DNA of 64,000 nucleotides from the NCBI RefSeq assembly GCF_900113315.1, contig NZ_FOZG01000001.1, forward strand, positions 1,612,001 to 1,676,000. The letters run 5' to 3'. The notes under the pieces were generated by a model. It saw only the letters and a list, made by a program, of their open reading frames with translations, did not search any database and was not told the DNA's origin. Each line of letters starts with the position of its first letter. The stretch's first letter is position 1. The translations under genes were made by a program, and so were the position numbers. The DNA comes from Sphingomonas jatrophae (GTDB lineage: Bacteria; Pseudomonadota; Alphaproteobacteria; Sphingomonadales; Sphingomonadaceae). This document shows, in pieces, positions 1 to 64,000 of the stretch.

Positions 1-302
1 GGCACCGTCTGGCGCCCCTGCGTGTTGATCTGGAGGCCGGGCGCAATCACCGACAGGTTGCGGATGCTGGTGATGCGCAGGTCGGTCAGCTGCGCGGCGG
101 TGACGGCGGTGACCGCGACGGGCACGTTCTGGAGATTTTCCTCGCGCCGCTGCGCGGTGACGACGATGTCCTGCAGCGCGTTCGCCTCGGCCGGCTGCTC
201 GCTCGGCACCGGCGTGGGAGCGGAGGCGGGTTGCGCCCAGGCCGCCGACGCGCCGAACACCGAAACGCCCGCCAGCAGCGGTGCAAGGGCCATCGCCTTC
301 AT
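1..302 (-). CDS. TonB-dependent receptor, N-terminal part (runs off the window)
   Basis: Outer-membrane active-transport receptor. Only about the first 100 residues lie in the window; the rest continues beyond base 1. Translating the minus strand from the ATG at 302 gives a Sec signal peptide (MKAMALAPLLAGVSVFGAS, ending in AWAQ), a short Pro/Ala-rich linker, then the TonB-box and plug start DIVVTAQRREENLQNVPVAV, which is the usual opening of sphingomonad receptors. A purine-rich ribosome site (GGGAGAG) precedes the start. It is divergent from the amidohydrolase gene at 636. Its substrate cannot be judged from this fragment, but its position next to a degradation island fits uptake of the island's substrate. 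Confidence 0.85.
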   Translation of the reverse strand, partial: MKAMALAPLLAGVSVFGASAAWAQPASAPTPVPSEQPAEANALQDIVVTAQRREENLQNVPVAVTAVTAAQLTDLRITSIRNLSVIAPGLQINTQGRQTV

Positions 303-635
303 CTCTTCTCTCCCTTTTTCCCGACCAGATCTTGGCGCTGGCTTGCGGGTTCTTCTTCGCCGGACACAGACGATGGTGTGGAGTGCGACGGCACCGCTTG
401 GCGTCCCCGCCGCCCGTCCGCACGCCCCGCTGCCCCACTTCTCTGCCCTCGGGTGAGGTGAGCCATGCGGAAATGTCTCCGCAACGCTGCCGCGTATTTT
501 TCCGGATCACCGGATTGCTCGGTTTCCGCGGCATGTGGCGGGTGCAATCGCGTTATACGTATGGCATAAATGAATGCCTCGTCCGGGTGGAACGACTTGA
601 GCGGCAGATCCGGCGCCGGGCGCACGGAGGGATGC
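303..635. other. Divergent intergenic region between receptor and amidohydrolase
   Basis: About 330 bases without a credible gene, between two divergent starts, so it must hold both promoters. Visible elements are a small hairpin TCCGG-ATCA-CCGGA near 501-514, a half-site GTGCAA at 542-547 resembling one arm of the palindrome found elsewhere in the window, and an AT-rich stretch (TTATACGTATGGCATAA, about 554-570) that could contain a -10 region. No complete CTGCAC-N4-GTGCAG palindrome was found here. Confidence 0.4.
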
Positions 636-2390
636 ATGAAACTCGGTTTTCTCATCAAGAACGGCACCGTCGTCGACGGTACGGGCGCGCCGGCCTATCG
701 CGCGGACGTTCGCGTGACGGACGACGTGATCAGCGAGATCGGCCCCGACCTGGAGCGCCGCGGGCGCGAGCAGGTGATCGACGCGACCGGCTGTTACGTG
801 GCGCCAGGGTTCATGGAAACGCACAACCATTTCGACGCGCCGATGTGGTGGCTGCCCTCGATGGAGCCGATGCCCGGCTACGGTGTCACGACCTCGATCA
901 ACGGCAATTGCGGTTTCGGCGCGGCGCCGATCAGCGCCGATCCTGCGGTGAAGGCGGAGGCGGTGAAGATCTTCTCCTTCTTCGAGGATATTCCGGAGAA
1001 GCCCTTCCTTGAGCGGCTGCCATGGGACTGGCAGCGGTGGAGCGAATATCGCGCCTCGCTGGAGCGCAACGTCAAGCTGCCGCTCAACTTCGCGGCCTAT
1101 TGCGGGCACATCCCGCTGCGCCTGACGGTGATGGGGCTGGAGGCGTGGGATCGCGCCGCGACGCCGGACGAGATCGCCCGCATGGCCGAGCTGCTCGACG
1201 ACGCGCTGGGCGCAGGCGCGATCGGCCTGTCGACCAACTTGCTCGACAATGACGGGCAGGATCGGCCAATCCTGACCAAGAAGGCGGACGATGCCGAGTG
1301 GAGTGCGCTGCTCGACGTGCTGGAGCGGCATCCGGGCAAGGTGCTGCAGGTGATCGTCGATTACGTCATGCGCGTCGATGCGCCGCAATCGATGGAGCGC
1401 GTCACGCGGCTGGTGCGCGGCCGCAATGTGCGCGTGCAGGTGACCGGCGCGGTGCCGACGCTCGCCTTCCAGGATCGGCTCGTCTCAGGCGCGCTCGACA
1501 TGCACGAGGCGCGCAAGGCCGAGGGACTGGACGTGTGGGCGGGCTATCATCACGTCGCCTCGACGATCCTGATCGGCTTCATCAACTCGCTCGTCTGGGC
1601 GCAGACCAACAATTACGTCTGGAACGAGATCATCGAGGAGCGCGACGAGCAAAAGAAGCTCGCCATGCTGGCCGACCCGGAATGGCGCGCGCGGGCACGC
1701 GCCTCATGGGACAGCATCCGCGACGTCTCGCGCGCCAAGAGCCCCGATGCGTTCGAGTTGTTCGACAGCGAGACCAATGCCGGGCCGACGGGCATCCTGC
1801 TCAGCCAGTTTATGCGCGAGCGCGGCTACGATCATCCGTCGGATGCGCTGGCCGACTGGGTGATCGACAATGGCGTGCACTCCAACCTGCGCATGGAGGA
1901 AGCCGCCAAGCATGACGCGGCGATGCGCTATGTGTTCGATGATCCGAAGGCGATCGGCAACATCTCGGACGCAGGCGCGCACGGCAAGATGTTCTGCGGC
2001 ATCGGCGACAATGTGCTGCTGCTCACCCGCCATGTCCGCGACAAGAACGACCTGACCATCGAACAGGCGGTGCATATCCTGACCGGCCGCATCGCCGACT
2101 TCTTCAACCTGCTGCCCGAGCGCGGCACGCTGCACGTCGGCAAGAAGGCGGACATCACCGTGTTCGACCTCGACGAGATCGAACGGCGGCCCGAATTCAA
2201 GCGGTTCGACGTGCCGGACGGGGAGGGCGGCGTCACCTATCGCTACAGCCGCGATCCGGCCCCGATGCGGTTGACCCTCGTCAATGGCGAGGCGACCTTT
2301 GTGCGCGGCGAGTTCACCGGCAAGTTTCCGGGCAGGATCGTCACGGCGGAGGCCCCCGGCCGCACCGCGCAGCTTCAGGCCGCAGAATAA
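636..2390 (+). CDS. Amidohydrolase, N-acyl-D-amino-acid deacylase family (copy 1)
   Basis: Metal-dependent amidohydrolase of the D-aminoacylase-like family, 584 aa, probably cytoplasmic. The TIM-barrel metal motif is ETHNHFDAP (His63-x-His65), followed by the family signature NGNCGFGAAP with Cys92, a ligand in D-aminoacylases; near the C-terminus SDAGAHGKM supplies the conserved Asp. The ATG at 636 is chosen because GGAGG lies five bases upstream; an in-frame ATG at 570 has no such site. The family hydrolyses N-acyl-D-amino acids, but many sphingomonad members sit in degradation clusters with unknown substrates, so the actual amide, lactam or cyclic imide is not known. It is closely similar to and the same length as the gene at 3355-5109, and is followed after 25 bases by the COQ4-like gene, probably in one operon. 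Confidence 0.85.
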   Translation: MKLGFLIKNGTVVDGTGAPAYRADVRVTDDVISEIGPDLERRGREQVIDATGCYVAPGFMETHNHFDAPMWWLPSMEPMPGYGVTTSINGNCGFGAAPISADPAVKAEAVKIFSFFEDIPEKPFLERLPWDWQRWSEYRASLERNVKLPLNFAAYCGHIPLRLTVMGLEAWDRAATPDEIARMAELLDDALGAGAIGLSTNLLDNDGQDRPILTKKADDAEWSALLDVLERHPGKVLQVIVDYVMRVDAPQSMERVTRLVRGRNVRVQVTGAVPTLAFQDRLVSGALDMHEARKAEGLDVWAGYHHVASTILIGFINSLVWAQTNNYVWNEIIEERDEQKKLAMLADPEWRARARASWDSIRDVSRAKSPDAFELFDSETNAGPTGILLSQFMRERGYDHPSDALADWVIDNGVHSNLRMEEAAKHDAAMRYVFDDPKAIGNISDAGAHGKMFCGIGDNVLLLTRHVRDKNDLTIEQAVHILTGRIADFFNLLPERGTLHVGKKADITVFDLDEIERRPEFKRFDVPDGEGGVTYRYSRDPAPMRLTLVNGEATFVRGEFTGKFPGRIVTAEAPGRTAQLQAAE

Positions 2391-2415
2391 GCGGCAGCGA
2401 CCAAGGAGAGCGATG

Positions 2416-3288
2416 ATGGACACCAAGTTGCAGGTCAGCGAGGCCGACCTCGCTTACTATAACGGCGCGGCCAAGGCGCACACGACCGAGAGCTCGACGC
2501 TGATCAGCTCCTCCCCCTATCTCAACAATGCGCAGCTGCGGGAGCTGATCGCGCAGGAGATGCTGCGGCGGAACGGCCCCGATCTGCCCAATACCGCCTT
2601 CATCCCCAATGTCGTCGGGCTGATGAACCAGATGGAGGATTATGCCCGCATCACCCAGCTGTTCGAGGAGGAGAAAGCGCGCCTGCCCGCGTTCAAGGCG
2701 TGGCTGGACGGGCGCAAGAATTCGAACTTCACCATCGAGGAGACCAAGGGCGCGGAGCCGGGCACGCTGCGCGCGGTGATCTACGACTTTCTCGCCAATA
2801 GCGGCTACGACATGGACCATTTCTACAAGGGCATGAAGGTCGAGACGGATCTCGAATTCTACCGCAAGGAACGCGTCCACACGCACGATATCGAGCATAT
2901 GATCACCGGGTTCGAGACGAACCATGGCGGCGAGCTGGCGCTGCTCACCGCCAACAGCCGGGCGATCTATCGCTATTTCACGCCGGAACTGGCCAACTAC
3001 ATGTTCCGCACGCAGACTTACCTTCGCGCCAAGACGATCATGAAGGCGGGCCTGTTCTATCCCGAAAGCGCCGCGCAGATGCAGGATTTCGAGGATATCG
3101 GCGCGGCACAGGGCCGGGCGTGGAAGCATCCGCTCTTCATCGTGCCGTTCCGCGACTATCTCGACTGGCAGGTGCGCGACATCCGCGAGGAATTCGGCAT
3201 CATCGATGTGCTGCCGTCCGGCTACTGGGCGCACACCACCGCATTCAGCGAGGATCCACGGCGCGAGGTGGCACAGGCCGCTGAATAA
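2416..3288 (+). CDS. COQ4-like protein
   Basis: A 290-aa protein with the exact COQ4 signature HDxxH-x11-E: His157-Asp158-Ile-Glu-His161 and Glu173 (RVHTHDIEHMITGFE). COQ4 binds a metal through this motif and acts on the head group of ubiquinone precursors in eukaryotes and some bacteria. Here the gene is not among ubiquinone genes but between two amidohydrolases, so I infer a related metal-dependent reaction on a degradation intermediate. The protein is longer than typical COQ4 (about 230-265 aa), with an N-terminal helical extension of roughly 60 residues. Two adjacent ATGs exist (2413, 2416); 2416 has better spacing from AGGAGAG. Family assignment is firm from the motif; function is open. 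Confidence 0.75.
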   Translation: MDTKLQVSEADLAYYNGAAKAHTTESSTLISSSPYLNNAQLRELIAQEMLRRNGPDLPNTAFIPNVVGLMNQMEDYARITQLFEEEKARLPAFKAWLDGRKNSNFTIEETKGAEPGTLRAVIYDFLANSGYDMDHFYKGMKVETDLEFYRKERVHTHDIEHMITGFETNHGGELALLTANSRAIYRYFTPELANYMFRTQTYLRAKTIMKAGLFYPESAAQMQDFEDIGAAQGRAWKHPLFIVPFRDYLDWQVRDIREEFGIIDVLPSGYWAHTTAFSEDPRREVAQAAE

Positions 3289-3308
3289 ACTCTGGCCGAC
3301 GGGCAACA

Positions 3309-3345
3309 AAAAGGGGCGGCGTCCACTGCGGACGCCGCCCCTTTT
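3309..3345. terminator. Bidirectional intrinsic terminator
   Basis: Perfect inverted repeat AAAAGGGGCGGCGTCC, loop ACTGC, GGACGCCGCCCCTTTT. The A-run on one flank and T-run on the other make it functional in both directions, between the convergent COQ4-like and amidohydrolase copy 2 genes. Confidence 0.92.
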
Positions 3346-3354
3346 GCATGCGGG

Positions 3355-5109
3355 CTATTCCGCGGCCTGCGCGAACGCCTCGGCTGTCTCGTAACCGGCA
3401 ATGCGGCCGGGATAGGCGCCCGTGAAGCTGCCGCCGTCGAAGATCGGCTCGCCATGCACCAAAGTGATGCGCATCGGCGCGGCATCGCGCGTATAGCGAT
3501 ATCCGCGGCCGCCCGATCCGTCTGGCACGTCATACTCCTTGATCATCGGCCGCCGCTCGATCTCGTCGATGTGCCACACCGCGATGTCGGCGCTCTTGCC
3601 CTCGGCGATGTGGCCGCGGTCCGAAAGACCGAAGAACTTCGCCAGCTTGCCCGTCAGATTATACACCGCCGTCTCGACCGACAGATGCGTGTTGTCGCGC
3701 GCGAAGCTGTTGATCAGGTCGATATGGTCGCCGATGCCGCACAACATCTGCGCATGCGCGCCCGAATCCGACACGTTGCCGATCGCATATTCATCGTTGA
3801 ACAGGTCGACGATCTGCTGGTGCGAGGCGAGCGACATGTTGAAGCCGAGCGTGGAGCCGATGCCATTTTCCAGCACCCAGTCCGCCAGCACGTCGGACGG
3901 GTGCGTGTTGCCGCCGCGCGCGTCGATCACGTCTCGGAAGGTCACGTCGGAGCCGTAGGGCCCGACACGATACTGGCTGTCGCGCATGATCACCGTCTCG
4001 GGCTTCCGGAACATCGCCTGGGGATACATGTCCTCCCACGATGCCCGCGCCCGCGCGCGCCAATCCTCGCTCGCCAGCATCTCCAGCTTGCGCGCGGCAT
4101 TGGCCTCGCGCGCCAGCTCCGCCCAGGCCAGATTGTTGATCTGCGCGAAGGTGAGGGGGCTGTTGAAGTTGATCATCGTCGCCGGCGGCACGTGCGTGAA
4201 GGCGGTGTAGAGCGGCAGCCCCTCACGCTTGTAGCGCTCATGCTCGTCGATCAGCGGGCCGATGCCGCGTGCGATCTGATAGGACAGGAACGGGACGCCG
4301 CCCCAGAGCGTGCGGAACTTGCGATGCTTCACCAGCGGCTCGAACCGCTTCATGTCCTCGACGCCGACGAACTTCTGGAAGGAGGAGATGACGATCTCGA
4401 ACGTCTTTTCCGGATAGTCGTCGAGCACGTCGAACAGCGCGGCGAACTCCTTGTCCTCGGCCAGCAGCGACGGCACCGGATTGCCCTGCGCGTCATAATC
4501 CAGCGTGTTGCTGGAAAAGCCGATCGCGCCCGCATCCAGCGCCTCGCGCAGCATCGCCGCCATTTTCGCGATCTCGTCGTCGGTCGCCGCGCGCGTGGTC
4601 GCGTCGATGCCCATCGCGGCGAGGCGGAGCGCCTGGTGGCCGCAGTAGAATTCGAAGTTGATCGGCACCTTCAGATGGCGCTGCATCGATGCGCGATATT
4701 CGCCCCACGTCTTCCAGTCCCACGGCAGCTGCGAGTGGAAGGGTTCCAGCGGGATGTCCTCGAAGAAGGAGAAGATGCCGATCATCGCATCGCGCGCTTC
4801 CTTCGTCTCGGGCACGGGGGCCGCGCCGAAGCCGCAATTGCCGTTGATCGAGGTGGTGATGCCATAGCCCGGCAGCGGGAACATGTTGGGCATCCACCAC
4901 ATCGGCGCATCATAGTGATTGTGCGTCTCGATGAAGCCCGGCGTCACGTAGCAGCCGGTCGCGTCCACCACGCGCTCCACGCCCTGGCGCTCCAGACCGG
5001 CCGCCACCGCGACGATCTTTCCGCCCGACACGCGCACGTCCGCCTTGAACGGCGGATTATTCTGCCCGTCGATGACGGTGCCGCCCTTGATCAGGATGTT
5101 GTAGCTCAT
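3355..5109 (-). CDS. Amidohydrolase, N-acyl-D-amino-acid deacylase family (copy 2)
   Basis: Paralogue of the gene at 636-2390, the same length (584 aa) and collinear throughout: ETHNHYDAP with His63 and His65, and NGNCGFGAAP with Cys92 at identical positions. It is expected to be a metal-dependent hydrolase of an acylated amine, amide or related C-N bond. The start at 5109 (MSYNILIKGG) follows GGAGAGG; a much longer upstream reading frame is antisense to the TetR gene and is not used. It is convergent with the COQ4-like gene and divergent from the TetR gene at 5254, which is the most likely local regulator. Two copies retained this close together suggest different chain or stereochemical preferences rather than redundancy. 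Confidence 0.85.
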   Translation of the reverse strand: MSYNILIKGGTVIDGQNNPPFKADVRVSGGKIVAVAAGLERQGVERVVDATGCYVTPGFIETHNHYDAPMWWMPNMFPLPGYGITTSINGNCGFGAAPVPETKEARDAMIGIFSFFEDIPLEPFHSQLPWDWKTWGEYRASMQRHLKVPINFEFYCGHQALRLAAMGIDATTRAATDDEIAKMAAMLREALDAGAIGFSSNTLDYDAQGNPVPSLLAEDKEFAALFDVLDDYPEKTFEIVISSFQKFVGVEDMKRFEPLVKHRKFRTLWGGVPFLSYQIARGIGPLIDEHERYKREGLPLYTAFTHVPPATMINFNSPLTFAQINNLAWAELAREANAARKLEMLASEDWRARARASWEDMYPQAMFRKPETVIMRDSQYRVGPYGSDVTFRDVIDARGGNTHPSDVLADWVLENGIGSTLGFNMSLASHQQIVDLFNDEYAIGNVSDSGAHAQMLCGIGDHIDLINSFARDNTHLSVETAVYNLTGKLAKFFGLSDRGHIAEGKSADIAVWHIDEIERRPMIKEYDVPDGSGGRGYRYTRDAAPMRITLVHGEPIFDGGSFTGAYPGRIAGYETAEAFAQAAE

Positions 5110-5220
5110 CTTGCCTCTCCACCTCGCCGCCCGGCTGCTCTGTCCGGACGGTGACAAACCTTCGTGAGTCGCTATGCCCGGGCGCTCGACAGATGTGGCG
5201 CAGGCCGCGGGAAGTAGTCT

Positions 5221-5234
5221 CGGAGAGTTCTCCG
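5221..5234. promoter_or_regulatory. Short palindrome in the amidohydrolase/TetR divergent promoter
   Basis: CGGAGA-GT-TCTCCG is a perfect palindrome with 6-base arms located 20 bases before the TetR start, in a 144-base divergent promoter region. TetR genes commonly autoregulate through such sites; it differs from the CTGCAC-N4-GTGCAG motif found elsewhere in the window. Confidence 0.35.
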
Positions 5235-5253
5235 CAATGGTCAAGTGCAATCC

Positions 5254-5814
5254 ATGAAGGCCGCGCCGCATCACATGCGCGATGTCGCGCAGGCCAATTA
5301 CGAGCGGCTGATCGAGGTCGCCCGCGCCGCGCTGGCCGCCGATCCCGCCTCGTCGCTCAATTCGATCGCCAAGACGGCAGGCGTGGGGCCGGGCACGCTC
5401 TATCGCCATTTTCCGACGCGCGGCGCGCTGATCGTCGCGGTCTACCGGGCCGAGCTCGAGCAGGTCATCACCATCGCGCGCGATCTCGGCGAGCGGCTGA
5501 CCCCGGTCGAGGCGCTGCGCGCCTGGTGCCACCGGCTGGTCGAGCTGGCGCGCCAGCAGCACGGCTTCGTCGAGCTGCTCCATGCCGTCACGACCGAGCA
5601 GGAGCGGCACGAGGCGCATCTGCCGGTGCTGGCGGCGATCTCGCACCTGTTCGACGCATGCCGCGCCGCCGGAGCCATTGCCGGCGACATCGACGCGATC
5701 GACCTGCAACTCGCGCTCAGCTTCATCTGGCACGTCCGCTCGGAGGAGGGCGAGCGGCGAGCGCACCGCGTGGTCGATGTGGTGCTCGACGGCTTCACCG
5801 CGCAATCCGTCTGA
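5254..5814 (+). CDS. TetR family transcriptional regulator
   Basis: DNA-binding one-component regulator of 186 aa. The N-terminal helix-turn-helix is clear at about residues 35-53 (LNSIAKTAGVGPGTLYRHF); the remainder is an all-helical ligand domain. It is divergent from amidohydrolase copy 2, which suggests it controls that gene and itself. The start is uncertain: GTG at 5245, ATG at 5254 or ATG at 5275, with no strong ribosome site. It converges with the carboxylesterase gene ending at 5837. The ligand is probably a pathway metabolite or acyl-CoA (inference). Confidence 0.85.
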   Translation: MKAAPHHMRDVAQANYERLIEVARAALAADPASSLNSIAKTAGVGPGTLYRHFPTRGALIVAVYRAELEQVITIARDLGERLTPVEALRAWCHRLVELARQQHGFVELLHAVTTEQERHEAHLPVLAAISHLFDACRAAGAIAGDIDAIDLQLALSFIWHVRSEEGERRAHRVVDVVLDGFTAQSV

Positions 5815-5836
5815 GCGGTGGCGGCAGCCTGCTTTG

Positions 5837-7366
5837 TCAGCGCCTTGTCGGCGAGATCTTATATCCGGTCTGTGCCTCCCAGCGGGTGAACCAGGGCTGC
5901 AATTGTCTTGCGCGGAAGCCGGGCTCGGCCGCGATCGTCTCGCCGATCACCAGCGGTTCGCTCCCGCCGGCCGGAGTCCGTGGCCAGACCGGCAGCCCCG
6001 GCCCGTTCGGATCGCCGCTGCGCGCGAAATTGAGCAGGTAGTTGTGCAGCGCTCGGGTCACTGCCCGATCCTGTTCGCCGGACGGCGGCGTGGTCCGCCC
6101 CCCGCCCTCGAAGCCGAACCAGCGCCGGAAATCCGCGCAATGCGGCGCACCGGGCTGCTCGCCGCGCTCGGCCTGCGGCACATGATCATAGTGATAGGCC
6201 CAGGATGGTGCCCCGCCATTGGCCGCCAGCGTGGCAAGGCCGATCGAGCCGCTGGTGAAGATGAAGTCGGTCTGCACCTGACGCAGCAGCTCTCTCGCGT
6301 CGAGCCGGCCATAAGCCGGCGCCAGCGCCGCGAAGTCGATGTCGAAGCGCTGTTCCATCGTCGGTCGGTCGAAGCCCATGAGGCCGAACACGCTCGCTTC
6401 GTTGCTGGTCGATCCCACCAGCAGCGGGGCCTTGTTCCAGCGATCCGTAGCGAAGGCGACCGAGATGGGCTGCGGCAGCCAGGTGCCGTCGACAACCGCG
6501 CCGAAATCGGGCGCGCCCTTGTCGCCAGCCATCACCTGCGCAACGCTGAGCGCCCGCAGTGGCGCCAGCGCCTTCGCGCCCTGCGCCGTGACCCCGACCC
6601 GCCCGGCAAAGGCGATTCCTTCCTTCTCAGCGCGTGCGAGCGGACGATCGCCGTTGAACAGGCCGCCGCCCGAATGCGGGCTAGCCTTGGCGATCAAGCC
6701 GCGCGCCATCGGTGAGCCGAGCACGCCGTTCACGCCCGAGCCGCCGGCCGAGCAGCCGATCACGGTCACGTTCCCCGGATCGCCGCCGAACTTCGCGATG
6801 TTGTCGCGAACCCAGCGCAAGGCGGCGATCTGATCCATCAGGTAATAATTGGAGTGGGCCCGCGGCGCTTCGCTCGTCAGCCCGGGATGCGAGAAGAAGC
6901 CGAGGCGGCCGAGCCGGTAATTGGCCGCGACCAGCACGACGCCGTCCTTGACGATCGGCGGGATCGCCCGGTCGATCAGCTCGCGGCCTGATCCGACGAA
7001 GTTTGCCCCGCCATGGATGACGAACAGCACCGGCAGCTTTCGCGCCGTCAGATCGGGCGAGACGACGTTCAGGAACAGGCAGGATTCGGCTTGGGGATGT
7101 GTCTCGCGCGTCTCCGAGGCGGGCTGCGGACAATCCGCGCCGAAGGCCGTTGCGTCGCGCGTCTGGCGCCACGCGGCGGCCGGGGCGGGCGCCTGCCAGC
7201 GCCGCGGGCCGACCGGCGGCGCGGCGAAGGGAATGCCGCCGAAGAAGAAGGCTCCCTCGCGCATCGCCCCGCGCACCGGGCCGGCCGTGGTGGTGACGAC
7301 GGGTTCGGTCGGTGCGGCGCCAGCAAGCAGCAGCGAGGCGAGCGATAGGGTCCGGAGTGCGCGCAT
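5837..7366 (-). CDS. Type B carboxylesterase, exported (copy 1)
   Basis: Alpha/beta-hydrolase of the type B carboxylesterase family, 509 aa, with an N-terminal signal peptide (MRALRTLSLASLLLAGAAP), so probably periplasmic. The oxyanion loop is HGG at 118-120; the nucleophile elbow is GCSAGG with Ser206; Glu323 (STSNEAS) and His409 (GAPHCADF) complete the likely triad. The elbow has Cys where most family members have Glu or Asp. The motif GGIPFAAPPVGPRRW near residues 43-57 is typical of the family. The ATG overlaps the TGA of the upstream CitE-like gene by one base (TGATG), so it is the last gene of a four-gene operon. It hydrolyses carboxylic esters; the substrate is unknown. Confidence 0.88.
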   Translation of the reverse strand: MRALRTLSLASLLLAGAAPTEPVVTTTAGPVRGAMREGAFFFGGIPFAAPPVGPRRWQAPAPAAAWRQTRDATAFGADCPQPASETRETHPQAESCLFLNVVSPDLTARKLPVLFVIHGGANFVGSGRELIDRAIPPIVKDGVVLVAANYRLGRLGFFSHPGLTSEAPRAHSNYYLMDQIAALRWVRDNIAKFGGDPGNVTVIGCSAGGSGVNGVLGSPMARGLIAKASPHSGGGLFNGDRPLARAEKEGIAFAGRVGVTAQGAKALAPLRALSVAQVMAGDKGAPDFGAVVDGTWLPQPISVAFATDRWNKAPLLVGSTSNEASVFGLMGFDRPTMEQRFDIDFAALAPAYGRLDARELLRQVQTDFIFTSGSIGLATLAANGGAPSWAYHYDHVPQAERGEQPGAPHCADFRRWFGFEGGGRTTPPSGEQDRAVTRALHNYLLNFARSGDPNGPGLPVWPRTPAGGSEPLVIGETIAAEPGFRARQLQPWFTRWEAQTGYKISPTRR

Positions 7367-8154
7367 CAGCAGCCGATCCCACGCGCCATGATGGCGCGTG
7401 CGCGGGCGCGCACCGGCGCGTCGACCATCGTGCCGTCCACACGCGCAACGCCATCACCGCTGGCCAGCACGCGGCGTGCCCAGTCAAGCTCGTCTGGCGA
7501 TGGCCGGAACGCCTCGACCACGGGTGCCACCTGCGCCGGATGGATCAACAGCTTGCCCCCGAAGCCGAGCGAACGCGCGTGGCGGGCGTCGTCGGCGGTG
7601 ACTGCGGGATCGGACAGCGCGGTCGTGACCCCGTCGAGCGGCGCCGAGAGGCCGCCCAGGCGCGCGGCCAGCACGAGTTCGCCGCGGGCGGGCGCCAGCG
7701 CCTCGCGAACGTGATCGCACCCGAGATCCGCGGCGAAATCGATCGAGCCGAAGGCGATCCGCGCGACGGATCCCGAGGTGGCGAGGCTCCTTGCCGCGGC
7801 GATCCCGTGCGCGGTCTCGATCAGCGCCACCACGGGATGGATCGCAGCGATCCGGGTGCAGTCCGCCACCCGCTCCGCCTTCGGCAGCATGATCGCGGCC
7901 AGCGGCAGGCGGGAGACCGCGTCCAGATCGTCTTCGTGCCACGGCGTGCCCGCCGCATTGATGCGGACGAGCACGGGCCGCTTGGTAAAGTGCTTGGCCA
8001 GGGCCGCACGCGCCGTCGCCTTGTCCGCAGGTGCCACGGCATCCTCCAGATCCAGGATCACCGCATCGGCCCCGCTCGCCGCTGCCTTGGCGAAGCGTTC
8101 GGGGCGGTTGGCGGGCACGAACAGGGGAGCGATGAAGTCGAGCGGGGCGGGCAT
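7366..8154 (-). CDS. CitE-like lyase (HpcH/HpaI aldolase family)
   Basis: A 262-aa TIM-barrel C-C lyase of the citrate lyase beta/malyl-CoA lyase group. Visible family motifs are LFVPANRPERF near the N-terminus, LDLEDAV with a metal-binding acid, MLPKAE, IETAHGI and the FGSIDFAADLG loop. Such enzymes split malyl-CoA, beta-methylmalyl-CoA or citramalyl-CoA into an acyl-CoA and a 2-oxoacid, or hydrolyse the thioester. It overlaps both neighbours by one base (reductase upstream, esterase downstream). In this island it may cleave a 3-hydroxy-dicarboxyl-CoA at the end of the pathway; see the possible link to the methylsuccinyl-CoA-dehydrogenase-like gene at 47467. Exact substrate unknown. Confidence 0.8.
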   Translation of the reverse strand: MPAPLDFIAPLFVPANRPERFAKAAASGADAVILDLEDAVAPADKATARAALAKHFTKRPVLVRINAAGTPWHEDDLDAVSRLPLAAIMLPKAERVADCTRIAAIHPVVALIETAHGIAAARSLATSGSVARIAFGSIDFAADLGCDHVREALAPARGELVLAARLGGLSAPLDGVTTALSDPAVTADDARHARSLGFGGKLLIHPAQVAPVVEAFRPSPDELDWARRVLASGDGVARVDGTMVDAPVRARARAIMARGIGC

Positions 8155-9155
8155 CACGGTCTCCGATCGGGTCCGTCGGCGCAGACGTCGATGACGATCT
8201 TGCCGGCCGCCTTGCGGTCCATCATCAGCCGGATCGCCTGCGCCGCATCGGCCAGAGGGAAGCGGCGACTGATGAGCGGCTGGAGGCGGCCATCGAGAAG
8301 CCAGGCATAGAGGGTCGCCATGTTGGCGCGGTGTTGCTCCGGCTCTCGCACGGTGAAGGCGCCCCACAGCACGCCCACGATCGATGCGGCCTTGAGGAGC
8401 GGCAGATTGAGCGGGATGGCCGGGATCGTGCCCGCGGCAAAGCCCACTACCAGATAGCGGCCGTTGCGGCCGATGGAGCGGAAGGCGGGCTCGGCCAGCG
8501 ATCCGCCCACCGGATCGACGATCACGTCGATGCCGGCCGTGCCCTGCGCCTCTCGCAGGGCCGTGCGGAGATCGCCCGCTTCATAGTCGACCAGCACGTC
8601 GGCCCCGCGCTCGCGCGCCAGCGCCAGGCGGTCCGGTGCGGAGGCGGCGGCGATTACCCGCGCGCCCATCGCCTTGGCGACCTCTACGCTGGCAAGGCCA
8701 ACGCCGCCGCTCGCGCCGAGGACCAGTACCGTCTCGCCCGGCTGGACGGCGGCGCGCTGCGCCAGTGCGTGATAGGCGGTGCCATGGGCCATGGTCATGG
8801 CGGCGGCCACCCCCAGCGGCACACCGTCGGGGACAGCGATCAGCCGGTCGGCCGCGACCACGACATGCTCGGCGAAGGCGCCGGCAAGCGTCATCGCCGC
8901 CACCCTGTCGCCGAGCGAGACACCCGTGACGCCTTCGCCGATCGCATCGATCCAGCCCGCCGCCTCTCCGCCGGGCGTGAAGGGCAAGGGCGGCTGGAGC
9001 TGGTAAAGGTTCTGGATGATGAGCGCGTCGGGCAGGTTGACGCCCGCTGCCGCCACCCGGATCCGCACCTCGCCCGGGCCGGGCGAGGGCAGGGGCACGT
9101 CCTCGACGATCAGGTCTTCGGGCGCACCGTGTGCGTGGCAGCGGAGCGCCTTCAT
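8154..9155 (-). CDS. Zinc-free alcohol dehydrogenase / NADPH:quinone oxidoreductase family
   Basis: Medium-chain reductase of 333 aa without the catalytic zinc ligands. The GroES-like domain (about 1-120) carries GVNLPDALIIQNLYQ, characteristic of quinone oxidoreductases; the Rossmann fold follows with VLVLGASGGVGLASVEVAK as nucleotide site at about 145-165. The family reduces quinones, enones or enoyl-CoAs with NADPH. It overlaps the SnoaL gene upstream by four bases (ATGA) and the CitE-like gene by one, so all are translated from one message. A reduction of an alpha,beta-unsaturated intermediate is the likely role (inference). Confidence 0.83.
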   Translation of the reverse strand: MKALRCHAHGAPEDLIVEDVPLPSPGPGEVRIRVAAAGVNLPDALIIQNLYQLQPPLPFTPGGEAAGWIDAIGEGVTGVSLGDRVAAMTLAGAFAEHVVVAADRLIAVPDGVPLGVAAAMTMAHGTAYHALAQRAAVQPGETVLVLGASGGVGLASVEVAKAMGARVIAAASAPDRLALARERGADVLVDYEAGDLRTALREAQGTAGIDVIVDPVGGSLAEPAFRSIGRNGRYLVVGFAAGTIPAIPLNLPLLKAASIVGVLWGAFTVREPEQHRANMATLYAWLLDGRLQPLISRRFPLADAAQAIRLMMDRKAAGKIVIDVCADGPDRRP

Positions 9156-9703
9156 GCCGCCGTCTCCGCGCGGAAGGCGGCGAGCAGTTCTCCGTAGTCG
9201 TCATGCGGATGCATGCGGCTGTGCACGCCGGCCGGCCACGCAGAATAAGGCGTCTGCGCGGGCAGCACGGACCTGTGATCGAAGAAGCCTCGGCGCCGGA
9301 TGATCTTCCAGGCGCCGCCCCGCCGTTTGAGGCGGTCGACATAGCGCCCTTCGATGAACACGTCCTCCTCGCCCCCACCATCGGCCGTGGCACGGCGCTG
9401 GTGGGCGACGAAATAGCTCTGCGCGAGCGCATGATCGCCGGCCACCTCGACCAGCACGTTGGACAGGTGGTGCGCCGCGAAGTGACAGCCCGCGAGGACC
9501 CCGGCGGCGAAGGTGACGAACGCCGCCACATCGCCGTTGAACGAGCCGTGTTCGATCCTCGCCTCGGGCCAGTAGCTTGCCTGCACGGCAGCGAAATCCT
9601 GCCGGTCGTTCGCATAAGCGATTTCGTATAGCCGGTCGGTGATGGCGAGCTTGGCCTCCACACGGTCCAACCGGCCGGCGCCGTCAAGCTCGTCCGAGGT
9701 CAT
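9152..9703 (-). CDS. SnoaL-like / NTF2-fold protein (copy 1)
   Basis: A 183-aa protein of the SnoaL-like nuclear-transport-factor-2 fold, related to scytalone-dehydratase-type and BaiE-type dehydratases and isomerases. Conserved features include AITDRLYEIAYANDRQDF in the first helix, the central HLSNVLVEV strand and a C-terminal YVDRLKRRGGAWKI strand. It has no export signal, unlike its paralogue at 27308. It is the first gene of the minus operon driven from 9704-9765. The fold supports dehydration, isomerisation or polyketide/steroid-like ring chemistry without cofactors; the reaction is unknown. Confidence 0.75.
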   Translation of the reverse strand: MTSDELDGAGRLDRVEAKLAITDRLYEIAYANDRQDFAAVQASYWPEARIEHGSFNGDVAAFVTFAAGVLAGCHFAAHHLSNVLVEVAGDHALAQSYFVAHQRRATADGGGEEDVFIEGRYVDRLKRRGGAWKIIRRRGFFDHRSVLPAQTPYSAWPAGVHSRMHPHDDYGELLAAFRAETAA

Positions 9704-9729
9704 CGCGCTCCTCTCTCCCCGTCTTCTTT

Positions 9730-9745
9730 CTGCACGACGGTATAG
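9730..9745. promoter_or_regulatory. Regulon palindrome, site 1 (CTGCAC-GACG-GTATAG)
   Basis: Variant of the recurring CTGCAC-N4-GTGCAG motif, in the divergent region between the SnoaL operon (minus) and carboxylesterase copy 2 (plus). On the minus strand a TTGACA box lies at 9764-9759, so the palindrome would cover the -10 region of the SnoaL operon, a repressor-like position. Confidence 0.6.
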
Positions 9746-9908
9746 CTTTGGGCTACCCTGTCAACGGCATCGCTCACCCCGACCACGATGCTCAAAGGTA
9801 ACCGAAAACGAACCTGCAATGCAAAATCTCTTGCTTTCGTAACCAAGGCGGCGTTTGTGTCGCGGCGAGAAGGCCGGGGCAACCGGGCGTGTGTGGCGGG
9901 AGAGCGGC

Positions 9909-11387
9909 TTGCCCGGCGAGACGAACGAGACGGATGGTCCGGTGATCGTAACCGATCTGGGCGCAGTCCGTGGCGTCGTGCTGTCCGGACGTGCGGCTGC
10001 GTTCCGCGGCATCCCCTATGCCGCGCCCCCAATCGGCCCGCTGCGCTGGCGCGAGGCGCAGCCGGCGCAGGCATGGTCCGGCGTGCTGGATGCGACCCGC
10101 TTCGGCCCCGCCTGCCCGCAGCGCGCCACGCCTGCAGCGCCGCCGGTGCCGCAGAGCGAGGATTGCCTGACGCTCAACATCGTCACGCCCGATCCGGCGG
10201 CCAGCGGCCTTCCCGTGCTGTTCTCGATCCACGGCGGCGCCTTCTTCGTCGGATCGGGCCGCTACATCGCGGACAAGGACCTTTCGCCGATGGTGCGTCG
10301 CGGCGTCGTGCTCGTCGCGCCCAATTACCGGCTCGGCCGCTTCGGCTTCCTCGCTCACCCAGCGCTCACGCGCGAGGCGGGCCGCGGCACCGGCAATTTC
10401 TGGCTAAGCGACCAGCTGGCGGCGCTCGACTGGGTGCGGCGGAACATCGCGCGCTTCGGCGGCGATCCCGGGACCATCACCATTCTCGGCTGCTCGGCCG
10501 GTGGATCGAGCGTCAACGCGCTCCTGACGAGCCAGCAGGCGCGCGGGCGGTTCGCGCGCGCCGCGGTCCACTCCGGCGGCGGCCTGTTCAACGCGGCGCG
10601 TCCGCTCGCGCGGGCCGAGGAGGAGGGGATCGCCTTCGCCCGCCGCGCCGGCATCGCGGAGGACGACGCCGCTACGCTCGACCGACTGCGCGCGCTGAGC
10701 GTGGATGAGGTGCTGGCCGCGGACCCCGGCCCACCCGATTTCGGCCCGATCGTCGACGCCCATCAGATTCAGGCGCCCGTGGCCGTTGCCTTTGCCGGGG
10801 AGCGTCAGGCGCCGGTGCCGTTGATCGTCGGATCGACGAGCAACGAGGCCAGCATCTTCGGCATGATGGGCTTCGATGCCGCCACGCTGAAGGCGCGGTT
10901 CGACATCGATCTGGCGAAGCTGCGCCCGCTCTACGAGGAAGCCGGACCAGTGAACGACGGCGAGCTGCTGCGGCGGGTGCAGACCGACTTCCTGTTCACC
11001 TCGGCCAGCCTCGGCCTCGCCTCGCTCGCCGCGCGCACCGCGCCGACCTGGTCCTACCATTTCGACTATGTCCCGGCCGCCCAGCGCGCGAGCAAGCCTG
11101 GCGCGTCGCACTGCGCCGACATGGCCTATACCTTCACCGACGATGCCCGCCGCACCGCCGACGACATGGCGGTGGCGGAGCGCCAGCAGGCTTACTGGTA
11201 CAATTTCATCCGAACGGGTGATCCGAATGGGCCCGGCCTGCCCGAATGGCCGCGCGCCGCACCCGGCGAGGTGGTGACCATGGTGACGGGCGAGGCGGTG
11301 CGGATGGTGCCGGCGCTTCACCGCACGCGCATGGCCTATTGGCACGATCGCTGGGCGCGCGAGACCGGCGCCGCGGTCAAGCCCTGA
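9909..11387 (+). CDS. Type B carboxylesterase (copy 2)
   Basis: Paralogue of the esterase at 5837-7366, 492 aa from the chosen start. It has the HGG oxyanion loop at 109-111, the GCSAGG elbow (Ser196) with the same unusual Cys before the serine, and the STSNEAS acid loop. No signal peptide is visible, so this copy may be cytoplasmic while copy 1 is exported. The start is uncertain: TTG at 9909 has GGGAGAG at a good distance; GTG at 9891 and TTG at 9855 are alternatives. It is followed after 19 bases by the GST gene and then by the tandem CaiB gene, probably one operon. It cleaves an ester of the imported substrate or of an intermediate (inference). Confidence 0.85.
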   Translation: MPGETNETDGPVIVTDLGAVRGVVLSGRAAAFRGIPYAAPPIGPLRWREAQPAQAWSGVLDATRFGPACPQRATPAAPPVPQSEDCLTLNIVTPDPAASGLPVLFSIHGGAFFVGSGRYIADKDLSPMVRRGVVLVAPNYRLGRFGFLAHPALTREAGRGTGNFWLSDQLAALDWVRRNIARFGGDPGTITILGCSAGGSSVNALLTSQQARGRFARAAVHSGGGLFNAARPLARAEEEGIAFARRAGIAEDDAATLDRLRALSVDEVLAADPGPPDFGPIVDAHQIQAPVAVAFAGERQAPVPLIVGSTSNEASIFGMMGFDAATLKARFDIDLAKLRPLYEEAGPVNDGELLRRVQTDFLFTSASLGLASLAARTAPTWSYHFDYVPAAQRASKPGASHCADMAYTFTDDARRTADDMAVAERQQAYWYNFIRTGDPNGPGLPEWPRAAPGEVVTMVTGEAVRMVPALHRTRMAYWHDRWARETGAAVKP

Positions 11388-11406
11388 GCATCGGGGGAGG
11401 GGCGGC

Positions 11407-12051
11407 GTGAAACTGTATCACTGCGGCGGCTCGCGCGGGTTGCGCGCGTTATGGACGATCGAGGAGATCGGGCTGGATTGCGAGCTGGTGTCGCTGCCAT
11501 TCCCGCCCCGCCGTGCGACGCCCGGTTATACCGACCTGAACCCCGTCGGCACGGTGCCGACGCTGGTCGACGGCGACGTCGTGATGACCGAGTCCAGCGC
11601 CATCGCCCAGTATCTCGCCGCCCGCTATGCGGCGGATACGCTCGCCGTCGGCGTCGATGAATCGGATTTCCCGGCCTATCTCGACTTCCTCCACCACGCC
11701 GACGCCACGCTGACCTTCCCGCAGACGGTCTACCTTCGCTACGCGGTGCTGGAGCGCGAGCGGGGGCTGGAGCCGGCGGGGCTGCTCTATGCCGATTGGT
11801 TCGGCAAGCGGCTGGCCAAGGTCGAGCGGCGGCTGAGCGGCCGGGATTATCTCTGCGCCGGGCGCTTCACCGTCGCTGACATCGCGGTCGGCTACGCCAT
11901 CCTGCTCGCCGAGAAGATCGGCCTGTCCGATCGCGTGCCGCCGGCGATCGCCGCCTGGTTCGACGGGCTGACCGCGCGACCGGCCTATCAGCGCATGCTG
12001 ACGCGCGATGCCGCAGCCGTGGTGCTGGCGCCCGGCACGCCCCTTACCTGA
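11407..12051 (+). CDS. Glutathione S-transferase family protein
   Basis: A 214-aa cytosolic GST with an N-terminal thioredoxin-like half (VKLYHCGGSRGLRALWTIEE; NPVGTVPTLVDGD; ESSAIAQYLA as the glutathione-binding loop with Ser) and a helical C-terminal half with the conserved N-capping Asp (FTVADIAVGYAILLA). GTG start after GGGGGAGG. Family members conjugate glutathione, remove it, dehalogenate, or isomerise maleyl-type double bonds. The position between an esterase and a CoA-transferase-like gene suggests a catabolic step or protection from an electrophilic intermediate. Confidence 0.85.
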   Translation: MKLYHCGGSRGLRALWTIEEIGLDCELVSLPFPPRRATPGYTDLNPVGTVPTLVDGDVVMTESSAIAQYLAARYAADTLAVGVDESDFPAYLDFLHHADATLTFPQTVYLRYAVLERERGLEPAGLLYADWFGKRLAKVERRLSGRDYLCAGRFTVADIAVGYAILLAEKIGLSDRVPPAIAAWFDGLTARPAYQRMLTRDAAAVVLAPGTPLT

Positions 12052-12068
12052 TCCGAGGAGCGCACAGG

Positions 12069-14420
12069 ATGACCGACGCGCAGCATGGCGTCGACCGGCC
12101 GCTCGCCGGCATGACGATCCTGGACCTGCTGGAGGCGCCGCTTGCGGGCGTCACGCGGACTTATGTGGAGCTTGGCGCCCGAGTGGTGCGGCCGGAGCCG
12201 GGCGGCGCTTACGCCGGTGCAGCGGTCAACTCGCCCGAGGGGGTGCGCTGGCTCGTCGCCAATGTCGGCAAGACACTGATCGACGGCACGGATGCTGAGC
12301 TGCGCGCCTCCGCCGACCAGGCGGACATGATCGTGCAGGGTGCCGGCGGGCCCGCCGAGGCGCTGCTCAGCGACGGGAGCCGAGCGGCCGTCCCGGTGCT
12401 GACGGTGAGCATGTTCGGCACGGGCACCAGCTACGAAGGCTGGCAGGCCACCGATCCGGTGCTGCACGCGCTCACCGGTGAGCTGTCCCGCTCCGGCCTC
12501 GCGCCGCGGGCGCCGCTGCTGCCGCCGGGCGAGCTGGCAATGCAGTGCGCGATGGCGCAGGCGGCCTATGTCGGCATGGCGGCGCTTTATGCGGCGAAGC
12601 GGACGGGGCAGGGCGACCGGATCGACGTGTCGATGCTGGATGCGGCCGGCCAGGCGCTCGATCCCGGCTACGGCATCTCCGGCAGCGCGACACTCGGGCG
12701 CGCGGCGAGCCACCTGCCGCCCGAACGGCCGGTCAAAGGCTTCCAATATCCGATCTTCCCGTGCCGTGACGGCGATGTCCGGCTCTGCCTGCTGGCGCCT
12801 CGGCAATGGCGCAACATGTTCGACTGGATGGGCCAGCCGGAAGCGTTCGCCGGTGTGGACTATAACAATACCGGTGTTCGCCAGCGCTCCGCAGCGCTGA
12901 CGGCAGCGCTCGCCGCGTTCGTGCAGGACAAGAGCCGCGCCGAACTGGAGCGCGAGGGCATGGCGCGCGGCATCCCCATCTCGGGGCTGCTGTCGCTCGA
13001 CGAATGCCTGAAGGCCCCGCATCTCGCCGCCCGGCAGGCGATCGGCACGGTCCACGATCCCTCGGGCGTGGAGATCCGCTCCCCCGATGGCGTGATCGAG
13101 ATCGATGGCGTGCGGATGAGCCCGCGGGTGAGCGCCGGGATCGAAGCCGCGGCGATGGCGGCGGATGTAAGCAGCACGGATCCGGCGCGGCCACTCGCGG
13201 GGATCAGGGTGCTCGATCTGGGCGTGATCGTTGTCGGCGGGGAGCAGAGCCGTCTGCTGGCGGACCTTGGCGCGGATGTCGTGAAGGTCGAATCCGCTGC
13301 CTTCCCCGATGGTACGCGCCACTCCTATCTGCCCACCGGCCTGTCGGTGAGCTTCGCCGCCGGCCACCGCAACAAGCGCAGCCTCGGCCTCAACCTGCGC
13401 GATGACGCCGGCAAGGCGCTGTTCTGTCGTCTGGCGGCGAAGGCGGACGTGATCCTGTCCAACTTCAAGCCGGGCACGATGGAGGCGCTCGGCCTCGGCT
13501 ATGATCGGATCGCCGCGATCAATCCCGGCATCGTCATGGTCGAAAGCAGTGCGTTCGGGAGCACCGGCCCCTGGGCGGGGCGGATGGGCTATGGGCCGCT
13601 GGTGCGTGCGGCGGCGGGGCTGACGGGCAAGTGGCGCTACCCCGACGATCCGACAAGCTACAGCGATTCGATCACGATCTATCCCGATCATGTCGGGGCG
13701 CGATACGGCACCATCGCTGTCCTCGCGCTGCTTGCCCGTCGGCTGCGGACGGGCAGGGGCGGGCGCGCAGCGATCTCGCAGCTGGAGGTCATGCTCGGCC
13801 ACTTCGCGGCGGAGATTGCGGGCGAAAGCGTGGGGGTTTCGGCGACGGCAGCGTTGGACGCGCCGTGGAACGTGTTCCGCGCACAAGGCGACGATGAATG
13901 GTGCGTCGTGACGGTGCGGGGCGATGCGGACTGGCTGGCGCTGGCGCGACTGCTCGACCGTCCGGACTGGACCGGCACCGCTTATGCGTCCGCCGCGCAA
14001 CGGCTGGCACAACGGGAGGCGATCGAGCGCGACGTTGCCGCCTGGATGGCGACGCAAGATGCGGAGGGGGCGATGCGGCGGCTGCAGGCCGCCGGCATCC
14101 CCGCCGCCCGCATGCTGCGGATCGCCGACCTGCCTGACTTCAGCTATTACCGCGAGCGCGGCTTTTTCCGCGTCGATCGCCACCCGCACATGGACGAACC
14201 GGTCATCGCCGAGCGCCGCCATGCGGTGTCGGCGCTGCTGGCCGAGCCCGACACGCGTCCTGCCCCGCTCATGGGCGAACATGGCGCGGAGGTGCTGCGG
14301 GACTGGCTGGGCCTGAGCGCGGCAGAGATTGCGGACCTGACGGGGGGCAAGGTGATCGAGCCCGTCTCCGCTGATATCGCCCGCATGGTCGCAGCAGGCG
14401 AAGGGCGCGCGCCGGCCTGA
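12069..14420 (+). CDS. Tandem class III CoA-transferase (CaiB/BaiF fusion, copy 1)
   Basis: 783 aa made of two full CaiB/BaiF domains in one chain: about 11-365 and 375-783, each opening with a PLAG(M/I)-type motif. Class III CoA-transferases work through a catalytic Asp about 21 residues before the TGxG turn. In the C-terminal copy that residue is Asp540 (IYPDHVGARYG); in the N-terminal copy the same position is Met158 (ELAMQCAMAQ), so that half looks non-catalytic. DddD is a known tandem enzyme of this type, but nothing else here points to its substrate. The gene is preceded by GAGGAG and by the GST gene 17 bases upstream. It likely moves CoA to a carboxylic acid intermediate (inference). 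Confidence 0.82.
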   Translation: MTDAQHGVDRPLAGMTILDLLEAPLAGVTRTYVELGARVVRPEPGGAYAGAAVNSPEGVRWLVANVGKTLIDGTDAELRASADQADMIVQGAGGPAEALLSDGSRAAVPVLTVSMFGTGTSYEGWQATDPVLHALTGELSRSGLAPRAPLLPPGELAMQCAMAQAAYVGMAALYAAKRTGQGDRIDVSMLDAAGQALDPGYGISGSATLGRAASHLPPERPVKGFQYPIFPCRDGDVRLCLLAPRQWRNMFDWMGQPEAFAGVDYNNTGVRQRSAALTAALAAFVQDKSRAELEREGMARGIPISGLLSLDECLKAPHLAARQAIGTVHDPSGVEIRSPDGVIEIDGVRMSPRVSAGIEAAAMAADVSSTDPARPLAGIRVLDLGVIVVGGEQSRLLADLGADVVKVESAAFPDGTRHSYLPTGLSVSFAAGHRNKRSLGLNLRDDAGKALFCRLAAKADVILSNFKPGTMEALGLGYDRIAAINPGIVMVESSAFGSTGPWAGRMGYGPLVRAAAGLTGKWRYPDDPTSYSDSITIYPDHVGARYGTIAVLALLARRLRTGRGGRAAISQLEVMLGHFAAEIAGESVGVSATAALDAPWNVFRAQGDDEWCVVTVRGDADWLALARLLDRPDWTGTAYASAAQRLAQREAIERDVAAWMATQDAEGAMRRLQAAGIPAARMLRIADLPDFSYYRERGFFRVDRHPHMDEPVIAERRHAVSALLAEPDTRPAPLMGEHGAEVLRDWLGLSAAEIADLTGGKVIEPVSADIARMVAAGEGRAPA

Positions 14421-14526
14421 CGGCGCTGGCTCGGCAGGGCACTGCACGGCCATCCTGAAGATGCGTATGCACGTTCGGGCGCTAGGATCTCGCTTGGGCG
14501 AGGCCGTCCATACCGGGGCAAATGAA

Positions 14527-14565
14527 AGGCCCCGCCACCCCCTTTGACAGGGGACAGCGGGGCCT
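14527..14565 (-). terminator. Terminator after the TonB receptor gene
   Basis: AGGCCCCGC pairs with GCGGGGCCT across a 21-base loop; read on the minus strand the stem is followed by TTTCATTTG. It lies just past the receptor stop codon and also separates the convergent CoA-transferase gene. Confidence 0.65.
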
Positions 14566-14581
14566 CGCCGAACAGGTGAGA

Positions 14582-17500
14582 TCAGAAGCGGAAGCGCACG
14601 CCCGCCGTGAAGGCGCGGCCGATAAAGTCATAGACCGCGATGTTGGTCGGGATGTTCACGCCCGGGATGGTGCCGGGGATGAGCGGCGGATCCTTGTCGA
14701 ACAGATTGTTGACCGTGCCGAACAGCTCCATGTTGCCCTTGCCGTGCGGCACGGTGAAGCGGACCGACAGGTCGGTATACCAGAAGGCCTTGACCGAATC
14801 GTCGACAAAGGCCGCGGGCAGAACCGGCACCACGCCGCCGCTGGCCAGCAGCGGATTGGCGATGCCCGGCGGAATGTCCAGGCGCATCTTGTGGATATAC
14901 TGTTCGGACAGGGTGATGCCGAAATTGTCGGTCGAATAATCGAGCGTCAGGTTACCACGCCAGCGCGGGAAGCCGGCCGGATTGCTGCCGACGACACTGA
15001 CGCCCGTATAGTTCGACAGCGGTGCCCCGGCGAAGCGCTGGGCCACGAACTTGTCGAGGTAATTGGCGTAGAGCCGGACGGACAAGGCGCCTTCGCCGAC
15101 GCGCGTGCGATAATTCGCATCGATGTCGAGGCCCGCGGTCTTGAGGAACGCGATATTGGCCGGCTGGATGCGCACCAGCGACGGGAAGGCCGTCGGGCTG
15201 GTGCGGTCGATCTGCGCGCATTCCGGCGATCCCGTGCCGCCGGCATTCAGGCAGGCGGTGAGGATTTCCTGCGCGGTCAGCTGCTCGATAAGGTCGTCAA
15301 CCTTGATGCGGTAATAATCCACCGACACCGAGAAGCCCGGCAGGAAGGAAGGCGAGAAGACGCCGCCGATCGTCAGCGTCTTGGCGACCTCCGGGTCCAG
15401 ATCACGGTTGCCGCTGGTGACGCTCGCCACGTTCAGATTCTGCCCCGAGCCATAAGCGCCGGAGGCGGAGCGGGCATCGTTGACGATGCCGATGCCGCTC
15501 TGCGGGCCGGAGAACAGCTCGAACAGGTTGGGCGCGCGGATGTCGCGCGAGTAGTTGGCGCGCAGCAGCAGGTCATCGACCGGCTTCCACGTGCCGCCCA
15601 CCTTCCACGTCGTCACCGAGCCACTGGTCGAATAATCGGTGTAGCGGACGGCGCCGTTCAGGCTCAGTTCCTGGAAGAAGGGCGTGTCCTTCAGGATCGG
15701 AACCGCGACTTCGCCGAACACTTCCTTGACGTTCAGGCTGCCGCGCGCCTGGCCGACATTGGTCAGCCAGTAGAACAGGGCACCCGCCGGCACGTTGCGC
15801 AGGCCCGCGAAATAGGCGCTGCGCTCCGCCGTCGTGTCGAGGAGCGAGGGATCGGCATTGCTGACCAGCCGCAGCGTCTGCTTGCGATATTCGCCACCCA
15901 CCGCGAAATCCACCGTGCCTGCTGGCAATTCGAACGCGCTGCCGCTGATGCTGGCGACGACCGAATCCTGCTTGGTCTTGGCGCGGTAGCGCGACGTGCC
16001 GGTGGCGTAATCATAGCCGGCCGGTGTCGCCGCAGCGGGATTGCCGGCGAACACGTTCATGGGCGAGCAGCCCTGGAATTGCGAGGCGAACTCGGTCGTC
16101 AGCACGCGACAGGTGGGCGTGCCATTGACCGAGACGACGTCGGTCGCCGCGTAAAGGGCGCGATTGTCGTAAAGGCCGTCGACGCGGCTGTTCAGCGTGG
16201 AATCGCCATGCGTGTACGACGCCTGCCACTTGAGCGTGCCGAGCGAGCCGGTGAAGCCGCCCGTCGCCAGCCAGAAATCGGTCTTGTTGCGCGCGACCGG
16301 CTGCGGCTGCCCGGCATTGTACTGGCCGACCTGCACGAAGTCGCCCGCGGTGGGCAGCGTTGCACGGATGGCAGCAGGCAGGAACGGGTTGTCGCGATAG
16401 ACCGTCACCGTCTGGCTGGGCGGCACCAGCGCATTGGCCTGCGTGATGAAGCGCAGCTCGGACCGGGAATATGCGCCTTGCGCGAACGCGGTGATGTCGG
16501 GCGTTAGCTCATAGCTGACGCGACCGAACGTCTGATAATTTCGGCTCGGCACGATCGCGCTGGTGTTGCTCGGGATCTCATAGCCGTCGCCGCCCTGCTG
16601 GAAGCCGGTGGTGCCGGTGGGCTGGCCGAGATTGAACGGCCGCGTGGTGCCGTCGGAGTTGATCACCTGGCCGACGAACGGATTGCCCGCGACGCTGGAG
16701 CCGACGATGCGGCCGTTGCCCGCCACCGCCGAGATGCGCACGTTGTTGGCGATGGTGTAGGGATTGACCTGCGTGCCCGGCGCGGCCGTGCAAGTGCGCT
16801 GCTGCGCGCCCGCGGCGGCACTGCACAGCGCGTTGTTGCTGCCGACATAGACCGCGTTGAGGCGGCCGATTGCCCGCTCGTCGCGGTCCATGCCCTCGTT
16901 GTTGAAGAAGTCACCGCTCAGCAGGACGTGGCCCTTGCCGCCGCCGAAGTCGAAGCCGCCGGCAAGGCCAAGGCGCTGGTTGGCGTTGTAGCCGCGCTGC
17001 GCGACGCCTGCCTGCGCCACGCCCTTGATGCCGGTGAAGTTCTTGTCGAGGATGAAGTTGACGACGCCGGCGACGGCGTCCGAACCCCACTGCGCCGATG
17101 CGCCGCCGGTCACCACGTCCACGCGCTGCATCAGCAACTCGGGGAGCACGTTGGTGTCGATCGTGCCGACATAGGTCGTCGGCGGCACCCGGATGCCATC
17201 GAACAGGATCAGCGTGCGCAGCGGACCCTTGGGATTGTTGCTCGGAATGCCGAGGCTGCGCAGGTTGAGGATGTTGCCCTGGATCGGGAAGTTGGAAAAA
17301 TTGCTCGCCGAGCGCGCTGGGCTGAGCGAGTTCGAGAATTGCGGCAGCTTGTTCAGCGCGTCGGGAATGCTGGACGGCGTGGAGCGCAGCAGATCATCGG
17401 TGCGCGCAACGGTGACCGGGGTCGGCGCGGTATAGCCGTCGCGGACGATGCGCGATCCGGTGACGACGACATCCCCGCCGGCATTGGAGGGCGTGGCGGG

Positions 17501-17671
17501 ATCGGAGGTGGTGCTGACGGTGCCGGGTGGGGGGACCGGCTGCCGGTCGTCCGCGACCTGCACGCCGGCTGCTGCCGACGGCGGAACCGCGGCGGCGTCC
17601 TGCGCCCATGCCGGCGCACTGGCGCCGGCCACACCCGCGCTGCTCAACAGAATGCCGACTAGACGACGCAT
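14582..17671 (-). CDS. TonB-dependent receptor, full length
   Basis: Outer-membrane receptor of 1029 aa. Signal peptide at 1-23 (ends APAWA before QD), a Pro/Ser linker, then the TonB-box region DVVVTGSRIVRDGYTAPTPV (66 onward), plug motifs (LDGIRV-like LFDGIRVPPTTYVG; VDVVTGGASAQWGSDAVAG), and a long beta-barrel ending in the classic C-terminal Phe (GVRFRF). It imports a substrate too large or scarce for porins, powered by TonB. Position beside the MFS transporter and amid catabolic genes suggests it takes up the island's substrate. Two palindromic sites lie upstream (17710 and 17771), so it is probably regulated with the pathway. Confidence 0.93.
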   Translation of the reverse strand: MRRLVGILLSSAGVAGASAPAWAQDAAAVPPSAAAGVQVADDRQPVPPPGTVSTTSDPATPSNAGGDVVVTGSRIVRDGYTAPTPVTVARTDDLLRSTPSSIPDALNKLPQFSNSLSPARSASNFSNFPIQGNILNLRSLGIPSNNPKGPLRTLILFDGIRVPPTTYVGTIDTNVLPELLMQRVDVVTGGASAQWGSDAVAGVVNFILDKNFTGIKGVAQAGVAQRGYNANQRLGLAGGFDFGGGKGHVLLSGDFFNNEGMDRDERAIGRLNAVYVGSNNALCSAAAGAQQRTCTAAPGTQVNPYTIANNVRISAVAGNGRIVGSSVAGNPFVGQVINSDGTTRPFNLGQPTGTTGFQQGGDGYEIPSNTSAIVPSRNYQTFGRVSYELTPDITAFAQGAYSRSELRFITQANALVPPSQTVTVYRDNPFLPAAIRATLPTAGDFVQVGQYNAGQPQPVARNKTDFWLATGGFTGSLGTLKWQASYTHGDSTLNSRVDGLYDNRALYAATDVVSVNGTPTCRVLTTEFASQFQGCSPMNVFAGNPAAATPAGYDYATGTSRYRAKTKQDSVVASISGSAFELPAGTVDFAVGGEYRKQTLRLVSNADPSLLDTTAERSAYFAGLRNVPAGALFYWLTNVGQARGSLNVKEVFGEVAVPILKDTPFFQELSLNGAVRYTDYSTSGSVTTWKVGGTWKPVDDLLLRANYSRDIRAPNLFELFSGPQSGIGIVNDARSASGAYGSGQNLNVASVTSGNRDLDPEVAKTLTIGGVFSPSFLPGFSVSVDYYRIKVDDLIEQLTAQEILTACLNAGGTGSPECAQIDRTSPTAFPSLVRIQPANIAFLKTAGLDIDANYRTRVGEGALSVRLYANYLDKFVAQRFAGAPLSNYTGVSVVGSNPAGFPRWRGNLTLDYSTDNFGITLSEQYIHKMRLDIPPGIANPLLASGGVVPVLPAAFVDDSVKAFWYTDLSVRFTVPHGKGNMELFGTVNNLFDKDPPLIPGTIPGVNIPTNIAVYDFIGRAFTAGVRFRF

Positions 17672-17709
17672 CTATCCCTCCCCGGTTTGCTGATGGCCTC
17701 AGCACATTT

Positions 17710-17725
17710 ATATCCTGCTGTGCAG
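17710..17725. promoter_or_regulatory. Degenerate regulon half-palindrome at receptor -10
   Basis: Right arm GTGCAG is exact; the left arm ATATCC is weak. On the minus strand it reads AAATCTGCAC and overlaps the proposed -10 (AAATCT, 17729-17724) that sits 17 bases after TTGACA (17752-17747). Confidence 0.4.
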
Positions 17726-17770
17726 ATTTGACGGAATTCCTCCCGCTGTCAACGAAAAACCCGCCTAAAC

Positions 17771-17786
17771 TTGCACAGTCGTGCAA
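17771..17786. promoter_or_regulatory. Regulon palindrome, site 2 (TTGCAC-AGTC-GTGCAA)
   Basis: Perfect palindrome, extendable to CTTGCAC-AGTC-GTGCAAG (17770-17787). It lies 18 bases upstream of the TTGACA box of the TonB receptor gene and downstream of the MFS gene, so it belongs to the receptor promoter. Confidence 0.72.
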
Positions 17787-17830
17787 GTTGCTGCGCGTCA
17801 CTCGTGCGGCGGGCGCCGCAGCCCGGACGG

Positions 17831-19159
17831 TCAGGCGGTCACGGCGTCCGCTTCGAGCAGCTGGCGCATCTGCTGGCGGCCGGCGACGAACAGCAGGGCC
17901 GCCGGGATCAGCATACCCAGCACGATCACGACGAGCGACGTGCCCACCGCCTGCGGGCTGCCGAACACGTGATCCGTGAGGTAGCCGACCAGCGCCGGGC
18001 CGACGGACATGCCGATCAGCCCTGTCGTCAGAACGTAGATTGCCGACACGCGGCCGCGCAGGGCCTGCGGTGTCACGACCTGCGTCGCCGCCGGGCCCAT
18101 CGACGCGGTCGCGAGGATGAACGTCATGTAGCAGCCGAACATCACCACCGTGACCCACGGATTGCTGGCGGTGAGCGCGATCAGCGCACAGGGCGCGGCG
18201 ATGGCGATCGCGATGATGCACCAGAAGAGCGGGGCATCGCGCCTGCCCGCCTTGTAGAAGCGGTTCACGATGGCGCCGTGGAGCGGCAGGCTGAGTGCGG
18301 CCAGCATCTGCGCCACGCCCAGCACCACGCCGATCTGCGACGTCGGCCAGCCGTGCACGCGGGCGAAATAGGCGGGCAGCCACAGCTGAAGCGAAATCGT
18401 GCTGGTATAGGCCATGCCGAAGCCCAGGAAGATGCCCCAGAACAGCCGCTTGTGCCGGCCAAGGAAGCGTATCGCCTCGCCATAGCCGGCGCCGCCGGCG
18501 GGCGTCGCGCGCGCCTGCCGCACCGGTTCCGTGACCAGAAGGACGAGAAAGGCCATGGCGATGCCGGGCACGCCGGTGAGGATGAAGGCCTGTTGCCACG
18601 GCGCGAAGCTGGCCATGAGCGGCCAGTGCGAGGCGCCGCCCGACAGGACGAACTGGACGAAGGGGCCGCCAAGCAGGAAGACGATGCCCGCCCCCATGAT
18701 CCCGCCCATGACGAAGACGGACATGGCAAGTGACAGGCGGGACGGCGGAAAGCTGTCGCCGATGATCGAATAGGCGCCCGTGGAGAAGCCCGATTCCCCG
18801 CCGCCCACCAGGGCCCGCGCCACCGCCAGCGCCGCGAATGTCGACGCCATGCCGCATGCCGCCGCACCCACGCTCCACACCAACACCGACAGGAACAGCA
18901 CCCACCGCCGATTATAGCGATCGAGCGCGAGGCCCACCGGAATGGCGAAGAGGCAGTAGAGCACCGCAAAGGCCGGACCCTGGAGCAGGCTGATCTGGAA
19001 GTCGGTGATGCCGACATCCTGCTTGATCGGATCCACCACCAACGCGATCAGATAGCGATCGGCGAGGGAGCGGATGTAGAGGATGAAGAGGATGGCGACG
19101 CTGAGCCATGCCAGCGCCGGGCGGGGATATCGGCCAGCGGCGGGGTCCTGAACGCTCAC
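17831..19159 (-). CDS. MFS transporter, spinster-like (copy 1)
   Basis: Inner-membrane carrier of 442 aa with twelve predicted hydrophobic segments. The first segment holds the ADRYLIALVVDPIKQD motif and the cytoplasmic loop 2-3 contains LDRYNRRW, both typical of the spinster/sugar-phosphate-like MFS group common in sphingomonads. The GTG at 19159 (VSVQDPAAG) follows AAAGGA; a longer in-frame extension to 19369 is rich in Arg/Ala and is not used. It is upstream of the TonB receptor in the same direction. Probably moves the substrate or an acidic intermediate across the inner membrane. A related carrier is at 53519. Confidence 0.87.
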   Translation of the reverse strand: MSVQDPAAGRYPRPALAWLSVAILFILYIRSLADRYLIALVVDPIKQDVGITDFQISLLQGPAFAVLYCLFAIPVGLALDRYNRRWVLFLSVLVWSVGAAACGMASTFAALAVARALVGGGESGFSTGAYSIIGDSFPPSRLSLAMSVFVMGGIMGAGIVFLLGGPFVQFVLSGGASHWPLMASFAPWQQAFILTGVPGIAMAFLVLLVTEPVRQARATPAGGAGYGEAIRFLGRHKRLFWGIFLGFGMAYTSTISLQLWLPAYFARVHGWPTSQIGVVLGVAQMLAALSLPLHGAIVNRFYKAGRRDAPLFWCIIAIAIAAPCALIALTASNPWVTVVMFGCYMTFILATASMGPAATQVVTPQALRGRVSAIYVLTTGLIGMSVGPALVGYLTDHVFGSPQAVGTSLVVIVLGMLIPAALLFVAGRQQMRQLLEADAVTA

Positions 19160-19447
19160 CGCGCCGTTCCTTTCGCGCGCACGATGCGGCAAGGCGGCGA
19201 TGACGGCATCTGTCCGGGCACGTGCGGCGGCTCCCTCTCGGCTGCCGCGCTTTTCCGCGGCTTGCCGCCACCATGCCATGCCCGGCAGGACATGCCCACC
19301 TACTTTCTGCACTTCAGGATAATATTGAGGCGCCGGTGAACCAGCAGCCTGGGTGCGCGGTGTGGACACGCCGTGCGCCGCAAGAATGTTTGACTTGGCT
19401 TAGAATCTGCACGACAGTGTAGAAAAGATGGATGAGGATGTGCGCGT
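19160..19447. other. Divergent region between MFS and PQQ dehydrogenase genes
   Basis: About 290 bases holding the promoter of the PQQ operon (TTGACT at 19390-19395, operator at 19407-19422) and presumably that of the MFS gene. The part next to the MFS gene can be read as an N-terminal extension of that frame but has the look of noncoding GC-rich sequence. No other feature recognised. Confidence 0.4.
19407..19422. promoter_or_regulatory. Regulon palindrome, site 3 (CTGCAC-GACA-GTGTAG)
   Basis: One mismatch from the perfect palindrome. With TTGACT at 19390-19395 and 17-base spacing the -10 would be GACAGT, inside the palindrome, so a bound protein would block the PQQ dehydrogenase operon promoter. 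Confidence 0.68.
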
Positions 19448-21526
19448 ATGAAGCTGAAGCACCGGGTACTGACGGCGGCTGCCGCGATGGTGCTGGCATC
19501 CGCCGCGGGCGTGGCGGTGTCCCAGCGCGCCGGCACTCCGGACGGGGCAGACTGGGCCGCTTACGGGCGCACCTCGGAGGAGGATCATTACAGCCCGCTG
19601 GAGCAGATCAACGCGGGCAACATTTCCCAGCTCGGCCTTGTCTGGTTGGCTGACGTGGACACGTTCGACAGCTTCACCGCGCCTCTGGCGGTCGGCGGGG
19701 TGCTCTACTTCGGTGTCGGCAACAGCGTCGTGACCGCGATGGACGCCGCCACCGGCAAGCAGCTCTGGCAATATGATCCCGAAGTCGCCAAGGTTGCGGG
19801 CCACAAGATGCGCGCCGGCTGGGGCACGCGCGGCATCGCCTTTTCACAGGGCCGTGTGTTCACCGCCACGCGGGACGGGCGGCTGATCGCGCTGGATGCG
19901 AAGAGCGGCAAACAGCTCTGGTCGGCGATGACGCTCGATCCCAAGGACGACGCCTATATCAGCGGGCCGCCCTGGGTCGCGGGCGACAAGGTGGTGATCG
20001 GTTTCGGCGGTGGCGATTACGGGCCGGTGCGCGGCTATGTCACCGCTTACGACATCGCGACGGGCAAGCAGGCGTGGCGCTTCTACACGGTGCCCGGCGA
20101 TCCGAAGAAGGGCCCGGACGGGGCCGCATCGGACGACGTTATGCCGATGGCAGCGAAGACGTGGACCGGCGAATGGTGGAAGCTGGGCGGCGGCGGCAAT
20201 GTCTGGCACGCCATGGCCTATGACGCCAAATATGATCGCGTGTATCTCGGCACGGGCAATGGCTTTCCGTGGAACCAGAAGATCCGCAGCCCCGGCGGCG
20301 GCGACAATCTGTTCCTGTCGTCGATCGTTGCGCTGGATCGCAAGACGGGCAAGCACGTCTGGCACTATCAGGTTAATCCCGGCAACACCTGGGACTTCAA
20401 CAATGCGATGGACATTCAGCTCGCCACGCTGACCATCGATGGCCGCCCGCGCGATGTTCTTCTCCACGCGCCCAAGAACGGTTTCTTCTACGTACTCGAT
20501 CGCGAGGACGGCAAGCCGATCTCGGCCGGCCAGTTCGCCCCCGCCAACTGGGCAAGCGGCATCGACCTGAAGACCGGCCGCCCCATCGAGAACCCCAAGG
20601 CGCGCTATCCCGGCGGCGAGCCGTTCGTGATGTTCCCGTCGCCCACCGGCGCGCACGCCGTGGAGACGATGTCGTTCAACCGCAAGACCGGCCTCGTCTA
20701 CATTCCGGAGATCGAGCAGCAGCGCGTCGTGGTCGATCCGCCGAACTTGGCGGAGTGGAAGTACAAGCCCGGCATGTTCGTCAATACGGGGCTGGGCGCC
20801 CCGCCGCCGGGCATCAAGCTGCCGGCGGGCGGCAGCAATCTGGTCGCTTATGATCCGGTGGCGGCGAAGGTGCGCTGGAAGGTGCCGCAGAACGGGCTGC
20901 TGAACGGCGGCACCATCACCACGGGCGGCAATCTCGTCTTCCAGGGGCTGAACACCGGCAAGTTCGTCGCCTTCGCAGCGGATACGGGCAAGCAGATCTG
21001 GTCGTTCGATGCGCAGAACGGCATCCTCGGCAATGCCATCACCTACACCGTTCGCGGCAAGCAATATGTCACCGTCATCACCGGCTTCCGCTCCAGCTTC
21101 GCCAACACGCCGAACTGGGACTATCGCGAGCAGCAGCGCCGCGTGCTGACGTTCGCGCTGGGTGGCAAGGCGAAGCTGCCGACGGTGGAGCCGGTGGAGC
21201 AGCCGATCCAGGACGATCCCGATTTCGCCGTCGATGCGGCCAAGGCGAAGATCGGCGCGGGCATCTACAATCAGAGCTGCGTAATTTGCCACGGTGCGGG
21301 CATGATCGCCGGCGGCGCCGCGCCCGATCTGCGCAAGGCGGGCTCGCCGCTCGACGCCGAGGCGTTCAAGGCGATCGTGCATGGCGGAGCGCTGATGGAG
21401 CGCGGCATGGGCAAGTTCGACAATCTGTCCGACGCCGAGCTGGAAGGCATACGCCACTACATCCGGCAACGCGCGCGTGAGACCGCGCCGACCACCCGTG
21501 CGAACACGGTGGCCACGCCGAAGTGA
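19448..21526 (+). CDS. PQQ-dependent quinohemoprotein alcohol dehydrogenase (copy 1)
   Basis: Periplasmic alcohol dehydrogenase of 692 aa: signal peptide (ends near residue 25), an eight-bladed PQQ propeller with repeated W-motifs (e.g. GKQAWRFYTVPGDPKKGPDG), and a C-terminal cytochrome c domain with haem site CVICH at 611-615. The catalytic Asp is Asp316 in NTWDFNNAMD; the residue two positions on is Asn318, not the extra Asp of lanthanide enzymes, so calcium is expected. The vicinal Cys-Cys pair usual in this family is absent: the equivalent segment is KMRAGWGTRG (120-129). First gene of a five-gene operon under site 3. It oxidises a primary or secondary alcohol and passes electrons through haem to the respiratory chain. 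Confidence 0.9.
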   Translation: MKLKHRVLTAAAAMVLASAAGVAVSQRAGTPDGADWAAYGRTSEEDHYSPLEQINAGNISQLGLVWLADVDTFDSFTAPLAVGGVLYFGVGNSVVTAMDAATGKQLWQYDPEVAKVAGHKMRAGWGTRGIAFSQGRVFTATRDGRLIALDAKSGKQLWSAMTLDPKDDAYISGPPWVAGDKVVIGFGGGDYGPVRGYVTAYDIATGKQAWRFYTVPGDPKKGPDGAASDDVMPMAAKTWTGEWWKLGGGGNVWHAMAYDAKYDRVYLGTGNGFPWNQKIRSPGGGDNLFLSSIVALDRKTGKHVWHYQVNPGNTWDFNNAMDIQLATLTIDGRPRDVLLHAPKNGFFYVLDREDGKPISAGQFAPANWASGIDLKTGRPIENPKARYPGGEPFVMFPSPTGAHAVETMSFNRKTGLVYIPEIEQQRVVVDPPNLAEWKYKPGMFVNTGLGAPPPGIKLPAGGSNLVAYDPVAAKVRWKVPQNGLLNGGTITTGGNLVFQGLNTGKFVAFAADTGKQIWSFDAQNGILGNAITYTVRGKQYVTVITGFRSSFANTPNWDYREQQRRVLTFALGGKAKLPTVEPVEQPIQDDPDFAVDAAKAKIGAGIYNQSCVICHGAGMIAGGAAPDLRKAGSPLDAEAFKAIVHGGALMERGMGKFDNLSDAELEGIRHYIRQRARETAPTTRANTVATPK

Positions 21527-23664
21527 GCCGCAGGGACGAACGACGGCAGCTTCGTCTCGGCATTGCCGGACTTGCCCTTGCCACGGCGGGGATCGTCGCT
21601 GTGGCAGGGATGCGGCCCGGCAAGGCGCCGGCGCCGCCGCCGGGCGGGCGGGATTGGGCGCGCTATGGCGGCGATGCCGAGAACCACTACAGCCCGCTCG
21701 ACCAGATCAACCGCGGCAACGTCGCGCGGCTCGGCCTGGCCTGGTCGCTCGATCTGGATGATGGGCCGAACGCCATGAGCGCGCCGCTGGCGGTGGATGG
21801 CATCGTCTATTTCACCACGGGCTACAGCGTGGTGCATGCGGTGGATGCGCGCACGGGGCAGCGGCTGTGGCGGTTCGATCCGCAGGCGCCGGAACGCGCC
21901 GGGCGCAAGATGCGCGCCGCATGGGGCAGCCGCGGCATCGCCTTCGCGCGCGGGCTGATCTTCACGGGCACGATCGACGGCCGGCTGATCGCTGTCGACG
22001 CGAAGACGGGGGCGCAGGCGTGGAGCGTGCAGACGCTGTCGCGCGAGGACGAAAGCTACATCACCGGACCGCCCTGGATCGCAGGCGACAAGGTGGTGAT
22101 CGGCTTTGGCGGCGGCGATTTCGGGCCGGTGCGCGGCTATGTCACCGCATATGACATCTCGACCGGCAAGCAGGCGTGGCGCTTCTACACGGTGCCGGGT
22201 GATCCGAAGAAGGGGCCCGATGGCGCCGCATCGGACGACGTCATGGCGATGGCGGCCAAGACGTGGACGGGCGAGTGGTGGAAGTGGGGCGGCGGCGGCA
22301 CCGCATGGCACGCCATGGCCTATGACCCGAAACGCGAGCTGATCTTTATCGGCACCGGCAACGGTGCACCGTGGAACCGCAAGGTGCGCAGCCCCGGTGG
22401 CGGCGACAACCTGTTCCTGTGTGCGATCATCGCGCTGGATGCCCGCACCGGCAAGTATCGCTGGCACTATCAGGTCAATCCCGGCGAGAGCTGGGACTAT
22501 AATGCGGCAATGGATATCGAGCTCGCAACGCTCGAGATCGACGGTCGCCCGCGTGACGTGGTGATGCAGGCGCCCAAGAACGGCTTTTTCTACGTTCTCG
22601 ACCGCGACACGGGCAAGCTGATCTCTGCCGAGAAGTTCGCCCCCGCCAACTGGGCGACACGGATCGACAAGGCGACCGGGCGGCCGGTGGAGACGCCGTT
22701 CGCCCGCTTCCCCGGCGGCAAGCCGGTGGTGATCTACCCCTCGCCCGTGGGCGCGCATGCGGCCGAGGCGATGGCGTATAGCCCGCGTACGCGGCTGGTC
22801 TACACGCCCGCTTACGATCAGGCGCGCGTCTACGTCGACGCGCCGGATCTTGCGGCTTGGCGGTTCAAGCCGGGGCAGGTGATCAACAATGCAGTCGGCG
22901 TGCCGCCGCCGTCGATGACGCTGCCGCCCGGCAAGAGCGCGCTGCTCGCTTGGGATCCGGCGCGGCAGCGGGAGGTCTGGCGCCTGCCGCAGGTCGGCCA
23001 GCGCACCGGCGGGGCGACGGCGACGGGCGGCGATCTCGTCTTCCAGTCGCAGGCGGACGGGATGTTCAAGGCGTTCGACGCACGCTCCGGCAAGGTGCTG
23101 TGGTCCACGGACATCCAGAATGGCGCGCAGGCGCAGCCGATCACCTATCTCGTGGACGGCCGCCAATATGTCACCGTCATGGCCAGCTGGCGGGCGCAGG
23201 GGCCGAGCGGCCGCGTGCCGGAATATGATTATTACTCTACCCGCCGCCGCGTGCTGACGTTCGCGCTGGACGGCAAGCGGCGCCTGCCGCCCGCCGCGCC
23301 CGTGACCCCGATTGCCGACGATCCCGCGTTCAAGGTCGATCCGGCGCTGGCGGATCGGGGCAAGCCGCTCTTCGCCGCGCATTGCGCCATCTGCCACGGG
23401 CCGGCCACCATGTCCGGCGGCGCCGCGCCCGACCTGAAGCGCGGGGGTGCGCCGCTCGCCTATGACTCGCTCGTGGCCGTGCTGCGCGACGGCATGTTGG
23501 TGCCGCGCGGAATGCCACGCTTCGAGGAACTGGCGCCGACCGACATCGCGGCGCTCCAGCATTACATCCGACAACAGGCGCGCCTCGCGCTGGTCGCGAA
23601 GGGTTCGCCCGCGGCCGCCACGCGCATGGCGCAGGACGCCAGGAGACTCCATGCAGATCAATGA
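21523..23664 (+). CDS. PQQ-dependent quinohemoprotein alcohol dehydrogenase (copy 2)
   Basis: Tandem paralogue of the preceding gene, 713 aa, with GTG start overlapping the previous stop (GTGA). An N-terminal hydrophobic segment after RRDERRQLR could be a signal peptide or uncleaved anchor. PQQ propeller with Asp325 (ESWDYNAAMD), Asn327 at the lanthanide-discriminating position, GTGNG at 277-281, and C-terminal haem site CAICH at 621-625. It too lacks the vicinal Cys-Cys pair (KMRAAWGSRG, 129-138). The two copies may oxidise two different alcohols of the same pathway or successive steps. The end overlaps the start of the FadB/FadJ-like gene by 14 bases. Confidence 0.89.
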   Translation: MSRRDERRQLRLGIAGLALATAGIVAVAGMRPGKAPAPPPGGRDWARYGGDAENHYSPLDQINRGNVARLGLAWSLDLDDGPNAMSAPLAVDGIVYFTTGYSVVHAVDARTGQRLWRFDPQAPERAGRKMRAAWGSRGIAFARGLIFTGTIDGRLIAVDAKTGAQAWSVQTLSREDESYITGPPWIAGDKVVIGFGGGDFGPVRGYVTAYDISTGKQAWRFYTVPGDPKKGPDGAASDDVMAMAAKTWTGEWWKWGGGGTAWHAMAYDPKRELIFIGTGNGAPWNRKVRSPGGGDNLFLCAIIALDARTGKYRWHYQVNPGESWDYNAAMDIELATLEIDGRPRDVVMQAPKNGFFYVLDRDTGKLISAEKFAPANWATRIDKATGRPVETPFARFPGGKPVVIYPSPVGAHAAEAMAYSPRTRLVYTPAYDQARVYVDAPDLAAWRFKPGQVINNAVGVPPPSMTLPPGKSALLAWDPARQREVWRLPQVGQRTGGATATGGDLVFQSQADGMFKAFDARSGKVLWSTDIQNGAQAQPITYLVDGRQYVTVMASWRAQGPSGRVPEYDYYSTRRRVLTFALDGKRRLPPAAPVTPIADDPAFKVDPALADRGKPLFAAHCAICHGPATMSGGAAPDLKRGGAPLAYDSLVAVLRDGMLVPRGMPRFEELAPTDIAALQHYIRQQARLALVAKGSPAAATRMAQDARRLHADQ

Positions 23665-25705
23665 GGTGACGCGGCTGGACCGTGATGACCAGGTGGCGGT
23701 GGTGACCGTCGCCTCTCCGCCGGTCAACGCCCTGTCCGCGGCCGTCCGCACCGGCGTGGCCGAGGCGATGGCCATGGCTTATGCCGATGCGGAGGTGCAG
23801 GCCATCGTTTTGATCTGCGAAGGGCGGACATTCTTCGCGGGGGCCGACATCACCGAGTTCGGCAAGCCGGTGGTGGAGCCGAGCCTGCGCCAGCTGCAGG
23901 TCATTGTGGAAGATGCGCCCAAGCCTGTCGTTGCCGCGATCCATGGCACCGCGCTGGGCGGCGGCCTCGAACTCGCGCTGGTCGCCCATTATCGCGTCGC
24001 CGTGCCCTCGGCGAAGCTCGGCCTGCCGGAGGCGAAGCTGGGGCTGCTGCCGGGGGCCGGTGGCACGCAGCGCCTGCCGCGCGTCGTCGGCGTGGAGCGT
24101 GCGCTGGAAATGATGACCGGCGGTGAGCCGATCCCGGCCGCTGACGCCGAATCGGTCGGCCTTGTCGACAGGCTGGTGCCCGAAGGGGCCCTGCGCGAGG
24201 GGGCGATCGCGTTCGCGCGCGAGAGGATCGGTGCCCCGCTCGAAAAGATCCGGGATCGGCCGCTGTCGCTCCGGCCGGGGCAGGTGGAGGCGTTCCGCCA
24301 GGCCAACGCCAAGCGCTTCCGCAATCTTGCCGCGCCGGAGGCGATCATCCGCTCGGTTGAGGACGGCGCCGCAATCCCGTTCGACGAAGCGATGGCGCGG
24401 GAGAGGGAGCTGTTCAACGAATTGCTGGCGGGCCCGCAATCCGCGGCGCTCCGCCACGTTTTCTTCGCCGAGCGGCAGGCCGCCAAGGTGGACGGGCTGC
24501 CCAAGGGAACGCCGACGCGGCCGATCACGCATGTGGGCGTGATCGGCGCGGGCACGATGGGGGGCGGCATCGCGATGAACTTCGCCAATGCCGGCATACC
24601 GGTGATGCTGGTGGAGACGCGCGCGGATGCGCTCGAGCGCGGCCTCTCCGTCATCCGGCGCAATTACGAGAACAGCGCACGGAAGGGGAAGCTGACCGCC
24701 GCGCAGATCGAGGAACGGATGGCGTTGCTGCAGGGCACGCTTGCCCTGGACGAAGTCGCCGCCTGCGACCTGGTGATCGAGGCGGTGTTCGAGCAGATGG
24801 ACGTGAAGCAGGATCTCTTCCGCCGTCTGGACAGGATCGCGAAACCGGATGCGATCCTCGCCAGCAACACCTCCTATCTCGATCTGGACGCCATCGCCGC
24901 GGTGACCTCGCGTCCCGAGCAGGTGATCGGCCTGCACTTCTTCTCGCCTGCGAATGTCATGCGCCTGCTGGAGATCGTGCGCGGCGCGAAGACGGACGTC
25001 GGCGTGCTCGCCACCGCGGTGGAGCTGGCCAAGACGATCCGGAAGGTCGGCGTCGTGGTCGGCAATTGCTACGGCTTCGTCGGCAATCGCATGCTTGCCG
25101 CACGTCACGCGCAGGCCGAGGCGCTGGTCAACGAGGGGGCGATGCCCTGGGACGTCGACCGCGTCATCCACGGCTTCGGCTTCGGCATGGGGCCGTTCGC
25201 GATGCGCGATCTGGTCGGGCTGGACGTCGGCTGGGTGCGGGAGAAGTCCACCGCCTCGACCGTGCGGGAGGTGCTCAACGAGATGGGCCGGCACGGGCAG
25301 AAGAGCGGCGGCGGCTATTACGATTATGACGACCGGCGCAACGCCACGCCCTCGCCGATCGCCGAACAGGCGGTGATCGATTTCTCGGCCAAGCTCGGCA
25401 TCGAGCGGCGGGCGGTTTCCGACGATGAGATCCGCGATCGCTGCATTCTTGCGATGGTCAACGAAGGCGCGAAGATCCTGGACGAGGGGATCGCGCAGCG
25501 CGCGTCGGACATCGATACGGTATGGATCAACGGCTATGGCTGGCCGCCATACCTCGGCGGTCCGATGTTCTGGGCCGACCGGCAAGGCCTGCCCGCCATT
25601 CTCGACAGGCTGCGCGCGCTGCAGGCCGCGCATGGCGAGGCATTCAGGCCGTCCCCGCTGATCGAGCGGCTGGTGGCCGAGGGCAAGGGGTTTGCGGACG
25701 CATGA
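23651..25705 (+). CDS. Bifunctional enoyl-CoA hydratase / 3-hydroxyacyl-CoA dehydrogenase (FadB/FadJ-type)
   Basis: 684 aa multifunctional beta-oxidation enzyme. The crotonase half (1-200) has the oxyanion loop FFAGADITEF and both catalytic acids, Glu107 (ALGGGLELAL) and Glu127 (LPEAKLGLLPGAGG). The NAD-binding half starts with GVIGAGTMGGGIAMNFANAG at about 296-315 and continues with the 3-hydroxyacyl-CoA dehydrogenase C-domain. It hydrates a 2-enoyl-CoA and oxidises the 3-hydroxyacyl-CoA. The ATG at 23651 follows AGGAG. The stop overlaps the next start (ATGA). Residues are canonical, so ordinary beta-oxidation activity is likely, but on a pathway-specific chain. Confidence 0.92.
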   Translation: MQINEVTRLDRDDQVAVVTVASPPVNALSAAVRTGVAEAMAMAYADAEVQAIVLICEGRTFFAGADITEFGKPVVEPSLRQLQVIVEDAPKPVVAAIHGTALGGGLELALVAHYRVAVPSAKLGLPEAKLGLLPGAGGTQRLPRVVGVERALEMMTGGEPIPAADAESVGLVDRLVPEGALREGAIAFARERIGAPLEKIRDRPLSLRPGQVEAFRQANAKRFRNLAAPEAIIRSVEDGAAIPFDEAMARERELFNELLAGPQSAALRHVFFAERQAAKVDGLPKGTPTRPITHVGVIGAGTMGGGIAMNFANAGIPVMLVETRADALERGLSVIRRNYENSARKGKLTAAQIEERMALLQGTLALDEVAACDLVIEAVFEQMDVKQDLFRRLDRIAKPDAILASNTSYLDLDAIAAVTSRPEQVIGLHFFSPANVMRLLEIVRGAKTDVGVLATAVELAKTIRKVGVVVGNCYGFVGNRMLAARHAQAEALVNEGAMPWDVDRVIHGFGFGMGPFAMRDLVGLDVGWVREKSTASTVREVLNEMGRHGQKSGGGYYDYDDRRNATPSPIAEQAVIDFSAKLGIERRAVSDDEIRDRCILAMVNEGAKILDEGIAQRASDIDTVWINGYGWPPYLGGPMFWADRQGLPAILDRLRALQAAHGEAFRPSPLIERLVAEGKGFADA

Positions 25706-26850
25706 TGCAGCCGGGACGTGTCGCCATCACCGGCGTCGGGGAGACGCCGATGGTGCGCGCCAGCAAGCAGTCGCTGCTGGAGATGACGGTGGAGGCGTCG
25801 CTGGCGGCGATCGCCGATGCCGGGCTGAGGCCGCAGGACATTGACGGGTTCGTCGTCAACCGGAACAGCCACTCGGCCGACGAGCTCGGCTTCGCGATGG
25901 GGATCGAGCGGCGGCCGTTCAGCGCCATCACCGACACGGTCGGGGGCACGGGGCCGACCGGCTCCGCGCTGACGCTGGCGCAGCTCGCCATCGAAGCGGG
26001 GCTCTGTCGGCATGTGCTGGTGCCCTATGGCTTCCAGGCGACGCGGCCGGGCGGACCTTATGGCTTTCACTCGCGCGAGCCGCTGAAGGCAGACCTCGAG
26101 ATGCCGGTCGGCTTCTTCGGCCAGGCGACCTATTTCGCCGCGATGGCGAACCGCTACGCCCACGAATATGGGCTGAGCGAGGAGCAGCTTGCCGCCGTCT
26201 CCATCACCTTCCGCAAATGGGCCACGCTGACGCCCGGTGCGCAGAAGCGCGAGCCGATGGATCTCGACGCCTATCGCGCGAGCCCGATGATCTCGACGCC
26301 GTTCCGCGTGGCGGATTGCTGCCTGATGACGGACGCGGGCGCCGCCTATGTCGTCAGCCGTGCCGATGCCGCCGCGGATGCGCCGCATCCGCGCGTGCTC
26401 GTGCAGGGTCTTGGTCTCGGCACGACCGGCTATCCTCAATCGATCATGTTCACGCAGCCGGCCTCGATCTTCGACTATCCGGGGCGGGAGTCGGCGGCGC
26501 AGGCGTTCGCGATGGCGGGCGTCGGGGCGAAGGATCTCGACCTCGCGCAGATCTATGACGGCTTCAGCATCTCGGCGCTGGTGCAGACCGAGCAGCTCGG
26601 CCTGTGCGACGAAGGCCAGGGCGGGCGCTTCTATGCCGAAGGCCATGCCATGCCTGGCGGGCGGATGCCGGTGAACACCAGCGGCGGCCACATGTCGGGC
26701 GGCTATCTGCCCGGCATCACCCTCCTGATCGAGGGCGTGCGTCAGCTGCGTGGCCAGCGCGGAGAGGCGCAGGTGCCGGACGCGAAGCTTTGTGCGGTGA
26801 CCGGCCTCGGCGGCAATTCGCACGCCACAACCATCCTGGCGAGGAGCTGA
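25702..26850 (+). CDS. Thiolase-like protein (SCP2/Ltp type)
   Basis: 382 aa thiolase-fold protein of the lipid-transfer-protein/SCP-x type. The N-terminal nucleophilic Cys of true thiolases is replaced: the corresponding segment is DTVGGTGPTGSAL (78-90), with Gly where Cys is expected. The C-terminal half keeps QIYDGFSISAL and NTSGGHMSGGY motifs of the Ltp group. Members paired with a DUF35 protein act as retro-aldolases in steroid side-chain loss (Ltp2 with ChsH2-DUF35) or as acyl-transfer complexes. Here it overlaps the upstream FadB/FadJ-type gene and is followed by a DUF35 gene, so a C-C cleaving aldolase on a 3-hydroxyacyl-CoA is a reasonable guess, not proven. Confidence 0.8.
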   Translation: MMQPGRVAITGVGETPMVRASKQSLLEMTVEASLAAIADAGLRPQDIDGFVVNRNSHSADELGFAMGIERRPFSAITDTVGGTGPTGSALTLAQLAIEAGLCRHVLVPYGFQATRPGGPYGFHSREPLKADLEMPVGFFGQATYFAAMANRYAHEYGLSEEQLAAVSITFRKWATLTPGAQKREPMDLDAYRASPMISTPFRVADCCLMTDAGAAYVVSRADAAADAPHPRVLVQGLGLGTTGYPQSIMFTQPASIFDYPGRESAAQAFAMAGVGAKDLDLAQIYDGFSISALVQTEQLGLCDEGQGGRFYAEGHAMPGGRMPVNTSGGHMSGGYLPGITLLIEGVRQLRGQRGEAQVPDAKLCAVTGLGGNSHATTILARS

Positions 26851-26852
26851 GA

Positions 26853-27266
26853 ATGGGCATTCCGATCCAGCCCCCGCGTTTCGACACCGACCTGCTGAAG
26901 CCCTTCTACGAAGGTCTGGCCAAGGGCGAACTCTGGCTGACCGCCGATGCGGAGACCGGCGCCTGGATCTGGTATCCGCCCGAGATCGTGCCCGGCCGGC
27001 CCCATGCGACGCTCGCGTGGCGGCGCGCCAGCGAGACGGGCGTGGTCTACACCTTCACGCGGGTCGAGCGCAGCCTGCTGCCGGGCGACCACAAGGCGGA
27101 GGTGCCGTTCACGGTCGTGCTGGTCGAGCCGGACGACGCGCCCGGCTGCCGCGTGCCGGGCCTGTTCGTCGCGGCGGACGAGGCGAGCGTCGCGTGCGGG
27201 CTGAAGGTACGCCTGCATCCGGTGCAGGCGGGCGATCACGTCGTGGCAGGCTTCGCGCCGGCGTGA
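26853..27266 (+). CDS. DUF35 OB-fold protein without zinc ribbon cysteines
   Basis: 137 aa protein of the DUF35/OB-fold acyl-CoA-associated family that partners thiolase-like proteins. The N-terminal helix (FDTDLLKPFYEGLAKGELWL) and the OB-fold (GVVYTFTRVERSLLPGDHK; PFTVVLVEPDD; GLFVA) are clear. The zinc ribbon normally carrying four Cys just after the helix (here ADAETGAWIWYPPEI) has none. It starts at ATG 26853 after GAGGAG, two bases past the thiolase-like stop. It likely forms a stable complex with the upstream protein. Last gene of the PQQ operon. Confidence 0.8.
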   Translation: MGIPIQPPRFDTDLLKPFYEGLAKGELWLTADAETGAWIWYPPEIVPGRPHATLAWRRASETGVVYTFTRVERSLLPGDHKAEVPFTVVLVEPDDAPGCRVPGLFVAADEASVACGLKVRLHPVQAGDHVVAGFAPA

Positions 27267-27272
27267 CGACGT

Positions 27273-27302
27273 GCCTCTCGCCGGCGGGCTCCGGCGAGAG
27301 GC
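27273..27302. terminator. Hairpin between convergent DUF35 and SnoaL genes
   Basis: Perfect 12-base stem GCCTCTCGCCGG / CCGGCGAGAGGC with a 6-base loop, between two convergent stops. There is no T-run, so it may act as a stalling or RNA-stabilising hairpin as well as a terminator. Confidence 0.75.
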
Positions 27303-27307
27303 AGTCT

Positions 27308-27937
27308 TCAGCGCGCCTGGAAGGCGCGGCGCATCGCGTAATAGTCGTCGTCGGGCATGCGTTCGCTATGCTGGCCGGCAGGCCATGCCGCATAAGGCGT
27401 CGTTGCCGGCACGACGGTGGAGTAATCTGCCAGACCGCGGCGCTGGATGATCTTCCACACGCCGCCCCGCCGCTCGAACCGGTCGAGATAGCGGCCTTCG
27501 AAGAAGGCATCCTCCTCGCCGCCGGCCTTGGCGTCGCGCCGGTGGTGCGCGAAATAGTAACATTCGCTCAATGCCTGATCGCCCTTCACCTCGATCGCGA
27601 CGTTGGAGATGTGGTGCGCGGTATATTTCGTGCCGCGCAGGACCTTGAGCGCGAACCCGGCAAACTCGACCGAGCGGCCCTTGAACCCGCCATGGTGATG
27701 CTGCGATTCCGGCCAGAAGCAGCTCAGCAGCAGCGCCTCGTCGATCCGGTCGTTGGCCCGGGCATAGTCGAACAGCACCGACTGGCAGGCGTCCTTCGCC
27801 TCCAGCCGGTCGAGCCGGGCCGCGGCATCATCGCGCGGCGCCGCCTTCGCAGCGGACGCCGCGGCAGCGAACCCGACGGGCAGCGCAACAAGGCTCCAGA
27901 GCGAGCGGCGGCGCAGGTTGGGGCTTTCCTCGGTCAT
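27308..27937 (-). CDS. SnoaL-like / NTF2-fold protein with Tat signal (copy 2)
   Basis: 209 aa paralogue of the protein at 9152-9703 (shared YVDR/YLDR-x-RRGG-WKIIxRRG and the PYxAWPAGxHSxRM tail). It carries an N-terminal twin-arginine signal: NLRRRSLWSLV followed by a hydrophobic Ala/Val stretch ending in AKA, so it is predicted to be exported folded to the periplasm. The function is probably a dehydratase or isomerase on an extracytoplasmic intermediate. Its AGGAG ribosome site overlaps the stop of the LLM gene 10 bases upstream, so the two are translationally close. Last gene of the minus operon. Confidence 0.78.
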   Translation of the reverse strand: MTEESPNLRRRSLWSLVALPVGFAAAASAAKAAPRDDAAARLDRLEAKDACQSVLFDYARANDRIDEALLLSCFWPESQHHHGGFKGRSVEFAGFALKVLRGTKYTAHHISNVAIEVKGDQALSECYYFAHHRRDAKAGGEEDAFFEGRYLDRFERRGGVWKIIQRRGLADYSTVVPATTPYAAWPAGQHSERMPDDDYYAMRRAFQAR

Positions 27938-27947
27938 CCCGTTCTCC

Positions 27948-28964
27948 TCAGGCCGCCAGCGCGGCGGGTTGGCCGTCGGCCAGGCCAAGGTCGACCAGCC
28001 GTGGCAGCACCGCCTTCTCGAACAGGCGCAGGCTGGCCCAGGACAGGTCCGGGTCGATGCCGCCGAGCAGTGCGTGGAAGGTCAGCTGCCCGCCATTTCC
28101 CAGCGCCTTGGCGATCTCGACGCACTCGTCGGGCGTCACGACCTTGATGTTGGGCATCTTCTTCAGCTCCTCCACCGTCTCGGCCGCGGAGTAGCGGGTG
28201 CTGCCCTCGCCACGCTCCTTGGCCCATTCGGCATAGGTGTTGAACGCATAGGCGATGTGCGGCGCCAGCAACGGCCAGTCCCGCTCGGGATCGTCGCTGA
28301 CGTAGAGGAAGCTCGGGCCGGGGGTCACCAGCTCCTCGGGCGGCGGGAAGCCATGCTTCTCGCGTTCCTCCTTGTAGATGCGGAACAGATCGGGCGTGCC
28401 GGGGAAATATTGATAGCCCTTGCGCGCCGCGCGGAGCGCAGACTTCTCCGTCGATCCGCCCATGTAGATCTTGGGGCCGCCGGGCGTGTAGGGCTTCGGC
28501 GTGACGCGCACAGTGCGGCCGTGATATTCGAACGGCTCGCCCGTCCACGCCTTGGCGCAGGTGTCGAGCGCCTCCGTCTGGATGGCGAGGCGCTTGGACA
28601 TGTCCTTGCCGAACATCTCGAATTCATGCGGTCGGTATCCCATGCCGGCGGTGAAGACGAGCCGCCCCTTCGACAGCAGGTCCAGCACCGCCAGATCCTC
28701 CGCCAGCCGCAGCGGATCGTGCATCGTGACGACCAGCGCCGAGAGGTGGGCGAGGATCGTCTGCGTGCAGCCGAGGATCGATGCCGCCTGGATCATCGAT
28801 GAAGGGCAGTAGCCGCCCTCCGCCCCGTGATGTTCGGCGAGATAGACCTGCTTGAAGCCGAGCTTGTCCGCCCACACCGACTGTTCGATGGCGGTCCGGT
28901 ACAGCGCCTCATGCGGCGCGCCGAACTCGGCGCGGTTCATGTCGTAACGAAGATTGAGTTCCAT
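27948..28964 (-). CDS. Luciferase-like (LLM class) flavin or F420-dependent oxidoreductase
   Basis: 338 aa TIM-barrel enzyme of the bacterial luciferase-like family. The start MELNLRYDMN and the motif YLAEHHG (Glu44-His45-His46) mark the active site; GRLVFTAGMGYRPHEFEMFG and the later GGPKIYMGGSTEKSALRAAR phosphate-binding region are typical. Family members use reduced FMN as monooxygenases, or F420 as hydride carrier. The EHH motif is compatible with either, and the operon is divergent from the Fo synthase gene, which makes a deazaflavin cofactor an attractive but unproven idea; a flavin reductase is also present at 58006. It lies between the tandem CoA-transferase and SnoaL genes. Confidence 0.83.
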   Translation of the reverse strand: MELNLRYDMNRAEFGAPHEALYRTAIEQSVWADKLGFKQVYLAEHHGAEGGYCPSSMIQAASILGCTQTILAHLSALVVTMHDPLRLAEDLAVLDLLSKGRLVFTAGMGYRPHEFEMFGKDMSKRLAIQTEALDTCAKAWTGEPFEYHGRTVRVTPKPYTPGGPKIYMGGSTEKSALRAARKGYQYFPGTPDLFRIYKEEREKHGFPPPEELVTPGPSFLYVSDDPERDWPLLAPHIAYAFNTYAEWAKERGEGSTRYSAAETVEELKKMPNIKVVTPDECVEIAKALGNGGQLTFHALLGGIDPDLSWASLRLFEKAVLPRLVDLGLADGQPAALAA

Positions 28965-28987
28965 GAATTGGCTCCGGGAGGAGGATG

Positions 28988-31366
28988 TCACGCCGCGGCG
29001 CTGGCGGGCGCGACGTGTTCGATGGCGATGCGGCGGCTGACGAGATCGTCGATCTGCTCGGGCGTGAACCCGGCCTCGCCAAGGATCTCGCGGGTATGCT
29101 CGCCCAGTCGCGGGGCCGAGCCCTTGCGGATGCCGGGGGTGCGATCCAGCCGGTTGAACAGGCCGAACTCCCGAATGTGGCCGTAGATCGAGGCCTTGTC
29201 CTCGAACACGCGGTCGGTCTGCTCGGCCCAGGGCTCGTGCAGCACTTCCTTCACCCACGAGGTTTCGCGCACGATCTCGGCCGGCGCACCCGCTGCGTCC
29301 AGCGCCGCGAATGCCTCCGCGGCAGACTTGCCTTGGAAGAAGGGTGCGACGATCGCCTGCAGCGCCGCATCGTTGGCGGTGCGGTCGCGCGGGGTGGCGA
29401 AGCGCGGGTCGGCAGGCAGGTCCGGCTGGCCGATCCCGCGGGCAAGGGCGGCGAAGCCTGCATCGTCGCGCGCGCAGATGCACACCCAGCCGTCGTCGGC
29501 CCGGTACATGCGGTCGAGCGCGCTGAAGCCGGTCTGCCCCTTGTCCAGCCGCATTCCGTAGACGACGCGGTTTTCGCCATCGAGGAAATGCTCGGACGTG
29601 GTCCACAGGCTGGAGTGGAGCTGCGGGCATTCGACATAGTCGCCCCGGCCCGTCCTGGCGCGGTTCTCGAGCGCCATCAGCACGGCGGCGGCGCCGAGGA
29701 AGCCGTTATTGTAATCCTCGTTGCCGAAGACGGAGCGGGTGGGCGGGTTACCTTCGCCGCCGCCCTCGTAGAGCAGGCCGGTCCAACCGCTGACCAGCGG
29801 CGCGAAGCTCTTCAGGAGCGCCTTGGGGCCGCGTGAGCCGTAGCCGGGCAGGTAGGTGAAGATCAGCCGCGGGTTGAGCGCGGACAGCGTCTGGTAGCCG
29901 ATCCCCAGCTTGTCCGCCTTGCCGGGGCGGAGATTGTGCATCACCACGTCCGCGCTCTCGACCAGCTTGTGCGCGGCGGCGAGCCCTTCCGGCGACTTGA
30001 GGTTGAGCACGATGCCCCGCTTGCCGCGCTGAGCCGCATCGAACACGTCCGGCAACGGGCGCATCTGGTCGCCCTCCGGCGTCTCGACCTTGATGACGTC
30101 GGCGCCCAGGTCGGACATGAGCCGGCCGGCAAAGCCGCAGGCGAAGAAGGACGAGAAATCGAGGACGCGCAGCCCCTCGAGCGGGTGGCGCACCGTGCGG
30201 CCGGTCGCCTCCACCCTGGCCGGCGCGCGGGCGAGCAGCGTCTGGAGCGCGCCATTGTCGGCACCGATGGCGGGGGCAGGCCCGGGCAGGTCCGGCTGCG
30301 CATCGTTGAAGCGCACCGCGGGTGCGGCCTGACGGATGGTGCCGAAATCCGGATCGGCGATGTCGATGCGCTGGCCGACGAACTCGACCTGATCGTCCAG
30401 CAGCACCTCGGCCGGTTCGAGCACCGGCAGCGCGGCGACGTCGGCAGCCTGGAACAGGCGGATCCATTCGTCGCGCGGCTTCGTCTTGGTCCGCTCGAAG
30501 ATCTCGACGCGGGCGATCCGATACTCCTCGTCGTTCAGCGGCGTGGCCATTTCCGGCCCCTTCACCTGCTGGATCCGATCGCCGAAGCCCAACACCTCCA
30601 TGGCAGAGCGGAAGCCGCCGGGGCCGCCGGTGTGGATCTGCATGAACAGCCCGTCGGCGCACTCGAACATGCCCGTGACCAGGCGGGTATGGCCGAACCG
30701 ATCCATCGCGCCGGAATCGGCCGTGCGGATGTAGGAGAGCCCCGCTTCCTGCCACCAGTTGTTCATCGGCGACTGTGCCATCATCGCATCCATCAGCGAT
30801 GCGCGGACGGTCTGCCCCTCGCCGGTCTCACGCCGGGCGCGGATCGCGGCAAGGATGCCGATGGCCGCCAGGAAGGCCTGCCCGTAATGCAGCGCCGGGT
30901 GGCCCGGATACATGGGGCCGGGCCGGAACGAGCTCGCCTTGTCGACCATCTGCCCGAGCCGCGCTGCGGCCAGCGACTCGCCATAGGGCCGGTCGGCGAA
31001 CGGCGTGTCGTCGCCATAGGCTTCGAGCACGGTGACGATCAGGCCCGGCTGCTCGCGCGCGAGCGTCTCGCGATCGAGGCCGAGCGCCTGCGCCTCCGCG
31101 GTCGGCAGCGAGTGGATGAAGATATCCGCCGTGGCGACCAGCGCCTTCAGCGTCTCGCGCTCGGCAGCATCCTCATAGGCCAGCTCGACGCTCCGCTTGC
31201 CGCGGTCCCACGCCTTGCGGGTCAGATCGTGCGCGAAGAAGGCGCCGCCATGCGGCTCGACCTTGATCACCTCGGCGCCGTGATCGGCCAGCAACATGCC
31301 GACGATCGCGCCCGTCATCACCCGCGACGCGTCGATGACCACCAGAGACTGCAACGGTCCGGCCAT
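28988..31366 (-). CDS. Tandem class III CoA-transferase (CaiB/BaiF fusion, copy 2)
   Basis: 792 aa with two CaiB/BaiF domains, about 1-360 and 393-792 (HPLEGLRVLDFSSFFACG opens the second). At the catalytic Asp position, 21 residues before the TG turn, the N-terminal copy has His160 (PALHYGQAFLAAIG) while the C-terminal copy has Asp551 (GNEDYNNGFLG). This repeats the pattern in the fusion at 12069-14420, with only the second half appearing competent. The ATG at 31366 follows GAGAGGA; a longer frame to 31540 overlaps the promoter and is rejected. First gene of the minus operon with the LLM and SnoaL genes, divergent from fbiC across site 4. Confidence 0.83.
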   Translation of the reverse strand: MAGPLQSLVVIDASRVMTGAIVGMLLADHGAEVIKVEPHGGAFFAHDLTRKAWDRGKRSVELAYEDAAERETLKALVATADIFIHSLPTAEAQALGLDRETLAREQPGLIVTVLEAYGDDTPFADRPYGESLAAARLGQMVDKASSFRPGPMYPGHPALHYGQAFLAAIGILAAIRARRETGEGQTVRASLMDAMMAQSPMNNWWQEAGLSYIRTADSGAMDRFGHTRLVTGMFECADGLFMQIHTGGPGGFRSAMEVLGFGDRIQQVKGPEMATPLNDEEYRIARVEIFERTKTKPRDEWIRLFQAADVAALPVLEPAEVLLDDQVEFVGQRIDIADPDFGTIRQAAPAVRFNDAQPDLPGPAPAIGADNGALQTLLARAPARVEATGRTVRHPLEGLRVLDFSSFFACGFAGRLMSDLGADVIKVETPEGDQMRPLPDVFDAAQRGKRGIVLNLKSPEGLAAAHKLVESADVVMHNLRPGKADKLGIGYQTLSALNPRLIFTYLPGYGSRGPKALLKSFAPLVSGWTGLLYEGGGEGNPPTRSVFGNEDYNNGFLGAAAVLMALENRARTGRGDYVECPQLHSSLWTTSEHFLDGENRVVYGMRLDKGQTGFSALDRMYRADDGWVCICARDDAGFAALARGIGQPDLPADPRFATPRDRTANDAALQAIVAPFFQGKSAAEAFAALDAAGAPAEIVRETSWVKEVLHEPWAEQTDRVFEDKASIYGHIREFGLFNRLDRTPGIRKGSAPRLGEHTREILGEAGFTPEQIDDLVSRRIAIEHVAPASAAA

Positions 31367-31476
31367 GTCGATCCTCTCACCCCGTCGGCCTGGCGCGCAT
31401 CGGTAGACCGAGGCTTCGCCAGGCATATCCTTGGCCGCATCTATCACCGAAGAGGGCGGGGAAGTGCAAGGCAATT

Positions 31477-31492
31477 TGGCACACCTGTGCAA
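31477..31492. promoter_or_regulatory. Regulon palindrome, site 4 (TGGCAC-ACCT-GTGCAA)
   Basis: Palindrome with matching outer flanks (AATT before, ATT after), between divergent CoA-transferase and fbiC genes. On the plus strand TTGACA (31494-31499) begins one base after it, with GATGCT at 31517-31522 after 17 bases as a possible -10. The site could serve both directions. Confidence 0.65.
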
Positions 31493-31584
31493 ATTGACAT
31501 CCCTCTCCCACGCGGCGATGCTTGAACCGCCATGCGGCATGGCCCCCCACAGATTGGTCGAGGTCTCGGGTGAGGAGAGGAAGC

Positions 31585-33927
31585 GTGCGAGACGAACTGA
31601 CCGCCATGCCCGACGAGGAGGCCGCCCACCTGCTGGCGCTGCCGGCGGAGGCCATGCTGGCCGAGGCGGAGGCGTCGACGCTGGCGGTGCACGGCGCTGT
31701 CGTCACCTATTCGCGCAAGGTGTTCGTGCCGCTGACGCGTCTGTGCCGCGATGTCTGCCACTATTGCACCTTCGCCACCACACCGAAGCAACTTGGCGCG
31801 CCCTTCCTCCCGCGCGAGCAGGTGCTGGAGATCGCGCGCGCGGGTGTCGCATCGGGGTGTCGCGAGGCGCTGTTCACGCTCGGCGATCGTCCGGAAGACC
31901 GCTATCCCGCCGCACGCGCAGCGCTGGACGCCGGCGGCCATGCCTCGACGCTTCACCTCCTGCGCGACATGGCGGCGCTCGTCCTGGAAGAGACCGGGCT
32001 GCTGCCGCACCTCAATCCGGGCCTGATGGACGAGGCCGCGCTGAGGATGCTACGGCCGGTCTCCGCCTCCATGGGGCTGATGCTGGAGACGGTGTCGGAG
32101 CGGCTGTCTACGCGCGGTGGTCCGCACTTCGGGTCGCCGGACAAGGCGCCCGCGGCGCGCCTCGCGGTGATCGACGCCGCCGGCCGGGCAGGCGTGCCGT
32201 TCACCACCGGATTGCTGATCGGCATCGGCGAGACGCGGGCCGAACGGCTCGATGCGCTGCACGCCATCCGCACGCTGCACGAGCGGCACGGCCACATCCA
32301 GGAAGTCATCATCCAGAACTTCCGCGCCAAGCCCGGCACGCGGATGGCCTCGCATCCGGAGCCGTCGCTGGCCGACCATGCCTGGACGGTCGCCGCGGCC
32401 CGGCTGGTTCTCGGGCCGGCCATGTCCATCCAGGCGCCGCCCAACCTGCACGCCGCCGAGGCGCTGGCGACGCTGTTGCGCGCGGGCGTGAACGACTGGG
32501 GCGGTGTCTCCCCTGTTACGCCCGATCATGTGAACCCGGAGGCGCCCTGGCCGCACCTCGCCATGCTGGATGCGGCGACGCGCGGGGCGAAGCGGACGCT
32601 GCGCGAGCGGCTGGCCATCGCCCCTGCCTTCGCCAAGGCGCCCACGGCTCGGCTGGAGCCGGCCATCGCGGTGCGGGTGCGCCGTGCCGTCGACGGGCGC
32701 GGCCTGCCTGTGGTGGATGGCTGGCGCCCGGGAACGGACGTGGCGATGCCGTCGCTCGCAGCGGTGGGCAGCAGCGCGGACGCGCGCCGGGTGGACGCCA
32801 TCCTCTCCCGTGGCGAAGCGGGATCGCGTCTCAGCGAAAGCGAGATCGTCCGCCTGTTCGCCGCAGACGGGCCGGAGGTGCCGCGCATCTTCGCCGCAGC
32901 CGACCGGCTGCGCGCGCAAGTGGTGGGCGATACCGTCACCTTCGTCGTCAACCGCAACATCAACTATACCAACATCTGCCTCTACAAATGCGGGTTCTGC
33001 GCCTTCTCCAAGGGCAGCACCAAGGCGATGCGCGGGCCGGCCTATCGGCTCGATCTCGACGAGGTCGGACGGCGCGCGGCCGAGGCGTGGGACCGCGGCG
33101 CGACCGAGGTGTGCCTGCAGGGCGGCATCCACCCCGATTATGACGGCAACACCTACCTGTCCGTGCTGGCGGCGGTGCGCGCTGCCGCGCCCGACATCCA
33201 CATCCACGCTTTCTCGCCGCTGGAGGTGACGCACGGCGCGACGACGCTCGGCCTCCAGCTCGCCGACTATCTGGCGCGGCTGAAGGCGGCGGGGCTGTCG
33301 ACCCTTCCGGGCACTGCGGCGGAGATCCTCGACGACGAAATCCGTGCGATCATCTGCCCCGACAAGCTCGACACCGCGGCGTGGATCGAGGTGATGCGCA
33401 CCGCACACCGTGTCGGCCTGCGCTCCACCGCGACGATCATGTTCGGCCATGCCGACGATTATCGCCACTGGGCGCGACACCTGCTGCGCGTCCGCGACCT
33501 TCAGGCAGAGACCGGCGGCTTCACCGAATTCGTTCCTTTGCCCTTCGTCCACATGGAGGCGCCGATGTGGCGCAAGGGCCAGGTCCGCTCCGGCCCGTCC
33601 GCGCGTGAGGCGCTGCTGATACAGGCGATCGCCCGGATCGTGCTCTACCCGCTCATCCCCAATATTCAGGCGAGCTGGGTCAAGCTGGGCGAGGCGGGCG
33701 CGCGCGCTGCGCTGGACGCCGGCACCAACGACCTTGGCGGCGTGCTGATGGACGAATCGATCACGCGCGCAGCAGGCGGCGTGAACGGCCAGATGTTCGA
33801 TGCCGCGCGCATGGCCGCCGTCGCCGAAGCTGCCGGGCGACCGCTCCGGCAGCGCACCACCCTCTATGCGCCTGTGCGCCGAACCTACTCGGGAGACTTG
33901 AATGACGACTGCCGCTGCATCGCCTGA
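31585..33927 (+). CDS. fbiC: Fo synthase, fused CofG-CofH (FbiC type)
   Basis: 780 aa with two radical-SAM domains that together make Fo, the deazaflavin chromophore of F420, from a pyrimidine precursor and tyrosine. The N-terminal CofG-like domain has the 4Fe-4S motif at Cys54, Cys58 and Cys61 (RLCRDVCHYCTF); the C-terminal CofH-like domain has Cys465, Cys469 and Cys472 (NICLYKCGFCAF). The CofG-then-CofH order is that of actinobacterial FbiC. The GTG at 31585 follows GAGGAGAGG; the earlier in-frame TTG at 31522 falls in the promoter. The 3' end overlaps the F420:NADP oxidoreductase gene by 26 bases. No cofC, cofD or cofE lies in the window, so F420 completion must be encoded elsewhere or Fo itself is used. 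Confidence 0.92.
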   Translation: MRDELTAMPDEEAAHLLALPAEAMLAEAEASTLAVHGAVVTYSRKVFVPLTRLCRDVCHYCTFATTPKQLGAPFLPREQVLEIARAGVASGCREALFTLGDRPEDRYPAARAALDAGGHASTLHLLRDMAALVLEETGLLPHLNPGLMDEAALRMLRPVSASMGLMLETVSERLSTRGGPHFGSPDKAPAARLAVIDAAGRAGVPFTTGLLIGIGETRAERLDALHAIRTLHERHGHIQEVIIQNFRAKPGTRMASHPEPSLADHAWTVAAARLVLGPAMSIQAPPNLHAAEALATLLRAGVNDWGGVSPVTPDHVNPEAPWPHLAMLDAATRGAKRTLRERLAIAPAFAKAPTARLEPAIAVRVRRAVDGRGLPVVDGWRPGTDVAMPSLAAVGSSADARRVDAILSRGEAGSRLSESEIVRLFAADGPEVPRIFAAADRLRAQVVGDTVTFVVNRNINYTNICLYKCGFCAFSKGSTKAMRGPAYRLDLDEVGRRAAEAWDRGATEVCLQGGIHPDYDGNTYLSVLAAVRAAAPDIHIHAFSPLEVTHGATTLGLQLADYLARLKAAGLSTLPGTAAEILDDEIRAIICPDKLDTAAWIEVMRTAHRVGLRSTATIMFGHADDYRHWARHLLRVRDLQAETGGFTEFVPLPFVHMEAPMWRKGQVRSGPSAREALLIQAIARIVLYPLIPNIQASWVKLGEAGARAALDAGTNDLGGVLMDESITRAAGGVNGQMFDAARMAAVAEAAGRPLRQRTTLYAPVRRTYSGDLNDDCRCIA

Positions 33928-34576
33928 CGCGACCATCGCGATCATCGGCGGAACGGGAAAGCTGGGGGCCGCGATCGGACGGCGGCTCGCCAAGGCGGGG
34001 CGGCGCGTGATCCTCGGCTCGCGCTCGGCGGAGAGTGCGCAGGCGAAGGCCGCGGAGCTGGGCTTCGGCCTGACCGGCCTCGGCAATGCCGAGGCGGCGC
34101 AGGCGGGCGACGTGCTGATCGTCACCGTTCCATTCTCGGCACAGGACGCGACCCTGGCGGAGATCGCCCCGCATGCGGTGGGCAAGATCGTCTGCGACAC
34201 GACGGTGCCGCTGGTGCCGCCCAAGGTGATGCGCGTGCAGATGCCGGGCGAGGGCAGCGCGGCGCAGCGGGCGGAAGGATTGCTGGGCGAAGGCGTCACC
34301 GTCGTCTCGGCGTTCCACAATGTCGCCGCGCACAAGCTGGCCACCGACGACGATATCGGCTGCGACGTGCTGGTGTTCGGCGACGACAAGGCAGCGCGGA
34401 GCGTCATCGTCACCCTGGCCGACCAGGCCGGCCTGCGCGGCCTTCACGGCGGTGCGCTCGCCAACTCCGCGGCGGCGGAAGCGCTGACCTCCGTGCTGAT
34501 CTTCCTGAACAAGACCTACAAGGTCGACGGTGCAGGCGTCCGCATCACCGGTGAACTGGTCCCGCCGGCGGACTGA
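33902..34576 (+). CDS. npdG: F420H2:NADP oxidoreductase (Fno/NpdG)
   Basis: 224 aa enzyme with an N-terminal Rossmann dinucleotide site IAIIGGTGKLGAAIGRRLAK (GGTGKLG at 16-22) and the characteristic continuation RRVILGSRSAESA. The C-terminal half (AFHNVAAHKLA, then FGDDKAARSVIVTLADQAGL) matches Fno/NpdG. It moves hydride between NADPH and F420 (or Fo), feeding F420-dependent reductases. The start is preceded by GGGAGA and lies inside the fbiC coding sequence, in another frame, so the two are almost certainly coexpressed. Its presence with fbiC makes a deazaflavin reduction system the plainest reading of this locus. Confidence 0.9.
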   Translation: MTTAAASPDATIAIIGGTGKLGAAIGRRLAKAGRRVILGSRSAESAQAKAAELGFGLTGLGNAEAAQAGDVLIVTVPFSAQDATLAEIAPHAVGKIVCDTTVPLVPPKVMRVQMPGEGSAAQRAEGLLGEGVTVVSAFHNVAAHKLATDDDIGCDVLVFGDDKAARSVIVTLADQAGLRGLHGGALANSAAAEALTSVLIFLNKTYKVDGAGVRITGELVPPAD

Positions 34577-34584
34577 TCCAAGGT

Positions 34585-34607
34585 CAACGGTGCAGCGAAC
34601 GCCGTTG
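34585..34607 (+). terminator. Weak hairpin after npdG
   Basis: CAACGG and CCGTTG form a 6-base stem eight bases past the npdG stop, without a T-run. A weak or partial terminator at most, ahead of the P450 promoter. Confidence 0.3.
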
Positions 34608-34620
34608 CGTGCGAAGGCGA

Positions 34621-34680
34621 TTGACAGGGGGGCGGGAGCCGGTCATTTCTAACCAACAATGCAGATTTATCTGCACGAAA
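34621..34680 (+). promoter_or_regulatory. P450 promoter region with variant palindrome (site 5)
   Basis: TTGACA at 34621-34626 is a strong -35 candidate; a -10 is unclear around 34644-34650. Downstream, TGCAGAT-TT-ATCTGCA (34660-34675) is a perfect palindrome with wider spacing than the other sites, but its right arm reads TATCTGCAC like the left arm of site 10. It may be a variant operator or a half-site just before the ribosome site. Confidence 0.45.
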
Positions 34681-34688
34681 GGAGAGAG

Positions 34689-35894
34689 ATGTCGGCCATT
34701 CCCGTGCATGTCCCGCCTGAGCTGGTCCGCGACTTCAGCTATTTCACCGGCCCCGGCATGTGCCCGATGCGCGGTGGCGACCCGCAAGGCGCGCTCGCCG
34801 GCCTGCATGACGGTCCGCCGGTCTTCTACGCACCGAACAACACCTATGATGGCTATGGCACATGGGTGTTCGTGCGTGCGGAGGATCAGCGCCGCGTGCT
34901 GCAGGACGCTGAGACCTTCTCCAGCCATCGCCGCATCTTCGAGAAGGCGCTCGGCTATGACCTGCCGACCATCCCGCTCGAGATCGATCCGCCGGAACAT
35001 GGCGCCTATCGCTCGCTGTTGAACCCGCTGCTCAGCCCGCGCCGCGTGATGGCGATGGAGGCGGCGAACCGTGCGCGGGCGATCGAGCTGATCGAGGGCC
35101 TGCGCGACAAGGGCCATTGCGAGGTGATGGAGGATTTCGCCTTCCCCTTCGCAGTCGGCGTCTTCCTCGAATTTCTCGGCCTGCCGCAATCGCGCCGCCA
35201 GGAGTTTCTCGGCTGGGCGGACAAGCAGTTCCACGGCACGCCAGAGGAGCGCGGCGAGGCGATCCGCACCGTCATCGCCTTCATGGGCGAACTGGTGGAG
35301 CTTCGCCGCCGCGAACCGGCGGACGACTTCATGACCTTCGTCGTCCAGGCGCAGGTGAACGGGCGGCCGATGACCGACAAGGAGGCGATCGGCATGGGCG
35401 CGCTCCTGTTCGTCGCCGGGCTGGACACGGTGGCGGCGGCGATCGGCTTCGACTTCCGCTATCTGGCGGAGCATTCGGAGGCGCAGGCGCGGCTGCGCGC
35501 CGACCCTTCCGGGGTGACGCTGGCGGTGGAAGAGCTGCTTCGCGCCTTTCCGACCGTGCTGATGACGCGGATCGCGGCGCGCGACACCGAATATGACGGC
35601 ATCGTCATCAAGGCGGGCGACCGTGTCTCCTGCCCGTCGATGGTGGCAAATCGCGATCCGGCCGAGTTCACCGATCCCAACCGCATCGATCTGTCGCGCG
35701 AGGATAATCGCCACGTCGCCTTCGCCTACGGCCCGCATCGCTGCCTGGGATCGCATCTTGCCCGGCGTGAGCTGGTGATCGCGATGGAGGAGTGGCTGCG
35801 GCTGATCCCGACCTTCCGGATCCGCGAGGGGACGGAGCCGCTGACCTATGGCGGCCACGTCTTCGGGATCGAGGATCTCCAACTCGAATGGTGA
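34689..35894 (+). CDS. Cytochrome P450
   Basis: 401 aa soluble bacterial P450. The haem-thiolate loop is AFAYGPHRCLG with Cys352; the I-helix oxygen-activation motif is AGLDT at 243-247; the K-helix ExxR is Glu282-Leu-Leu-Arg285. Also visible are IDPPEHGAYR near 99-108 and the RxAxRD region at 294-299. It hydroxylates or otherwise oxidises a hydrophobic substrate using electrons from the 3Fe-4S ferredoxin encoded 10 bases downstream. The ATG at 34689 follows AAGGAGAG; an in-frame ATG at 34659 overlaps the palindrome. No ferredoxin reductase was found in the window. Substrate unknown; the context suggests a terpenoid- or steroid-like hydrocarbon skeleton. Confidence 0.93.
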   Translation: MSAIPVHVPPELVRDFSYFTGPGMCPMRGGDPQGALAGLHDGPPVFYAPNNTYDGYGTWVFVRAEDQRRVLQDAETFSSHRRIFEKALGYDLPTIPLEIDPPEHGAYRSLLNPLLSPRRVMAMEAANRARAIELIEGLRDKGHCEVMEDFAFPFAVGVFLEFLGLPQSRRQEFLGWADKQFHGTPEERGEAIRTVIAFMGELVELRRREPADDFMTFVVQAQVNGRPMTDKEAIGMGALLFVAGLDTVAAAIGFDFRYLAEHSEAQARLRADPSGVTLAVEELLRAFPTVLMTRIAARDTEYDGIVIKAGDRVSCPSMVANRDPAEFTDPNRIDLSREDNRHVAFAYGPHRCLGSHLARRELVIAMEEWLRLIPTFRIREGTEPLTYGGHVFGIEDLQLEW

Positions 35895-35904
35895 GGGCGG
35901 CGTG

Positions 35905-36114
35905 ATGCGCATCGAGGTGCTGCGGGAGAAATGTCAGGGCCATGCGCGCTGCTGGGCGCAATCGCCCGACATCTACGGCTTGGATGACGAGGGCTATATT
36001 CTGCCTGGAGACATCGATGTGCCCGACGAACGGAAGCGGGCGGCATGGCTGGGGGCGAAATCCTGTCCCGAGCGGGCGCTGGTCATCCACGACGAAGGTG
36101 AAACGTCTCGCTGA
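35905..36114 (+). CDS. 3Fe-4S ferredoxin, P450 partner
   Basis: 69 aa acidic electron carrier with Cys10, Cys16 and Cys54 (KCQGHARC and SCPERAL). His in the CxxHxxC loop replaces the fourth cysteine, as in the 3Fe-4S ferredoxins that serve bacterial P450s. The gene starts 10 bases after the P450 stop (ATG at 35905; GTG at 35902 possible), so both are one operon. Confidence 0.9.
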   Translation: MRIEVLREKCQGHARCWAQSPDIYGLDDEGYILPGDIDVPDERKRAAWLGAKSCPERALVIHDEGETSR

Positions 36115-36237
36115 GTCGGGGTGGGGCGGCCTCGATCCTGAGGCGTGCAGCCGACGTGCGGGCGGCGAAGCGTCGGAACTCCTGGCGGAAATGACGGGCC
36201 GGGCAGCGCCAACAAAGCAGTTGCGCCTCTTTCAATT
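36115..36237. other. Intergenic sequence before the acyl-CoA dehydrogenase operon
   Basis: Contains a weak hairpin GCCTC-GATCCT-GAGGC (36129-36144) after the ferredoxin, and TTGCGC at 36221-36226, the likely -35 for the next operon with CACAAT at 36244-36249 as -10 after 17 bases. Confidence 0.4.
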
Positions 36238-36253
36238 CTATACCACAATGCAA
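36238..36253. promoter_or_regulatory. Regulon palindrome, site 6 (CTATAC-CACA-ATGCAA)
   Basis: More degenerate member of the family, aligned with site 1 arms (CTATAC). It overlaps the proposed -10 CACAAT (36244-36249), so it is placed to repress the acyl-CoA dehydrogenase operon. Confidence 0.5.
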
Positions 36254-36278
36254 CTTTAGGACATGCGGAGGGGAGAAG

Positions 36279-37472
36279 ATGACAGGTGCGTCGCTTGACG
36301 CCCTCCGTGCCGAGGCACGCGAGTGGCTCGCAGCCAACTTCCCGCCGTCGCTCGCCTTCAAGAACCCCGTTCCCTACCAGAATCACGCGCCTTATGCGGA
36401 GGGCGATGCCGACTGGCGGCTGTGGCGCGATCGCATGGCCGAGAAGCGCTGGGGCGCGCCGGGCTGGCCGGAAATCTATGGCGGTGCGGCGCTGGATCGT
36501 GCCGGCATCAAGGTGCTGGCCGAGGAGATGCGGCGCATCGGCGCGTTCAATCCGATGAAGATGACCGGCTATACGATGCTCGGTCCGACGCTGCTGGAAT
36601 ATGGCACGGAGGCGCAGAAGGCGCAGCATCTGCCGGGGATCGCCAGCGGCCGCGTTCGCTGGTGTCAGGGCTTTTCGGAGCCGGGCGCAGGCTCGGACCT
36701 CGCTTCGCTGCAGACGCGCTGCACCGACATGGGCGACCATTGGCTGGTCGAGGGGCAGAAGGTCTGGACCTCGGGGGCGAACCATGCCGACTGGTGCTTC
36801 GCGCTCGTGCGCACGGATACGAGCGTGAAGCAGCGCGGCATCAGCTTCCTGTTGATCGACATGCGCTCCGAAGGTGTCGAAACGCGGCCGATCACGCTGA
36901 TCAGCGGGTCTACCCATTTCTGCGAGATGTTCCTGAACGCGGTGAAGGTGCCGAAGGAGAATCTCGTCGGGCGGGTCAACGAAGGCTGGGGCGTCGCCAA
37001 GCGCCTGCTCCAATTCGAGCGGGACAGCCTGTCCGAAGGCCGCGGCGAGGGCCGCAGCCTGCTGCCGATCGCGCGCGACCGGATCGGGGTGAATGCGGCG
37101 GGCGAGCTGGCCGATGCGGATCTCAGGACGCGGCTGGTGGGCCATGCCATGCGCGCCCACGCTTACAATCTCACGCAGGACCGGATCGGCGCGGAGGCCA
37201 AGGCAGGCCTGCCGACCGCGCAGCTGGTGCCAATGCTGAAGAATCTCGGGTCCGACGTGGCGCAGATGCGCGCGGAGCTGGTGATGGAGCTGCTGGGGAC
37301 GCGGGGGCTCGGCTGGTCCGGCCCCGGCTTCACCGACGAGGAGATGGAGGCGGCCCGGCAATGGCTGCATGCGCGCGCCTTCTCGATCTACGGCGGCAGC
37401 TACGAGATCCAGAACAACATCGCCGCGAAGCGCACGCTCGGTCTGCCCGATCCCAAACCGATAGGGTGCTGA
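36279..37472 (+). CDS. Acyl-CoA dehydrogenase, large subunit of a likely pair
   Basis: 397 aa flavoprotein dehydrogenase. The FAD/substrate motif GFSEPGAGSDLASL and the C-terminal SIYGGSYEIQNNI are present. At the usual MCAD catalytic Glu (YEGT) there is Gly (YGGS), as in enzymes that use a different base position or form heteromers. The gene is two bases from a shorter ACAD gene (37474), an arrangement typical of alpha2-beta2 heterotetrameric dehydrogenases that handle bulky, steroid-like acyl-CoAs. Starts after GGAGGGGAG at 36279, first gene of the operon with site 6. It introduces a double bond next to the CoA ester. Confidence 0.88.
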   Translation: MTGASLDALRAEAREWLAANFPPSLAFKNPVPYQNHAPYAEGDADWRLWRDRMAEKRWGAPGWPEIYGGAALDRAGIKVLAEEMRRIGAFNPMKMTGYTMLGPTLLEYGTEAQKAQHLPGIASGRVRWCQGFSEPGAGSDLASLQTRCTDMGDHWLVEGQKVWTSGANHADWCFALVRTDTSVKQRGISFLLIDMRSEGVETRPITLISGSTHFCEMFLNAVKVPKENLVGRVNEGWGVAKRLLQFERDSLSEGRGEGRSLLPIARDRIGVNAAGELADADLRTRLVGHAMRAHAYNLTQDRIGAEAKAGLPTAQLVPMLKNLGSDVAQMRAELVMELLGTRGLGWSGPGFTDEEMEAARQWLHARAFSIYGGSYEIQNNIAAKRTLGLPDPKPIGC

Positions 37473-37473
37473 C

Positions 37474-38574
37474 ATGGCCGTGTTGACCGAGGAACAGGCC
37501 ATGTTGCGCGACATGGCTTCCGAATGGGTGCGCGATCGCGCACCGGTGACCGCCGCTCGGGCGGCGGCGCGGAGCGAGCAGCGCTACGATCCCGCCTTGT
37601 GGGCCGAAATGGCCGGCATGGGCTGGTGCGGCGTGCTGGTGCCGGAGGCGCATGGCGGCGCGGATTTCGGCTGTGTCGGCTTCGGCATCGTGCAGGAAGA
37701 ACTCGGCCGCACGCTCGTCGCCTCGCCCTTGCTGTCGACCGCACTGATCGGCGCCAGCGCCATCCGGCTCGGCGGAAGCGCGGAGCAGCAGGCGAACTGG
37801 CTTCCCCGCATCGCGGCGGGCGAGGTGGTGGTGGCGCTGGCCGTGGAGGAGGAAACGCCCGACGCAGGCACCGCCGCCATGCTCACTGCGGGCTCGGAGG
37901 GCTGGCGGCTCGATGGACGCAAGACGCCCGTGCTGGATGCGCTGGCCGCCGACCTGCTGATCGTGTCGGCCCGCGACGAGGATGGATCGCTGCGGCTGGT
38001 GACGGTGGATGCCGCGGCCGAAGGCGTCGGGATCTCCCCGCTCGACCGCCTCGACGGCCGCGATGCCGCGACGATCGACTTCGCCGGCGTCCCGGTGGAC
38101 CGTGCCGCCGCGCTGGACGGCGGGGCCGAGCTGCTGGAGCATCTGCTCGACCGTGGCCGCGCCGCACTCGCCGCCGAGATGATGGGCACCGCGGCACAGG
38201 CATTCGAGACCACGCTCGATTACCTGAAGACGCGGGTGCAGTTCGGCCAGCTGATCGGCTCGTTCCAGGCATTGCAGCACCGCGCCGTCGCCATGCAGGC
38301 GGAATTGATCATGACCCGGTCCGCCGTCGAGGCGGCGCTGGCGGCGATCGATGCGGGAGCCGAGGACGCGTCGATGCTCGTCTCGCTTGCCAAGGCGCTG
38401 GCCGGGGACACGCTGCGCCTGATCGCGCGCGAGATGGTGCAGATGCACGGCGGCATCGGCATGACCGAGGAGCATGACGCCGGGCTCTACTTCAAGCGCG
38501 CCGCCGTCACCGATGCGACGTGGGGCCATGCCGGCTTCCACCGCAATCGCTACGCCCGGCTGGCCGGTTACTGA
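37474..38574 (+). CDS. Acyl-CoA dehydrogenase, small subunit of a likely pair
   Basis: 366 aa divergent acyl-CoA dehydrogenase. N-terminal helical domain, short middle domain (GWRLDGRKTPVLDALAADLL), and C-terminal domain with TRVQFGQLIGSFQALQHR and QMHGGIGMTEEHDAGLYFKR. It lacks an EGT-type catalytic Glu near the C-terminus. The second member of the adjacent pair with 36279-37472; FadE28/FadE29-type heteromers share this layout. Starts two bases after the previous stop. Together they are expected to form one enzyme with active sites at the interface (inference from family arrangement). Confidence 0.85.
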   Translation: MAVLTEEQAMLRDMASEWVRDRAPVTAARAAARSEQRYDPALWAEMAGMGWCGVLVPEAHGGADFGCVGFGIVQEELGRTLVASPLLSTALIGASAIRLGGSAEQQANWLPRIAAGEVVVALAVEEETPDAGTAAMLTAGSEGWRLDGRKTPVLDALAADLLIVSARDEDGSLRLVTVDAAAEGVGISPLDRLDGRDAATIDFAGVPVDRAAALDGGAELLEHLLDRGRAALAAEMMGTAAQAFETTLDYLKTRVQFGQLIGSFQALQHRAVAMQAELIMTRSAVEAALAAIDAGAEDASMLVSLAKALAGDTLRLIAREMVQMHGGIGMTEEHDAGLYFKRAAVTDATWGHAGFHRNRYARLAGY

Positions 38575-38584
38575 GGGGATAGGC

Positions 38585-39583
38585 ATGCGTTCGCGCGAAG
38601 TGCGGCTGGAGCGGCGCCCCAATGGAGCGCCGGTGGCCGAGGATTTCTCCTTCGCAGAGGTGCAGCTGCCGCCGCCGGGGCCCGGCGAGGTGCAGGTCCG
38701 CAACCTGTGGATGACCATGGATCCGGCGATGCGCGGCCGGATGAGCGAGGCCCGCAGCTACGTGCCGCCGTTCGAGCTGGGCAAGGCGATGGAGGGACCC
38801 GCAGTCGGCGAGATCGTCGCCTCGGGCGATCCGGCGTTCGCGCCGGGCGATCTCGTCTGGTCGCGCCTCGGCTGGCGGGAGGGCTTCATCGCGCCGGTGA
38901 CGAAGGTGGAAAAGCGGGAGCGCGACCTGCCGCCGCAGGCCTATCTCGGGTTCGCCGGGATGACGGGCCTGACGGCGTGGGTGGGCCTGCTCCATGCCGC
39001 GGCCCTGAAGCCGGGCGACGTTGTGTTCGTCTCGGCCGCGTCCGGCGGCGTCGGCTCGGTCGTCTGCCAGATCGCCAAGCTGATGGGGCACAAGGTGATC
39101 GGCGCGGCGGGCGGCCCGCGCAAGCAGGCGTTCCTCACCGACGTGCTCAAGCTGGACGGCGCGATCGACTACAAGGCGGAGCCGAGCCTTACCAAGGCGC
39201 TGGCACGGGCGGCGCCGGACGGCATCGACGTCTATTTCGACAATGTCGGCGGAGAGCATCTGCAAGCCGCGCTGGCGATCGCCAACAAGGGGGCACGCTT
39301 CGCGCTGTGCGGCATGATCTCGCAATATAACAGCACCGAGCCGTCGGCCGCACCCCGCAACCTGACGCAGGCGGTCACCAAGGAGCTGCGCCTGCAAGGC
39401 TTCATCGCGCTCAACCATCTCGACAAGATGGACGCCTTCCTGGCGGACGTCCGCAGCTGGCATGCCGCTGGCCAGCTGGAGCAGGTCGAGACGGTCTATG
39501 AGGGGCTGGATCGTTCGCTCGACGCCTTCAACGGTCTGTTCAACGGCGAGGGCCTCGGCAAGATGCTGGTGAAGCTCGGCTGA
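38585..39583 (+). CDS. NADP-dependent medium-chain reductase (leukotriene-B4-dehydrogenase type)
   Basis: 332 aa zinc-free medium-chain reductase of the prostaglandin/leukotriene reductase group that saturates enone double bonds with NADPH. Visible motifs include WMTMDPAMRGRM, YLGFAGMTGLTAWVGL and the nucleotide site VFVSAASGGVGSVVCQIAK, followed by GAAGGPRKQAFL and FDNVGGEHLQAAL. The start at 38585 follows GGGGATAGG; a longer frame to 38474 is in the previous gene. The stop overlaps the CaiB start by one base. It probably reduces an alpha,beta-unsaturated ketone intermediate. Confidence 0.87.
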   Translation: MRSREVRLERRPNGAPVAEDFSFAEVQLPPPGPGEVQVRNLWMTMDPAMRGRMSEARSYVPPFELGKAMEGPAVGEIVASGDPAFAPGDLVWSRLGWREGFIAPVTKVEKRERDLPPQAYLGFAGMTGLTAWVGLLHAAALKPGDVVFVSAASGGVGSVVCQIAKLMGHKVIGAAGGPRKQAFLTDVLKLDGAIDYKAEPSLTKALARAAPDGIDVYFDNVGGEHLQAALAIANKGARFALCGMISQYNSTEPSAAPRNLTQAVTKELRLQGFIALNHLDKMDAFLADVRSWHAAGQLEQVETVYEGLDRSLDAFNGLFNGEGLGKMLVKLG

Positions 39584-40791
39584 TGTACGATCTGCTGAAC
39601 GGCATGCGCGTGGTCGAGGCAGCGGCGTTCATCGCGGGGCCGAGTGCCGGCATGCAGCTGGCGCAGATGGGTGCCGAGGTGATCCGCATCGACCAGATCG
39701 GTGGCGGGCCCGACCATAAGCGCTGGCCGCTCGCGCCGTCCGGCGACAGCCTCTACTGGGAGAATCTCAACAAGGGAAAGAAGTCGATCGCCATCGACCT
39801 GACCCAGCCGGAGGGACGGGAGCTCGCGGCCGCGCTCGCAACCGCGCCGGGCGATCGGGGCGGGCTTTTCCTCACCAACTTCCCGGTCAGGGGCTTCCTG
39901 TCCTACGAGGCGCTGTCGGCACGCCGCGCGGATCTGGTCTGCGTCCGCGTGATGGGCTGGGCCGACGGGGCGCCCGCGCTCGATTACACGATCAACGCGG
40001 CGGTCGGCGTGCCGTACATGACCGGGCCCAAAGGGGGCGACGTGCCGGTCAACCATGTCTTTCCGGCATGGGATTTCATCTGCGGCGCGCAGGCGGCCTT
40101 CGCGATGGTGGCGGCGGAGAGCGCGCGCCGGCGGACGGGGCAGGGGGCGGACGTTCGGCTGGCGCTGTCCGACGTAGCCGCCGCCTGCCTGTCGCAGACC
40201 GGCCAGCTCGCCGAGACGCTGCTCAGCGGCGAGGATCGGCCGCGCATGGGCAACGACCTGTTCGGCGCGTTCGGGCGCGACTTCGTGACGGCGGACGGGC
40301 ACCGGCTGATGCTGGTGGCGATCACGCCCAAACAATGGGGCGGGCTCGTCTCGGGGCTCGGCATCGGCGATGCCGTGGCGGCGGTGGAGGTCGAGACGGG
40401 TGCGGCCTTCGCGCGGGACGAGGGTGCGCGGTTTATTCACCGCGAGCGGCTGTTCCCGTTGTTCGAGGCGGCGATCGGCGCCCGGCCGGTGGAGGCGATC
40501 GCCGCAGCCCTGAACGCCGCCGGCGTCACCTGGTCGGAATATCAGCCGCTGTCGCAGGCGGCGGGCGATCCGCGCCTGTTCGCCGGCAACCCGATGTTCC
40601 AGACGATCACGCATCCAAGCGGCCTATCCTATCCAGCCGCCGGCCCTGCCGTGATGCTCGCAGGCATTGATCGCGGCCCGATCGCGCCCGCGCCGCGGCT
40701 GGGCGCACACAGCGATGAGGTGCTGACCGGGCTGCTCGGCCTGTCCTCGGGCGCGATCGGCGCGCTGCACGACAAGGGTGTGGTGGCATGA
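39583..40791 (+). CDS. Class III CoA-transferase (CaiB/BaiF), single domain (copy 3)
   Basis: 402 aa, one CaiB domain (GMRVVEAAAFIAGPSAGMQL at the start). The catalytic Asp is Asp164 (FPAWDFICGAQ), 21 residues before the RRTGQG turn. It transfers CoA between carboxylic acids. It is coupled to the upstream reductase by a one-base overlap and to the downstream FAS1-like/MaoC gene by ATGA. This CoA-transferase/hydratase pairing resembles mesaconyl-CoA C1-C4 transferase with mesaconyl-C4-CoA hydratase, but CaiB/MaoC pairs are common, so substrate is open. Confidence 0.86.
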   Translation: MYDLLNGMRVVEAAAFIAGPSAGMQLAQMGAEVIRIDQIGGGPDHKRWPLAPSGDSLYWENLNKGKKSIAIDLTQPEGRELAAALATAPGDRGGLFLTNFPVRGFLSYEALSARRADLVCVRVMGWADGAPALDYTINAAVGVPYMTGPKGGDVPVNHVFPAWDFICGAQAAFAMVAAESARRRTGQGADVRLALSDVAAACLSQTGQLAETLLSGEDRPRMGNDLFGAFGRDFVTADGHRLMLVAITPKQWGGLVSGLGIGDAVAAVEVETGAAFARDEGARFIHRERLFPLFEAAIGARPVEAIAAALNAAGVTWSEYQPLSQAAGDPRLFAGNPMFQTITHPSGLSYPAAGPAVMLAGIDRGPIAPAPRLGAHSDEVLTGLLGLSSGAIGALHDKGVVA

Positions 40792-41600
40792 CGATCGACG
40801 CGGGAACGATCGCGCACTGGCAGACGTGGGTCGGCCGGCAGGAACAGCGCGAGGAGATGGTCGATCCGGAAGCGCTCCGCCGCTTCGCCGCCGCGCTTGG
40901 CGAAGAGCTGGACGTGGAGCGGCACTGGCCGTCGCTCGGCCACTGGGCGTTGTTCCTGCCGGTGGTCGGTGCCGATCAGGTGGGCGACGATGGCCACCCG
41001 AAGCGCGGCGGCTTCCTGCCGCCGATCACGCTGCCGCGGCGCATGTTCGCCTCTGCGGAGATCCGCTTCACGGGGAGGCTGGCGCTCGGCGCGCCGGCCA
41101 CCCGCACCTCGACCATCCGGGACGTGCGGCACCGAGCAGGCGGCAGCGGCACGCTGGTGCTGGTGGATGTCGAGCATGTCATCGCCCAGCGCGGCACCAA
41201 CCATGTCGTCGAGCGGCAGACCCTGGTCTATCGCGAGGCGGGCGGGCAGACGCCGCCTGTGACCGCGGGCGAGCCGGGATCGGGCGAGATCTGGACACCC
41301 GGCGAGGCGGACCTGTTCCGCTTCTCCGCGGCCACGTTCAACGGCCACCGCATCCATTATGACCTGCCCTATGCACAGGGGGAGGAAGGCTATCCGGCGC
41401 TCGTCGTCCACGGCCCGTTCACCGCTGCGCGGCTGTTCGGCCTTGCGCGCCGGACGGAGGGCGAACCCGCTGCCTTCGCCTTTCGCGCGCAGGCGCCGAT
41501 CTTCCTCGGGCAGCCGGTGCGGCTGGCGGCAGGCGAGCGGACCTACACCGCACGGCGGGCCGATGGCCTGGACGCAATGGTCGCAAAAACTGTCCTGTAG
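40788..41600 (+). CDS. FAS1-like/MaoC hydratase-dehydratase
   Basis: 270 aa double hot-dog hydratase. The N-terminal FAS1-like dehydratase part (to about 150) precedes a MaoC-type part containing the active-site stretch FSAATFNGHRIHYDLPYA (179-196), with Asn185 and His190/Asp192 in the usual positions. Relatives hydrate mesaconyl-C4-CoA, itaconyl-CoA and other 2-enoyl-CoAs. The start overlaps the CaiB stop (ATGA), so the two act together. Last gene of the 36279-41600 operon. Confidence 0.82.
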   Translation: MTIDAGTIAHWQTWVGRQEQREEMVDPEALRRFAAALGEELDVERHWPSLGHWALFLPVVGADQVGDDGHPKRGGFLPPITLPRRMFASAEIRFTGRLALGAPATRTSTIRDVRHRAGGSGTLVLVDVEHVIAQRGTNHVVERQTLVYREAGGQTPPVTAGEPGSGEIWTPGEADLFRFSAATFNGHRIHYDLPYAQGEEGYPALVVHGPFTAARLFGLARRTEGEPAAFAFRAQAPIFLGQPVRLAAGERTYTARRADGLDAMVAKTVL

Positions 41601-41605
41601 TGCAG
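41590..41605. promoter_or_regulatory. Regulon palindrome, site 7 (CTGTCC-TGTA-GTGCAG)
   Basis: Right arm exact, left arm 4 of 6. Outer flanks match too (AAA before, TTT after). It straddles the previous stop codon, and TTGACA (41611-41616) begins five bases later, as at site 4, so the site is just upstream of the -35 of the next operon. Confidence 0.55.
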
Positions 41606-41680
41606 TTTCATTGACAAACCCACCGGCCTGAACGATGCCGGACGGCGGCCGCCCGGCCGCTGAGAGGATGCGAGTCACCC

Positions 41681-42829
41681 ATGGACATCGAGACGTTCGA
41701 GCTGCTGCGCAGCACGGTGCGCCGCTTCGTCGAGGAGCGGCTGATCCCCGCTGAAGACCAGGTGGATCACGACGATGCCGTGCCGCCCGGCATCGTGCAG
41801 GAAATGCGCGACCTGGGCCTGTTCGGCCTGTCGGTGCCGGAGGAATTTGGCGGCCTCGGCCTGACGATGAGCGAGGAAGCCGCGATCATCCGCGAGATCA
41901 CGCGCGCCTCCGTCGCCTTCCGCTCCGTCATCGGCACCACGGTGGGCATCGGCAGCCAGGGCATCGTGATCGACGGCACGGAGCAGCAGAAGCAGGAATG
42001 GCTGCCGAAGCTCGCCACCGGCGAAGCGGTCGCCAGCTTCGCGCTGACCGAGCCGGAGGCGGGGTCCGACGCGGGATCGCTGCGCACCACCGCGGTGCTG
42101 GAGGGCGATCATTACCGGGTGAACGGCACCAAGCGCTACATCACCAATGCGCCCTATGCGAAGATGTTCACGCTGATGGCGCGCACCGATCCGGGGGTGA
42201 AGGGCGCGGGCGGGATCAGCGCGTTCATCGTGCCCGCGGATCTGCCGGGCATCTCGCTCGGCGTGCCCGATCGCAAGATGGGGCAGCGCGGCGCCAAGAC
42301 ATGCGACGTGATCTTCGACGATGTCATGGTGCCTGCCGCCAACATCATCGGTGGGGTACCCGGCCAGGGCTTCAAGACGGCGATGAAGGTGCTGGATCGC
42401 GGCCGCATCCACATCGCCGCCGTCTCGCTGGGGCAGATCGACCGGCTGATCGAGATGACCCTGGCCTATGCGCTCGACCGCCGGCAGTTCGGCCAGGAGA
42501 TCGCCTCCTTCCAGCTGGTGCAGGCGATGCTGGCGGACAGCAAGGTCGACCAGATCGCGGTCGAATCCATGATGAACGCCATCGCCGCCAAGTTCGACGC
42601 CGGCGAGAAGGTGGCGCTGGAATGCGCGGCGCTGAAGTATTTCAGCACGGAAGCGGTCGGGCGGGTGGCCGATCGTGCCGTCCAGATCTTCGGCGGGGCC
42701 GGCTACATGACCGAATACAAGGTGGAGCGCTTTTACCGCGATGTGCGCCTGCTGCGCATCTACGAAGGCACCAGCCAGATCCAGCAGACGATCATCGCCA
42801 AGGCGATGATCCGCAACGCCAAGGCCTGA
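41681..42829 (+). CDS. Acyl-CoA dehydrogenase (MCAD-like)
   Basis: 382 aa homotetramer-type acyl-CoA dehydrogenase. FAD-contact motif ASFALTEPEAGSDAGSL, then GTKRYITNA, GLQYA-like DRRQFGQEIASFQ and the canonical catalytic Glu in RIYEGTSQIQQTI. It oxidises an acyl-CoA to the 2-enoyl-CoA and passes electrons to ETF. The gene is three bases before a thiolase gene and under site 7, so it is the first of a second beta-oxidation operon. Residues are canonical, unlike the pair at 36279-38574. Confidence 0.93.
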   Translation: MDIETFELLRSTVRRFVEERLIPAEDQVDHDDAVPPGIVQEMRDLGLFGLSVPEEFGGLGLTMSEEAAIIREITRASVAFRSVIGTTVGIGSQGIVIDGTEQQKQEWLPKLATGEAVASFALTEPEAGSDAGSLRTTAVLEGDHYRVNGTKRYITNAPYAKMFTLMARTDPGVKGAGGISAFIVPADLPGISLGVPDRKMGQRGAKTCDVIFDDVMVPAANIIGGVPGQGFKTAMKVLDRGRIHIAAVSLGQIDRLIEMTLAYALDRRQFGQEIASFQLVQAMLADSKVDQIAVESMMNAIAAKFDAGEKVALECAALKYFSTEAVGRVADRAVQIFGGAGYMTEYKVERFYRDVRLLRIYEGTSQIQQTIIAKAMIRNAKA

Positions 42830-42832
42830 TCC

Positions 42833-44047
42833 ATGACCCTGCGCCGTGCCGCGATCGTCTCGCCCATCCGCACCGCCGTCGGTCGCTTCGGCGGCAGCCT
42901 CGCCACGATTCCCGCGGGGGAGCTGGGCGCGATCATCCTCAAGGCGTTGATCGAGCGCACGAGGATCGATCCCGAGCGGATCGACGACGTCATCTATGCG
43001 CAGGGCTATGGCAATGGCGAGGCGCCGGCGATCGGCCGCTGGTCCGCGCTCGCCGCCGGGCTGCCCATCTCGGTTCCGGGCTATCAGCTGGACCGGCGCT
43101 GCGGCTCGGGCCTGCAGGCGGTGATCGATGCCGCGATGATGGTGCAGACCGGCGCTGCCGACGTGGTCGTTGCGGGCGGCGTGGAGAGCATGTCCAACGT
43201 CGAATATTATTCGATGGATCACCGCCGCGGCGCGCGGTCCGGCTCCACCACCTTCCATGACCGGCTGACGCGCGGCCGTGTCATGTCCCAGCCGATCGAG
43301 CGGTTCGGCGTGATTTCCGGCATGATCGAGACGGCGAACAATCTGGCGGGCGATTACGCCATCAGCCGCGAGGCGTGCGACGCCTTCGCCCTGCGCAGCC
43401 ACCGCCTCGCCGCGCAGGCGTGGGCGGACGGCAAGTTCGATGACGAGCTGGTGCCCGTTCCGGTGCCGCAGAAACGCGGCGAGCCGCTGCTCTTCAAGGC
43501 CGACGAGGGCATCCGCGCGGATGCGACGATGGAGTCGCTGGGCGCGCTGAAGCCGATCGAGAAGGGCGGCGTGGTGACGGCGGGCAATGCCAGCCAGCAG
43601 AATGATGCCGCCGCCGCCTGCCTCGTTGTCGCCGAGGACAAGCTGGGCGAGCTGGGGCTGGAGCCGATCGGCTGGTTCCACAGCTGGGCCGCGGCCGGAT
43701 GCGAGCCGTCGCGCATGGGGATCGGCCCGGTGCCCGCGGTCGAGCGGCTGTTCCGCCGCACCGGGCTCGGCTGGGGCGACATCGGCCTGGTGGAGCTGAA
43801 CGAGGCCTTTGCGCCGCAGGTGCTTGCGGTGCTGAAGGGCTGGGGTTGGGGCGGCGAGGAGGATTGGGGCGATCGCCTCAACGTCAACGGCTCGGGCATC
43901 TCGCTCGGTCATCCGATCGGCGCCACCGGCGGCCGCATCCTCGCCAATCTGCTGCGCGAGATGCAGCGGCGCGAGGTTCGCTACGGACTGGAGACGATGT
44001 GCATCGGTGGCGGCCAGGGCCTGGTCGCGGTGTTCGAGCGGGCGTGA
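42833..44047 (+). CDS. Thiolase (acetyl-CoA acyltransferase)
   Basis: 404 aa thiolase with all catalytic residues: nucleophile Cys90 (DRRCGSGLQAVIDAA), NEAFAPQVLAVL, GHPIGATGGR with the active His, and the second Cys in TMCIGGGQG. It cleaves a 3-oxoacyl-CoA to acetyl-CoA plus a shortened acyl-CoA. It directly follows the acyl-CoA dehydrogenase. The sequence LGWGWGGEEDWGDRLNVNG includes a small insertion before the NVNGSG motif. Confidence 0.93.
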   Translation: MTLRRAAIVSPIRTAVGRFGGSLATIPAGELGAIILKALIERTRIDPERIDDVIYAQGYGNGEAPAIGRWSALAAGLPISVPGYQLDRRCGSGLQAVIDAAMMVQTGAADVVVAGGVESMSNVEYYSMDHRRGARSGSTTFHDRLTRGRVMSQPIERFGVISGMIETANNLAGDYAISREACDAFALRSHRLAAQAWADGKFDDELVPVPVPQKRGEPLLFKADEGIRADATMESLGALKPIEKGGVVTAGNASQQNDAAAACLVVAEDKLGELGLEPIGWFHSWAAAGCEPSRMGIGPVPAVERLFRRTGLGWGDIGLVELNEAFAPQVLAVLKGWGWGGEEDWGDRLNVNGSGISLGHPIGATGGRILANLLREMQRREVRYGLETMCIGGGQGLVAVFERA

Positions 44048-44117
44048 TCCTCCGCACTCAGCCGTCATTCAGCGGCTGTCTGCGAAGTCAGGCCCGGCAA
44101 GCGAACGGGAGAGTTGA

Positions 44118-44486
44118 ATGAAGGTGTTCGGATTGGCGCTCGGCCTGGCGGCAGTGGCTTTGCCGACGATGGCGTCCGCGCAGGGCGATCCCGCGCGAGG
44201 CAAGACGGTCTTTGCGCGCTGCATGGCGTGCCATCAGACCGTCGCGGGCCGCAACGGGCTTGGTCCGACGATGGCGGGCGTGGTCGGCCGCAAGGCCGGC
44301 ACGGTGCCGGGCTACAATTATTCCGCGGCACTGAAGAAGAGCGGCCTCGTCTGGTCGCCCGCGGCGCTGGACAGCTACCTTCTCAAGCCCGCGGCCAAGG
44401 TGCCGGGGACAAAGATGATCTTCCCCGGACTGCCCAAGCCCGAGGATCGCGCGAACATCATCGCCTATCTGACGACGCTGAAGTAA
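44118..44486 (+). CDS. Cytochrome c, class I
   Basis: 122 aa exported mitochondrial-type cytochrome c. Signal peptide (to ASA at about 21), haem site Cys35-x2-Cys38-His39 (RCMACH) and the axial Met100 in PGTKMIFPGL. It carries electrons in the periplasm, plausibly from the PQQ dehydrogenases to a terminal oxidase. It follows the thiolase by 70 bases with GGGAGAG before the start and precedes the CaiB gene by 15 bases. Confidence 0.92.
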   Translation: MKVFGLALGLAAVALPTMASAQGDPARGKTVFARCMACHQTVAGRNGLGPTMAGVVGRKAGTVPGYNYSAALKKSGLVWSPAALDSYLLKPAAKVPGTKMIFPGLPKPEDRANIIAYLTTLK

Positions 44487-44501
44487 AAAGGGACGGCAAG
44501 G

Positions 44502-45767
44502 ATGGCGGGCGCGCTCGACGGCATCAAGGTACTGGATCTGTCGCGCGTCCTCGCTGGCCCGTGGTGCACACAGATCCTCGCCGATTTCGGCGCCGACGTG
44601 CTGAAGATCGAGGCCCCCGGTGCGGGAGACGACACGCGCAGCTGGGGCCCGCCCTACCTGACCGGCGATGACGACATGCCGGGCGAGAAGGGCGAGAGCG
44701 CCTATTATCTCTCCTGCAACCGCAACAAGCGCTCGGTGGCGGTCAATCTGGCCGACCAGCGGGGCGCGGACTTGATCCGGCGGCTGGCGGCGGAAGCGGA
44801 TATTCTGGTCGAGAATTTCAAGCTGGGCGGCTTGGCCAAATACGGCCTCGACTATGCCGGCCTGAAGGCGATCAATCCGCGGCTGGTCTACACCTCCATC
44901 ACCGGCTTCGGGCAGACCGGCCCCTATGCCTCGCGCGCCGGCTATGATTTCGTCGCACAGGCGATGGGCGGGCTGATGAGCATCACCGGCGAGGCGGACG
45001 GATCGCCGATGAAGGTGGGCGTCGCGATCACCGACCTTTCGACCGGCATGTATGCCGCCACCAGCACGCTGATGGCGCTGCGCCATGCCGAGCGGACGGG
45101 CGAGGGCCAGCATGTCGACGTGTCGCTGCTCGACACGCAGATCTCGATGCTGGCCAATCAGGCGCTCACCTACCTTGTCGGCGGCCAATCGCCGGGCCGC
45201 CTCGGCAACGCACATCCGACGGTGGTGCCCTACCGCCTGTTCAGGACGGCGAATGGCGAGATCGTCATTGCGGTCGGCAATAACGGCCAATTTCGCCAGC
45301 TGGTGAAGGTGCTGGGCGTCCCCGAGCTGGCCGACGATCCGCGCTACGCCACCAATGGCGACCGCGTCCACAATCGTGCCGGGCTGGAGGCGCAGATCGA
45401 GGACCTGACCAGCGCCTGGGCGTCGGGCGAGCTGACCGCGACCTTGCTCGCCGCCGGCGTGCCCGCAGGGCCGGTGAACGAGGTGGGGCAGATTCTGACC
45501 GACGAGTTCGCCGAGGCGCGCGGCACCGTCCACCACTTCACGCGCGCGGATGGCGCAAGCGTGCCGAGCGTTGCTTATCCCGGCAAGCTTTCGGCCACGC
45601 CTGCCACCTTCCGCCGCATCCCGCCGCGGGTGGGGGAGCATAGCCGCGCCGCGCTCGCCGAATGGCTGGGCCTCGCCGACGAGGAATTGGACGCGCTCGC
45701 CGCGGCCGGCGTGATCGCGGATCGTGCCGACCTGCTGGCCGCGCAGAAACAGGGAGAAACGGCATGA
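44502..45767 (+). CDS. Class III CoA-transferase (CaiB/BaiF), single domain (copy 4)
   Basis: 421 aa formyl-CoA-transferase-like enzyme. It opens with LDGIKVLDLSRVLAGPWCTQ, has the CoA-binding CNRNKRSVAVNL, and the catalytic Asp178 (KVGVAITDLSTGMYAATS), 21 residues before the TGEG turn. It activates a carboxylic acid by taking CoA from another thioester. The stop overlaps the SDR start (ATGA). Confidence 0.9.
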   Translation: MAGALDGIKVLDLSRVLAGPWCTQILADFGADVLKIEAPGAGDDTRSWGPPYLTGDDDMPGEKGESAYYLSCNRNKRSVAVNLADQRGADLIRRLAAEADILVENFKLGGLAKYGLDYAGLKAINPRLVYTSITGFGQTGPYASRAGYDFVAQAMGGLMSITGEADGSPMKVGVAITDLSTGMYAATSTLMALRHAERTGEGQHVDVSLLDTQISMLANQALTYLVGGQSPGRLGNAHPTVVPYRLFRTANGEIVIAVGNNGQFRQLVKVLGVPELADDPRYATNGDRVHNRAGLEAQIEDLTSAWASGELTATLLAAGVPAGPVNEVGQILTDEFAEARGTVHHFTRADGASVPSVAYPGKLSATPATFRRIPPRVGEHSRAALAEWLGLADEELDALAAAGVIADRADLLAAQKQGETA

Positions 45768-46546
45768 AGCTGGATGCAAAAGTTGCGGCGGTGGTGACGG
45801 GCGGCGCCTCGGGCCTCGGGGCGGCGACGGCGCGCGCGCTGGCAGCCAGGGGCGTGAAGGTGGCGCTGTTCGATCTCAATGCCGAGCTGGGCAAGGCGCT
45901 GGCGGCGGAGCTTGGCGGTACCTTCTGCCATGTCAACGTGACCGACGAAGCGTCCGTCGTGGCCGGGTTCGAGAAGGCGCGTGCGGCGCACGGGCAGGAG
46001 CGCATCCTCGTCAACTGCGCCGGCACCGGCAGTGCGCAGAAGACCGCCAGCCGCGACAAGGCGACGGGTGCCACCAAGCATCACGACATGGCGCTGTTCG
46101 CGCGCGTGGTGGAGATCAACCTGATCGGCACCTTCCGCTGCATCGCCAAGTCCGCGCAGGGCATGCTCGATCTCGAGCCGCTGGCGCACAATGCCCGCGG
46201 CGTCATCATCAACACGGCCAGCGCCGCGGCGGAGGATGGGCAGGTCGGGCAGGTCGCCTATGCGGCCTCGAAGGGCGGGGTGGTGGCGATGACGCTGCCG
46301 ATCGCGCGCGACCTGATGGGGGACGGCATCCGCGTCAATACCATCCTGCCCGGCATCTTCGACACGCCGCTGATGGGCCGCGCCAGCCAGCAGGTGCGCG
46401 ACTCGCTCGCCGCGAGCGTTCCTTTCCCCAAGCGGTTCGGCGAGCCGGCGGAATATGCCCAGCTGGCGCTCAGCATGATCGAGAATGATTATTTCAACGG
46501 CGAGGACGTGCGGCTGGACGGCGCGATCCGGATGGCGCCACGCTGA
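45764..46546 (+). CDS. SDR, 3-hydroxyacyl-CoA dehydrogenase type 2-like
   Basis: 260 aa short-chain dehydrogenase. Cofactor motif TGGASGLG at 12-19, NCAG, Ser153 and the catalytic Tyr166-x3-Lys170 (QVAYAASKGG). Asp in LFDLNAE after the second strand indicates NAD. The overall sequence, with KATGATKHHDMALF and INTASAAAEDGQ, resembles type-2 (HSD17B10-like) 3-hydroxyacyl-CoA dehydrogenases, which also oxidise hydroxysteroids. It follows CaiB directly and could oxidise a 3-hydroxyacyl-CoA before thiolysis. Confidence 0.87.
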   Translation: MKLDAKVAAVVTGGASGLGAATARALAARGVKVALFDLNAELGKALAAELGGTFCHVNVTDEASVVAGFEKARAAHGQERILVNCAGTGSAQKTASRDKATGATKHHDMALFARVVEINLIGTFRCIAKSAQGMLDLEPLAHNARGVIINTASAAAEDGQVGQVAYAASKGGVVAMTLPIARDLMGDGIRVNTILPGIFDTPLMGRASQQVRDSLAASVPFPKRFGEPAEYAQLALSMIENDYFNGEDVRLDGAIRMAPR

Positions 46547-46556
46547 CGGTTGAATA

Positions 46557-46572
46557 TTGCACCATAGTGCAG
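46557..46572. promoter_or_regulatory. Regulon palindrome, site 8 (TTGCAC-CATA-GTGCAG)
   Basis: Near-perfect palindrome (inner TGCAC/GTGCA arms exact). It occupies the spacer of a good promoter, TTGAAT (46550-46555), 17 bases, TATCCT (46573-46578), a textbook repressor position. Confidence 0.75.
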
Positions 46573-46600
46573 TATCCTGCCCCGATTGGGGAAGGATGGC

Positions 46601-47467
46601 ATGATGGCGGAAGGTGACGGCGAGCCGCGGTTCGTGAGCTATGAAGTGCGGGACGGCACCGCCTGGGTGATGCTCGACCGCCCGCAATATGGAAACGCCC
46701 AGAATTACCGCCTGCTCAACCAGCTGGACGGCTGCTTCAAGCAGGCGGTGGAGGATGATAGCGTCAAGGTCATCGTGCTGGGCGGCAACGGCAAGCACTT
46801 CTCCGCGGGCCACGATCTCGGCACCCCCGACAAGGATACGACGTTCGAGCGCGAGCGGATCGGCCTGTGGTGGAACCACACCGACAAGGACGGTGCCGAG
46901 CGGCAATATGTCCTCGAGCAGGACGTCTATCTCGGCCTGTGCCGGCGGTGGGCCGCCATTCCGAAGCCGATGGTGGCGATGGTGCAGGGGGCGTGCATCG
47001 CAGGCGGGCTGATGCTCGCCTGGGTGTGCGACATGATCGTGGCATCGGACGACGCCTTCTTCCAGGATCCGGTGCTGCGGATGGCGCAGCCGGGCGTCGA
47101 ATATTTCGCCCACGCATTCGAGCTGCCGCCGCGCATCGCGCGCGAATTCCTGTTCCTCGGCCAGCGCATGTCGGCCGAGCGGGCCTATCAATATGGCATG
47201 GTCAACCGCGTCGTGACGCGCGACCGGCTGCGCGACGAGGTGGCGGCGATCGCGGCCGAGATTGGCGAGCGGCCGCGCATCGGCCTCGCTTTGACGAAGC
47301 AGGCGGTGAACCTCGTCGAGGACCTGCGCGGCAAGCGCACGGCGATGGACGGCGTCTTCCACATGCATCACTTCGCCCACGCGCAGAACCAGCTCGTCTC
47401 CGGCAATCTGGTCGGCGGCGTCAGCCTGAAAACGATGGCGGATGCCAACAAGGCGGAGGCGAAGTGA
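46601..47467 (+). CDS. Enoyl-CoA hydratase/isomerase family protein (crotonase)
   Basis: 288 aa crotonase-fold protein with oxyanion loops HFSAGHDLG (67-74) and GACIAGGLMLAWVCD (130-144). The first catalytic Glu of hydratases is Met138 and the second region (FFQDPVLRMAQPGVEYF) is not the usual PE-x-LG-x-PG, so a simple hydratase activity is doubtful; related family reactions include isomerisation, hydrolysis and C-C bond cleavage. Start chosen at ATG 46601 (or 46604), downstream of GGGGAAGG; the earlier TTG is inside the promoter. It overlaps the next gene by one base. Operon of two under site 8. Confidence 0.82.
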   Translation: MMAEGDGEPRFVSYEVRDGTAWVMLDRPQYGNAQNYRLLNQLDGCFKQAVEDDSVKVIVLGGNGKHFSAGHDLGTPDKDTTFERERIGLWWNHTDKDGAERQYVLEQDVYLGLCRRWAAIPKPMVAMVQGACIAGGLMLAWVCDMIVASDDAFFQDPVLRMAQPGVEYFAHAFELPPRIAREFLFLGQRMSAERAYQYGMVNRVVTRDRLRDEVAAIAAEIGERPRIGLALTKQAVNLVEDLRGKRTAMDGVFHMHHFAHAQNQLVSGNLVGGVSLKTMADANKAEAK

Positions 47468-49140
47468 TGGCGGTGGTCCTGAACCCGGCGCCCGTCGCCG
47501 ATGACCTCACCTCGCAGCTCAAGGCCGCCGCTGCCGCCGCCAAGGCGTTCGTCGCGGCCGTGCAACCTGCGCTGCGGACGCGCCTGCACGGCGCTGACGG
47601 CCGCATCGACCGGCGCAAGGCGGATGCCGAGCAGCATGTCATCCACGGCTTCGGCTGGTACGCCTCCTACGCCGAGTTGATGACCGAAGTCGCGGATTGG
47701 GCGGTGCGGCTGGACGAGGCGGGCACGTTCGGCGAGGCCGAGCGGTTGCTGGCATCCTTGCTGTTCGCCGAATATGGCGCGCAGCTGCGCGGCGGCATCG
47801 CGATGAACCAAAGCGAGGTGATCCGCCCGCGCGATCTGACCGACGATCCAGCGACGCTGGCCCTGCTGAACGATCCCGCGCTCGATCGGCTGATCGCCGA
47901 GGGGGGCACGCAGGCGGTGAAGACCCGCATCGCGGCGCTGCTCGTCGATGCGCGCGGGCGCGCGACGCTGGAGGATTGCGGCCTCGACGAGACGACCGCG
48001 ATGATCCGCGATCAGTTCCACGCCTTCTCGGCCGAGAAGGTGGCGCCCTTCGCGCATGAGTGGCACCTCAAGGACGAACTGATCCCCCTGCCGCTGGTCC
48101 ACGAACTCGGCGAGATGGGCGTGTTCGGCATGACCCTGCCGGAGCGCTATGGCGGCCTTGGCCTCGGCAAGACGGCGATGTGCGTCGTCTCCGAGGAATT
48201 GTCGCGCGGCTGGATCGGCGTCGGCAGCCTTGCCACGCGCTCCGAAATTGCGGGCGAGCTGATACTGGCGGGCGGCACCGAGGCGCAGCGCCTGCACTGG
48301 CTGCCGCGCATCGCCTCGGCCGAGACGCTGCCGACTGCCGTCTTCACCGAGCCCAATACGGGCTCCGATCTCGGTGCGCTGCGCACGCGCGCGACGCAGC
48401 AGGGCGAGGACTGGTCGATCAGCGGCAACAAGACGTGGATCACGCACGCCGCCCGAGCCGACGTGATGATGCTGCTGGCGCGCAGCGATGCGGAGACCAA
48501 GGATCATCGCGGCCTCAGCATGTTCATCGCGCCCAAGCCGCGCGGCGTCGACGGCGACGATTTCCCGGCCGAGGGGATGACCGGCGGCGAGATCGAGGTG
48601 ATCGGCTATCGCGGCATGAAGGAATATGAGCTGGGCTTCGACGGCTTCGTCGTGCCCGGCGGCAATCTGCTCGGCGACGTGCCGGGGCAGGGCTTCCGCC
48701 AGTTGATGGCGACGTTCGAGAGCGCACGCATCCAGACCGCGGCACGCGCGATCGGCGTCGGCCAGGCCGCGCTCGACGTCGGGCTGCAATATGCCATGGA
48801 TCGCCAGCAGTTCGGCCGCGCCATCCTCGATTTCCCGCGCATCGCCAACAAGCTGGCGATCATGGCGGCGGAGCTGATGGGCGTGCGCCAGCTCACTTAC
48901 TTCGCGGCCCGCCGCAAGGATGAGGGCAAGCGCTGCGATCTGGAAGCGGGAATGGCCAAGCTGCTCGCCGCCCGCGTTGCCTGGGCGGCGGCGGACAATG
49001 CGTTGCAGATCCACGGCGGCAACGGCTTCGCGATGGAATATCCGGTCAGCCGGCTGCTGGCCGATGCGCGCATTCTCAACATCTTCGAGGGCGCGGGTGA
49101 GATCCAGGCGCAGGTGATCGCGCGGCGCCTGCTGGATTGA
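47467..49140 (+). CDS. Acyl-CoA dehydrogenase, methylsuccinyl-CoA-dehydrogenase-like
   Basis: 557 aa acyl-CoA dehydrogenase with an N-terminal helical extension of about 160 residues, as in (2S)-methylsuccinyl-CoA dehydrogenase of the ethylmalonyl-CoA pathway. The extension shows HGFGWYASYAELM, FGEAERLLASLLFAEYGAQL and GGIAMNQSEVIRPRDL, all close in style to that enzyme. The catalytic domain has TAVFTEPNTGSDLGALR, DRQQFGRAILDFPRIANKLA and the Glu in NIFEGAGEIQ. It may dehydrogenate a branched dicarboxyl-CoA or another bulky acyl-CoA. The ATG overlaps the previous stop by one base (GTGATG). It is convergent with the thiolase gene at 49199. Confidence 0.84.
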   Translation: MAVVLNPAPVADDLTSQLKAAAAAAKAFVAAVQPALRTRLHGADGRIDRRKADAEQHVIHGFGWYASYAELMTEVADWAVRLDEAGTFGEAERLLASLLFAEYGAQLRGGIAMNQSEVIRPRDLTDDPATLALLNDPALDRLIAEGGTQAVKTRIAALLVDARGRATLEDCGLDETTAMIRDQFHAFSAEKVAPFAHEWHLKDELIPLPLVHELGEMGVFGMTLPERYGGLGLGKTAMCVVSEELSRGWIGVGSLATRSEIAGELILAGGTEAQRLHWLPRIASAETLPTAVFTEPNTGSDLGALRTRATQQGEDWSISGNKTWITHAARADVMMLLARSDAETKDHRGLSMFIAPKPRGVDGDDFPAEGMTGGEIEVIGYRGMKEYELGFDGFVVPGGNLLGDVPGQGFRQLMATFESARIQTAARAIGVGQAALDVGLQYAMDRQQFGRAILDFPRIANKLAIMAAELMGVRQLTYFAARRKDEGKRCDLEAGMAKLLAARVAWAAADNALQIHGGNGFAMEYPVSRLLADARILNIFEGAGEIQAQVIARRLLD

Positions 49141-49156
49141 TCAAGCCACCGGGCGG

Positions 49157-49177
49157 GCGGGGGCGCCGAACCCCCGC
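49157..49177. terminator. Hairpin between convergent genes
   Basis: GCGGGGG, loop CGCCGAA, CCCCCGC. A 7-base all-GC stem without a T-run, between the acyl-CoA dehydrogenase and the thiolase gene; weak terminator candidate. Confidence 0.45.
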
Positions 49178-49198
49178 GCGCTTCCATCCAGTGCGACG

Positions 49199-50371
49199 TT
49201 ACAGCCGCTCGACGATGGTGACGTTGGCCATGCCACCGGCCTCGCACATCGTCTGCAGGCCGTAGCGGCCTCCCCTCTGGCCGAGCGCAGAGACGAGCGT
49301 GGCCATCAGCTTCGCGCCGCTGGCGCCGAGCGGATGGCCGAGCGCGATGGCGCCGCCATGGACGTTCAGCCTGGCGGGATCGGCGCCGGTTTCCTGCAGC
49401 CAGGCGAGCGGCACGGAGGCAAAGGCCTCGTTCACCTCGAACAGGTCGATGTCGTCGATCGCCATGCCGGCTTTCGCCAGCGCGCGCCTGGTCGCGGCGA
49501 TAGGCGTGTCGAGCATGATCATCGGATCGCCGCCCAGCACCGACATGTGGTGGATGCGGGCGAGGGGCGTGGCGCCCGTCGCCTTCAAGCCGGCCTCGCT
49601 GCACACCAGCAGTGCCGCCGCGCCGTCGCAGATCTGGCTGGCATTGGCCGCGGTGATGACGCCGCCTTCGGTCAGCGTCTTCACCGCGCCGATCTTCTCC
49701 AGCGTGCTGTCCGCGCGGATGCCCTCGTCCCGGTCGTGCGTCACGGTGGCGCCGTCCTCCAGCGTGACGTTTAGCGGCACGATCTCGTCGGCGAACCTGC
49801 CCGCATCCGCCGCCGCGGCCGCCTTGCGGTGGCTCTCCAGCGCGAAACGGTCGAGCGTGTCGCGGTCGAAGCCGTACTTGGCCGCGAGCTTCTCCGCGCC
49901 GCTGAACTGGCTGAACGGCTCCGTGCCGTAGCGCGCATCCAGGCCGGGGCTGCGATAGGTGCCGAAACCGTGCTTCGCCGGCAGCGTCCACGGGAGCCCC
50001 ATCGGCACGCGCGTCATCGATTCGACGCCAGCGGCCACCACCACGTCCTGAAGGCCGGACATCACGCTCGCGGCGGCGAAGTGCAGCGCCTGCTGCGAGG
50101 AGCCGCACTGGCGATCCACCGTCGTGCCGGGCACGGTTTCGGGCAAACCGGCCGAGAGCGCGGCATAGCGGCCGATATTGGCGCCCTGCTCACCGCCGGT
50201 GCAGGCGCAGCCCATGATCACGTCGTCAACCAGCGCCGGATCGAACTCGCTTCGCGCCAGCAGGCCCCGGATCACCGCGCCAGCAAGGTCGGTGGGGTGC
50301 CATCCGGCCATGCGGCCGCCCCGCCGCCCACCCGCGCTCCGCGCCACCGCGGCGATATAGGCTTCGGCCAT
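49199..50371 (-). CDS. Thiolase (acetyl-CoA acyltransferase)
   Basis: 390 aa catalytic thiolase: nucleophile Cys89 (TVDRQCGSSQQALHFAA), NEAFASVPLAWL, GHPLGASGAK with the active His, and Cys in TMCEAGGMAN. It cleaves 3-oxoacyl-CoAs, a second enzyme beside that at 42833. The ATG at 50371 follows GGAGAG; the extra 17 residues of a longer frame overlap the regulatory palindrome and are not used. It is alone on the minus strand, divergent from the kinase operon across site 9. Confidence 0.91.
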   Translation of the reverse strand: MAEAYIAAVARSAGGRRGGRMAGWHPTDLAGAVIRGLLARSEFDPALVDDVIMGCACTGGEQGANIGRYAALSAGLPETVPGTTVDRQCGSSQQALHFAAASVMSGLQDVVVAAGVESMTRVPMGLPWTLPAKHGFGTYRSPGLDARYGTEPFSQFSGAEKLAAKYGFDRDTLDRFALESHRKAAAAADAGRFADEIVPLNVTLEDGATVTHDRDEGIRADSTLEKIGAVKTLTEGGVITAANASQICDGAAALLVCSEAGLKATGATPLARIHHMSVLGGDPMIMLDTPIAATRRALAKAGMAIDDIDLFEVNEAFASVPLAWLQETGADPARLNVHGGAIALGHPLGASGAKLMATLVSALGQRGGRYGLQTMCEAGGMANVTIVERL

Positions 50372-50385
50372 CTGCCTCTCCAAAT

Positions 50386-50401
50386 ATGCACTGTCGTGTA
50401 G
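50386..50401. promoter_or_regulatory. Regulon palindrome, site 9 (ATGCAC-TGTC-GTGTAG)
   Basis: Two mismatches from the consensus. It lies 15 bases before the thiolase start on the minus strand, in the 158-base divergent region shared with the kinase-SDR-dehydrogenase operon, so it may control either or both. Confidence 0.6.
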
Positions 50402-50529
50402 AAATATGGCGCTGACTACCATGGGTGGAGGAGTGGCGCAATTCTGCTCTGCTGGTCAGAAAGTGATTGCCTTGCGGCCTCCGGGGCGGCAAGGTCGGGC
50501 ATAACGAGACGAGGGGGAGAGGGGCGGCG

Positions 50530-51546
50530 GTGATCGATGTCGCGATGCTCGAGCAGTGGTTGGACGCTTCGGAGATCGGCACCGGGCCGGTCGGCGATGT
50601 TCGTCCGCTGGCCGGCGGATCGCAGAACATCATCCTGCGCTTCCGCCGTGGTGACGAGGACTTTGTTCTCCGCCGCCCACCGGCGCACCCGCGGCCGGAG
50701 TCGAACGAGACGATGCGGCGCGAGGCGCGTGTGCTGGCCGCCCTGCGCGGGACGGACGTGCCCCATCCCGAGCTGATCGCCGCCTGCGGTGACGAGACGG
50801 TGCTCGGCGCCGCCTTCTACCTGATGCGGCCGGTCGATGGCTTCAATCCGGCAAGCGGGCTTGCGCCGCTCCATGCCGGATCGGCGGAGGTCCGCCACCG
50901 GCTCGGGCTTGCGCTGGTGGAGGGGGTTGCCGCGCTGCACGCGCTGGATCCCGTCACCATCGGCCTCAGCGACTTCGGCAAGGCCGAGGGCTATCTCGAC
51001 CGGCAGGTGGCGCGCTGGCAGCGCCAGTTCGCCGGCTATGCCGACACGCCCGGCTGGACCGGCGCCGCCGACCTGCCCGCGCTGGAGCGTCTTTCGGAAT
51101 GGCTGGTCGCGCACCAGCCGCCGGCCTGCGCGCCCGGCATCCTCCATGGCGATTATCATCTCGCCAACGTTATGGTGCGCCCCGACGCGCCCGAACTCGC
51201 AGCCATCGTGGACTGGGAATTGGCGACGATCGGCGATCCGCTGATCGATCTCGGCTGGCTGCTGGCAACATGGCCGGCGCCGGACGGAACGGGCGGCACG
51301 CTGTCGATCCAGCCGTGGCAGGGCTTTCCAACAAGCGAGGAGCTGGTCGCGCATTACGCCGCGCGTTCGGCGCGCGACCTTGCGAACATCGGCTGGTATC
51401 GCGTGTTCGCCGCCTGGAAGCTCGCGATCCTGCTGGAAGGCACCTATGCGCGCGCCTGCGCCGGCAAGGCCGATGCTCAGGTTGGAGCGCGGCTGCATCG
51501 GCGCGCGATGGATTTGATGAGCCGGGCGGAGGGATGGATCGCATGA
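50530..51546 (+). CDS. APH-type phosphotransferase (LvaA/ACAD10-11 kinase-like)
   Basis: 338 aa kinase of the aminoglycoside-phosphotransferase fold. The catalytic loop is ILHGDYHLANVMV (HGDYHLAN at 206-213) and the metal Asp is Asp228 in VDWELATIGDPLIDLGW. Members of this clade sit next to acyl-CoA dehydrogenases: LvaA phosphorylates 4-hydroxyvaleryl-CoA in levulinate catabolism and the N-terminal domain of ACAD10/11 does the same for 4-hydroxyacyl-CoAs. An ACAD11-like gene lies two genes downstream here. GTG start at 50530 after GAGGGGGAGAGG. I infer phosphorylation of a 4-hydroxyacyl-CoA intermediate. Overlaps the SDR by ATGA. Confidence 0.83.
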   Translation: MIDVAMLEQWLDASEIGTGPVGDVRPLAGGSQNIILRFRRGDEDFVLRRPPAHPRPESNETMRREARVLAALRGTDVPHPELIAACGDETVLGAAFYLMRPVDGFNPASGLAPLHAGSAEVRHRLGLALVEGVAALHALDPVTIGLSDFGKAEGYLDRQVARWQRQFAGYADTPGWTGAADLPALERLSEWLVAHQPPACAPGILHGDYHLANVMVRPDAPELAAIVDWELATIGDPLIDLGWLLATWPAPDGTGGTLSIQPWQGFPTSEELVAHYAARSARDLANIGWYRVFAAWKLAILLEGTYARACAGKADAQVGARLHRRAMDLMSRAEGWIA

Positions 51547-52277
51547 ACCCGCTGGATTTCTCCGGCAAGCGCGTCCTCGTCGTCGGCGGCTCGAGCGGGA
51601 TCGGCAACGGCATTGCCCAGTCGTTCCGCCAGGCCGGTGCCGACGTCCATGTCTGGGGCACGCGCCCGGATGCGGCCAATTATGCGGGGGAGGAGGGCTC
51701 CGACCTTGCCGGGCTCGGCTACACGCAGGTCGACGTCTCCTCCACCGAGGCATTGCTGGCAGCGCCCGCACCGTTCGAGACGCTGGACGTGCTCGTGCTG
51801 TCGCAGGGCACCGTCCTCTACAAGCGGCAGGAGTTCGCGCCCGAGGGGTGGGACAAGGTGATGGCGATCAACGTCGACAGCGTGATGCACATCGCCCAGC
51901 GCTTTCACGGCCACCTCAAGGCGAATGGCGGCAGCGTGATCGTGGTTAGCTCGGTCGCGGCCTACCGGGCGACGATGGGCAATCCGGCTTATGCCGCGTC
52001 CAAGGCGGCAGCGGTAGCGCTGGTGCGGACGCTGGGTCAGGCGTGGGCGCCGGACGGCATCCGCGTCAACGGTTTCGCGCCGAGCCTCGTCGAGACCAAG
52101 CTGACGCGCGTCACGACGGATCATCCGGAGCGGCGCGAGAAGGCGCTCGCCAAGATCCCGCTCGGCCGCTTCGGCACGATCGACGAGATGGCGGGTGTCG
52201 CGCTGTTCCTGGCGTCTCCGCTCGCCGGATATGTCTGCGGCCAGACGATCGTCGTCGACGGCGGCCTTACCCTCTAG
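51543..52277 (+). CDS. SDR family oxidoreductase
   Basis: 244 aa classical short-chain dehydrogenase with cofactor motif GGSSGIGNGIA (15-25), catalytic Ser137, Tyr150 and Lys154 (NPAYAASKAAA), and the C-terminal GYVCGQTIVVDGGLTL. It probably interconverts a hydroxy and oxo group on the intermediate handled by the kinase and dehydrogenase on each side. Starts within the kinase stop codon (ATGA), 15 bases before the dehydrogenase gene. Confidence 0.87.
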   Translation: MNPLDFSGKRVLVVGGSSGIGNGIAQSFRQAGADVHVWGTRPDAANYAGEEGSDLAGLGYTQVDVSSTEALLAAPAPFETLDVLVLSQGTVLYKRQEFAPEGWDKVMAINVDSVMHIAQRFHGHLKANGGSVIVVSSVAAYRATMGNPAYAASKAAAVALVRTLGQAWAPDGIRVNGFAPSLVETKLTRVTTDHPERREKALAKIPLGRFGTIDEMAGVALFLASPLAGYVCGQTIVVDGGLTL

Positions 52278-52292
52278 CGATCGGTCAAGCGC

Positions 52293-53522
52293 ATGGATTT
52301 CGACTATTCGGACAAGGTGAAGGCGCTCCGGGCCAAGCTCGAGGCGTTCATGGATGCGCACGTCTATCCGATCGAGCGCGAGAAATATCATTGGGAGCAT
52401 GATCCCGCCCACCAGTGGGTGCCGTGGCCGGGCGTGGAGGACATCAAGGCCAAGGCGCGCGAGGCGGGGCTGTGGAACCTGTTCCTGCCGCACGAATATG
52501 GCGCGTGGAGCCCCGGGCTCACCAATCTCGAATATGCGCCGCTGGCTGAGATGATGGGCCGCGTGTTCGGCGCGTCGGAGCTGTTCAACTGCTCGGCGCC
52601 CGATACCGGCAACATGGAGGTGCTCGCCCGCTACGGCTCGCCGGAGCAGCAGGAGCGGTGGCTGAAGCCGCTGCTGGCCGGCGAGATCCGCAGCGCCTAT
52701 GCGATGACGGAGCCGGATGTCGCCTCGTCCGATGCCACCAACGTCTCCACCACGATCGAGCGGGATGGCGACGAATACGTCATCAACGGCAGCAAATGGT
52801 GGATTTCGGGGATGATGGATCCCCGGCTGAAGGTGCTGATCGTCCTCGGCAAGACCGCCTCTGCCGATCGCCCCCGGCACCAGCAGCATACCCAGATCCT
52901 CGTGCCCCGCGATGCGCCCGGCGTCGAGGTGGTGCGTCCGCTGACGGTGATCGGTTCGCTCCATTCGCCCGGTGGACATGTCGAGATGCGGCTGACCGAT
53001 GTGCGCGTGCCTGCCGAGAACGTGATCCTGGGCGAGGGGCGGGGGTTCGAGATCGCGCAGGGGCGGCTCGGCCCCGGTCGCATCCACCATTGCATGCGGC
53101 TGATCGGCCAGGCGCAGCGTGCGCTGGAATATATGTCGGCGCGGGTGAACGAGCGCGTGGCCTTCGGTCGCAAGCTCGCGGATCAGGGCAGCATCCGCCA
53201 GGATGTCGCGCGATCCTTCTGCGAGATCGAGCAGGCTCGGCTGCTGACGCTCAAGGCGGCGGACGCGATGGACCGGCATGGCAACAAGGTGGCCAAGGAC
53301 CTGATCGCCGCGATCAAGGTGGTGGCGCCGCAGATGGCGCAGACCGTCGCCGATCGTGCGATGCAGGCGTTCGGCGGCATGGGCGTGAGCGATGACACGC
53401 CCATCGCCGGCATCTTCGCGACGGCGCGCTACATCCGCCTCGCCGACGGGCCGGACGAGGTCCACATGGCGCAGCTCGGCAAGATGAAGATCGCCGAATA
53501 TGCCGGAGCGCCGAAGCGGTGA
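52293..53522 (+). CDS. Acyl-CoA dehydrogenase, ACAD10/11-like (LvaC-like)
   Basis: 409 aa acyl-CoA dehydrogenase of the ACAD10/ACAD11 branch. Branch-specific features are [19 protein letters not shown] in the FAD region, the [19 protein letters not shown] insertion and the C-terminal [11 protein letters not shown] with acid residues in place of the EGT motif. In mammals and in LvaC-type systems these enzymes remove phosphate from a 4-phosphoacyl-CoA made by the partner kinase, giving an enoyl-CoA, rather than carrying out normal dehydrogenation. The upstream APH kinase supports that reading. GTG of the following MFS gene overlaps its stop. Confidence 0.87.
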
Positions 53523-54838
53523 GCGTTGCGGCGGAGGATGCTTCGCCAAGGGGCGGCGCCGGTGCCTGGTGGATGGTCGCGGTGCTGTTCGCGATGTACG
53601 TCTTCTCGTGGCTCGACCGGCTGATCGTGTCGATGCTGGTGACGCCGCTGAAGGCCGACCTCGGCTTGAGCGACGTGCAGATCAGCATGATCACCTCCAC
53701 GTCCTTCGCCTTCTTCTACGCGCTGTTCGGCCTGCCGCTCGGCTGGGCGGCGGATCGCCTGTCGCGCCGCTGGCTGATCTTCGGCGGGGTTCTCACCTGG
53801 GCGGCGGCGACCATCGCCTGCGGCTATGCGCGCAGCTTCGAGGCGCTGCTGATCGCGCGCATCTTCGTGGGGGCAGGTGAGGCGGCGCTGCTGCCGGCGG
53901 CCTATTCGCTGATCGCCGACGCCTTCCCGCGCGATCGGCTGGCGCTGCCCACGTCGGTCTTCCAGATGGCGGGCAAGGTGGGTTCGGCGACGGCCTTCGG
54001 CTTCGGCGGCCTCGCCATCGCCTTCGCCACGGCGCGGAGCGGCATTTCCCTGCCGCTGCATGGGCCGGCCCAGCCGTGGCAACTCGTCATGATGATGGTG
54101 GGCCTGCCGGGTTTCCTGCTCGCCTTTCTCGTCTTCACCTTCCGCGAGCCGGCCCGTCGCGGCGTGGCGCCGGTGCAGGCCGGATCAGGTGCCTTCGCCG
54201 GCTTCCTGCGGGAGAATAAGCGCCTGATCCTGTTGATGCTGGTCGGCACCTCCGCCCTGTCGATCTGCGGCTATTCGATGACCAACTGGGTGCCCGCGCT
54301 GATCGAGCGGCGCTACGGCCTGACGCCGGCTTCCTACGGGCTGTTGCTGTCGGTGACCAACCTCGTCGCCGCGGGATCGCTGGTGGTGAGCGGGAGCGTC
54401 GTCGACCGGCTCTACCGGGGCGGCATGGATGATGCGCATCTGCGCTTCTACAGCTGGCTGATCGCAGGCGTCTTCCCGATCATCCTGCTGACCTTCTTCG
54501 CGCCCAGCGTGTGGCTGTTCCTCGTCGGATACGGGATCATCCAGTTCATCACCGTGCCTTTCATGGTCTATGTCTCGGCCATCGTCGGCCTGCTCGCACC
54601 CAGTGACATCCGGGCGCGGCTGCTGGCGATGTTCCTGTTCGTCTTCACCCTGCTTGGCTTGGGCGCCGGGCCCGCCATCGTCGCCCTGCTGACCGACAAG
54701 GTGTTCGCCAACGAGGCGCAGCTGGATCGCTCGCTGGCGATCGTCGTGACCGCGGGCGCCATGACCGCCTTCGTCGCTTTCCGTCTCGCTCTCCGTCACC
54801 TCGCGCCCGCCGTCGCGCGGATGCGCGCCATCCGATAA
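53519..54838 (+). CDS. MFS transporter, spinster-like (copy 2)
   Basis: 439 aa twelve-segment inner-membrane carrier related to the protein at 17831-19159 (shared [19 protein letters not shown] / DRYL-type first loop and LADRLSRRW-like 2-3 loop: [12 protein letters not shown]). GTG start overlaps the dehydrogenase stop (GTGA). It is followed after 12 bases by the acyl-CoA ligase gene, so transport and activation of the same acid are plausible. Substrate unknown. Confidence 0.88.
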
Positions 54839-54850
54839 GGATCGCTTCCG

Positions 54851-56386
54851 ATGTCGCTTACCGTCACCGGCATTCCCCTCGACCAGCGAGGCAGCCTCGC
54901 GCTGGCCGACGACCGGATGCGCTATTCTTGGGCGGCGCTCGATTCGGTGCTGAACCGGGCGATCAACGCGATGGCTGCGCTCGACTTCCCGCAGGCGAGG
55001 CGGGTGGCGGTGTTCGCGCCCAATGCGGCGGAGACGGTGATCGCCTATCTGGCCGGGCTGGAGGCGGGCGTTTCCACCGCGCCGGTGAGCTATCACCTGA
55101 ATGCGGACGAGCTTGGCTATATCCTCGGCATCGCTCAGGCAGGCGCGCTGTTCGTCGGACCGGAAACGGTGGAAACGGGGCTCGCCGCGGCACGCAGGGC
55201 CGGCATCGCAGTGGTGATCGGGTGGCGATGCCCGCCAACGGAAGGGATTACCCCTTGGGAGGATTGGCTGGCGGCTGCGGCGGATACCGCACCGGCGGCG
55301 GATGCAAGGCCGCTGCCGCATCTGCACTTCACCTCCGGCACGACGGGCAAGCCCAAGGCGACCGAGACGCCGCCCGGCTATTTCCCGCCGGCCGAGAACA
55401 TGGAGTCGTTCGTCGCCATCCTGCGCACCCGCGCAACGCCGTCGCCCGGCCTGGTCGTGGGGCCGCTCTACCATACCGGCCCCTTGACGATGGTGCGCAG
55501 CATGGCGGGCGGCAGCGCGCTGGTGGTGATGGAGCATTTCGATCCGGAAGAGGCGCTCCGGATCGTCGAGCAGGAACGGATCGCAGGCTCGGTCATGGTG
55601 CCGACGCACTTCCAGCGGCTGCTGGCTCTGCCGGAGGAGGTGCGGGCGCGCTACGACGTGTCGAGCATGCGCCGCCTTGCGCACACCGGTGCCGCCTGCC
55701 CACCACAGGTGAAACGGGCGATGATCGATTGGTTCGGGCCGGTGCTGGTCGAGGCCTATGGCGGCACCGAGGCGGGCACCACGCACTCGATCACCTCGGA
55801 CCAATGGCTGCGCAAGCCCGGCTCGGTCGGCCGGGCGGTCGCGCCGCTGGAGACGGTGGTGATCGGCGCGGACGGACAGCCGCTCGGGCCCAACGAGGTA
55901 GGCCAGCTCTACGTCCGCGATCCGAGCGGCCGCGGCATCGTCTATCACGGCGATCCGGAGAAGACGGCCGGGGCGCACATCGCGCCCGGCGTCTTCACTC
56001 TCGGCGAGATGGGCTATGTGGACGAGGACGGCTACGTCTTCATCACCGATCGTGTCTCGGACATGATCGTCTCGGGCGGCGTCAACATCTATCCAGCCGA
56101 GGCGGAGCACATCCTGCTGCAGCATCCAGGCGTGGCGGACGTGGCCGTGATCGGCGTGCCGAACGCCGACATGGGCGAGGAGGCGAAAGCGCTGGTGGTG
56201 CCGCGCGATCCCGCCGCGCCGCCATCTGCCGACGACCTGCGGCGCTTCTGCCGCGATCATCTCGCCGGCTTCAAATGTCCGCGCAGTTTCGACATGGTCG
56301 CAGATCTCGGCCGCAATGTGATGGGCAAGGTCAACAAGCGTGAACTGCGCCGGCCTTATTGGCCGTCCGACCGCACGATCGGCTGA
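54851..56386 (+). CDS. AMP-forming acyl-CoA synthetase
   Basis: 511 aa ANL-superfamily ligase that activates a carboxylic acid with ATP and CoA. The ATP loop is HFTSGTTGKPKA (about 158-169), followed by YGGTEAGTTH, GEMGYVDEDGYVFITDR, the hinge DMIVSGGVNIYPAE and the C-terminal catalytic Lys in GRNVMGKVNKREL. It is shorter than fatty-acyl-CoA ligases, like those for cyclic or aromatic acids. It is the last gene of the 50530-56386 operon, in front of the TetR gene, and likely starts CoA-dependent breakdown of the substrate or a side chain. Confidence 0.91.
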   Translation: MSLTVTGIPLDQRGSLALADDRMRYSWAALDSVLNRAINAMAALDFPQARRVAVFAPNAAETVIAYLAGLEAGVSTAPVSYHLNADELGYILGIAQAGALFVGPETVETGLAAARRAGIAVVIGWRCPPTEGITPWEDWLAAAADTAPAADARPLPHLHFTSGTTGKPKATETPPGYFPPAENMESFVAILRTRATPSPGLVVGPLYHTGPLTMVRSMAGGSALVVMEHFDPEEALRIVEQERIAGSVMVPTHFQRLLALPEEVRARYDVSSMRRLAHTGAACPPQVKRAMIDWFGPVLVEAYGGTEAGTTHSITSDQWLRKPGSVGRAVAPLETVVIGADGQPLGPNEVGQLYVRDPSGRGIVYHGDPEKTAGAHIAPGVFTLGEMGYVDEDGYVFITDRVSDMIVSGGVNIYPAEAEHILLQHPGVADVAVIGVPNADMGEEAKALVVPRDPAAPPSADDLRRFCRDHLAGFKCPRSFDMVADLGRNVMGKVNKRELRRPYWPSDRTIG

Positions 56387-56452
56387 GCGCTGCTTGACGC
56401 GGTCAGGGCGACGTGCAGAGTCGCCCTCGCGTTGTAATGCGGGTGGTCGAGT

Positions 56453-57121
56453 TTGAACGAACTGATCGAGAAGTCCCTGACCTATGCCAGCCCGGCGATC
56501 CTCGCACGCCGCCGGCGCATCCTCGAGGAAACGCGCGCGCTGATCGAGGAACAGGGGATCAGCAACTTCAGCATGAACGAGTTGTGCAAGCGGGCGGACG
56601 TCGCCAAGCGCACGCTCTACAACGCCTTCCAGACGCGCGAACGGCTGATCGCGGCCGCCATTCAGGAATACTTCCTCGAATATCTCGGCCGCATCACCTA
56701 CAAGAGCCAGCCGGGCACCCTGCAGCGGAACATCGAGCGGATCGTTGCCGTCGGCCGCCGCAACCGCAAGATCCGGAACTACATTCGCGCGATCATGGCG
56801 GTCTATTTCAGCCCGGATGTGAATTCCGACATCTGGAACGCGATGCATTCGGTCGCGGTGGAATCCAACCTCGAATGGATCCGCAATCTGGCGCGTCGCC
56901 GCCAGTTGCAGCCGTGGGTGGATGTGGATGGGCTGGCGAACGACATCGTGCGCTACGAATATGCCACCATCCACGATTGGGCCCGCGGCCTGCTGCAGGA
57001 CGATCAGCTCGTGCCGCGTCTGGTGAACAGCTATCTCACCTTCATGGCAGGCGCGACGCGCGGCGCGGCGCGGGACGAGATCGTCGCCGAATTGCGCGAG
57101 AGGGAGGGTGGGGCCGCCTAA
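56453..57121 (+). CDS. TetR family transcriptional regulator (second)
   Basis: 222 aa TetR-type regulator with helix-turn-helix at about 39-59 (FSMNELCKRADVAKRTLYNA) and a long helical effector domain. The only start before the DNA-binding helix is TTG at 56453, since an in-frame stop lies at 56435-56437, so the start is less certain. Palindrome site 10 begins three bases after its stop, directly in front of the crotonase gene. It is the best local candidate for the protein that binds the recurring palindrome, though nothing in the sequence proves this. Confidence 0.82.
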   Translation: MNELIEKSLTYASPAILARRRRILEETRALIEEQGISNFSMNELCKRADVAKRTLYNAFQTRERLIAAAIQEYFLEYLGRITYKSQPGTLQRNIERIVAVGRRNRKIRNYIRAIMAVYFSPDVNSDIWNAMHSVAVESNLEWIRNLARRRQLQPWVDVDGLANDIVRYEYATIHDWARGLLQDDQLVPRLVNSYLTFMAGATRGAARDEIVAELREREGGAA

Positions 57122-57123
57122 AT

Positions 57124-57139
57124 CTGCACCGATGTGCAG
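57124..57139. promoter_or_regulatory. Regulon palindrome, site 10 (CTGCAC-CGAT-GTGCAG)
   Basis: Perfect consensus palindrome with 6-base arms and further matching flanks (AAAT before, TTTA after). TTGAGC (57146-57151), 17 bases, TAGCAT (57169-57174) forms the promoter of the crotonase/flavin reductase operon, with the palindrome just upstream of the -35. Confidence 0.78.
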
Positions 57140-57198
57140 TTTATGTTGAGCGGCGCGCTCGCCTGATCTAGCATCCGCCCAGCCAGGAGGAGGATGAC

Positions 57199-58002
57199 AT
57201 GGTTGAGGGCGCACCGGCATTGCTGGTCGAGCGGGACGCGAACGACATCGTCGTCGTGACGCTCAACCGCCGTCAGGCGGTCAATTCCGTATCGTTCGAA
57301 ATGTGGGAGCTGTTCGGCGAGGCGCTGGACCGGCTGGAGCGCGACACGCCCGCACGCGGGCTGATCGTGACGGGCGCCGGCGGCTTCTTCTGCATCGGCG
57401 GCGACGTCAAGCTGCCGCCGGCCCGCGGGGAGGGGGCGCTTGCTCCTGCGACCCGGCTGGAGATGGGGCAGCGCATCGTGGCGCGGCTGCGCCGCCTGCC
57501 GATGCCGGTGATCGCGGCGGTGGAAGGCGGTGCGTTCGGCATCGGCTGGTCGCTGGCGCTCGCCTGCGATCTCGTCATCGCAGCCGACGATGCGAAGTTC
57601 GGCGCGCCCTTCATCGATTATGGCACCGTGCCGGACGGCGGCGCGGCCTGGCTGCTGGAGCGGCAGATCGGCCGCTACCGGGCAGCCGAGCTGATCCTGT
57701 CGGGACGGACGATCGATGCCGACGAAGCCGCGCGGCTGGGTCTCGTCAGCCGGATCGTGGCCAGGGGCAGCGCGGTGGCCGAGGCCACGACCTTCCTCGC
57801 CGGCGTGGGGCAGGGCAACCGCCATGCCACGGAACTGGCAAAGCGGCTGCTCAACGGTGCGCAGGAAAGCTCGCTGGAGGCGAGCCACGCGCTCGAACTC
57901 GCTTATTGCGCCATCTGCCAGACGGGCGAGGAGGTGGTGCGCGCGCGCGAGCTGTTCGTGACGAAAGCGGCGGCCGCACGCGCGACCAAGGCGAAGGGCT
58001 GA
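57199..58002 (+). CDS. Enoyl-CoA hydratase/isomerase family protein (crotonase)
   Basis: 267 aa crotonase. Oxyanion loops FFCIGGDVKLPP and GGAFGIGWSLALACD are present, but both hydratase glutamates are missing: Ser118 stands at the first position, Phe138 at the second (FGAPFIDYGTVPDGG), while Asp146 is near. This points to an isomerase or another crotonase reaction rather than hydration. Strong AGGAGGAGG ribosome site. First gene of the operon under site 10, three bases before the flavin reductase gene. Confidence 0.84.
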   Translation: MVEGAPALLVERDANDIVVVTLNRRQAVNSVSFEMWELFGEALDRLERDTPARGLIVTGAGGFFCIGGDVKLPPARGEGALAPATRLEMGQRIVARLRRLPMPVIAAVEGGAFGIGWSLALACDLVIAADDAKFGAPFIDYGTVPDGGAAWLLERQIGRYRAAELILSGRTIDADEAARLGLVSRIVARGSAVAEATTFLAGVGQGNRHATELAKRLLNGAQESSLEASHALELAYCAICQTGEEVVRARELFVTKAAAARATKAKG

Positions 58003-58005
58003 CCC

Positions 58006-58638
58006 ATGCGGTTCGACATGCGCGAGCTGCCGTTCGGCAGCTGCTACAAGATCATGAACTCCACGATCACGCCGCGGCCGATCGCCTGGACGGTGACGCT
58101 GGACGATGCCGGCACCCCCAATGCGGCGCCGCACAGCTTCTTCAACGCGCTGGGCAGCGCGCCGCCGATGGTAGTGCTGGGGCTGATGAAGGTTGGCGGC
58201 GTCGACAAGGACAGTGCCGCCTATATCCGCGCGCGCCGCGACTTCGTCGTGGCGCTGGTGGGCGAGCATGATGCCGAGCGGATGAACCTGACGGCGACCG
58301 ACAGCCCCCGCGGGGTGGACGAGCTGGCCCTGGCAGAGATCGAGACCGCGCCGGCCTCCGTCGTCGCGCCGCCGCTGATCGTCAGCGCGCCGGTCTGCTT
58401 CGAGTGCCGCACCGTCGACCTTCTCGATTATGCCGGCCAGACGGTGGTGATCGCCGAGGTGCTCGTGACGCACATCCGCGACGAGTTCGTCCTCGACGAG
58501 AAGCGCATGCATCTCGACACACCCGCAATGAAGCTGATCGCGCGCACGCACGGCGCGGGCTGGTATCAGCGCGGCAGCGACCAGTTCCAGATGCATCGGT
58601 CGAGCTGGGCCGACCTGCAGGGCGGCGCAGCGGGCTGA
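58006..58638 (+). CDS. Flavin reductase-like FMN-binding protein
   Basis: 210 aa split-barrel flavin-binding protein of the flavin reductase family: ITPRPIAWTVTLDDAGTPNA at the FMN-binding start, APHSFFNALGSAPPMVVLGL, then the NLTATDSPRGVDELALA and HGAGWYQRG regions. It may supply reduced FMN to the luciferase-like enzyme at 27948 or act as a reductase itself. It is closely coupled to the upstream crotonase gene and convergent with the aldehyde dehydrogenase gene. Confidence 0.83.
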   Translation: MRFDMRELPFGSCYKIMNSTITPRPIAWTVTLDDAGTPNAAPHSFFNALGSAPPMVVLGLMKVGGVDKDSAAYIRARRDFVVALVGEHDAERMNLTATDSPRGVDELALAEIETAPASVVAPPLIVSAPVCFECRTVDLLDYAGQTVVIAEVLVTHIRDEFVLDEKRMHLDTPAMKLIARTHGAGWYQRGSDQFQMHRSSWADLQGGAAG

Positions 58639-58662
58639 GCGCCGTCCGCCGCCCCGCGTGGC

Positions 58663-60135
58663 TCAATCCATGCGGATCCAGACGCTCTTGGTGTTCAGAT
58701 AGCTTTCGACATGCTCGAAGCCGCCCTCGCGGCCGAAACCGCTCATCTTGTAGCCGCCGAACGGCACCGACGGATCCATCGCGAAATAATGGTTCACCCA
58801 GATGGTGCCCGCCTTGATGCGGTTGGCGGTGCCGATCGCGCGGGTGATGTCGCGCGTCCACACGCCGCCAGCCAGGCCGAAGCGGCTGGCATTGGCGCGG
58901 GCGATCACCTCCTCCTCGGTGTTGAACGGCATGACGGAGGCGACCGGGCCGAAGATCTCGTCGCGCGCGAGCGCCATGTCGTCCTGGACGTCGGCATAGA
59001 CGGTGGGCGCGACGAAGTGGCCGGTCGCCAGCGCGCCGTCCACCATCCGGGCGCCGCCGGTGACGAGGCGGGCGCCCTCGTCCGGTGCGCGATCGAGGAA
59101 GGATTGCACCCGCGCATATTGCCGCGCGGAGACGAGCGGGCCGACCTGCGTCTCTGCATCGAGGCTGGCGCCCACACGCAATTGCTGCGCAAACTTCGCC
59201 ACGCCCTCCACGACCTCGTCATAGACGGCACGCTGGACGAACAGCCGCGTGCCGGCCGCGCAGACCTGGCCTGAATTGTTGAACACGCCGATGGCGGCGG
59301 CAGGGATGGCGCGGGCGAGATCGGCATCCGCGAAGATGATGTTCGGCGATTTGCCGCCAAGCTCCATCGTCACCCGCTTCACCGTGCCGGCGGAGGCCGC
59401 GATGATCCGCTGCCCCGTCTCGCCCGATCCGGTGAACGTGATCTTGTCCACGCCCGGATGCTCGCTGAGCGCGGCGCCGGTCGCGCCCATGCCCGTGACG
59501 ACGTTGACCACGCCCTTGGGCACACCCGCCTCGAGGCACAATTGCCCGAACCGCAAGGGACTGAGCGATGCATCCTCGGCCGGTTTCAGCACCACGGTGC
59601 AGCCGGCGGCGAGCGCAGGCGCGATCTTCCATGCCGCGCTGAACAGCGGGCCGTTCCAGGGGATGATTGCGCCGACGACGCCGATCGGCTCGCGCACGGT
59701 GTAGGACAGGAGTGATACCGCGGCCGAGTTGGACAGGGTCTGGCCGTGGATCGCGGTGGCCAGGCCGGCGAAGTGGCGGATCGCGCGCACGACGATGTCG
59801 CGCATCGCGCGCGCGGCGGTGATCGGCCGCCCCATCTCCAGCGTGTCGAGCAGCGCCAGCTCCTCGAAGTTCTGCTCGACGAGGTCGGCGAGGCGGAGCA
59901 GCGCCGCCTGGCGCTCGGCCGGCTTGAAGCGGGACCATTCGCCTTCGAGCGCCGCACGCGCGGCGGCCACGGCACGGTCGACGTCGGCGGCATCGCCCAG
60001 TGCGATCTGCGCCAGCACCCCGCCCGTATTCGGATTCAGCGTGGCGAAGGTCTTGCCCGAGGCCGCCTCCACGAACGCGCCGTCGATCAGCAGCCGCTTG
60101 GGCGTGCCGGCAATCAGGGCGGAATGATCGATCAT
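58663..60135 (-). CDS. NAD(P)-dependent aldehyde dehydrogenase
   Basis: 490 aa aldehyde dehydrogenase with IIPWNGPLFSAAWKIAPALA, cofactor motif TFTGSGETGQ, general-base Glu in VTMELGGKSPN, catalytic Cys in NNSGQVCAAGTR, and the C-terminal SVPFGGYKMSGFGREGG. It oxidises an aldehyde to the acid and would follow the PQQ alcohol dehydrogenases. The ATG at 60135 follows AGAAGGA. A diverged fragment of the pntB 3' end lies 41 bases upstream on the same strand, which suggests that in an ancestral arrangement this gene followed a pnt operon. Confidence 0.92.
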   Translation of the reverse strand: MIDHSALIAGTPKRLLIDGAFVEAASGKTFATLNPNTGGVLAQIALGDAADVDRAVAAARAALEGEWSRFKPAERQAALLRLADLVEQNFEELALLDTLEMGRPITAARAMRDIVVRAIRHFAGLATAIHGQTLSNSAAVSLLSYTVREPIGVVGAIIPWNGPLFSAAWKIAPALAAGCTVVLKPAEDASLSPLRFGQLCLEAGVPKGVVNVVTGMGATGAALSEHPGVDKITFTGSGETGQRIIAASAGTVKRVTMELGGKSPNIIFADADLARAIPAAAIGVFNNSGQVCAAGTRLFVQRAVYDEVVEGVAKFAQQLRVGASLDAETQVGPLVSARQYARVQSFLDRAPDEGARLVTGGARMVDGALATGHFVAPTVYADVQDDMALARDEIFGPVASVMPFNTEEEVIARANASRFGLAGGVWTRDITRAIGTANRIKAGTIWVNHYFAMDPSVPFGGYKMSGFGREGGFEHVESYLNTKSVWIRMD

Positions 60136-60991
60136 CGCATCCTTCTTTCCGTTATCCGTGAGGTCGCTGGTGCGGCTCAGTGGCCGAGCCCCGATCCGCC
60201 GCCCGCCACCCCCTTGGCGACGGTGCCGACCATGTCCTTGGCGTCCTCTACCCCGCATTCCGGGCAGCCGACCGGGCCCCGGCCGTCCCAAACCCCGGAC
60301 GAACCTGCCAGTTGGCGCGGTCCGGCTCCGTCGGATCTGCGGTAAAGGGATCGTGTTAAAGCTGCAAGGGTGGTCAGCTTTGAGGTGTCGCACCTGGTCC
60401 TGCGCGACAGGGCTGGCGGACGTAGGCAGGCGAATGGCGCAGCCGCTGGGCGGTTGGGGTCAAGCCTGACTCGATCAGCGATGTGATGCATGGCGGCATC
60501 TAGGTAGCCTCAGCTATGCCTCTTAGTGCGATAATATGTCTTATGTTAAGTGGGAACTTCGATCGAAGTCTCGGCCGAGGCTTGCTGCACGACGTCAAAG
60601 GTCACCAACACCGATGTCATAGCTTGCCGCGCACTTTCTAAGACGCTCAGCGATGTGGGCCGACTGCATCTGCGTGCCATGGCGCCACCTTGTCCGACTT
60701 GACGGTCAGCCTTCCGCTCGGGCGTCTGGATAGTTCGTTGCGGCGGCTGCGGGACAGCACCGCAGCCCTACGATCTGCTTGCTGCTGCCCGACGCACCCA
60801 AGGACATAGTCGCATAACCACTGCTCAGGATCGGCATGCAACCCGTCGTTGCACCTTGCCATCCTCTAGCCTCGCTGGGACGACCGGTTCTGGTGAGATC
60901 TGTCGAATGCGATCTCGCCCGCCAGACGTTCGTGCATCCGCTCAACGGCTTGCAACGGGCAGATCAGCCATAGGCGTCGGAGCAGAAGACC
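60136..60991. other. Gene-poor junction between island and pnt operon
   Basis: About 850 bases without a convincing gene. Nearest the aldehyde dehydrogenase it holds a pntB 3' remnant (60177-60248) and the aldehyde dehydrogenase promoter. The stretch 60480-60640 is noticeably AT-richer than the rest of the window. Short frames at 60647-60945 have no recognisable protein family. The region resembles a recombination or mobile-element scar. Confidence 0.5.
60177..60248 (-). pseudogene. Diverged 3' fragment of pntB
   Basis: The minus-strand reading ends DAKDMVGTVAKGVAGGGSGL plus GH and a stop, matching the last residues of the intact pntB product (DAKEMVGSIAKELAGGGSGL plus GH). The DNA is similar but clearly diverged, and the match ends abruptly about 70 bases in. 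It is a remnant in direct orientation with pntB, about 815 bases from the intact 3' end. Confidence 0.75.
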
Positions 60992-62389
60992 CTAGTGCCC
61001 CAGCCCCGAACCGCCGCCGGCCAGTTCCTTCGCGATGGAACCGACCATCTCCTTGGCATCGCCGAACAGCATCTGGGTGTTGCTGTTGAAGTAGATCGGG
61101 TTGTCCACACCGGCGAAGCCCGACGCCATCGAACGCTTGATGACGAACACCGACTTTGCCCGATCGGCCTCGATGATCGGCATGCCGGCAATGCCGCATT
61201 TCGGATCATCGCGCGCCGCGGGGTTGATCGTGTCGTTCGCGCCGATGATCAGCGCGACGTCGGTCTGCGGCATGTCGGGATTGACGTCGTCCAGCTCGAC
61301 GAGCTGCTCATAGGGCACGTTCGCCTCGGCCAGCAGCACGTTCATGTGCCCGGGCATGCGACCCGCGACCGGGTGGATCGCGAATTTCACGTCGACGCCC
61401 TTCTTGGTCAGCGCCTGGTAGAGCTCGCTCACCTTGTGCTGCGCCTGGCTGACCGCCATGCCGTAGCCGGGGATGATGACGACGGAGGAGGCATTCTCCA
61501 TCTGCATCGCGGCTTCCTCGGCCGAGGCGGAGCGGACGACGCGGTCGTCCTTGCCGCCTGCCGCGCCCGCCGCCACCGCGCCGAAGCCACCGAACATGAC
61601 GTTGGCGAAGCTGCGGTTCATCGCCTTGCACATGATGACCGCGAGGATGAAGCCCGACGCGCCGTCCAGCGCGCCCGCCACGATCAGCAGCTTGTTGCCG
61701 AGCGCAAAGCCCATCGCCGAGGCGGCGAGGCCGGCATAGCTGTTGAGCAGCGCGATCACGGTCGGCATGTCCGCGCCGCCGATCGGGATGACCAGCAGCA
61801 CGCCGAAGGCGAGCGCCAGCGCCACGAACAGCGGGAAGAGCGCGGTGCGCGTCGGATCCAGCGCGATCAGCACCGCGACGACCAGCGCGGCCAGCGCCAC
61901 GCCGCCATTGACGATTCGCTGCCCCGGAAAGACCAGCGCCTTGCCCGGCAGTAATTCCTGCAGCTTGCCGAACGCCACCACCGATGCGGTGCAGGTGAGG
62001 AAGCCGAGCAGCATCTCGAACATCAGCGTCCACAGCACGAAGCCGCCTGCAAATTCAGGCCGCGCATGCTTGTAATATTCGGCGGCACCGATCAGGCCGA
62101 CCGCGAGCGCGCCGAAGGCGTGGCTGATCGCGGTGCGTTGCGGGATGGCGGTCATCGGCATGAGCAGCGCCATCGGCACGCCCACCGCAGTGCCCGCCAC
62201 CATCGCGATCAGGATCAGATCGTAGCTGACCACCTCATGATGCACGAGCGCGCCGAGGATGGCGACGAGCATGCCCACTTCACCCGCGCGCACGCCGCGG
62301 CGCGCGGTCGTCGGGTGGCTCATCCAGTAAAGCGAGAGAATGAACAGGCCGGATGCGATGATCGCGGACCAGGGAACGAAGGCGTCCAT
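60992..62389 (-). CDS. pntB: NAD(P) transhydrogenase subunit beta
   Basis: 465 aa inner-membrane subunit of the proton-translocating transhydrogenase, with about nine membrane segments in the N-terminal half (MDAFVPWSAIIASGLFILSL onward) and the NADP(H)-binding domain III at the C-terminus: IIPGYGMAVSQAQHKV, HPVAGRMPGHMNVLLAEA, IIGANDTINPAA, and the tail GDAKEMVGSIAKELAGGG. It couples proton entry to hydride transfer from NADH to NADP, a NADPH source that could also serve the F420 and reductase steps. Last gene of the pnt operon, four bases after pntAB. Confidence 0.96.
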   Translation of the reverse strand: MDAFVPWSAIIASGLFILSLYWMSHPTTARRGVRAGEVGMLVAILGALVHHEVVSYDLILIAMVAGTAVGVPMALLMPMTAIPQRTAISHAFGALAVGLIGAAEYYKHARPEFAGGFVLWTLMFEMLLGFLTCTASVVAFGKLQELLPGKALVFPGQRIVNGGVALAALVVAVLIALDPTRTALFPLFVALALAFGVLLVIPIGGADMPTVIALLNSYAGLAASAMGFALGNKLLIVAGALDGASGFILAVIMCKAMNRSFANVMFGGFGAVAAGAAGGKDDRVVRSASAEEAAMQMENASSVVIIPGYGMAVSQAQHKVSELYQALTKKGVDVKFAIHPVAGRMPGHMNVLLAEANVPYEQLVELDDVNPDMPQTDVALIIGANDTINPAARDDPKCGIAGMPIIEADRAKSVFVIKRSMASGFAGVDNPIYFNSNTQMLFGDAKEMVGSIAKELAGGGSGLGH

Positions 62390-62393
62390 CGGA

Positions 62394-62684
62394 TCAGCTC
62401 CCCTTTCGCTTGAACATCTTGAGCATGCGATCGGTGATCATGAAGCCCGAAACCAGGTTCACCGTGGCGCAGAACACCGCGATGAAGCCGAGCGTGCGCG
62501 CGAGCGGCGTTGCGCCTGCCTCGCCCGTCACCGCGATCGCACCGACGATAACCACCGCGGCGATCGCGTTGGTCAGCGACATGAGCGGCGAATGGAGGAG
62601 CGGCGACACCTTCTTGATCAGCTGGAAGCCGAGAAAGCCTGCCAGCAGGAAGACGAACACATAATCGGGATTGAGCGCGTCCAT
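62394..62684 (-). CDS. pntAB: NAD(P) transhydrogenase subunit alpha, membrane part
   Basis: 96 aa membrane subunit with three or four hydrophobic segments (YVFVFLLAGFLGFQLIKKV; SLTNAIAAVVIVGAIAV; TLGFIAVFCATVNLVSGFMI). In alphaproteobacteria the alpha subunit is split into this piece and the soluble NAD-binding piece. It lies between pntAA and pntB with 10- and 4-base gaps, so all three are cotranscribed. Confidence 0.95.
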   Translation of the reverse strand: MDALNPDYVFVFLLAGFLGFQLIKKVSPLLHSPLMSLTNAIAAVVIVGAIAVTGEAGATPLARTLGFIAVFCATVNLVSGFMITDRMLKMFKRKGS

Positions 62685-62694
62685 GTGCTTCCCC

Positions 62695-63837
62695 TCAGGC
62701 TGCGGCTGGCGCGAAGCGCTGATGCACGATGTGGCCGCCCGTGGTGAGCAAGGTCGCCGCGATCAGCGCATCGTCGGCGGGCATGGCCAGCGCCTTGTCC
62801 GCCTTGTTCCAATAGGCTTCGATGAAATTGTAGCAGTTGCGCGCGAACAGGTTGGACGCGTCCACCGCCAGCCGCGACGCGCCGTCGACGAGGCCGACGA
62901 TCTTGACGCCGTGGCGCTCCACCGTCTCGCCCGCCACGCTGCCCTCGACATTGCCGCCGCTTTCCGCGGCGAGATCGACGATGACGCTGCCCGGCTTCAT
63001 GCTGGCGAGCTGCGCGTCGCTGACGAGCCTGGGCGCGGGCCGGCCGGGGATCAGCGCGGTGGTGATCACGATGTCCTGCGCGGCGATGTGACCGCTCACC
63101 AGCGCGGCCTGGCGCTGGCGATAGCCCTCGCTCATCTCGCCGGCATAGCCGCCCGCCGCCTTGGTCACCTCGTCGCCCTCGCGGATCTCCTCGAAGACGG
63201 GCTTGGCGCCGAGCGACTGGATCTGCTCGCGCACTTCCGGGCGCACGTCGGTCGCGGAGACGATCGCGCCCAGCCGCCGCGCAGTGGCGATCGCCTGGAG
63301 GCCGGCGACCCCCACGCCCATGACGAAGGCCTTGGCCGCGGGGATCGAGCCCGCGGCGGTGGTCATCATCGGCAGGCAGCGGTCGAGCTCGGTCGCGGCG
63401 CGCACCGCCGCGTGATAGCCGGCGAGGTTCGCCTGGCTGGAGAGAATGTCCATCGCCTGCGCGCGCGTGGTACGCGGTAACAGCTCAAGCGCGTAGGCGT
63501 CGATCCCGAGCCCGGCATAGCCGCCAAGCCGCGCGGCATCGGCATAGGGCGCAAGGCCGCCGATCAGCTTGGTACCCTGCTTCACGCCGGCAAGGTCCGC
63601 CGGCTGCGGCGGACGGACCGCCAGCACCACGTCGGCCGAGGCGAGCGCCTCCTCGCGCGGCACGATCGTCGCGCCACCTGCGGCATAGGCCGCGTCGGCG
63701 AAGCCCGCGCGCGCGCCGGCACCAGCCTCGATCAGAACGGCGAATCCAAGCTTCGCAAACCGCGCGAGCGCTGCAGGCGTCATGGCGACGCGATGCTCCC
63801 CCATGGCGCGTTCGCCGAGCACAGCGATCGTCGGCAT
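62695..63837 (-). CDS. pntAA: NAD(P) transhydrogenase subunit alpha, NAD-binding part
   Basis: 380 aa soluble domain I, related to alanine dehydrogenase: MPTIAVLGERAMGEHRVAMT at the N-terminus, MTTAAGSIPAAKAFVMGVGV leading into the NAD Rossmann site GVGVAGLQAIATARRLGA, then TDVRPEVREQIQSLGA and ITTALIPGRPAPRLV. The start at 63837 follows GGGGGGAAGG; the upstream extension to 63903 is not needed. First gene of the pnt operon. Confidence 0.95.
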   Translation of the reverse strand: MPTIAVLGERAMGEHRVAMTPAALARFAKLGFAVLIEAGAGARAGFADAAYAAGGATIVPREEALASADVVLAVRPPQPADLAGVKQGTKLIGGLAPYADAARLGGYAGLGIDAYALELLPRTTRAQAMDILSSQANLAGYHAAVRAATELDRCLPMMTTAAGSIPAAKAFVMGVGVAGLQAIATARRLGAIVSATDVRPEVREQIQSLGAKPVFEEIREGDEVTKAAGGYAGEMSEGYRQRQAALVSGHIAAQDIVITTALIPGRPAPRLVSDAQLASMKPGSVIVDLAAESGGNVEGSVAGETVERHGVKIVGLVDGASRLAVDASNLFARNCYNFIEAYWNKADKALAMPADDALIAATLLTTGGHIVHQRFAPAAA

Positions 63838-64000
63838 CCTTCCCCCCTTCCAGGCGACTGCCCGCAGTCGCCATGGCACACGTGCCGCATGAGTTATGCG
63901 CACACCATTGCCTGACTGCTGCTTGCTAATACATGCGGCTAATCAGGTCCACTAGCAAAATGTGCATGTTTTTCCCGCGAGCGCTAAGTGGTGCAGTTTG
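63838..64000. other. Upstream region of the pnt operon
   Basis: Noncoding to the end of the window; must include the pntAA promoter. An isolated half-site GTGCAG followed by TTTG occurs at 63991-64000, but the left arm (GCGCTA) does not match, so it is not counted as a regulon site. Confidence 0.4.

Follow-up and report, generated by a model that had tools for sequence, protein, structure and literature searches.

A COQ4-like subfamily in sphingomonad TonB-receptor/hydrolase cassettes: candidate metal-dependent catabolic enzymes for steroid- or terpenoid-like intermediates

The locus and its COQ4-like protein

The window analyzed here, the whole stretch of 64,000 nucleotides from Sphingomonas jatrophae, contains on its forward strand an open reading frame at positions 2416–3288 that was judged genuine and that encodes a protein of 290 residues, referred to below as COQ4L. 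A second possible start, an in-frame ATG, lies at 2413. As the earlier note had described, the gene sits between two amidohydrolases. The features of the locus are the following.

3–302, minus strand: start of a divergent TonB-dependent receptor gene (full gene at L009 9918–12302), part of a TonB-amidohydrolase-COQ4L cassette
636–2390, plus strand: Amidohydro_3 gene (D-aminoacylase-like), 584 aa, Pfam 108 bits, 25 bp upstream of COQ4L
2403–2409, plus strand: AAGGAGA, resembling a ribosome-binding site, read from the sequence 5′ of the COQ4L start
2416–3288, plus strand: COQ4-like protein (COQ4L), 290 aa, with open reading frame and ribosome-binding site, a predicted COQ4 fold, and assigned to a clade of its own
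2491–2526, plus strand: subfamily N-terminal block SSTLISSSPYLN, residues 26–37, pattern S-x-S-x-[YFW]-L-N
2884–2934, plus strand: putative metal motif HDxxH-x11-E, HDIEHMITGFETNHGGE, residues 157–173, including the subfamily-specific E160
3313–3341: perfect inverted repeat with 12-bp arms (3313–3324 and 3330–3341), lying between COQ4L and the convergent amidohydrolase gene
3355–5109, minus strand: second Amidohydro_3 gene, convergent, 584 aa, Pfam 104 bits, product starting MSYNILIKGG
5245–5814, plus strand: TetR-type regulator (Pfam TetR_N, TetR_C_43)

Given the short spacing and the shared strand, the first amidohydrolase and COQ4L are probably transcribed as one operon. The inverted repeat is probably a terminator shared by the two convergent genes; it is missing from the output of a terminator scan with a T-run rule, and promoter and terminator scans of the window yielded no more than chance. 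The GC content of the COQ4L gene is 61% against a gene mean of 68%, the lowest of 49, and was considered and rejected as proof of recent transfer; since all eight paralogs in this genome lie below the GC content of their own loci, the low value probably reflects composition.

The segment HDIEHMITGFETNHGGE matches HDxxH-x11-E exactly, a match expected 0.0009 times per 290 residues from composition, and the focal gene is the only called gene in the window with this motif. The motif residues show no variation in 49 of 49 aligned homologs, and the motif was found in all 104 COQ4L proteins. The Pfam Coq4 model (PF05019) scores the focal protein at 17.6 bits, under the curated cut-off of 22.9, a value that some near relatives exceed (26.5 bits at L135 and 41.1 bits at L145). 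A sequence search of the PDB returned two cyanobacterial COQ4 homologs as the only significant matches, and the same two emerge from structure comparison: an AlphaFold2 model built from 49 homologs (pLDDT 85.9, pTM 0.83) aligns to Alr8543 (6e12; Z 19.1, 210 residues) and to Npun02000094 (3msq; Z 17.8, about 210 residues), all other Foldseek matches being at noise level. We are therefore confident that the predicted fold of the focal protein is that of COQ4. By helix geometry, residue 160 could face the metal.

COQ4L as a separate and multiplied subfamily

In a tree of 147 bacterial proteins, with eukaryotic COQ4 left out, a single branch with a support of 99 splits 102 COQ4L sequences from 45 other bacterial COQ4 sequences. 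The stem branch is long, so the root and the exact relation of COQ4L to COQ4 are unsure. Two sequence marks follow the same division: position four of HDxxH is acidic (HDxEH) in 102/104 COQ4L proteins versus 0/49 other COQ4 proteins, and the N-terminal pattern occurs in 99/104 versus 0/49. The subfamily is also longer, with a median of 292 aa compared with 244 aa, and the claim of an exact COQ4 motif in a longer COQ4-like protein stands for the subfamily as well as for the window gene. On the tree and these marks, the focal protein is assigned to the distinct clade COQ4L and is not a COQ4 ortholog. Separately, divergent COQ4-like proteins from another family of the class (L152–L154) carry the motif variant HDLWHITAGYETTALHE and make up one more distinct branch in the tree.

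The S. jatrophae genome (4.06 Mb, 99.99% complete) contains eight COQ4L genes. Two of the paralogs, identical proteins on different contigs, are 71% identical to the focal protein, and the remaining ones are 28–42% identical. The loci of these genes are catabolic regions of the TonB-receptor/SDR/ACAD type, and ubiE, ubiB, coaBC, and dut are absent near all eight copies, so that the observation of a gene lying away from ubiquinone genes extends to the whole set. The single gene singled out by the earlier note is real and not a lone case, being one member of a large family. The two identical copies (L012 8824–9734 on contig C5 and L013 9432–10342 on contig C6) are 98.9% identical in DNA, and the high identity ends at the gene borders, as though the gene alone had been copied or converted.

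Distribution is patchy. COQ4L occurs in 6 of 98 relatives, S. jatrophae counted among the six, and among 397 genomes from the phylum a high-scoring full-length match was found only in S. jatrophae and in one other genome, G050. Across 19 carrier genomes, each has one to nine copies. Eight paralogs in one genome, together with the small share of relatives that have any, indicate an accessory rather than a housekeeping gene.

Partner genes and steroid-type neighbors

The metal-site blocks HxH, NCG, GH, and D are kept in the partner Amidohydro_3 proteins, as is visible in the sequences and in an alignment to 3gip. The pairing recurs well beyond the window. An amidohydrolase lies within 7 kb of 82/104 COQ4L genes (87 loci) and within 400 bp of 57/104. 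When all copies in the 19 carrier genomes are counted, 32 of 81 COQ4L genes have an amidohydrolase within 1 kb versus 0.67 expected, a figure to be read with the reservation that the adjacency tests count related genomes as if each were an independent case and so overstate significance; in 23 of these 32 pairs the amidohydrolase is upstream on the same strand. Other COQ4L subclades adjoin AtuA (454 bits), a TauD dioxygenase, or a Gfo/Idh/MocA oxidoreductase. AtuA belongs to acyclic terpene utilization. On plasmid p1 of Novosphingobium sp. ES2-1 the NCBI annotation reads D-aminoacylase, Coq4, TonB, Coq4, AtuA, FAD oxidoreductase in that order. The two ES2-1 COQ4L genes (L185 9998–10876 and 13516–14334), although they sit in a degradation cassette, are publicly annotated under “ubiquinone biosynthetic process”; this label is probably a misannotation made by transfer, and labels of this kind on COQ4L are probably misleading.

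A comparison of cassettes argues for a working COQ4L-amidohydrolase pair. S. montanisoli has the cassette of the window, with a TonB receptor 79% and an amidohydrolase 85% identical to those of the window, and C. estronivorus has an amidohydrolase-COQ4L pair in which the amidohydrolase is 78% identical. The COQ4L proteins in both cassettes, however, are closest to another branch and are 35–36% identical to the window protein, whose true ortholog (85%) is at a different site in S. montanisoli. The slot has thus been kept while its COQ4L occupant was exchanged for a distant paralog.

Novosphingobium-type COQ4L loci include as neighbors a relative of the 3-ketosteroid dehydrogenase KstD, KshA_C Rieske oxygenases, a P450 with ferredoxin, OYE, and SDRs. 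The KstD-like proteins match the 3-oxosteroid 1-dehydrogenase 7p18 with an E-value of 1e-142 and score 544 bits against the NCBIfam equivalog, under its cut-off of 789. A KstD-like or KshA gene lies within 10 kb of 21 of 81 COQ4L genes versus 3.2 expected, and among the 98 relatives, an unbiased set, all six genomes with COQ4L have KshA_C versus 5 of the 92 without COQ4L (Fisher p = 4e-7); membership in KshA_C or the KstD-like group is no proof of steroid substrates, and KshA_C may include other Rieske oxygenases. The association of COQ4L with steroid genes is a correlation.

Several carriers have been linked to steroid-type compounds. Sphingobium sp. Chol11, which degrades bile salts (PMC5754482), carries four COQ4L genes, with COQ4L genes on NZ_OBMU01000002.1, and the five KshA found here in its genome agree with the published number (PMC8399759). 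TomTYG74 and TomTYG65, both α-tomatine degraders (PMC10653915), are carriers as well, as are strains named estronivorans or estronivorus. In Caenibius tardaugens, D-aminoacylases belong to the cholate-induced genes (PMC12882949). The cluster of the window itself consists of genes of a general CoA-dependent degradation type (CoA-transferase, acyl-CoA dehydrogenase, P450, PQQ-dehydrogenase), and KshA and KstD are absent from it. The ES2-1 strain described above is an estradiol degrader.

Elsewhere in the window, two adjacent PQQ-dependent dehydrogenases (19448–21526 and 21610–23664, plus strand) each have a C-terminal cytochrome c domain. A CofG/CofH-type FO synthase (31585–33927, plus strand; radical-SAM and CofH_C), a luciferase-like oxidoreductase (27948–28964, minus strand), and an F420-dependent NADP-reductase-like gene (33902–34576, plus strand; named from its first residues only) place coenzyme F420 machinery within a sphingomonad degradation cluster.

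Proposed function and relation to known systems

Taken together, the COQ4L neighborhoods point rather to steroid- or terpenoid-like polycyclic substrates than to the aromatic or quinone-like ones that the earlier note had envisaged. Its broader idea of a catabolic COQ4 homolog distinct from ubiquinone synthesis is supported by the eight copies, the separate clade with its marks, the statistically extreme pairing with amidohydrolases, and the tracking of KshA- and KstD-type genes. Nothing relevant on a catabolic Coq4, and no published description, came out of the literature searches, in keeping with the view that such a role appears undescribed. The reading that we favor on balance is that COQ4L proteins are metal-dependent catabolic enzymes for steroid- or terpenoid-like intermediates, working within sphingomonad TonB-receptor/hydrolase cassettes. 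Its parts differ in strength: a catabolic rather than a ubiquinone role is highly probable, metal-dependent catalysis is likely, and a substrate of the steroid/terpenoid type is somewhat better than an even prospect.

In Alr8543 the motif binds Mg and a groove holds a fatty acid (PMC9774615). By extension, COQ4L would bind a bulky, hydrophobic steroid- or terpenoid-like intermediate in the equivalent groove and would catalyze a single conserved reaction, acting on the partner enzyme's substrate or on its product. Human COQ4 is reported to exchange a ring carboxyl for a hydroxyl in one step (PMC11495197), and by analogy the step could be an oxidative decarboxylation/hydroxylation at a carboxylated carbon, with the hydrophobic acid held near the metal; oxidative decarboxylation specifically is offered only tentatively. 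Equally speculative is a wider proposal, in which COQ4L would be a new class of metal-dependent catabolic enzymes carrying out an unrecognized step of steroid/terpenoid breakdown in Sphingomonadaceae (such as oxidative decarboxylation or C–C cleavage) on a substrate made ready by the partner hydrolase or AtuA-type enzyme; the class could belong to the bile-acid side-chain route of Chol11.

Of the alternatives, the one that survives best, though we consider it unlikely, is that COQ4L is a non-catalytic or mainly structural helper that presents a greasy substrate to its partner, be it amidohydrolase, AtuA, TauD, or Gfo/Idh. COQ4 itself was long regarded as an organizer of the CoQ complex. A helper would fit the constancy of COQ4L beside partners that differ among subclades, the survival of the cassette slot through exchange for a paralog only 36% identical, and a COQ4-fold groove that holds a hydrophobic ligand; the invariance of the four metal-motif residues H157, D158, H161, and E173 across the aligned homologs and of the motif across the subfamily speaks against it, as does the nearly fixed extra acid within the motif, for which a pure scaffold would have no need.

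A catabolic metal enzyme acting on aromatic, quinone-like, or other xenobiotic intermediates is less probable still. The substrate of human COQ4 is a carboxylated aromatic ring (PMC11495197), and the general character of the window cluster, with no annotated steroid-specific gene, would suit such a role, but the nearby and co-occurring KstD-like and KshA genes, the known steroid-degrading carriers, and the AtuA partners all favor steroid- or terpenoid-like compounds.

As for ubiquinone, S. jatrophae lacks UbiD, a gap shared by 54 of 58 genomes of the same family, whereas outside this family most genomes of the order carry it. UbiD, Pfam Coq4, and COQ4L are all missing from 28 of these 58, for which reason COQ4L was rejected as the general UbiD replacement of the family, some other enzyme presumably performing the C1 decarboxylation there. 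By these searches, the 28 genomes carry out ubiquinone C1 decarboxylation without a known enzyme. At one S. montanisoli locus (L071 5723–10873) the 85% ortholog of the focal protein follows coaBC by 154 bp in a ubiE-ubiB-coaBC run, and an amidohydrolase is absent beside it. This is the only one of 87 COQ4L loci with ubiE/ubiB nearby, about one being expected by chance in a rough count, and it leaves a ubiquinone role unlikely rather than nil. The earlier note would have taken the gene for a displaced ubiquinone gene if it complemented ubiquinone synthesis and were the only one of COQ4 type in its genome; there are seven others. That COQ4L performs the missing C1 decarboxylation in a UbiD-less genome is thus very improbable, the lack of UbiD and the S. 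montanisoli run being outweighed by the eight copies in catabolic cassettes, the relatives that manage without all three proteins, a ubiE/ubiB neighborhood possible by chance, and a clade distinct from other COQ4 proteins.

The multiplication of a COQ4 relative into a family beside steroid-breakdown-type genes suggests that an old fold has been reused for the degradation of large greasy molecules. The chemistry of COQ4 was assigned only recently, and a simple bacterial branch that reaches nine copies in a genome and is tied to defined catabolic cassettes would therefore give a handle on the catalysis of the fold. COQ4L proteins would also be candidates for the missing steps of sphingomonad steroid degradation, the side-chain route of Chol11 being stated as unknown (PMC8399759).

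Among known systems, D-aminoacylase (1m7j) and N-acyl-D-glutamate deacylase (3gip) represent the family of the partner genes. Their HxH, NCG, GH, and DAxxH blocks align with those of the partners, which differ in their low identity, their additional length of about 100 aa, and their setting in a degradation cassette. COQ4L co-occurs and clusters with the genes of KstD/KshA steroid catabolism in sphingomonads such as Chol11, and is absent from the steroid pathways as described in the papers found. The closest structures are the cyanobacterial COQ4 homologs Alr8543, solved with Mg and oleic acid bound, and Npun02000094; unlike COQ4L, to which they are about 20% identical, they have W or Y at the position of E160 and no N-terminal block. 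With COQ4 itself (PF05019; human COQ4, yeast Coq4), COQ4L shares the predicted fold and HDxxH-x11-E at the equivalent position. It differs from COQ4 in about 50 extra residues, the N-terminal block, the acid of HDxEH, a separate clade, and a focal member below the Pfam cut-off, and in its several copies, patchy distribution, and catabolic cassette setting.
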